Shown here: positions 1 to 23,371 of the stretch, piece after piece
How the letters are laid out: every line of letters begins with the position of its first letter
Position numbering within the stretch: position 1 is the stretch's first letter
DNA from: an uncultured Chromatiaceae bacterium
GTDB taxonomy: Bacteria; Pseudomonadota; Gammaproteobacteria; Enterobacterales; Alteromonadaceae
Length of the DNA: 23,371 nucleotides
Direction of reading: 5' to 3'
Assembly (NCBI GenBank): GCA_946482615.1
Contig: CAMLSF010000047.1
Location: 1-23,371 of the forward strand
Notes under the pieces: generated by a model
Databases searched by the model: none
Seen by the model: only the letters and a program-made list of their open reading frames with translations
Told to the model about the DNA's origin: nothing
Made by a program: the position numbers and the translations under genes

Positions 1-24
1 AGTTGTTAACTATGTCGAAATTTG

Positions 25-58
25 TGGGGATCCCTCAGGTTCTGACCCCATTTTTATT
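25..58. repeat. GGGGTCAGA-type short repeat left of the IS
   Basis: Positions 25-29 and 46-50 form a TGGGG/CCCCA inverted repeat followed by a run of T, so on the plus strand it could also act as a weak terminator. Read on the minus strand, 50-36 is TGGGGTCAGAACCTG, which matches 13 of 15 bases of the palindrome at 13140-13154 in this window. That suggests a dispersed short repeat. No gene is visible in bases 1-60. Confidence 0.35.
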
Positions 59-70
59 GTCAATCTTAAA

Positions 71-88
71 CCACCTCCTATGGAGGTG
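71..88 (+). repeat. IS left-end hairpin
   Basis: CACCTCC and GGAGGTG pair around a 3-nt loop. The same sequence recurs at 658-676 on the other side of tnpA. It is the likely TnpA recognition hairpin at the left end of the element. Confidence 0.75.
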
Positions 89-175
89 CTGATCGTTCGG
101 TCGGGGCTATGCCCGTAGAGAACTCATGCTAGATACTTGCCGCGTTTGTAACCAGCAAATGAGGAAGTAAATAGC

Positions 176-625
176 ATGAGTAGATATGAATCCGCATCCC
201 ACGTGTTCTATCGATGTCAGTATCACATCGTTTGGACGCCGAAGTACAGATACAAAATCCTGACAGGAAATGTAGGAAAAGAACTGTACCGAAGTATCTA
301 TGTGTACTGTGCGATGAAGAAATGCAAAGTGGTAGAACTGAATGTACAGATAGACCATGTGCATTTGGTAGTGAGGACACCACCGAATGTGAGTGTTTCG
401 GAACTGATGGGGGTATTGAAAGGGAGGACGGCGATCCGGGTTTTCAATAAATTCCCGTATCTTCGGAAGAAGAAGCTCTGGGGTAATCACTTTTGGCAGC
501 GAGGATATTTCGTAGATTCAGTGGGTGCGAACGAAGACATAATAAGGCGATATGTGCGGCATCAGGATAAAGTTGCTCGTGAAGATGAGGAACGTCAACT
601 GATGTTGGATATGGAACCTAGATAA
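176..625 (+). CDS. tnpA: IS200/IS605 family transposase TnpA (Y1 HUH)
   Basis: Single-strand DNA transposase of the Y1 HUH type, 149 aa, the usual full length for this family. The HUH metal-binding motif is H61-V-H63 in the segment IDHVHLVV. The catalytic tyrosine is most likely Y126, with Q130 four residues later (RYVRHQ), matching the helix-D Y-x3-Q arrangement known from IS608 TnpA. The segment WQRGYFVDSVG (107-117) is also typical of IS200-type members. A GAGGAA Shine-Dalgarno lies about 10 nt upstream of the ATG. The gene is intact, so the element may be active. A GGGGCTATGCCC foldback upstream (about 104-115) could shield it from outside transcription, as described for IS200, but this is inference. 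Confidence 0.93.
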   Translation: MSRYESASHVFYRCQYHIVWTPKYRYKILTGNVGKELYRSIYVYCAMKKCKVVELNVQIDHVHLVVRTPPNVSVSELMGVLKGRTAIRVFNKFPYLRKKKLWGNHFWQRGYFVDSVGANEDIIRRYVRHQDKVAREDEERQLMLDMEPR

Positions 626-630
626 CAAAG

Positions 631-645
631 CCCCCTTCCAGGGGG
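631..645 (+). terminator. Hairpin just after tnpA
   Basis: CCCCC-TTCCA-GGGGG lies five bases after the tnpA stop codon. It forms a short stable stem but no T-run follows, so termination is possible rather than clear. Confidence 0.4.
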
Positions 646-657
646 CCTAAAGCAAAG

Positions 658-676
658 CCACCTCCTATGGAGGTGG
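658..676 (+). repeat. IS right-end hairpin
   Basis: CCACCTCCTATGGAGGTGG is an 8-bp stem with a 3-nt loop and matches the left-end hairpin except at its last base. It is the likely right-end TnpA recognition structure. Confidence 0.75.
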
Positions 677-725
677 ATTTTTACTTTTGGCTTTATCAGG
701 TGCTTTTTCTACTGCAGTTTTGCGT

Positions 726-749
726 AAAAAAAGCGGCCTGAGCCGCTTT
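726..749 (-). terminator. Rho-independent terminator of the C4-dicarboxylate transport operon
   Basis: On the minus strand AAAGCGGC-TCAG-GCCGC is followed directly by seven T residues. It lies 17 nt beyond the stop of the SLC13-type symporter and closes the minus-strand block. Confidence 0.88.
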
Positions 750-765
750 CTTGTATCAGAGTCCG

Positions 766-2184
766 TTAACCTGCCAACTGTGGCCCTAACCACAAACTAA
801 ACAAGCTAATTGCCACTATACCAACCAGATTTAACACTAAGCCTGCCCGCACCATATCTTTGATCTGCAGTTTACCTGACGCAAACACTATAGCGTTGGG
901 CGGCGTTGCTACAGGCAGCATAAAAGCGAAGCTTGCGGCTAAAGCAGCCGGCACTACTAAATACAATGGCGATAACTCCATAGAGACAGCAACAGGCCCC
1001 AATAACGGCAGGAAGGCTGCGGCTGTGGCGGTATTACTGGTCACTTCGGTCAGGAAGATGATCAGACTGGTCACGGCCACCAATAACAGGATAGGAGGCA
1101 CACCATCCAGTAACTGCAGTTGTTGCGCTAAAAGTTCAGCCACGCCGGTTTTTTGGATCTGATCCGCCATGCTCAAACCACCGCCAAACAGTAACAACAC
1201 CCCCCAGGGCACATTCTGACTGTCTTTCCATTCCAACAAGGCAGTACCTGAGCCTTTTTCTCCCGGCAATAAAAACAACAAAGCAGCGGCACAAAGCGCA
1301 ATCACAGTATCGCTGATAGGTAACCCCGTCCATTTCACTAACCATTGCTGACTGATCCAACTGAAAGCGGCCAATGCAAAGACCAGCAGCACCAGTTTTT
1401 GTGAACGCGACATCTGCCCAAGCGCCTTTAACTGCAGCGCGCTGTCGTTTGGTGCAGATTCGGTTTTGGGCATACGGAAATGAAATTTAGTCAGCCAGAT
1501 CCAGCAGACGATTAACATGGTCAGTGCCAAAGGCACACCCAAAATCATCCAATGTGCAAAGCTGATTTGAATACCATAACTTTTAGACAGATAAGCAGCT
1601 AATAACGCATTGGGCGGTGTACCTATCAGAGTGGCGATTCCACCAATACTGGCACTGTACGCAATAGCTAATAAGACGGCTTTACCAAACTGATCCTGAG
1701 TAGAGGCATTGGCCATGGCAATAATGGACAACCCAATGGGCAGCATCATCACAGCAGTTGCAGTGTTTGACATCCACATGGATAAAAAAGCAGTGACGCC
1801 CATCAGGGCCGCAATTTGCAACCCCGGCGAAGTGCCCACCAAAGACAATGCTTTTAACGCGATGCGTTTATGCAGGTTAGTTTTTTCCATCGCAATAGAC
1901 AGGAAAAAGCCGCCGAAAAATAAAAAAATCAGCGGATGAGCATAAGGTGAAGTTGCAGCATCCAGTTTATCTATACCCAATAACGGAATAAAAATCATCG
2001 GCAGCAATGAAGTGACGGGAATAGGCACAATTTCAGTGATCCACCACAACACCATCCAGGCCATTAAGCCTGTAACCATCCAGGCCGCCTGAGTCATCTG
2101 AGCGGCTGGAGGAGGCAAAATAATGGTCAGTAAAAGCAGTAGGGGGCCACAGAGCAAAAGCAAACGGCTGGTCACAGCAGACAT
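766..2184 (-). CDS. SLC13/DASS family sodium-coupled anion (dicarboxylate) symporter
   Basis: Inner-membrane protein of 472 aa with about eleven or twelve hydrophobic segments. Both halves carry the Ser-Asn-Thr motif that binds substrate carboxylate and sodium in this family (S139-N-T141 and S383-N-T385). Each is followed by a PPNA-type turn (TPPNALLA in the first half, TPPNAIVF near residue 427). Length and motifs fit Na+/dicarboxylate or CitT-like carriers. The exact substrate cannot be read from sequence, but its place downstream of dctA and a porin suggests C4-dicarboxylates. The start ATG has AAGGA upstream. It begins 44 nt after the porin stop, with a hairpin in between that may reduce its transcription relative to dctA. 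Confidence 0.88.
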   Translation of the reverse strand: MSAVTSRLLLLCGPLLLLLTIILPPPAAQMTQAAWMVTGLMAWMVLWWITEIVPIPVTSLLPMIFIPLLGIDKLDAATSPYAHPLIFLFFGGFFLSIAMEKTNLHKRIALKALSLVGTSPGLQIAALMGVTAFLSMWMSNTATAVMMLPIGLSIIAMANASTQDQFGKAVLLAIAYSASIGGIATLIGTPPNALLAAYLSKSYGIQISFAHWMILGVPLALTMLIVCWIWLTKFHFRMPKTESAPNDSALQLKALGQMSRSQKLVLLVFALAAFSWISQQWLVKWTGLPISDTVIALCAAALLFLLPGEKGSGTALLEWKDSQNVPWGVLLLFGGGLSMADQIQKTGVAELLAQQLQLLDGVPPILLLVAVTSLIIFLTEVTSNTATAAAFLPLLGPVAVSMELSPLYLVVPAALAASFAFMLPVATPPNAIVFASGKLQIKDMVRAGLVLNLVGIVAISLFSLWLGPQLAG

Positions 2185-2202
2185 AGAGGATCCTTAACAA
2201 AA

Positions 2203-2224
2203 TCAACCGGAGCTAAGCTCCGGT
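2203..2224 (-). terminator. Intercistronic hairpin between porin and SLC13 symporter
   Basis: ACCGGAGCTAAGCTCCGGT is a strong stem located 5 nt past the porin stop codon on the minus strand. It is followed by TTGATTTTG, which is only a broken T-run. It is probably a partial terminator or an mRNA 3' stabiliser that sets unequal expression within the operon. Confidence 0.6.
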
Positions 2225-2228
2225 CTGT

Positions 2229-3185
2229 TCAGAAAAAGAACTTAAAGCCAACAGCGGCTGCATGGTCTTTTTCGGTTTCGAACTTGAGTGTGGACAGAAG
2301 CAGGTAAGTCGTCAAATTGTTTCGCCATTGATAATCAAGGCCGAGATTATTCAGGCGGGCTTTTTCGGCGTGGCGGGTCTGACTGTCATCTTTTTGCCAT
2401 TGCCATTTGTAAGTAAAGTCGCCGCGCTGATAACTCAGCTGAGCCAGCCAGGCATCGCCCTGGATATGACGCACCACATGTTCACTGTGCTGATACATCA
2501 GGCCAGCCGCAAGTACAGCACCGTCTTGTTGCCACAATGGCAGCTGAGCTAATAAACGTTCGGCAGTGATATTATTCAGCTCATCGGTGCGGCCATAAGC
2601 CAGATACAGTGGATACTTTTTTAAGGCCGGGTCGCCATAACCCAGCACCCAATCATAACCTCCGGCTGCTTCGTCGCTGGCTCCGGTCTGGTAGGTGGCT
2701 GAAAAGTTAAATCCGTTAATCACAGGCGACTGATAGCCCAGTATATTTTCCAGTCTGTCCTGACCCGGTGTGATTTGCGCTATGTCAGCCAGGGTTTCGT
2801 TAAATAAATCGATTTTGCCTTCAGATTTTTTAAACTTAGTGTCGTTTTTGCCAAAGATCAGTTCGCCATAGGTACCGGCAACACCAAAGTAGGTGTTACG
2901 GGATCCCAGTTTGTGATCTCTGTTGGCGTCATCCAGACCATTCACTTGCCATTCGTACACCGCAATAACAGCAAGTCCGTCGCTCAGTTGATGTTTAGCC
3001 TTTACGCCTAAGCGGGAAAAGGGCGCCTCAATCTGACGGCCCTGATCGGCGTATCTGTACAAGCCTTGATCAACGTCCAGCGCCTGTAATTCAACTTTGC
3101 CGTACCAATCCCATTCAAAAGCATGAGCTGCAGGGCTCAAAGCAAGAGTGGTACAGAGAGCAGCAGATAAATACGACTTAGCCAT
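2229..3185 (-). CDS. Gram-negative outer-membrane porin
   Basis: A 318-aa protein starting [11 protein letters not shown], with a classic Sec signal peptide of about 22 residues ending in AHA before FEWDWYGK. The mature part has alternating aromatic/polar strands and ends in a terminal phenylalanine (GFKFFF), the BAM recognition signature of beta-barrels. It resembles general porins of the OmpC/porin_4 type. The frame is open further upstream, but the real start is the ATG at 3185-3183, because GGAGG sits 6 nt before it and the signal peptide begins there. The first 8 nt overlap the end of dctA, so translation is probably coupled. It probably lets dicarboxylates reach the periplasm; this is inferred from position only. 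Confidence 0.87.
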
Positions 3186-4500
3186 GCTGGACCTCCGCAG
3201 TCGCAGTGTTGGCTGCCGTAGTGGTTTCTGCTGTTGTTGCTCCCTGGGCCAGTTCTCTGTCCAGTTGAGCTGTGTCCAGTTCACCACACCACTTAGACAC
3301 CACTAAAGTCGCCACACCGTTGCCTATTAAATTGGTCAAAGCCCGGGCTTCAGACATAAATCTGTCTATGCCTAAGATCAGCGCTATTCCAGCCACAGGC
3401 ACTGAACCTACCGAAGCTAAAGTAGCGGCCAACACAATAAAACCACTGCCTGTGACACCTGCAGCCCCTTTGGAGGTCACCAGTAACACAGCCAATAAGG
3501 TCAGTTGCTGGGTTAAATCCATCGGCGTATCTGTGGCCTGAGCAATAAATACCGCTGCCATGGTCAGGTAAATCGCTGTGCCATCCAGGTTAAATGAGTA
3601 ACCTGTTGGGATCACTAAACCTACAGTGGACTTGGTCGCGCCTAATTTCTCCAATTTGGCCATCATGCGGGGAAGCACAGATTCAGAGGATGAAGTGCCT
3701 AATACGATCAACAACTCCTCTTTGATATAACGGATAAATTTGGTGATCGAAAAACCGTGATAACGGCAAATGGCACCTAACACCACAAAAATAAAGACTA
3801 AACAGGTGATGTAGAAGGTTGCCATCAGGCCAGCCAGTGACCATAAAGTCGCAATGCCATATTTGCCTATGGTAAAAGCCATAGCGCCAAAAGCACCTAT
3901 AGGGGCCACTTTCATCAGCATATGCACTATGGCAAACAAGACCTCTGAGCTTTTTTCAACATAACCAAAAATCAGATTTTGCCGGCCCCCTAAACGCTGC
4001 AGCGCAAAACCAAACAGGATAGAAAAAAACAGCACTTGCAACATATCGCCGCGGGCAAAAGCGTCAAACACACTGCTGGGTATCACATTCAGTAAAAAAT
4101 CCGTGGTGCTTTGCATTTGATCAGGTGCTGTGTATTTGCTGATGGATTGCTGATCCAGACTGGCGGGGTCTATATGCATGCCGACACCAGGTTTGACGAC
4201 ATTAATCACTACTAAACCGATAATTAAGGCGATGGTAGAGACAATTTCAAAATAGAGCAGGGCATAACCCCCTGTTTTCCCTACTTTTTTCATATCTTCC
4301 ATACCGGCAATCCCCACCACTACAGTACAAAAGATGATGGGGGCGATAATCATTTTAATCAGCTTGATAAAGGCGGTGCCCAGAGGCTGCATGGCGGTGC
4401 CAAGCTCCGGGAAAAAATGACCTAAAAAAATACCAATACTGATGGCGAGTAACACCTGGATATAGAGGCTGGATAACAGCCTGATGGTTTTGGTTTTCAT
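3178..4500 (-). CDS. dctA: C4-dicarboxylate transport protein DctA (DAACS family)
   Basis: Inner-membrane symporter for succinate, fumarate and malate, 440 aa (E. coli DctA is 428). Family hallmarks are visible. The serine-rich re-entrant segment [12 protein letters not shown] is followed by [17 protein letters not shown] and then by [24 protein letters not shown] and [14 protein letters not shown]. These are the HP1, TM7 and HP2/TM8 elements that form the cation and substrate sites. The C-terminal tail is Thr/Ala-rich. Expression should depend on DctD and sigma-54, given the promoter at 4551-4566 and the palindromes at 4638-4688. The stop codon lies inside the start region of the downstream porin. 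Confidence 0.96.
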
Positions 4501-4550
4501 TGTTATTGTCTCTCTGAGTATGGAGAAAATCTCCCTGTCAGACAGTCAAT

Positions 4551-4566
4551 TGCAAAGAGAAAGCCA
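4551..4566 (-). promoter_or_regulatory. Sigma-54 promoter of dctA
   Basis: The minus strand reads TGGCTTTCTCTTTGCA. The -24 TGGC and -12 TTGC elements have the exact family spacing (10 bp between the GG and GC dinucleotides), although the bases after TGGC deviate from the ACG consensus. It lies about 50 nt upstream of the dctA ATG, with the palindromic activator sites some 72-120 bp further upstream. Confidence 0.8.
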
Positions 4567-4637
4567 GCTTTTTATCACTTACTATATTGTTTAAATACAA
4601 TGGGTTATTTTACTGTTGCCGAAGTTTTGTTGAGGCC

Positions 4638-4655
4638 TGTGCGGAATTCCGCACA
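4638..4655. promoter_or_regulatory. DctD upstream activator site 1
   Basis: TGTGCGGAATTCCGCACA is a perfect 18-bp palindrome centred about 85 bp upstream of the sigma-54 -24 element. It has the same half-site as the DctD-binding sites described for dctA genes (TGTGCG...CGCACA). The location and the adjacent dctD gene make DctD the natural ligand. Confidence 0.8.
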
Positions 4656-4670
4656 AATAAAAAATCACAG

Positions 4671-4688
4671 TGTCACTTAATCCGCACA
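4671..4688. promoter_or_regulatory. DctD upstream activator site 2 (half-conserved)
   Basis: TGTCACTTAATCCGCACA keeps one complete half-site (TCCGCACA) of the neighbouring palindrome. Its centre is 33 bp from the first site, about three helical turns, so two DctD dimers could bind on the same DNA face. It ends 8 bp before the dctD stop codon. Confidence 0.65.
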
Positions 4689-4696
4689 AGCAGGAG

Positions 4697-6079
4697 TTAG
4701 TCTTCCTGCTTGTCCAGAAAATCACGGCGCGTCAGCTGGTATTTTGCCATTTTGTCGTACAAGGTTTTACGCGGCAAATCCAGCTCGGCCATCACAGCTT
4801 TAATAGCGCCTTTATGTTGGTTCAGCGCTTCTTCGAGCAGCATTTTTTCATAATATTCCACCCGTTGCTGCAGGCTCATGCTACCGCTAATGCCATGGCC
4901 GGCGTTATGGGGCTGTTGGCTAAAGGCGATGTCCGCACCCATCAACACATAACGCTCGGCCATATTACGCAGTTCCCGCACATTACCGGGCCACTGATGC
5001 TGCGCCAGTTGCTGCAGTTCTGCCGCCTGAAGAGGAATGTATTCCTTATGAAAACGGGCTGCTGCTATACGGGCAAAATGCGCAAATAATAAAAACACAT
5101 CATCTTTGCGTTGACGCAGTGGAGGTAAATGCAAATCCACCAGCGACAGGCGGTAATACAGGTCACTACGAAACTCGCCCGATGCGGCCAGCTGTTTTAA
5201 ATCGGCTTTGCTGGCGGCTATCACCCTGATATCCAACTCTATCGTCTGATTTGAACCCAAGCGTGTTACTTTGCGTTCCTCCAGTACCCTCAGCAGTTTC
5301 ACCTGCAAAGATAAGGGGGTGCTTTCGATTTCATCCAGCAGCAGAGTTCCGCCATTGGCGAACTCAAACTTCCCGATACGTTTTTTGTCTGCGCCGGTAA
5401 AAGCACCGGCTTCAGCACCAAAGAGCTCACTTTCAATCAACTGCTCCGGAATAGCACCACAGTTAATGGCAACAAAATTATGCTGACGTCTGTCGCTTTG
5501 TTCATGTAAATAACGAGCGACCAGCTCTTTGCCTGTGCCTGTTTCGCCGTAAATCAACACATCAGCAGGAGCATTGATCACGGCATCCAGAGTGCGGCGC
5601 AGCTGCTGCATGGCCGGACTTTGGCCTAAAATACGTAAACCGGGTTGTTGCTCCCGCTCAACAGCAGCTTTTAACTGCCGGTTTTCCAGCACCAGCTGGC
5701 GTTTTTCCAGAGCGCGGCGACTGACTTCAACCAGGTGGTCGTTATCAAAAGGTTTTTCCAGAAAATCATAAGCCCCTTGTTGCATCGCCTTTACAGCAAG
5801 AGAAACAGCACCGTACCCTGTCAGCATCACCACTGGGATCTCGGCGTCAATAGCATGAATTTTCTGCAGCAGTTCCAGGCCGTTTAAAGCCGGCATATGC
5901 ATATCGGTAATGACGATGCCGTCAAATCTTGTACTGATACGACTTAAAATATCAGCCGGGTTGGCCGTGCTGCTGCACAGCAAATCTTCCAGTTTAAACA
6001 ACTGACTGACCGCACTGCGGATATCGGCTTCATCGTCGATAAAAAGAATAGTTGGACTCTGTTGCTCTGTATTGGCCAT
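4697..6079 (-). CDS. dctD: C4-dicarboxylate response regulator DctD (NtrC family, sigma-54 activator)
   Basis: A 460-aa three-domain activator. The N-terminal receiver domain has acidic residues D15/D16, phospho-acceptor D59 (VITDMHMP), T87 and K109. The central AAA+ sigma-54 interaction domain has Walker A GETGTGKE (178-185), the sigma-54 contact loop GAFTGA (225-230) and Walker B TLLLDE (245-250). A Fis-type helix-turn-helix at about 420-455 binds DNA. DctD activates dctA after phosphorylation by DctB. Its start codon follows the dctB stop codon immediately, so the two are translated together. The C-terminus lies next to its own likely binding sites upstream of dctA. No terminator was seen between dctD and dctA. 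Confidence 0.95.
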   Translation of the reverse strand: MANTEQQSPTILFIDDEADIRSAVSQLFKLEDLLCSSTANPADILSRISTRFDGIVITDMHMPALNGLELLQKIHAIDAEIPVVMLTGYGAVSLAVKAMQQGAYDFLEKPFDNDHLVEVSRRALEKRQLVLENRQLKAAVEREQQPGLRILGQSPAMQQLRRTLDAVINAPADVLIYGETGTGKELVARYLHEQSDRRQHNFVAINCGAIPEQLIESELFGAEAGAFTGADKKRIGKFEFANGGTLLLDEIESTPLSLQVKLLRVLEERKVTRLGSNQTIELDIRVIAASKADLKQLAASGEFRSDLYYRLSLVDLHLPPLRQRKDDVFLLFAHFARIAAARFHKEYIPLQAAELQQLAQHQWPGNVRELRNMAERYVLMGADIAFSQQPHNAGHGISGSMSLQQRVEYYEKMLLEEALNQHKGAIKAVMAELDLPRKTLYDKMAKYQLTRRDFLDKQED

Positions 6080-7870
6080 TTAGGATCCTGTGGTGATGTT
6101 CAGCACCATAATAAACTCAGCTCCGCCTTGTGGCGCATTTCGTACTTCAAGCTGGCCACCAAAAGACTGCACTATACGTTGGGAGATAGACAAGCCCAAA
6201 CCCAGACCATCCCGTTGTTTGGTGGTGAAAAAGGCCTCAAAAATACGTTCTAAATGATGAGGCTCTATACCAGGCCCCTGATCACGGATATGCACACTGA
6301 CTTGTTGATCCTGAGTTTTCACCGCTACATGAAAGGCGGCATCGGCCTGACCTGCCATGGCCTGTATGCCATTGGTCAGAATATTCACCAGCACTTGCTC
6401 CAGCTGAATGCTGTCGGCCAGCACAGTGGGGGACAGATCAGGCAATTGCAACCTTATCTTGATGCCTTGTTGTTGGCATTGATGCCGCACTATCCCCAAT
6501 GCGTCCAGAATGAGTTTATTCACCTGTACCAGTTGGTTTTTGCCAGAGCTTTTACGGCTGAAATCTTTAAACTGGGCCACTATCACACTTAAGCGCTGCA
6601 TCAATTGCCGCATCGCCTGAATATTGGTTTTGGCGTCATCCAGATAACCTTTTTCAATCAGCTTCTCTGTGGTCTGTGCGTAACTTTGCAAGGCGGTCAG
6701 TGGCTGATTTAACTCATGATTTAACGAAGCAGATAAAGCACCAATAGTGGCAAGTTTAGCGGTTTGCACCAGATGTTGTTCTGTATGCGCCAATTCGGTT
6801 TCGGTTTGTTCACGCCGTTCAATCTGGCGTATCAGCTGCCTGTTGGTTTCTGCCAAATCTTTGGTGCGGGCTATCACCCGTTGTTCCAGTTGCTGATTAT
6901 GCTGCACTAACTGTTGATGGCGTTTTTTCCGCTCGCGCCGCACCCAAATGGCCAGCAAGGCCGAACTGTAGAGCAAAGTCACCAGAAGCATGGCGGACCA
7001 TAAGGCGGATTGCTGTGGTGCTGGTGAGGCCAAGACTGTTAAAGTCCAGCCGAACTCTGGCAAAGGTCGCTGGTATGGCAAAAAACTAAAGGTTTTATTG
7101 TCAAAGGGCAATTTCCACAGCGGGTAAGAGGGGGCGAGCCAGGCTGAGCCGATGGAATACTGCAGAGGTTCAATAGCCTGGGTGATATAGCGCTGCTGCT
7201 CTGTGGGGCTTAATGGGTTGCCAGTCAGACTGGTTAAACGCCACTGTGGGATATCGGACAAAAACACTTCGTCGCTTTGTCCCGTTACCATAAAATGACT
7301 ATCGGCTAAGCCGGCAATTTGCTGCTGATGTTGCTCTATAGGTTCCAGATCAACCTTAGCCACCATCACAGCCAGGATCCTGCCCTGAATACGGACAGGT
7401 ACACTGTAGTAATAACCACGGCGTTCACTGGTATGGCCCAGAGCATAATACTGAGCGTCCTGACCCGCCAGCGCATGTTGTACATAAGGCCGGAAGCCAA
7501 AATCCCGGCCCAGATAATAAATTCTTCCGTTAGCATTGGAACTGGCTATCACTATGCCGGATGGGTTTACCAGATATAAGTCGGCAACATCGGCACTACG
7601 CTGGAGTTGAAACAGATATTGATTCAGCTGATCTGCACTGCCCGGCAGATCACGCAGTAATGACTGCAATAACTCAGAGCTGGCGACCTGTTTGGGTAAA
7701 TCGGCGTAGCGGCCTATCTCATAGCGAATAAAAGCGGCGAGGTTTTCACTTTGCTGCTGCGCTTTGGCGGTCAGCTGCCGGTAGTTCCAGTGCTGCGCTG
7801 CTGAGGCGGCCAGCAGTAACACCAGCAGATAACCACACAGCAGCAGGACCCAGCGCAGCTGTTTACTCAT
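6080..7870 (-). CDS. dctB: C4-dicarboxylate sensor histidine kinase DctB
   Basis: A 596-aa membrane kinase. TM1 is at about residues 7-26 and TM2 at about 289-310. They flank a periplasmic sensor region of about 260 residues that fits the tandem PAS-like (double Cache) dicarboxylate sensor of DctB. A coiled-coil linker (315-370) leads to the HisKA domain with phospho-acceptor H385 in SLNHELNQPL. The ATPase domain has the N box (VNILTNGIQAM, about 495-505), G1 box (DQGPGIE) and G2 box (DGLGLGLS). It phosphorylates DctD. The ATG overlaps the TGA of rluF by one base, so the kinase is likely translated with the upstream rRNA-modification gene. Confidence 0.94.
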   Translation of the reverse strand: MSKQLRWVLLLCGYLLVLLLAASAAQHWNYRQLTAKAQQQSENLAAFIRYEIGRYADLPKQVASSELLQSLLRDLPGSADQLNQYLFQLQRSADVADLYLVNPSGIVIASSNANGRIYYLGRDFGFRPYVQHALAGQDAQYYALGHTSERRGYYYSVPVRIQGRILAVMVAKVDLEPIEQHQQQIAGLADSHFMVTGQSDEVFLSDIPQWRLTSLTGNPLSPTEQQRYITQAIEPLQYSIGSAWLAPSYPLWKLPFDNKTFSFLPYQRPLPEFGWTLTVLASPAPQQSALWSAMLLVTLLYSSALLAIWVRRERKKRHQQLVQHNQQLEQRVIARTKDLAETNRQLIRQIERREQTETELAHTEQHLVQTAKLATIGALSASLNHELNQPLTALQSYAQTTEKLIEKGYLDDAKTNIQAMRQLMQRLSVIVAQFKDFSRKSSGKNQLVQVNKLILDALGIVRHQCQQQGIKIRLQLPDLSPTVLADSIQLEQVLVNILTNGIQAMAGQADAAFHVAVKTQDQQVSVHIRDQGPGIEPHHLERIFEAFFTTKQRDGLGLGLSISQRIVQSFGGQLEVRNAPQGGAEFIMVLNITTGS

Positions 7871-8646
7871 CAGCGGCGTCTTGATGTTGTATTGGCTTTT
7901 GGCGAAGCTAACACTGAGGCTTCTTCCGTTTTGCTTGAGCTTAATAACTTCGCTTCCAGCTCGGCCATTTCAGACTGAGTCAGCTCACGGTATTGACCGG
8001 CTTTTAACTCGGCCAGACGCACATTCATAATACGAACCCGTTTTAGTTTGGTCACATTAAAACCTAAAAACTCTGTCATACGACGGATCTGCCGGTTCAG
8101 GCCTTGCTTCAGCACAATATTAAAGGTCTGGCGGGAAATTTGTTTGACCTGACAAGGCAAGGTAATGGTTTCCAGGATAGGCACGCCGGACGCCATTTTG
8201 CGTAAAAACTGCTCTGTAATAGGTTTGTCGACTGTAACTACATATTCTTTTTCATGTTCATTACCAGCCCGCAGAATTTTATTGACGATGTCACCGTCAT
8301 TGGTCAGGAAAATCAAACCTTCAGACTCTTTATCCAGACGGCCTATAGGGAAGATCCGCTCCGGATAGCCTACGGCATCAATAATATTGCCTTTGACATC
8401 CAGCTCAGTAGTGCAGGTAATGCCCACAGCCTTATGGTAAGCCAGGTAGACCCGCCGGGGTTTGGCTTTTAATGCTTTGCCCCCGATCAGTACCTGGTCT
8501 TGTTGTGTCACTTTGGTGCCCAAAGTACCCACCTGACCATTAACAGTCACCAGGCCTTGTTCAATCAGCTTGTCTGCTTCGCGGCGCGAACAAAAACCTG
8601 TGTCACTGATAAATTTATTTAAACGAAACAACGCTGTTTGTTCCAA
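7870..8646 (-). CDS. rluF: 23S rRNA pseudouridine(2604) synthase RluF
   Basis: Converts U2604 of 23S rRNA to pseudouridine (in E. coli RluF also touches U2605). The 258-aa protein has an N-terminal S4 RNA-binding domain (about 7-55) and an RsuA/RluB/E/F-type catalytic domain. The catalytic aspartate is D105 in PIGRLDKESEGL, and the family segment QGLNRQIRRM follows at about 180. Long runs match E. coli RluF, such as KILRAGNEHEKEYVVTVDKP, which separates it from RluB and RluE. It has a short lysine/serine-rich C-terminal tail. It is the first gene of the minus-strand run and overlaps dctB by one base, an unusual partner for a two-component system. Confidence 0.93.
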   Translation of the reverse strand: MEQTALFRLNKFISDTGFCSRREADKLIEQGLVTVNGQVGTLGTKVTQQDQVLIGGKALKAKPRRVYLAYHKAVGITCTTELDVKGNIIDAVGYPERIFPIGRLDKESEGLIFLTNDGDIVNKILRAGNEHEKEYVVTVDKPITEQFLRKMASGVPILETITLPCQVKQISRQTFNIVLKQGLNRQIRRMTEFLGFNVTKLKRVRIMNVRLAELKAGQYRELTQSEMAELEAKLLSSSKTEEASVLASPKANTTSRRR

Positions 8647-8802
8647 AGCTCCACACCCGGCAATTGAAAAAGGACGTTAGTTTAGGTGCTCAATGCATCA
8701 GGGGCAAGGCTGGTGTTTATTTTACAGCAGAAAAAGAACTGGCTCTTGGCAAGGCGGGCAGATCAGGTAAACTTGCTGCTCACTTTTTAAAAGGGACCAC
8801 TG

Positions 8803-9765
8803 ATGTTACCTATTCAGCATTATTTCCCCAAAGCCGATGCCTTAGTTTATGGTTGCATGGGATTGGGTGGCAGTTGGGATCACCCGACCACCACAAAAGA
8901 ACAACGTGATTTATCTTATACAGCCATAGATGCAGCTCTGGACGCTGGTTTTCGCTTTTTTGACCATGCCGATATATACACCCGTGGCAAAGCTGAGGCT
9001 GTATTTGGCGACTATCTGGCTGCGCATTCCGGCTTACGTGAAACACTGATCCTGCAAAGTAAATGTGCCATCCGTTTTGCCGATGCCACTGCGGTAGGGC
9101 GTTACGATTTTAGTAAAAGTTATATTCTGGACTCTGTGCACCAGTCGTTAAAACGACTGCAAACCGACTATCTGGATATTCTGCTGTTGCACAGACCGGA
9201 TCAACTGATGTGGATTGATGAAGTGGCTGAAGCTTTTGCAGAGCTGAAACAGCAGGGCAAAGTGAAGGCGTTTGGCGTGTCGAATTTTGGCTGGCCGCAA
9301 CTGCAGTTATTGCAATCTGCTTTGCCTGATCCGCTGGTTGTTAATCAACTGCAAATGAGCCTGAACGACTTAAACTGGCTGGAGCAAAATGTACTGACCG
9401 CTATGCCGGAAGGCGCAGCCCATCATTACAGTTACGGTACAGTGGAATACTGTCAGTTAAATAAAGTACAACTGCAGGCCTGGGGTAGTCTGGCGCAAGG
9501 TTTGTTCAGCGGTGGCCGAACTCCTGAAACTGCCGCCCAGCGCTCTACAGCCGCATTGGTGGCTCAGTTAGCTGCGGACTATCAAACCAGTGCTGAAGCT
9601 ATAGTGCTGGCGTTTCTGTTGAAACATCCGGCCGGTATTCAAGCTGTGATAGGCACAACGTCCCCCTCACGTATTGCTGCCTGTCAGAAAGCCTTAACAG
9701 TCAACTTAAGCCGTGAACACTGGTATGCGCTTTATGTTGCAGCCAGAGGTAAGGCATTACCTTAA
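8803..9765 (+). CDS. Aldo/keto reductase family oxidoreductase (YdhF-like)
   Basis: A cytoplasmic NADPH-dependent reductase of 320 aa with a TIM-barrel sequence pattern. The catalytic tetrad is complete: D54 and Y59 (FFDHADIY), K87 (LQSKCAI) and H130 (LLLHRPD). The coenzyme-binding C-terminal part includes GTTSPSRI. The overall pattern, including DHADIY and VNQLQMSL, is closest to the E. coli YdhF group. Substrate unknown. The start ATG is preceded by AAGGGA at 7-nt spacing. The gene diverges from rluF, with a 156-bp gap that shows no recognised operator, and ends at a bidirectional terminator. Confidence 0.88.
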   Translation: MLPIQHYFPKADALVYGCMGLGGSWDHPTTTKEQRDLSYTAIDAALDAGFRFFDHADIYTRGKAEAVFGDYLAAHSGLRETLILQSKCAIRFADATAVGRYDFSKSYILDSVHQSLKRLQTDYLDILLLHRPDQLMWIDEVAEAFAELKQQGKVKAFGVSNFGWPQLQLLQSALPDPLVVNQLQMSLNDLNWLEQNVLTAMPEGAAHHYSYGTVEYCQLNKVQLQAWGSLAQGLFSGGRTPETAAQRSTAALVAQLAADYQTSAEAIVLAFLLKHPAGIQAVIGTTSPSRIAACQKALTVNLSREHWYALYVAARGKALP

Positions 9766-9775
9766 TGCTGGTGCA

Positions 9776-9804
9776 ATAAAAAAGGGCCTGCAGGCCCTTT
9801 TTTA
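9776..9804. terminator. Bidirectional terminator between aldo/keto reductase and acid phosphatase
   Basis: AAAGGGCCTGCAGGCCCTTT (9781-9800) is a perfect palindrome with an A-run on the left and a T-run on the right. It therefore serves the plus-strand reductase and the minus-strand phosphatase, which converge here. Confidence 0.9.
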
Positions 9805-9817
9805 CTAGTAAAATCCA

Positions 9818-10645
9818 CTATTTAGCTGCAGGCACAGACTGCAAATACTGACTGTTGGGTTGTTTTAAAATGGTCTGCCAGGAACCATAAGTCGGGTTGG
9901 CCAGGACAAACCATTTAGCCCCCCAGTAATCCTGATATTTATCTACCAGTGCCGAACGCTGTTCAGGTGTGATATTTTTTTTCACGTCCGGCAGGAAATC
10001 GCCAAAGTCATCCCCAATCGACATTAAAATACGGAAGTCTTTGGCGGCCAGCAAACGGCGGCTTTCTTTTTCACTGCTCCAGTCCTTTTGTTCTGACTTT
10101 AACCAGATTTGAGAGGCGTCGATCTTTTTTATACCCACAGCTTTTAAGTTGCGCAGCGTATCGGTTTTTTGTGGGCAGCTGTCATTGGAGCCGGCACGCT
10201 TTTCACACTCACGATTGCTGATATACAGCACTTTTACACCTGCAGCTTCGGCTTTGTTCACAAAGGCGACAGCGCCTGGCACAGCTTTGGCTGCGGCCAT
10301 AGCGACCCATTGGTCCCAACGTTTTGGATCATAACCAGCGTTTAACAGCACGCTTTGTGCTGCGGTTGGGGAGTTATCCAAAATAGTCTCGTCAATATCG
10401 ACAATAATGGCCAAAGGCAGCTGCTGGTAGTGACTGCTCTGGTTGGGTAAGGCGGTCCAGTTTTTATCTGCGATAGCATTGGGCAACTGCAGGGCAGCGG
10501 TCTGGTAGGTTTGTATGGCGCTGGCTTTAAATTCGGCTGAGGTTTGGTACCACAAAGTGGCATTCATATTGTCATGAGATGTTGCTTGTGAAGCAAAAGC
10601 GCATAACAGCAGGCTGGTTAGCAGCGAAGATACAGAGGATTTCAT
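9818..10645 (-). CDS. Secreted HAD acid phosphatase / 5'-nucleotidase, lipoprotein e(P4) family
   Basis: A 275-aa periplasmic phosphomonoesterase of HAD subfamily IIIB. Motif I is DIDETILDNS, with the nucleophile and acid/base at D83 and D85. Motif II is ISNRE, and the acidic motif IV is GDDFGDF. The N-terminal WYQTSAEFKA...QTYQ pattern is typical of the e(P4) group, whose members dephosphorylate NAD-derived nucleotides and other monoesters. A signal peptide starts MKSSVSSLL. The cysteine in LLLCAF lacks a proper lipobox because Leu precedes it, so this member is probably soluble. The frame continues to a TTG four codons upstream, but GGAG sits 7 nt before the chosen ATG, so that start is preferred. 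Confidence 0.9.
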   Translation of the reverse strand: MKSSVSSLLTSLLLCAFASQATSHDNMNATLWYQTSAEFKASAIQTYQTAALQLPNAIADKNWTALPNQSSHYQQLPLAIIVDIDETILDNSPTAAQSVLLNAGYDPKRWDQWVAMAAAKAVPGAVAFVNKAEAAGVKVLYISNRECEKRAGSNDSCPQKTDTLRNLKAVGIKKIDASQIWLKSEQKDWSSEKESRRLLAAKDFRILMSIGDDFGDFLPDVKKNITPEQRSALVDKYQDYWGAKWFVLANPTYGSWQTILKQPNSQYLQSVPAAK

Positions 10646-10700
10646 CAGAGACTCCAAAGGAAAAATTAGCAGGTTAAAAGGACAGGGTTGTTTCTACATA

Positions 10701-10728
10701 GAAAAAAGCCCCCGCACTGCGGAGGCCT
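10701..10728 (-). terminator. Terminator of the tubulin-like gene
   Basis: On the minus strand GCCTCCGC-AGT-GCGGGGGC, an 8-bp stem with one mismatch, is followed by TTTTTTC. It lies just after the stop at 10735 and isolates the gene from the acid phosphatase downstream. Confidence 0.87.
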
Positions 10729-10734
10729 TCAGAT

Positions 10735-12945
10735 TCAGGCTTTGTCCGCGGCGGGTTCAGCTTTGGCTGCTTTGTCAGACTGTTTATCCGACAAATTATT
10801 CAGAGAAATAACCTTAGTTTTACTGATCTTATGACGGTAAATCTCACGCAGATAATGAATAGACTTTTTCACACTGTCGCGGGATAAACGAATGTCATTG
10901 ATTGAGACAAATTTGTCTTTATTACGGATCAGCTCACGGTATTTTTTCTCGTACATTGGTTTGATTGCATACCAGTTGGTATCGAGAATTTTCGCCGGGT
11001 TTTCAAACTCATGCAGCATGCTGTCTAAACGTTCTTCGTCAAAGTGTTCGTCACGGATAAAGTCCAGCATGGCTTTGTCCAGCGAGTCATTAAAACGATA
11101 ATCGTCTTTGGCGAAACAACGTTTGATAAAAGACACTATCAGGGTCAGGAAATCGTCACTTAAACACGGACTTTTTACAATCAGTGTGGTTAATGAGATA
11201 TTGGCTGACGCGCCAATCACCAGTGCATAACGTTTTAAGGTGGTGTTCGGGAACAGGGTGTTTAAATGGCTTTTCAGGCGATTTAAATCCATGTACGACA
11301 GTTTGTAGTCTTTCGGTAACGAGATAATAGAGACCACTGACGAACAGTTTTTAAAGAAATGCAGGTCTTTTAAGTCTTTTGGATCGTAGCCACTTTTTAC
11401 ATAAGACGCTAAAGCTTCACGGTAACGGCCAGACTCTATAGGCAATAAACTGATCCCCTCAATGGCCTGGGTCACTTTGTTAAAGTGCGGCAGGTCGATG
11501 GAGCGGAAGAACAAGTCATCAATGTTTAAACCGCTGTTGCTGTTTTTGTCGAACAGTTTCAGTTTGTCCACTGCCGCAGGAGTGCTTGGGATCACCGACT
11601 CTGCATAAGCTACAGCCACAGGACCGGCCAGACTCATAAACAAGTCGTTGGCGTCTAACCGAATGGTTTCACCAATGTCGATACCAGCGCGGCGGAAGTA
11701 ATTTTCGTCGTAGTCTGTGGTCACGGCCTGAGCCGTTAAAATGTTGAAAATCTGCTGGGAAATATACTGGTTGGCATATTTTTCCATCGCATTAACATCG
11801 ATGTGCTGAATTTCACCATCATCGGTTTCTTCGGCATAACGCATAATATCGTTGGAGATCAGCATCATGGCGTTCCATGGCCGGATGCGGTGCATCACGC
11901 TGGACTCAGCGCTGTCTTCATTTTCCAGGTTGTAGGAGAAATCCCACTCTTCGGCCAGGTATTTACATAACAGACGGCCTGAGTTGATATGCAGCGCTTC
12001 TGACATCTCGACACCATGGTCAGTAATATTCGGCAGAATACAGATACCACTGGTGAAAATCGGCTCAAACACAAACGAATGACCGGCGTTGGCTTCGTTT
12101 TCTGTCTCAGGTCTGGTGTCGAAGGTTTTGGCCATATAAGCGTATTGCTGCGCCAAACCGAATTCTGAAGCCATACCAGAACCTGTACCACCGCCAGCAC
12201 TGAAAATATAGAAATACAAACGGGATTGGTTGGCTTTGATACCACAAGAGTCAATCAGGTACGAGTGAATAAATTTCCAATCCGGGTTAGAAAACTTCTG
12301 TGTGTCTTTATTCAGAATAATTTTGGCCAGATACTGACCCAGAATAGGGGCATTACCGGCACCACCCGCATGGACTTCGGACAAGTCCATAATTTTCATT
12401 TTGTTGTAATCTTGCAGGAAGTTGGACTTTTCGCCTTTATGCGAAAAACGAATACGGCCTTCAATGTCTTTATCCAGGTCACCCAACATCACCAGAGGTT
12501 CAATCAGAAACACAGGTTTAACCTGATGGGATTTATCCAGGTTGAGGCCTTTTTTAATCCAGCGCACAGGGCGGTATTCAGTTTCTTTTTGCTGGCGCTC
12601 TTCAATATTAAATTCATTCATATAGAAGCTGCGCGCGTTGTAGACAAGAGAGGCGACATCCAGCGCTATATTCGAGCCACAGCGGCCTAAACCAATTAAA
12701 CAGACCGAAGGAAACTGTTGCTGACGTCTGTTGGCATTTTCCTCTTCAGAGGCCGGGATAGGGAAAACACTGTTTCGCAAAGCATCCAGATTGGACAAAA
12801 TCCGGCTCAGGTCGCGTTCAGTGAAATACATATAGCGGCCCGAACCAAAATTCAGGTCAGCTTCAGTTTCAGTGGCAGAGAATGGACGTACTGTTAAATT
12901 GACATCGTCTTTACTGGCGCTGCTTTTTATCACTTTTGTACTCAT
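10735..12945 (-). CDS. Large tubulin/FtsZ-superfamily GTPase-like protein, function unknown
   Basis: A 736-aa protein that carries the tubulin/FtsZ nucleotide-binding loops in order. T1 is LIGLGRCGSN (83-92) and the T3-like loop is GGAGNAPILG (194-203). T4 is the tubulin signature SAGGGTGSG (249-257), and a T5-like segment is FEPIFTSG (293-300). T6 is LISNDIM (362-368), corresponding to FtsZ PND and contacting the guanine. A helical H7 stretch (387-408) follows. T7 is RLDANDL (429-435), keeping the two acidic residues (D431, D434) needed for GTP hydrolysis. It is about twice the length of FtsZ, with an 80-residue N-terminal extension, insertions between the loops, an extra C-terminal region and a charged Lys/Ala tail. 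There is no signal peptide or membrane segment. It may belong to the Tubulin_2 group. It is a single gene with GGAAGG before the ATG and its own terminator. The fold assignment is firm; the role is not known. Confidence 0.82.
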   Translation of the reverse strand: MSTKVIKSSASKDDVNLTVRPFSATETEADLNFGSGRYMYFTERDLSRILSNLDALRNSVFPIPASEEENANRRQQQFPSVCLIGLGRCGSNIALDVASLVYNARSFYMNEFNIEERQQKETEYRPVRWIKKGLNLDKSHQVKPVFLIEPLVMLGDLDKDIEGRIRFSHKGEKSNFLQDYNKMKIMDLSEVHAGGAGNAPILGQYLAKIILNKDTQKFSNPDWKFIHSYLIDSCGIKANQSRLYFYIFSAGGGTGSGMASEFGLAQQYAYMAKTFDTRPETENEANAGHSFVFEPIFTSGICILPNITDHGVEMSEALHINSGRLLCKYLAEEWDFSYNLENEDSAESSVMHRIRPWNAMMLISNDIMRYAEETDDGEIQHIDVNAMEKYANQYISQQIFNILTAQAVTTDYDENYFRRAGIDIGETIRLDANDLFMSLAGPVAVAYAESVIPSTPAAVDKLKLFDKNSNSGLNIDDLFFRSIDLPHFNKVTQAIEGISLLPIESGRYREALASYVKSGYDPKDLKDLHFFKNCSSVVSIISLPKDYKLSYMDLNRLKSHLNTLFPNTTLKRYALVIGASANISLTTLIVKSPCLSDDFLTLIVSFIKRCFAKDDYRFNDSLDKAMLDFIRDEHFDEERLDSMLHEFENPAKILDTNWYAIKPMYEKKYRELIRNKDKFVSINDIRLSRDSVKKSIHYLREIYRHKISKTKVISLNNLSDKQSDKAAKAEPAADKA

Positions 12946-13139
12946 GGATGACCTTCCGGGCTATTTTTATTGTTCTGAGCTGCTATCTATTCGTGTCATA
13001 AACATAGACTTAGCTGCCTATTATTACAATTGGCATCTGGAACAGTACAGCAAAATCATCGCTGAGAATTGAACTTTTTGATAATCAGAAAAATAAAACT
13101 GAAAAACGGCGCTCTAACGCCACAATAAGACATGATAAA

Positions 13140-13183
13140 TGGGATCAGAAGCTGTCGATTTTAGTTTTTTGCCTCTGATCCCA
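13140..13183. repeat. Intergenic palindrome (GGGATCAGA type)
   Basis: TGGGATCAGA (13140-13149) and TCTGATCCCA (13174-13183) are perfect 10-bp inverted arms around a 24-nt T-rich centre. It lies between the tubulin-like gene and ETF-QO, just past the ETF-QO stop, and may help end that transcript. Its left 15 bases match 13 of 15 of the repeat at 36-50 (minus strand). Apart from this, the 266-bp gap shows nothing recognised. Confidence 0.6.
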
Positions 13184-13211
13184 TCTCCCCCTGACTGTTA
13201 CCTATTCGGCC

Positions 13212-14858
13212 CTACATATTCGGATAATTCGGACCACCGGCGCCTTCTGGCGTCACCCAGGTGATGTTCTGACGTGGATCCTTGATATCGCAGGTTTTGC
13301 AGTGAATACAGTTTTGCGCATTGATCTGCAGTCGCGGCTGGTTGTTGTCCTCTACTATTTCGTATACACCAGCAGGGCAATAACGCTGCGCTGGTTCGTC
13401 ATACAAAGCAAGATTCACTGTCACCGGAATAGCAGCATCCGCCAGTTTTAAATGGCAGGGCTGATCTTCTTCATGGTTGGTGTTGGACAAGTACACCGAA
13501 GACAAACGGTCGAAACTAAGGACATTGTCTGGTTTGGCATACTGAATTTTTGGCGCTTCGGCTGCTGGTCTTAATGTCAGATGATCCACAGTCTCATCTT
13601 TTAAAGTAAAGGGCAGTTTGCCGGCAAAGATATTTTGATCCAGGGTATTAAAAGCACCGCCCCAGAAGGAGCCAAATTTATGCATGGCTGGGCCAAAGTT
13701 ACGGCTTCTGAATAATTCATCAAACAACCAGCTTTGTTCAAACTGCTCAGCAAATCCGGTCAGATCCGTGCCGGCTTTCTCTTGCTGTAAGGCTGCGAAA
13801 ATAGTTTCAGCCGCCAGCATGCCGGATTTCATTGCAGTGTGGTTGCCTTTAATTTTGGCAAAATTCAGCGTGCCTGCGTCACAGCCAACCAACATACCGC
13901 CAGGGAAGGTCATTTTCGGCAGACTGTTCAGGCCACCTTTGGCAATAGCACGGGCGCCATAAGACACTCGTTTACCACCTTGCAGATACTGTTTAATCAC
14001 AGGATGCTGCTTGTAGCGCTGAAATTCTTCAAAAGGGCTCAGATGCGGATTGCTGTAGTTCAGATCCACTATTAAGCCCACTACAATCTGCTGACCTTCG
14101 GCATGGTACAAATAGCCACCACCGCTGGTATCGTCCTGCAAGGGCCAGCCAGCACTGTGCACCACTAAACCTTGTTGATGCTGCTCTGCAGGCACGTCCC
14201 AGATTTCTTTAAAACCCAAAGCGTAATGCTGAGGAGAGCGGCCTTTATCTAACTCAAAGCGGGAGATCAGTTGTTTGCCCAAATGGCCACGACAGCCTTC
14301 GGCAAACACAGTGTATTTACCACGCAGTTCCATGGCTGGGACATAACTGTCTTTTTGGCTGCCGTCATGCGCCACACCCATTTCGCCGGTAATCACACCT
14401 TTGACCACCTCGTCTTCAATCAGCAAGTCTGCAGCAGTAAAGCCAGGGAAAATTTCTACCCCCAGCTGTTCAGCCTGAGTGGCTAACCAACGGCATAAAT
14501 TGCCGATAGAGACAATATAATTGCCTTCGTTATGCATAGTCTTAGGCACCAGAAAATTTGGTAATTTTTGTGCCGCATTTTCGTTTTTAAACAGATAAAT
14601 ATGGTCATGCGTAACCGGGGCGGTTACGGGAGCATTCATTTTTTGCCAGTCTGGGAAGAGTTCATTTAAAGCGCGGGGTTCAAATACAGCGCCGGATAAA
14701 ATATGGGCGCCGACTTCAGAGCCTTTTTCCACCACACAAAGGCTTATGTCAGTGCCTGCGGCTTTGGCTTGTTGAGCTAAGCGGATAGCGGTCGACAACC
14801 CCGCAGGGCCTGCACCTACTATAACGACATCAAATTCCATCGATTCACGTTCAACCAC
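13212..14858 (-). CDS. Electron transfer flavoprotein-ubiquinone oxidoreductase
   Basis: A membrane-associated FAD / [4Fe-4S] enzyme that passes electrons from reduced ETF to ubiquinone in fatty-acid and branched-chain amino-acid catabolism. The 548-aa protein has an N-terminal FAD dinucleotide motif GAGPAG (15-20), the conserved VVEKGSEVGAHILSGAVFEP, and a C-terminal ferredoxin-like cluster with Cys494, Cys517, Cys520 and Cys523 (CPAG ... CIHCKTC). The GTG start is chosen because GAGG lies 5 nt before it and the resulting VERESMEFDVVIVG matches the MEREYMEFDVVIVG beginning of Pseudomonas homologues; an internal ATG six codons later has no good ribosome site. It is divergent from etfB-etfA, its redox partner, across a shared operator region. 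Confidence 0.96.
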   Translation of the reverse strand: MVERESMEFDVVIVGAGPAGLSTAIRLAQQAKAAGTDISLCVVEKGSEVGAHILSGAVFEPRALNELFPDWQKMNAPVTAPVTHDHIYLFKNENAAQKLPNFLVPKTMHNEGNYIVSIGNLCRWLATQAEQLGVEIFPGFTAADLLIEDEVVKGVITGEMGVAHDGSQKDSYVPAMELRGKYTVFAEGCRGHLGKQLISRFELDKGRSPQHYALGFKEIWDVPAEQHQQGLVVHSAGWPLQDDTSGGGYLYHAEGQQIVVGLIVDLNYSNPHLSPFEEFQRYKQHPVIKQYLQGGKRVSYGARAIAKGGLNSLPKMTFPGGMLVGCDAGTLNFAKIKGNHTAMKSGMLAAETIFAALQQEKAGTDLTGFAEQFEQSWLFDELFRSRNFGPAMHKFGSFWGGAFNTLDQNIFAGKLPFTLKDETVDHLTLRPAAEAPKIQYAKPDNVLSFDRLSSVYLSNTNHEEDQPCHLKLADAAIPVTVNLALYDEPAQRYCPAGVYEIVEDNNQPRLQINAQNCIHCKTCDIKDPRQNITWVTPEGAGGPNYPNM

Positions 14859-14968
14859 AACAACCTCAACTTATCCATCTTTTTGTCTGGCATTTTGCCT
14901 TGTTCTGCTGATGGATGATTAACTGGACATAAAAATGATAACTTCTGCTGTGCGCTAGGGTATTTCAG

Positions 14969-14986
14969 GTTGACGTTAACGTCAAC
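14969..14986. promoter_or_regulatory. Perfect palindromic operator, LiuR-like, in the ETF divergent promoter
   Basis: GTTGACGTTAACGTCAAC is an 18-bp perfect palindrome midway between ETF-QO and etfB. It resembles the ACGT-centred motif reported for LiuR, a MerR-family repressor of branched-chain amino-acid degradation whose regulons often include ETF genes. The identity of the regulator is inferred; the palindrome itself is certain. Confidence 0.65.
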
Positions 14987-15019
14987 AGTAAGTAGATTGA
15001 TGTCCTGGAAAGAATCAGC

Positions 15020-15035
15020 TTTACCTTAACGTCAA
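15020..15035. promoter_or_regulatory. Second copy of the LiuR-like operator
   Basis: TTTACCTTAACGTCAA matches 14 of 16 bases of the core of the perfect palindrome and keeps its right half intact. It starts 50 bp after the first copy, about five helical turns. Two sites would allow separate or cooperative control of ETF-QO and etfBA. Confidence 0.55.
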
Positions 15036-15049
15036 CTTAGTGCTGAGTA

Positions 15050-15177
15050 TATACCCAAGTTACCTGAAGGTTCGGTGAGGCGACAAGCCAGTGAGGCCCC
15101 GGGAGCATAGTCAAGCTATGTGACCGGGGCGATATGGCGCAGTCAACAAAGCCGCAGCTGCAAGGACCATGGGTATA
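15050..15177. repeat. 128-bp foldback intergenic repeat (MITE-like) before etfB
   Basis: The outer ends are TATACCCA and its complement TGGGTATA, within longer imperfect inverted arms (TATACCCAAGTTACCT versus TATACCCATGGTCCTT read inward from the right). Inside, GCCCCGG (15096-15102) pairs with CCGGGGC (15124-15130), with CATAG/CTATG nested within, so the whole unit can fold. There is no credible gene. It ends 20 nt before the etfB ATG, between the operator copies and the ribosome site, so it would lie in the etfB leader RNA if the promoter is upstream. Confidence 0.7.
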
Positions 15178-15196
15178 ACGGCCGAATGGGGTTTTT

Positions 15197-15946
15197 ATGA
15201 AGATTTTAGTGCCAGTCAAACGGGTCATAGATTACAACGTCAAAGTACGGGTAAAGGCCGATCAAAGCGGTGTGGATTTAGCTAACGTCAAAATGGCACT
15301 CAATCCGTTTTGTGAAATCGCAGTCGAAGAAGCGGTGCGGTTAAAAGAAGCAGGTATCGCCACTGAAGTGGTGGTGGTGTCGATTGGCCCTGCCGCCGTG
15401 CAGGAACAACTGCGTACTGCATTGGCTTTAGGTGCAGACCGTGCATTGCAAATTGACACTGAATTAAGCCTTGATTCACTGCAAGTGGCGAAGTTGTTAA
15501 GCAAAGTGGTGGCAGAAGAACAACCGCAACTGGTGATTTTAGGTAAACAAGCCATAGACTCAGACAATAACCAGACAGGCCAGATGCTGGCTGCATTAAC
15601 TGGTATGGGTCAGGGCACTTTTGCCTCTAAAGTGGTTGTGGCCGATGGTAAAGTGAATGTGACCCGCGAAATTGATGGCGGTTTGCAGCAAGTGGAACTG
15701 AGGTTGCCCGCTGTGGTATCGACAGACTTGCGTTTAAACGAACCCCGTTACGCTTCATTGCCCAATATTATGAAAGCCAAGAAAAAACCTTTGGATGTCA
15801 AAGCAGCTGACAGCTACGGCGTGAATTTAGGTTCTAACGTAACCACCATCAAAGTTACAGCGCCGGCAAGCCGCAAAGCTGGTGTAGTGGTAAGTTCTGT
15901 CGATGAGTTAGTGGCCAAATTAAAACAAGAAGCGAAGGTGATCTGA
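15197..15946 (+). CDS. etfB: Electron transfer flavoprotein, beta subunit
   Basis: The 249-aa beta subunit of the soluble ETF heterodimer. It binds AMP and docks acyl-CoA and related dehydrogenases. It begins [20 protein letters not shown], typical of bacterial EtfB, and contains [15 protein letters not shown] (117-131). The family signature region [20 protein letters not shown] (173-192) is followed by the AKKKPL stretch. The stop overlaps the etfA start (TGATG). The ribosome site is modest (a GGGG run at 6-nt spacing), and a foldback repeat sits immediately upstream. Confidence 0.96.
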
Positions 15947-16872
15947 TGAGCATTTTAGTCATAGCCGAACACAATAATCAGAGCCTGAAGGCCGATACCT
16001 ATAAAGCAGTCAAAGCAGCCAGCCAGATTGGCGGCGATATTCATCTGTTAGTGGCTGGTTTTAACTCTGCCGCAGTTGCGGCTGAAGCGGCCACTTTAGC
16101 GGGTGTCAGCAAAGTACTGCACGCGGACTGTGCAGCTTATCAGCATCAGTTGGCTGAAAATATCAGTTTGCTGGTGACTGAACTGGCAAAGGATTATCAG
16201 CATGTCGTAGCCAGCGCCACTACCAACGGTAAAAACTTTTTACCCCGGGTTGCTGCTTTATTAGATGTAGCGCAAATTTCCGATGTGATCGCCATTGAAA
16301 GCGCTGATACCTTTGTCCGTCCTGTGTATGCCGGTAATGCGATAGCTACAGTAAAAAGCAGTGACGCTATTAAGGTGCTGACAGTACGTTCTGCCGCTTT
16401 TGATGCGGTAGCTACAGGCAACAATGCAGCTATTGAAAACATCAGTCTGGTGAAAGATGCCGGTGTATCCCGTTTTGTTGGTGAAGAGCTGACCAAATCT
16501 GAACGTCCGGAACTGACTGCAGCCCGCGTGATCATTTCAGGTGGCCGTGGTATGCAAAATGGTGAAAACTTTGCGCTGTTAAATGGTATAGCCGACAAGC
16601 TGAACGCTGCCATTGGTGCATCACGTGCTGCAGTAGACGCGGGTTTTGTGCCAAACGATATGCAGGTAGGCCAGACAGGTAAAATTGTAGCGCCAGACTT
16701 GTATATAGCAGTGGGTATATCCGGTGCTATCCAGCATTTGGCCGGTATGAAAGACTCTAAAGTGATAGTAGCTATCAACAAAGACCCTGAGGCGCCTATT
16801 TTCCAGGTGGCGGATTATGGTCTGGTTGGCGACTTGTTTACTCTGCTGCCTGAGCTGGAAGCGAAGATTTAA
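15946..16872 (+). CDS. etfA: Electron transfer flavoprotein, alpha subunit
   Basis: The 308-aa alpha subunit, which carries the catalytic FAD. The N-terminal domain (1 to about 185) pairs with EtfB. The C-terminal FAD domain has [32 protein letters not shown], and the signature [20 protein letters not shown] followed by [14 protein letters not shown]. All family landmarks are intact. Together with EtfB it accepts electrons from flavin dehydrogenases and passes them to the divergently encoded ETF-QO. It overlaps etfB by one base, so the two are translated as a unit. Confidence 0.97.
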
Positions 16873-16892
16873 TTTTTACCTCCATTCGATCT

Positions 16893-16926
16893 GAGTAAAG
16901 AGGGCTTGCGTTAGCTCTCTTTACTC
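16893..16926 (+). terminator. Hairpin downstream of etfA
   Basis: GAGTAAAGAG and CTCTTTACTC form a perfect 10-bp stem, with a further GCT/AGC pairing inside the loop. No T-run follows, so it may be a factor-dependent end or an mRNA stabiliser. The remaining 135 bp up to the lipoprotein gene shows nothing recognised. Confidence 0.5.
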
Positions 16927-17061
16927 AAGTTAATAAATTGCTTACAAATTTCTTCTGTAACTCTCTTGTCCGCTTTGCTTTCGATCTCTAAGATAGACGA
17001 TTCATGCGCTGTTGCGAGGCTTTTCGCCGTTTGGGTGAGCAAGCTGTTCTGGAGATAAAAA

Positions 17062-17481
17062 ATGAAAAAAACGTTAACTCTGAGTCTGCTTGTATTGTCA
17101 TTAACAGGTTGTGCCACAGTCCCCGCAGATAAAGACAAGTTGACCACTCAGCTGGATGGTCCTTTGGCACAACTGCAGCTCGACACCAGGCAATTACAGT
17201 TGCGGCTGGAACGGCTGACAGAAAATAAAGGCTGCGAGCAGGACAATCAGTGCAAAGTCATAGGGGTGGGAGCCCGGCCTTGTGGTGGACCGGATCAGTA
17301 TCTGATTTACTCCACACTGCATACAGACGAAAAAATGTTAAGCTACACCAATGATCGTTACCAAAAGCTAAAAAAGCAGCAAAATGAGAAGCTTGGCTTA
17401 ATGTCCACTTGTCAGATGCTGCTACCGCCAGTCAGTGCTTGTATTGAACATAAATGCGCTATAGGTAACCCGAGCCGCTAA
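17062..17481 (+). CDS. Cysteine-rich envelope lipoprotein, unknown function
   Basis: A 139-aa protein with a short signal sequence and a clear lipobox LTGC, so Cys17 should be lipidated. The mature part has a helical stretch rich in Gln/Leu (28-53), then six cysteines (58, 64, 74, 117, 127, 132), enough for three disulfides. The motif GARPCGGPDQYLIYS is the most distinctive part. GGAG lies 7 nt before the ATG. It is 22 nt upstream of rmuC and in the same direction, so the two are probably co-transcribed. I recognise a conserved-looking cysteine pattern but no named function. Confidence 0.8.
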   Translation: MKKTLTLSLLVLSLTGCATVPADKDKLTTQLDGPLAQLQLDTRQLQLRLERLTENKGCEQDNQCKVIGVGARPCGGPDQYLIYSTLHTDEKMLSYTNDRYQKLKKQQNEKLGLMSTCQMLLPPVSACIEHKCAIGNPSR

Positions 17482-17503
17482 TTAACCAGATACAGAGAGG
17501 ACC

Positions 17504-19006
17504 ATGACCCTGGAAGCTGTTTTTGTATTATGTGTCCTTTTTGCTTTGATTTTGCTCTGTTGCCTTTGGGCTATGCTGCGCTGGCGTAAGCAGGCCTTGC
17601 AGTTGCGGCAGGAGCTTTCTTTACAACACACCACCCATCAGCTTCAGTCTCAGCAAAATCAACACGATAAGTTGTTACTTGAACAGGTTCAGCAACAGCT
17701 GCAACAGGCGCAGGACGACTTTAAAGACTTAAGTTATCAGCAGCAAAAATACGCCGCCGAATTAGCCCGCAGTCAAAGCCAGTATCAGCAGGTGTCGGAG
17801 CTCTGGACTGAGTTAAAGCAGCAGTATCAAAGCCAGCAGCAGGATTATATGCAGCTGCAGCGTGAACACAGTGCCTTGCAAATCAGCTTAAAAGAAAAAC
17901 AGCAGCATTTCGCCGAGCAACAGGCTTTGTTACAACAGAGCAAGCAGCAACTCAGCCTTGAGTTCCAGCAGCTGGCGCAGCAAATTTTTGAAGAAAAATC
18001 GAGCCGTTTCCAGGCCTCGAATCAGGAAGCCTTAAATAGCCTGCTCAATCCGTTCCGTTTGCAACTGGATGCCTTTAAAAGCAAAGTCGAAGATATTCAC
18101 CTTAAAGACAGCCAGCAACAAGCGCTTCTGAATCACGAACTGCAGCATTTAAAACTATTAAATCAACAGATCACCGAAGAAGCCCATCAGCTGGCAGTGG
18201 CCTTAAAAGGTCAGAAAAAAACTCAGGGCAACTGGGGCGAACTGGTGCTGGAAAATGTGCTGGAGCGTTCCGGTTTAAGAGCGGGGCAGGATTACCAGCG
18301 CGAGTTTTCGGTCACCCAGGAAGATGGCAATAAACTAAGGCCTGATTTAGTAGTGTTTTTGCCGCAGGGTAAACATTTGATTATTGACGCTAAAGTGTCG
18401 TTAAACGCTTACAGCCGTTATATCAATTCGGAAGACGAGCTCGATCGTAAACTGGCGCTGCAGGAACATGTCGCTTCCATGGCGGCCCGTATTAAAGAGT
18501 TGTCAGACCGCAATTACCATAAATTACCAGGCCTGAATTCTCCGGATCTGGTGTTTATGTTTGTGCCTATTGAATCGGCTTTTGTCGAAGCCTTAAAGGC
18601 CGATGAAAGCTTATTCCAGCAAGCGCTGAATCAAAATGTTCTGGTGGCCACACCCACCACCTTACTCACCAGCCTGAACATAGTGCGGCAGTTATGGCGT
18701 TACGAAGAGCAGCATAAACACACAGCTGAACTGGCCAAACGCGCAGATGCGGTGTTTAACAAACTGCGCACCTTTTTGACCACTTTTTTACGGGTGAAAG
18801 AAAGCTTAAATAAAGCACAGGAAGCTTATGAAACCGCCGAAAGCCAGCTGTATAAGGGCAGGGCGAATCTGGTCAAACAGGTCAATGAATTTAAAGATTT
18901 AACTCCGGCGATACAGGCGGAACTGCCGGAGTATTTTGTTGAAAAGTCACAGATTGAGTTTGACTCCGAACCTTTACCGGAGACAAAAACTCCGTCGGCG
19001 CCATAA
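17504..19006 (+). CDS. rmuC: DNA recombination protein RmuC
   Basis: A 500-aa protein with one N-terminal membrane helix (about 5-26), a long Gln-rich coiled coil (30-165) and the RmuC domain. The conserved block GNWGELVLENVLERSGL (242-258) is followed by a nuclease-like core, RPDLVVFLP then HLIIDAKVSL, in which D281, D295 and K297 give a PD-D-x-K arrangement like restriction-type nucleases. RmuC limits inversions at short inverted repeats and has been linked to phage defence. AGAGAGG lies 5 nt before the ATG. The C-terminus ends in a Pro/Thr-rich tail. Its neighbour downstream is a methyltransferase gene. Confidence 0.94.
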   Translation: MTLEAVFVLCVLFALILLCCLWAMLRWRKQALQLRQELSLQHTTHQLQSQQNQHDKLLLEQVQQQLQQAQDDFKDLSYQQQKYAAELARSQSQYQQVSELWTELKQQYQSQQQDYMQLQREHSALQISLKEKQQHFAEQQALLQQSKQQLSLEFQQLAQQIFEEKSSRFQASNQEALNSLLNPFRLQLDAFKSKVEDIHLKDSQQQALLNHELQHLKLLNQQITEEAHQLAVALKGQKKTQGNWGELVLENVLERSGLRAGQDYQREFSVTQEDGNKLRPDLVVFLPQGKHLIIDAKVSLNAYSRYINSEDELDRKLALQEHVASMAARIKELSDRNYHKLPGLNSPDLVFMFVPIESAFVEALKADESLFQQALNQNVLVATPTTLLTSLNIVRQLWRYEEQHKHTAELAKRADAVFNKLRTFLTTFLRVKESLNKAQEAYETAESQLYKGRANLVKQVNEFKDLTPAIQAELPEYFVEKSQIEFDSEPLPETKTPSAP

Positions 19007-19072
19007 AGCACTAGGGAGCGATGCGCTGTCAGGTTTATACTAACGGCCTTTTTTTGATTGCAGAGAATTTCA

Positions 19073-20257
19073 GTGAGTACTTCAGATTTCAGCGCCTTTA
19101 TTCAACTTCTTCGGCAAAAGCTTGAACACAACAGCTGGCAAAAGCTGCTGTTAAGCAGTTATCAGGGCGAAGACAGCACGCTGGTGCGGATTGAAGTGCG
19201 GCCTGTGGTATTAAAAGAAATCCCGCATTTAAGTTTTTTATACCGGCATAAAACCCGGGATATCACCAAAAACTTTGTGGTAACTGAAGGACTTACGCTG
19301 ATTCAAAAGCTGCTGGGAACCGAATTTAAAGCCGCTCATTTCACGGCTTTGGATAGCGAAACACAGTTAAGTGTCAGCAAAAAAGGCAAAGTATTAAGCA
19401 GCACTAAAGCTATTAAGCAAACAGCTGGAAGCGGCGCAGTCTTAACGCATGATAAAGAAAAACAGCGTTTCCTGACCTTAGACCGGCCTTTTTTACAGCA
19501 GCTTGGTGTGACGGATGCTAACCATAAGCTGGTGCCTGCCATGTCGCGTAAATGGAAGCAAATCAATAAGTTTGTTGAAGTATTCGACCGGGCCTTAAGC
19601 CAAACCGGCTTAAAGCAAAAGCCTCAAGTACATATCGCCGACTTTGGCTCGGGCAAAGCTTATCTGACTTTTGCGGTGCATGACTATCTGACACATCAGT
19701 TGGGGCTCAATGCCAAAGTGACAGGAGTCGAGCTGCGCCAGGAGTTGGTGGATTTATGTAATGGAGTGGCCTGTGACCTGAACTTAAAGGGCATCGGCTT
19801 TGAGCAGGGCGATGTCAAACATTTTCAGGCCAAAGGCATAGACGTGATGATAGCCTTGCACGCCTGCGATATTGCCACGGATTACGCTATTCATATGGGC
19901 ATTCGCACCGGCGCTTCGATGATTATGTGTTCACCTTGTTGCCATAAACAGCTAAGACCGCAACTGATCAGCCCGCCACTGTTACAACCTATGCTTAAAC
20001 ACGGTATTCATGCCGGTGAGCAAGCCGAAATGCTCACCGACAGCTTACGCGCCTTGCTGCTGGAAGCTTATGGCTACGACACTCAGGTGTTTGAATTTAT
20101 CTCGCTGGAACACACCAGCAAAAATAAAATGATCCTGGCGGTCAAAAGCCAAAAGCCAAAAAACCGCGAACAAATTCTGGCCCAGGTGCAACAAATCAAA
20201 AGCTTCTACGGTATACAGCAGCATTGTCTGGAAGAGTTATTGCTGCAGTCTGAATGA
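19073..20257 (+). CDS. SAM-dependent methyltransferase with CSPCCH motif (METTL25/GSTCD-like)
   Basis: About 394 aa. An N-terminal region of about 180 residues lacks a recognised fold. A class I Rossmann methyltransferase domain follows, with motif I IADFGSGKAYL (188-198) and acidic motif II TGVEL. The block IALHACDIATDYAI leads to CSPCCH (286-291), the cysteine motif of Methyltransf_32-type enzymes related to eukaryotic METTL25 and GSTCD. The substrate is unknown; an RNA or protein target is plausible. The GTG at 19073 is preferred because AGAGAA lies just upstream, whereas the in-frame TTG five codons earlier has no ribosome site. It is 66 nt after rmuC and probably in the same transcript. 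Confidence 0.85.
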   Translation: MSTSDFSAFIQLLRQKLEHNSWQKLLLSSYQGEDSTLVRIEVRPVVLKEIPHLSFLYRHKTRDITKNFVVTEGLTLIQKLLGTEFKAAHFTALDSETQLSVSKKGKVLSSTKAIKQTAGSGAVLTHDKEKQRFLTLDRPFLQQLGVTDANHKLVPAMSRKWKQINKFVEVFDRALSQTGLKQKPQVHIADFGSGKAYLTFAVHDYLTHQLGLNAKVTGVELRQELVDLCNGVACDLNLKGIGFEQGDVKHFQAKGIDVMIALHACDIATDYAIHMGIRTGASMIMCSPCCHKQLRPQLISPPLLQPMLKHGIHAGEQAEMLTDSLRALLLEAYGYDTQVFEFISLEHTSKNKMILAVKSQKPKNREQILAQVQQIKSFYGIQQHCLEELLLQSE

Positions 20258-20292
20258 GTTCAGGTTATGGAATGAAAGTTGAACCCTGATTT

Positions 20293-20400
20293 AAACGGCG
20301 CGGTCAACTACAACGCAGACTCGCCGTAGATACTTCCCTGTAGGCTCCTGTTCGGCATCCCTGCCTCACAGGGTCTGCTAACGTAGTTGTCCGGCCGTTT
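20293..20400. repeat. 108-bp foldback intergenic repeat after the methyltransferase
   Basis: The ends AAACGGCGCGGTCAACTAC and, from the right inward, AAACGGCCGGACAACTAC are imperfect inverted repeats of about 27 bp that continue into CGCAGAC / AGCAGAC. Inside, CCCTGT and ACAGGG also pair, so the whole element folds on itself. It starts 35 nt after the methyltransferase stop and may act as a transcript end. It is distinct in sequence from the repeat in front of etfB. Confidence 0.65.
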
Positions 20401-20711
20401 CTTGAGATCGTCTCTATCGTCACTTTGTGCCAATTGCAGGCATTCGGCGTTGTGGTAAATGCCTATTCATCGCTCCCTTTATTAGCCCAAACCACTGGAT
20501 CAATTACCAAGTATCCAGCTTGAGTAAATTCAAGAACAGCTAGCGCACTGTCTGTATAAATTTTGTCGGATTCAAATTTACTGATTTCAGAAAAACCTGT
20601 TGAAATAGAGGTACATCAGAGTTATTTTTGTATGAGTAAAAATCATGAAAGAAGGCGGATAAATGTTCGACTTGCGGGCACAGAACCTTCTATTAAATCG
20701 TTAAGTGGCCC
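20401..20711. other. Gene-free stretch at the left edge of the cassette array
   Basis: No open frame of useful length is present on either strand, and in particular no integrase gene. A candidate sigma-70 promoter, TTGAAA (20600-20605) with 17-bp spacing to TATTTT (20623-20628), points into the array but is weak. The stretch ends at GTTAAGT (20700-20706), a perfect match to the integron core site GTTRRRY and the left boundary of cassette 1. Confidence 0.5.
20594..20706 (+). repeat. Possible degenerate attC or attI at the array left end
   Basis: The right core site GTTAAGT (20700-20706) matches the consensus exactly. A partly complementary arm (AACCTGTTGAAATAGAGG, 20594-20611) pairs with CCTTCTATTAAATCGTT before the core. 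The left core site itself is poor (GAAAAAC). It could be a decayed attC of a lost cassette or the remains of attI. Confidence 0.4.
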
Positions 20712-21068
20712 ATGAATAAGCGGCAGATTGTCACATTAATGCATAAGCTCCATTACAGAGATGTGGATACCTCGGATGGATATGAGCATCTGATGGTAGA
20801 TGGGAAATTTGAACTATCTAAGTTCGAACGGTTTGTTTATAGATACATAAACGAACCAAATATGGTGTTTTATGCCAATTCTCAATTGGCTGGGGTCGGA
20901 GATATTCAAGATGCATTTGAATTTACGAGAACAAACATGGCAGAAAATCGTATTCGTATAGCCAGCAATGATTTTCAGGCAAAAATTATTATCGAACCGA
21001 TCGGAGTAGGCATCGGCCACTTAACAAGTCAAAGCACTCAGACGCCGACAAGCGGCGCTGATGTTTGA
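20712..21068 (+). CDS. Cassette 1 protein, unknown (118 aa)
   Basis: A small soluble protein starting MNKRQIVTLMHKLHYRD. It has a helical, charged N-terminal half (FELSKFERFVYRYINEP) and no signal peptide, membrane helix or motif I recognise. The reading frame runs through most of its own attC, so the last 16 or so residues (Thr/Ser-rich, ending GADV) are encoded by the recombination site rather than by the cassette body. The ATG is 11 nt after the core cut site with no good Shine-Dalgarno, as is common for cassette genes. It is the first gene of the array and would be the most exposed to any promoter at the left edge. Confidence 0.7.
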   Translation: MNKRQIVTLMHKLHYRDVDTSDGYEHLMVDGKFELSKFERFVYRYINEPNMVFYANSQLAGVGDIQDAFEFTRTNMAENRIRIASNDFQAKIIIEPIGVGIGHLTSQSTQTPTSGADV

Positions 21069-21078
21069 AGCGTTATAT
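21019..21078 (+). repeat. attC site 1 (60 bp)
   Basis: The left core ACTTAAC (21019-21025) fits RYYYAAC exactly. The right core is GTTATAT (21072-21078). The two arms pair over most of their length (AAGTCAAAG...CAGACGCCG with CGGCGCTGATGTTTGAAGC) around a 5-nt loop, with several unpaired bases on one side, as expected for the folded bottom-strand attC. It encodes the C-terminus of the cassette 1 protein. Confidence 0.82.
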
Positions 21079-21159
21079 GTCAAACGAGACAGTCAGTTGA
21101 AGCAGTTAAGTAAATAGCAGTCCGCACATCTTGCAGTCGTTAAAACTGCGATTTTATAT

Positions 21160-21375
21160 GTGAGAAATGAACTGTATCGTGTTGATGAGAATAGCAAAGT
21201 TGGAGTTCTCGCTGATTTACTCGATGCTATTCATAATACCCCTGAGTTTGTTGATAAAATGTTTTGTTCATCTTCGGAGTACGTAAATATTTATTATGAA
21301 TCTTTCGATAAAAAGTACCCAGATAGTATTTCGTTGGTCAGCACTTATTGTCAGGCTCTAAATGAAAACATATAA
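21160..21375 (+). CDS. Cassette 2 protein, unknown, start uncertain (about 71 aa)
   Basis: A short acidic protein (VRNELYRVDENSKVGVLADL...) with no recognised domain, signal peptide or membrane segment. The stop overlaps the left core site of its attC. The GTG start at 21160 has no visible ribosome site and leaves an 87-nt leader after the cassette boundary, longer than in the other cassettes. A stop codon in frame at 21115-21117 rules out a much longer protein. It could be a 5'-truncated gene, could use a rarer start such as ATT at 21151, or could be a very small protein as shown. Confidence 0.5.
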   Translation: MRNELYRVDENSKVGVLADLLDAIHNTPEFVDKMFCSSSEYVNIYYESFDKKYPDSISLVSTYCQALNENI

Positions 21376-21447
21376 CAAGCCTCGTCATTTGCAGCCTTCG
21401 GCTGCGGCGACGCTCACAAGTTCGCGCGCTTGCGCGGGTCGTTAGCT
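21370..21447 (+). repeat. attC site 2 (78 bp)
   Basis: Left core ATATAAC (21370-21376) and right core GTTAGCT (21441-21447) each differ from consensus at one position. AACAAGCC and GGGTCGTT pair near the ends. The centre holds an unusually stable extra stem, CGTC...GCAGCC-TTC-GGCTGC...GACG. Confidence 0.75.
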
Positions 21448-21462
21448 GCCAGTGGAGTGTCG

Positions 21463-21906
21463 GTGACTTTAAATGACTTAACTATAAATTTCTCTCATTT
21501 GGACAGAGATAATTTACTTGAAGATTGGGAGTGGCTTTTAAAAGGCGACTACTTGCCTATTCTGCTTTCAGCTTGCGGTGATGCTTTTGTTCAACATCTT
21601 TCTAATGGCGAAATTTGGTGGTTGGATAGTGCAGGTGCAGAGTTTTCAAAAGTAGCTGACTCACCTGAAGAATTTAACAAGCTACTCTCAGACAAAGAGT
21701 TTGTAATCGAGTACTTCGCCGTTCAAATGGTTGGAGATTTAATTCACTCAGGTAAAAAGCTCAACAACGGCCAAATTTATAGCCTTACGAAACCTTGGCT
21801 GCTTGGTGGTAAATATGAACTGTCTAATATTGAACCTACTGATATTGAGGTTCATTTCTCAATAACAGGTCAAATTGCAGAACAGGTAGCAAGTAATGGC
21901 AGCTAA
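21463..21906 (+). CDS. Cassette 3: T6SS immunity protein, Tdi1 C-terminal / DUF1851 family
   Basis: A 147-aa cytoplasmic protein. The pattern WEWLLKGDYLP, GDAFVQHLSNGEIWWLDSAG, then KPWLLGGKYELSNIEPTDIE and VHFSITGQIAEQV is the recognisable DUF1851 / Tdi1 C-terminal domain. The founding Agrobacterium Tdi1 protects against the type VI secretion DNase Tde1. The frame is open from 21430, but that start lies in the previous cassette. The GTG at 21463 has GGAG (21454-21457) 5 nt upstream and lies inside the cassette, so it is preferred; GTG at 21457 is an alternative. No toxin gene is next to it, so it is an orphan immunity gene carried by a mobile cassette. The stop lies in its attC. Confidence 0.82.
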   Translation: MTLNDLTINFSHLDRDNLLEDWEWLLKGDYLPILLSACGDAFVQHLSNGEIWWLDSAGAEFSKVADSPEEFNKLLSDKEFVIEYFAVQMVGDLIHSGKKLNNGQIYSLTKPWLLGGKYELSNIEPTDIEVHFSITGQIAEQVASNGS

Positions 21907-21999
21907 CAAGTTGCTTAATTTCGCTCCGGCCACAAACAGCGTGGTCTCCACTGGACTGCCTTCGCTGCGCTGCGGCAGCCCATTAGCAAAACGTTATAT
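21901..21999 (+). repeat. attC site 3 (99 bp)
   Basis: The left core is AGCTAAC (21901-21907, one mismatch) and contains the cassette 3 stop codon. The right core is GTTATAT (21993-21999), identical to that of attC 1. The outer arms AACAAGTTGCTTAAT and, from the right, AACGTTTTGCTAAT pair well. It is the longest site in the array. Confidence 0.78.
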
Positions 22000-22005
22000 T
22001 TACTG

Positions 22006-22458
22006 ATGGATCACTTTAACTTCTCAGCATCGGAGCATCAAAAAGCAGGTTGGTTGCTTGTCATGTTTGCATGTTGCTACTTCTTTGCGTTGTTTGCAGG
22101 TATGCAAAGCTCTGGAAATATAAACACCTATGACGGGGCTGGAAATAATTGCAATGCGCTTTCTGACAGTGAGCAGAAGGAATGCTATCGTGTTGAAAAT
22201 AGCTCGTCACAACTTTACAGCGATCCTGTTTCGTTTCGTAAGGAGCTATTTTTTTTCGGTCAGTTGTTTTTTGTTGTTCAACTACTGATGCTGTCAGCGT
22301 TTAAAATAAATTGGCTACAGGCATTATTGGTGTTCGGGTTTAATGGCGCAGTTGTGTTATTTACTTCGGTTGGCCTATGGCTGTTTGTCATACTTGTGCC
22401 GCTTATATGCTTTTCGTTATTGCGTAACTATAGGCATTTAAGAACTTGGTTTTGGTAA
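22006..22458 (+). CDS. Cassette 4: small membrane protein, unknown (150 aa)
   Basis: An integral membrane protein with about four hydrophobic helices (about 14-32, 81-98, 103-120 and 122-139). The first and second helices are separated by a polar loop of about 48 residues that contains Cys49 and Cys60 and is Asn/Ser-rich, probably facing the periplasm with a possible disulfide. The C-terminus is basic and aromatic (RNYRHLRTWFW). The ATG is 12 nt after the core site with no clear ribosome site. No family was recognised. Small membrane proteins are common among cassette genes of unknown function. Confidence 0.75.
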   Translation: MDHFNFSASEHQKAGWLLVMFACCYFFALFAGMQSSGNINTYDGAGNNCNALSDSEQKECYRVENSSSQLYSDPVSFRKELFFFGQLFFVVQLLMLSAFKINWLQALLVFGFNGAVVLFTSVGLWLFVILVPLICFSLLRNYRHLRTWFW

Positions 22459-22539
22459 ATATAACAAGCGCCATCAAAAACGCGCCCGCTGGGCGCTCGA
22501 CTCGCAACAAGTTGCTCGCGTTTGTTGCGGGCGTTAGGC
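22459..22539 (+). repeat. attC site 4 (81 bp)
   Basis: The left core is ATATAAC (22459-22465). The right core GTTAGGC (22533-22539) is a perfect consensus. AACAAGCGCC...CAAA pairs with TTTGTTGCGGGCGTT at the outer ends. It shares its inner 21 bases (22499-22519, including GCAACAAGTTGC) with attC 5, so sites 4 and 5 belong to one resident family. Confidence 0.88.
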
Positions 22540-22544
22540 CTTAA

Positions 22545-23132
22545 ATGACCAGAAAACCTGCTTCATACAACTCACTAAGTTTTCCTGATTTTGAATTTGG
22601 TCATTTGTTGCCGCCGAAAATCACACCTAACAATGTAAATGATTCGGAGCTTAGAGAATGTTTGTCGGCAGCAATCTATTTGGCAAGTCAAATTCAGTCA
22701 GCAGAAGGCGCTCTTCATCTTCGAGATGAAAATATTCGAAGTCTTTATTTCCGTGCCGCCCTTGCAGAGTTAATGAGGGTTGAAGATATTACGAAAAAAA
22801 TTGGTAAGCCACTGAAGTTCGATAAAACAGACAATCCCTTATTGCATACTGTGAAGCTAATGAGAAATTATCAGGTTCACATATCAGGCGTAACACTTGG
22901 TGCAGGTTTTGTATTAGTTGGCTTGGGTGGAGTTCATGGAGTATATGAGTCATATATTGTTAACAACCTTGATTCAAATGAGCTCAGAAAGCTAGATAGT
23001 GCTGCCAGCTATACAGACGATCAATTACAAGAGCTAATTTGCCTATTCAATGAGCATCAGCGAAGATTTGGGGTAGTTCAATTGTTATACAATACGTGCG
23101 TCTATGTTGGTAAATTGCTAGCGTCGGCCTAA
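22545..23132 (+). CDS. Cassette 5 protein, mainly helical, HEPN-like R-N-x3-H motif (195 aa)
   Basis: A soluble 195-aa protein starting MTRKPASYNSLSFPDFEFG. Residues 34-90 look like amphipathic helices (ELRECLSAAIYLASQI, SLYFRAALAELMRVED). Then LMRNYQVHIS gives R107-N108-x3-H112, the R-N/H-x(3-5)-H spacing of HEPN ribonuclease domains, which are also all-helical. A glycine/valine-rich segment (about 114-130) follows, then more helices. HEPN membership is a hypothesis from this motif only; the rest is unrecognised. The ATG is 11 nt after the core site without a clear ribosome site. The stop codon lies in the left core of its attC. Confidence 0.72.
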   Translation: MTRKPASYNSLSFPDFEFGHLLPPKITPNNVNDSELRECLSAAIYLASQIQSAEGALHLRDENIRSLYFRAALAELMRVEDITKKIGKPLKFDKTDNPLLHTVKLMRNYQVHISGVTLGAGFVLVGLGGVHGVYESYIVNNLDSNELRKLDSAASYTDDQLQELICLFNEHQRRFGVVQLLYNTCVYVGKLLASA

Positions 23133-23207
23133 CAAGCACCTTAAACATGGCGGCCTGTGGCCGCTGGACTCGCAACAAGTTGCTCGCCGTTTAGGCGATA
23201 GTTAATG
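23127..23207 (+). repeat. attC site 5 (81 bp), right end of the array
   Basis: The left core GCCTAAC (23127-23133) is a perfect consensus. The right core GTTAATG (23201-23207) deviates at the last two bases. AACAAGCACCTTAAAC pairs with GTTTAGGCGATAGTT. The middle shares 21 bases with attC 4. The degenerate right core may mark the fixed end of the array. Confidence 0.78.
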
Positions 23208-23285
23208 TCCGCTATTCGCTCTTAGCAGTCATAGTGTATTTAAAAGGGTGGGGCTTATAATCGGTCGAACCTCAAACTTAGGACA

Positions 23286-23312
23286 CAAAAAAACCGACTA
23301 AAAGTCGGTTTT
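23286..23312 (-). terminator. Terminator of tRNA-fMet
   Basis: On the minus strand ACCGACT-TTT-AGTCGGT is followed by a run of T residues. It lies 6 nt after the encoded CCA end of the tRNA. Confidence 0.85.
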
Positions 23313-23317
23313 AAAGT

Positions 23318-23371
23318 TGGTTGCGGGAGCCGGATTTGAACCGACGACCTTCGGGTTATGAGCCCGACGAG
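23318..23371 (-). tRNA. Initiator tRNA-fMet (CAU), partial, cut by the window edge
   Basis: The minus strand shows the encoded CCA 3' end (23320-23318), the acceptor strand, the T-arm with GGTTCAAATCC, the variable loop, and an anticodon stem-loop with CAT at 23360-23358. Three consecutive G-C pairs flank the anticodon loop (GGGCTCATAACCC), the hallmark of the initiator rather than the elongator tRNA. The D arm and 5' acceptor strand lie beyond the window. Confidence 0.93.

Follow-up and report, generated by a model that had tools for sequence, protein, structure and literature searches.

The 736-residue protein encoded within the 23,371-nucleotide stretch of DNA analysed here (the window) is, on firm sequence grounds, a Rheinheimera member of FtsZl2 (FtsZ-like 2), orthologous to proteins of Pseudomonas and Marinomonas. 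The family was described in 2010 by Makarova and Koonin, with PFL_1302 of Pseudomonas fluorescens Pf-5 as its type (PMC2875224). The original prediction was true as an observation, and it concerns a known, unstudied family; its suggestion of an undescribed bacterial cytoskeletal system falls, and with it the idea of an undescribed family, because the available part of PMC2875224 already covers FtsZl2, long C-terminal region and neighbour-free locus included. New here for FtsZl2 are the distribution counts, the presence or absence of exactly this one gene, signs of horizontal movement and a map of invariant residues. We consider that FtsZl2 is probably a stand-alone GTP-dependent polymer former, encoded as an accessory chromosomal one-gene unit beside FtsZ.

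The ORF and its assignment to FtsZl2

The ORF (P0001; 10735..12945, minus strand) is read from an ATG at 12945 to 10735, with a ribosome-binding-like stretch, GGAAGG, 5' of it at 12957-12952. The claim that it carries its own terminator agrees with a terminator-like hairpin of 12 pairs plus a T-run directly past the stop (10730-10704, minus strand), a consensus match of a kind found 5 times in the region versus 2.7 expected. Downstream on the same strand lies an acid phosphatase of HAD subfamily IIIB (9818-10657), and a gene for ETF-ubiquinone oxidoreductase (ETF-QO; 13212-14858) ends 266 nt upstream of the ORF. No shared upstream promoter element was apparent by eye when 17 loci of the Rheinheimera group and 18 of Pseudomonas were aligned. 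NNC codons were richer in the FtsZl2 gene than in the flank mean at 68 of 76 loci, a codon usage that hints at good expression.

Elsewhere in the window are an IS200-like transposase (176-625, plus strand; PF01797, E 1.9e-41), a T6SS immunity protein Tdi1 C-terminal domain (21430-21906, plus strand; PF08906, E 2.2e-15) and 2 ORFs without a Pfam match (20712-21068 and 22545-23132). A dicarboxylate-type cluster (766-7870, minus strand) comprises a sodium:sulfate-symporter family transporter, porin-like and DctA-like ORFs, a sigma-54 activator and a sensor kinase, 2 of its ORFs being named by Pfam and the others by eye.

The query protein is 98% identical to a Rheinheimera tangshanensis protein and 80% identical to that of P. 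protegens FD6, through which, rather than through the PFL_1302 sequence itself, orthology to PFL_1302 was read. Identity with FtsZl2 is firm because FtsZ and FtsZl2 are the sole GGGTG(S/T)G frames longer than 150 aa in P. protegens FD6 and Marinomonas posidonica. As described in the available part of PMC2875224, FtsZl2 possesses T1, T4, T6, T7 and H7, the GGGTG(S/T)G signature and a long C-terminal region of roughly 300 aa, with no coiled coil, no associated genes and no assigned function. Comparison with that description revealed no difference from the query, which is likewise proteobacterial, has the same signature, T-loops as placed in the published alignment and the long C-terminal alpha/beta region, is neighbour-free, and has a Pseudomonas relative in the family. 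The view that this is an orphan gene without an assigned role is borne out by the same source, which gives the family neither a function nor conserved neighbours. In the literature searched, the name FtsZl2 was not found beyond PMC2875224 (the other use of the string denotes the mutant FtsZ L272E), and no functional study was found among the matches listed.

Motif conservation and relation to tubulin and FtsZ

Each of the motifs claimed for this protein was found at its claimed position, all on the minus strand. The T1-like loop GLGRCGSN (residues 85-92; 12670..12693) and the T3-like loop GGAGNAP (residues 194-200; 12346..12366) are in register with FtsZ T1 and T3 in 3 of 3 MAFFT modes and are 95-100% conserved per position among 55 relatives. 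The T4 signature GGGTGSG (residues 251-257; 12175..12195), in register with FtsZ T4 in all 3 modes, is invariant in every one of 55 diverse relatives, as are the T6 candidate SND (residues 364-366; 11848..11856) and the T7 candidate LDAND (residues 430-434, including D431 and D434; 11644..11658); the latter matches FtsZ T7 in 1 of the 3 modes. Long inserts separate T1 from T4.

Invariance extends to 313 of 680 residues in the core (55 sequences), while both tails vary, with 0 of 37 positions invariant in the N-terminal tail (residues 1-37; 12835..12945, minus strand; 55 rows) and 0 of 19 in the C-terminal tail (residues 718-736; 10738..10794, minus strand). The large extra C-terminal region of the original prediction survives in part. 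Residues 593-717 or so (10795..11169, minus strand) appear truly extra and mostly helical, with 51 of 125 positions invariant and helices in both low-confidence models, while residues of about 440-592 probably belong to the second domain that the fold normally has, given the boundary that we infer.

FtsZ-derived profiles were compared with shuffled sequences. For the T4 segment, 0 of 2000 shuffles reached the score of the FtsZl2 protein; 55 of 2000 did so for the whole FtsZ core profile and 370-400 of 2000 for three other segment profiles. With T4 held fixed, the T1 and T3 profiles together gave p 0.022. The T6 and T7 profiles placed SND at rank 3 and RLDAND at rank 8, so that neither stood out, and the pair (p 0.88) was inseparable from chance. 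The claim that catalytic acids are kept is therefore plausible, and has been published for the family in the available part of PMC2875224, but these profiles did not bear it out.

A search of 24,736 Pfam families gave three weak matches, all below the curated cut-off: Tubulin (E 0.0051, residues 244-260 only), DUF6562 (E 0.028) and Tubulin_2 (E 0.11). At E<=1 these models matched 55, 20 and 54 of 55 FtsZl2 members, respectively. NCBIfam, PHROGs and PADLOC returned 0 matches, and sequence searches of the PDB turned up nothing beyond weak rows, which we took as unrelated. Both predicted structures were of low confidence, likely a consequence of near-identical alignment rows. The structural check was mixed: in one model FtsZ ranked first by a margin among the structural rows listed, through one FtsZ entry, and in one model residues 388-580 weakly match FtsZ 181-299, but both models are poor. 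Could FtsZl2 be no tubulin relative, its GGGTGSG convergent and its other motifs coincidental? T4 alone is statistically clear in the sequence tests, as this reading would expect, and the poor models suit it. It is nevertheless very improbable in our estimation, considering that 2 of the 3 weak Pfam matches are tubulin models, that T1, T3 and T4 align in order, that FtsZ leads the structural rows of one model, and that an HHpred E of 0.0033 has been published for the family (PMC2875224, available part). The tubulin/FtsZ-superfamily character first claimed for the protein is backed by motif evidence and that 2010 paper.

Membership in the superfamily is also compatible with GTP binding without filaments. 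FtsZl2 would then act as a switch or scaffold of tubulin fold, its long C-terminal region preventing growth laterally or head to tail. The inserts between T1 and T4, the extra C-terminal region and the failure of FtsZ profiles to separate T6 and T7 from chance are in keeping with such a protein; in the available part of PMC2875224 the authors expected filaments from FtsZl2, leaving a non-filament option open for its sister FtsZl1 and not for FtsZl2. We regard this alternative as unlikely, because invariant D431, N433 and D434 in 55 relatives fit a catalytic T7, and the extent of core invariance seems beyond the needs of a soluble switch.

Compared with division FtsZ, the query is alike in its T4 glycine loop and in having T1 and T3 in register, but it is nearly twice as long, carries a C-terminal extension estimated at about 125 aa, and belongs to a family that is accessory by distribution. 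FtsZl1, with which PF13809 (Tubulin_2) is equated following PMC9871819, comprises non-division relatives with long C-terminal extensions according to the available parts of PMC2875224 and PMC9871819, and FtsZl2 is likewise a non-division relative with such an extension. In contrast to FtsZl1, the query scores 12.2 bits with PF13809 versus a cut-off of 27, and at E<=1e-5 the model matched 0 of 150 genomes, one of them a Marinomonas FtsZl2 carrier (3 of 14 controls match). Moreover, FtsZl1 shares operons with vWA genes among others (PMC2875224, available part), whereas FtsZl2 has no partner conserved across lineages, and its flanks in the window are the acid phosphatase and ETF-QO, not vWA, GTPase or kinase genes.

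Distribution, neighbourhood and possible movement of the gene

Database searches at E<=1e-3 yielded 667 relatives with the query (best 120 of 667 listed), and a Marinomonas protein query yielded 648 (best 120 of 648 listed). Scanning 84,980 species genomes by pattern gave 586 matches, 563 of which encode a relative; the best 80 of 563, beyond which more distant relatives may lie, belong to Rheinheimera, Arsukibacterium, Alkalimonas, Alishewanella, Paraglaciecola, Cellvibrio, Pseudomonas or genus-less MAGs. The lowest local identity to the query was 66.6% (286 sequences, among the matches listed). In a class sample FtsZl2 was matched in 2 of 369 genomes, and in a phylum sample in 5 of 299 (centre genome counted in each). 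Matches came from 31 of 147 genomes in the family of R. tangshanensis, from 29 of 48 in that of M. posidonica and, for the genus to which P. protegens FD6 belongs, from 99 of the 149 genomes sampled, the other 50 being without a match. One genome, G928, has a pair of copies, both 71% identical to the query; two others (G872:C11:1196358-1198675 and G774:C620:116-2172) have the gene split into two pieces read in different frames, which may reflect pseudogenes or assembly errors. The notion that FtsZl2 is more conserved than FtsZ was set aside: over the cores it holds for 21 of 28 genome pairs and is reversed in both within-genus pairs.

TubZ, RepX and PhuZ are tubulin-superfamily filament formers of plasmids and phages. 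Unlike them, FtsZl2 had 0 matches in plasmid and phage collections, and 0 of 85 pattern matches in viral contigs were confirmed as FtsZl2. On these results a phage or plasmid partition protein was rejected. A defence gene was likewise rejected, in view of the 0 PADLOC matches; strong conservation probably also counts against it.

Several regions from the Marinomonas family permit comparison of loci with and without the gene. FtsZl2 lies between gene I and gene J or O in 5 of 7 regions that carry it; L136 differs on one side and L138 has it elsewhere. Among 16 regions from match-free genomes, 2 were clean (L147 and L159) and 12 were rearranged and uninformative, while L148 lacks gene I as well and L146 runs into a contig end. 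The order 505C-I-FtsZl2-J in L140 (505C is a Ppx/GppA-type gene) corresponds to 505C-I-J with a 123-nt gap in L147, and 505C-I-FtsZl2-O-J in L139, L141, L142 and L143 corresponds to 505C-I-O-J with a 409-nt gap in L159. No FtsZl2 remnant was found in either gap (best E 0.024). Exactly FtsZl2 was gained or lost in these two comparisons, gain and loss being indistinguishable, which suggests that it is a one-gene unit gained or lost without disturbing adjoining genes.

We examined 91 region sets (90 loci plus the window), 84 of which show the FtsZl2 ORF by exact motif; surrounding ORFs came from a simple ORF caller that is noisy in G+C-rich genomes, and most neighbours are unannotated. Across the 91 sets no neighbour was common to all lineages, so the gene does stand alone, as originally proposed, in having no operon partner conserved across lineages. 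Where neighbours common to pairs of lineages could be named, they belong to large families: G042 and the Rheinheimera group have in common an ArsC-like gene and a transporter of the sodium:sulfate-symporter family, Pseudomonas and Alkalimonas an M48 peptidase, and Alishewanella and Rheinheimera a histidine kinase.

No division gene occurred among the Pfam-named neighbours, a result that bears on whether FtsZl2 might modulate FtsZ and division by copolymerizing with FtsZ or capping it. FtsZ is a separate ORF in 8 of 8 FtsZl2 genomes checked; the query is thus not an orthologue of division FtsZ, and the two proteins coexist as a modulator would require. We nevertheless find modulation improbable: FtsZl2 is unmatched in 50 of 149 Pseudomonas-genus genomes and cleanly absent from Marinomonas relatives, and therefore division can do without it.

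Genes of GGDEF type are very common. They lie within 8 kb of FtsZl2 in Pseudomonas, part of Marinomonas, G042, Paraglaciecola polaris and one Alkalimonas, and by BLAST occur in 30 of 91 region sets, which would suit FtsZl2 being part of a multi-gene system, for example with an adjoining c-di-GMP enzyme. That arrangement is quite improbable, however, as no such gene was found by BLAST in the other 61 sets (window included), the named enzymes differ in architecture, and in Marinomonas the enzyme occurs without FtsZl2 (L148, L159) and FtsZl2 without the enzyme (L140). The unlike GGDEF-type genes (L055:4626-6902, L142:7414-10527, L137:2056-4791, L028:5498-6484 and L018:10217-13264) perhaps lie near FtsZl2 by chance.

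Phylogenetic placement suggests that FtsZl2 moved horizontally between lineages. In a 38-row tree, Cellvibrio copies fall apart from Pseudomonas in a 14-row clade (99/99) with Rheinheimera, Arsukibacterium, Alkalimonas, Alishewanella and Paraglaciecola, whereas Cellvibrio FtsZ is closer to Pseudomonas than to Rheinheimera (75% versus 67% over the whole protein; 79-80% versus 76% over the core). Forcing Cellvibrio and Pseudomonas together with L027 and L082, unnamed rows placed inside the Cellvibrio/Pseudomonas groups, gave p-AU 0.018 (the p-AU of 1.4e-6 obtained without these rows is not a valid figure). Because of this value, and because the test group was picked after identities were known, we grade movement as suggested rather than demonstrated. 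P0135, labelled Paraglaciecola sp., falls inside the Marinomonas clade, and P. polaris groups with Rheinheimera; the label could be a binning error. Any transfers would be old, since fourfold-site identity between genera is low (22-52%).

Proposed action of FtsZl2

In FtsZ and tubulin, the GTP site is completed by the T7 acids of the adjoining subunit. For FtsZl2 we infer GTP binding, polymer formation, T7 catalysis and a role for the extra domain. The T1, T3 and T4 loops most likely make up the GTP pocket; subunits would join head to tail, such that D431 and D434 of one subunit would enter the GTP site of the next by analogy with T7 of FtsZ and tubulin, and GTP hydrolysis would drive filament turnover. 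Residues of about 593-717 may coat the filament exterior and bind partners or adjoining strands, and the polymer would work alongside FtsZ, not as its substitute. The extent of invariance suggests many contacts, and perhaps a multi-strand polymer.

A more far-reaching version, which we advance as a tentative and rather doubtful possibility, holds that FtsZl2 is a whole cytoskeleton in one gene: a GTP-driven filament requiring no partner encoded at its locus, inserted or lost without effect on neighbours, passed between gammaproteobacterial orders, and perhaps serving an accessory positioning or shaping task in roughly two thirds of one Pseudomonas genus. It may form a multi-strand tube or sheet with its surface mostly buried, because almost half of the core is invariant while both tails vary.

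Since FtsZl2 is one gene, non-essential by distribution and present in tractable bacteria, deletion and tagging could soon reveal its role. A whole cytoskeletal element moving horizontally as a single gene would be unusual, and, if FtsZl2 polymerizes, FtsZ is joined in many Pseudomonas species by a second tubulin-type filament of an accessory nature.
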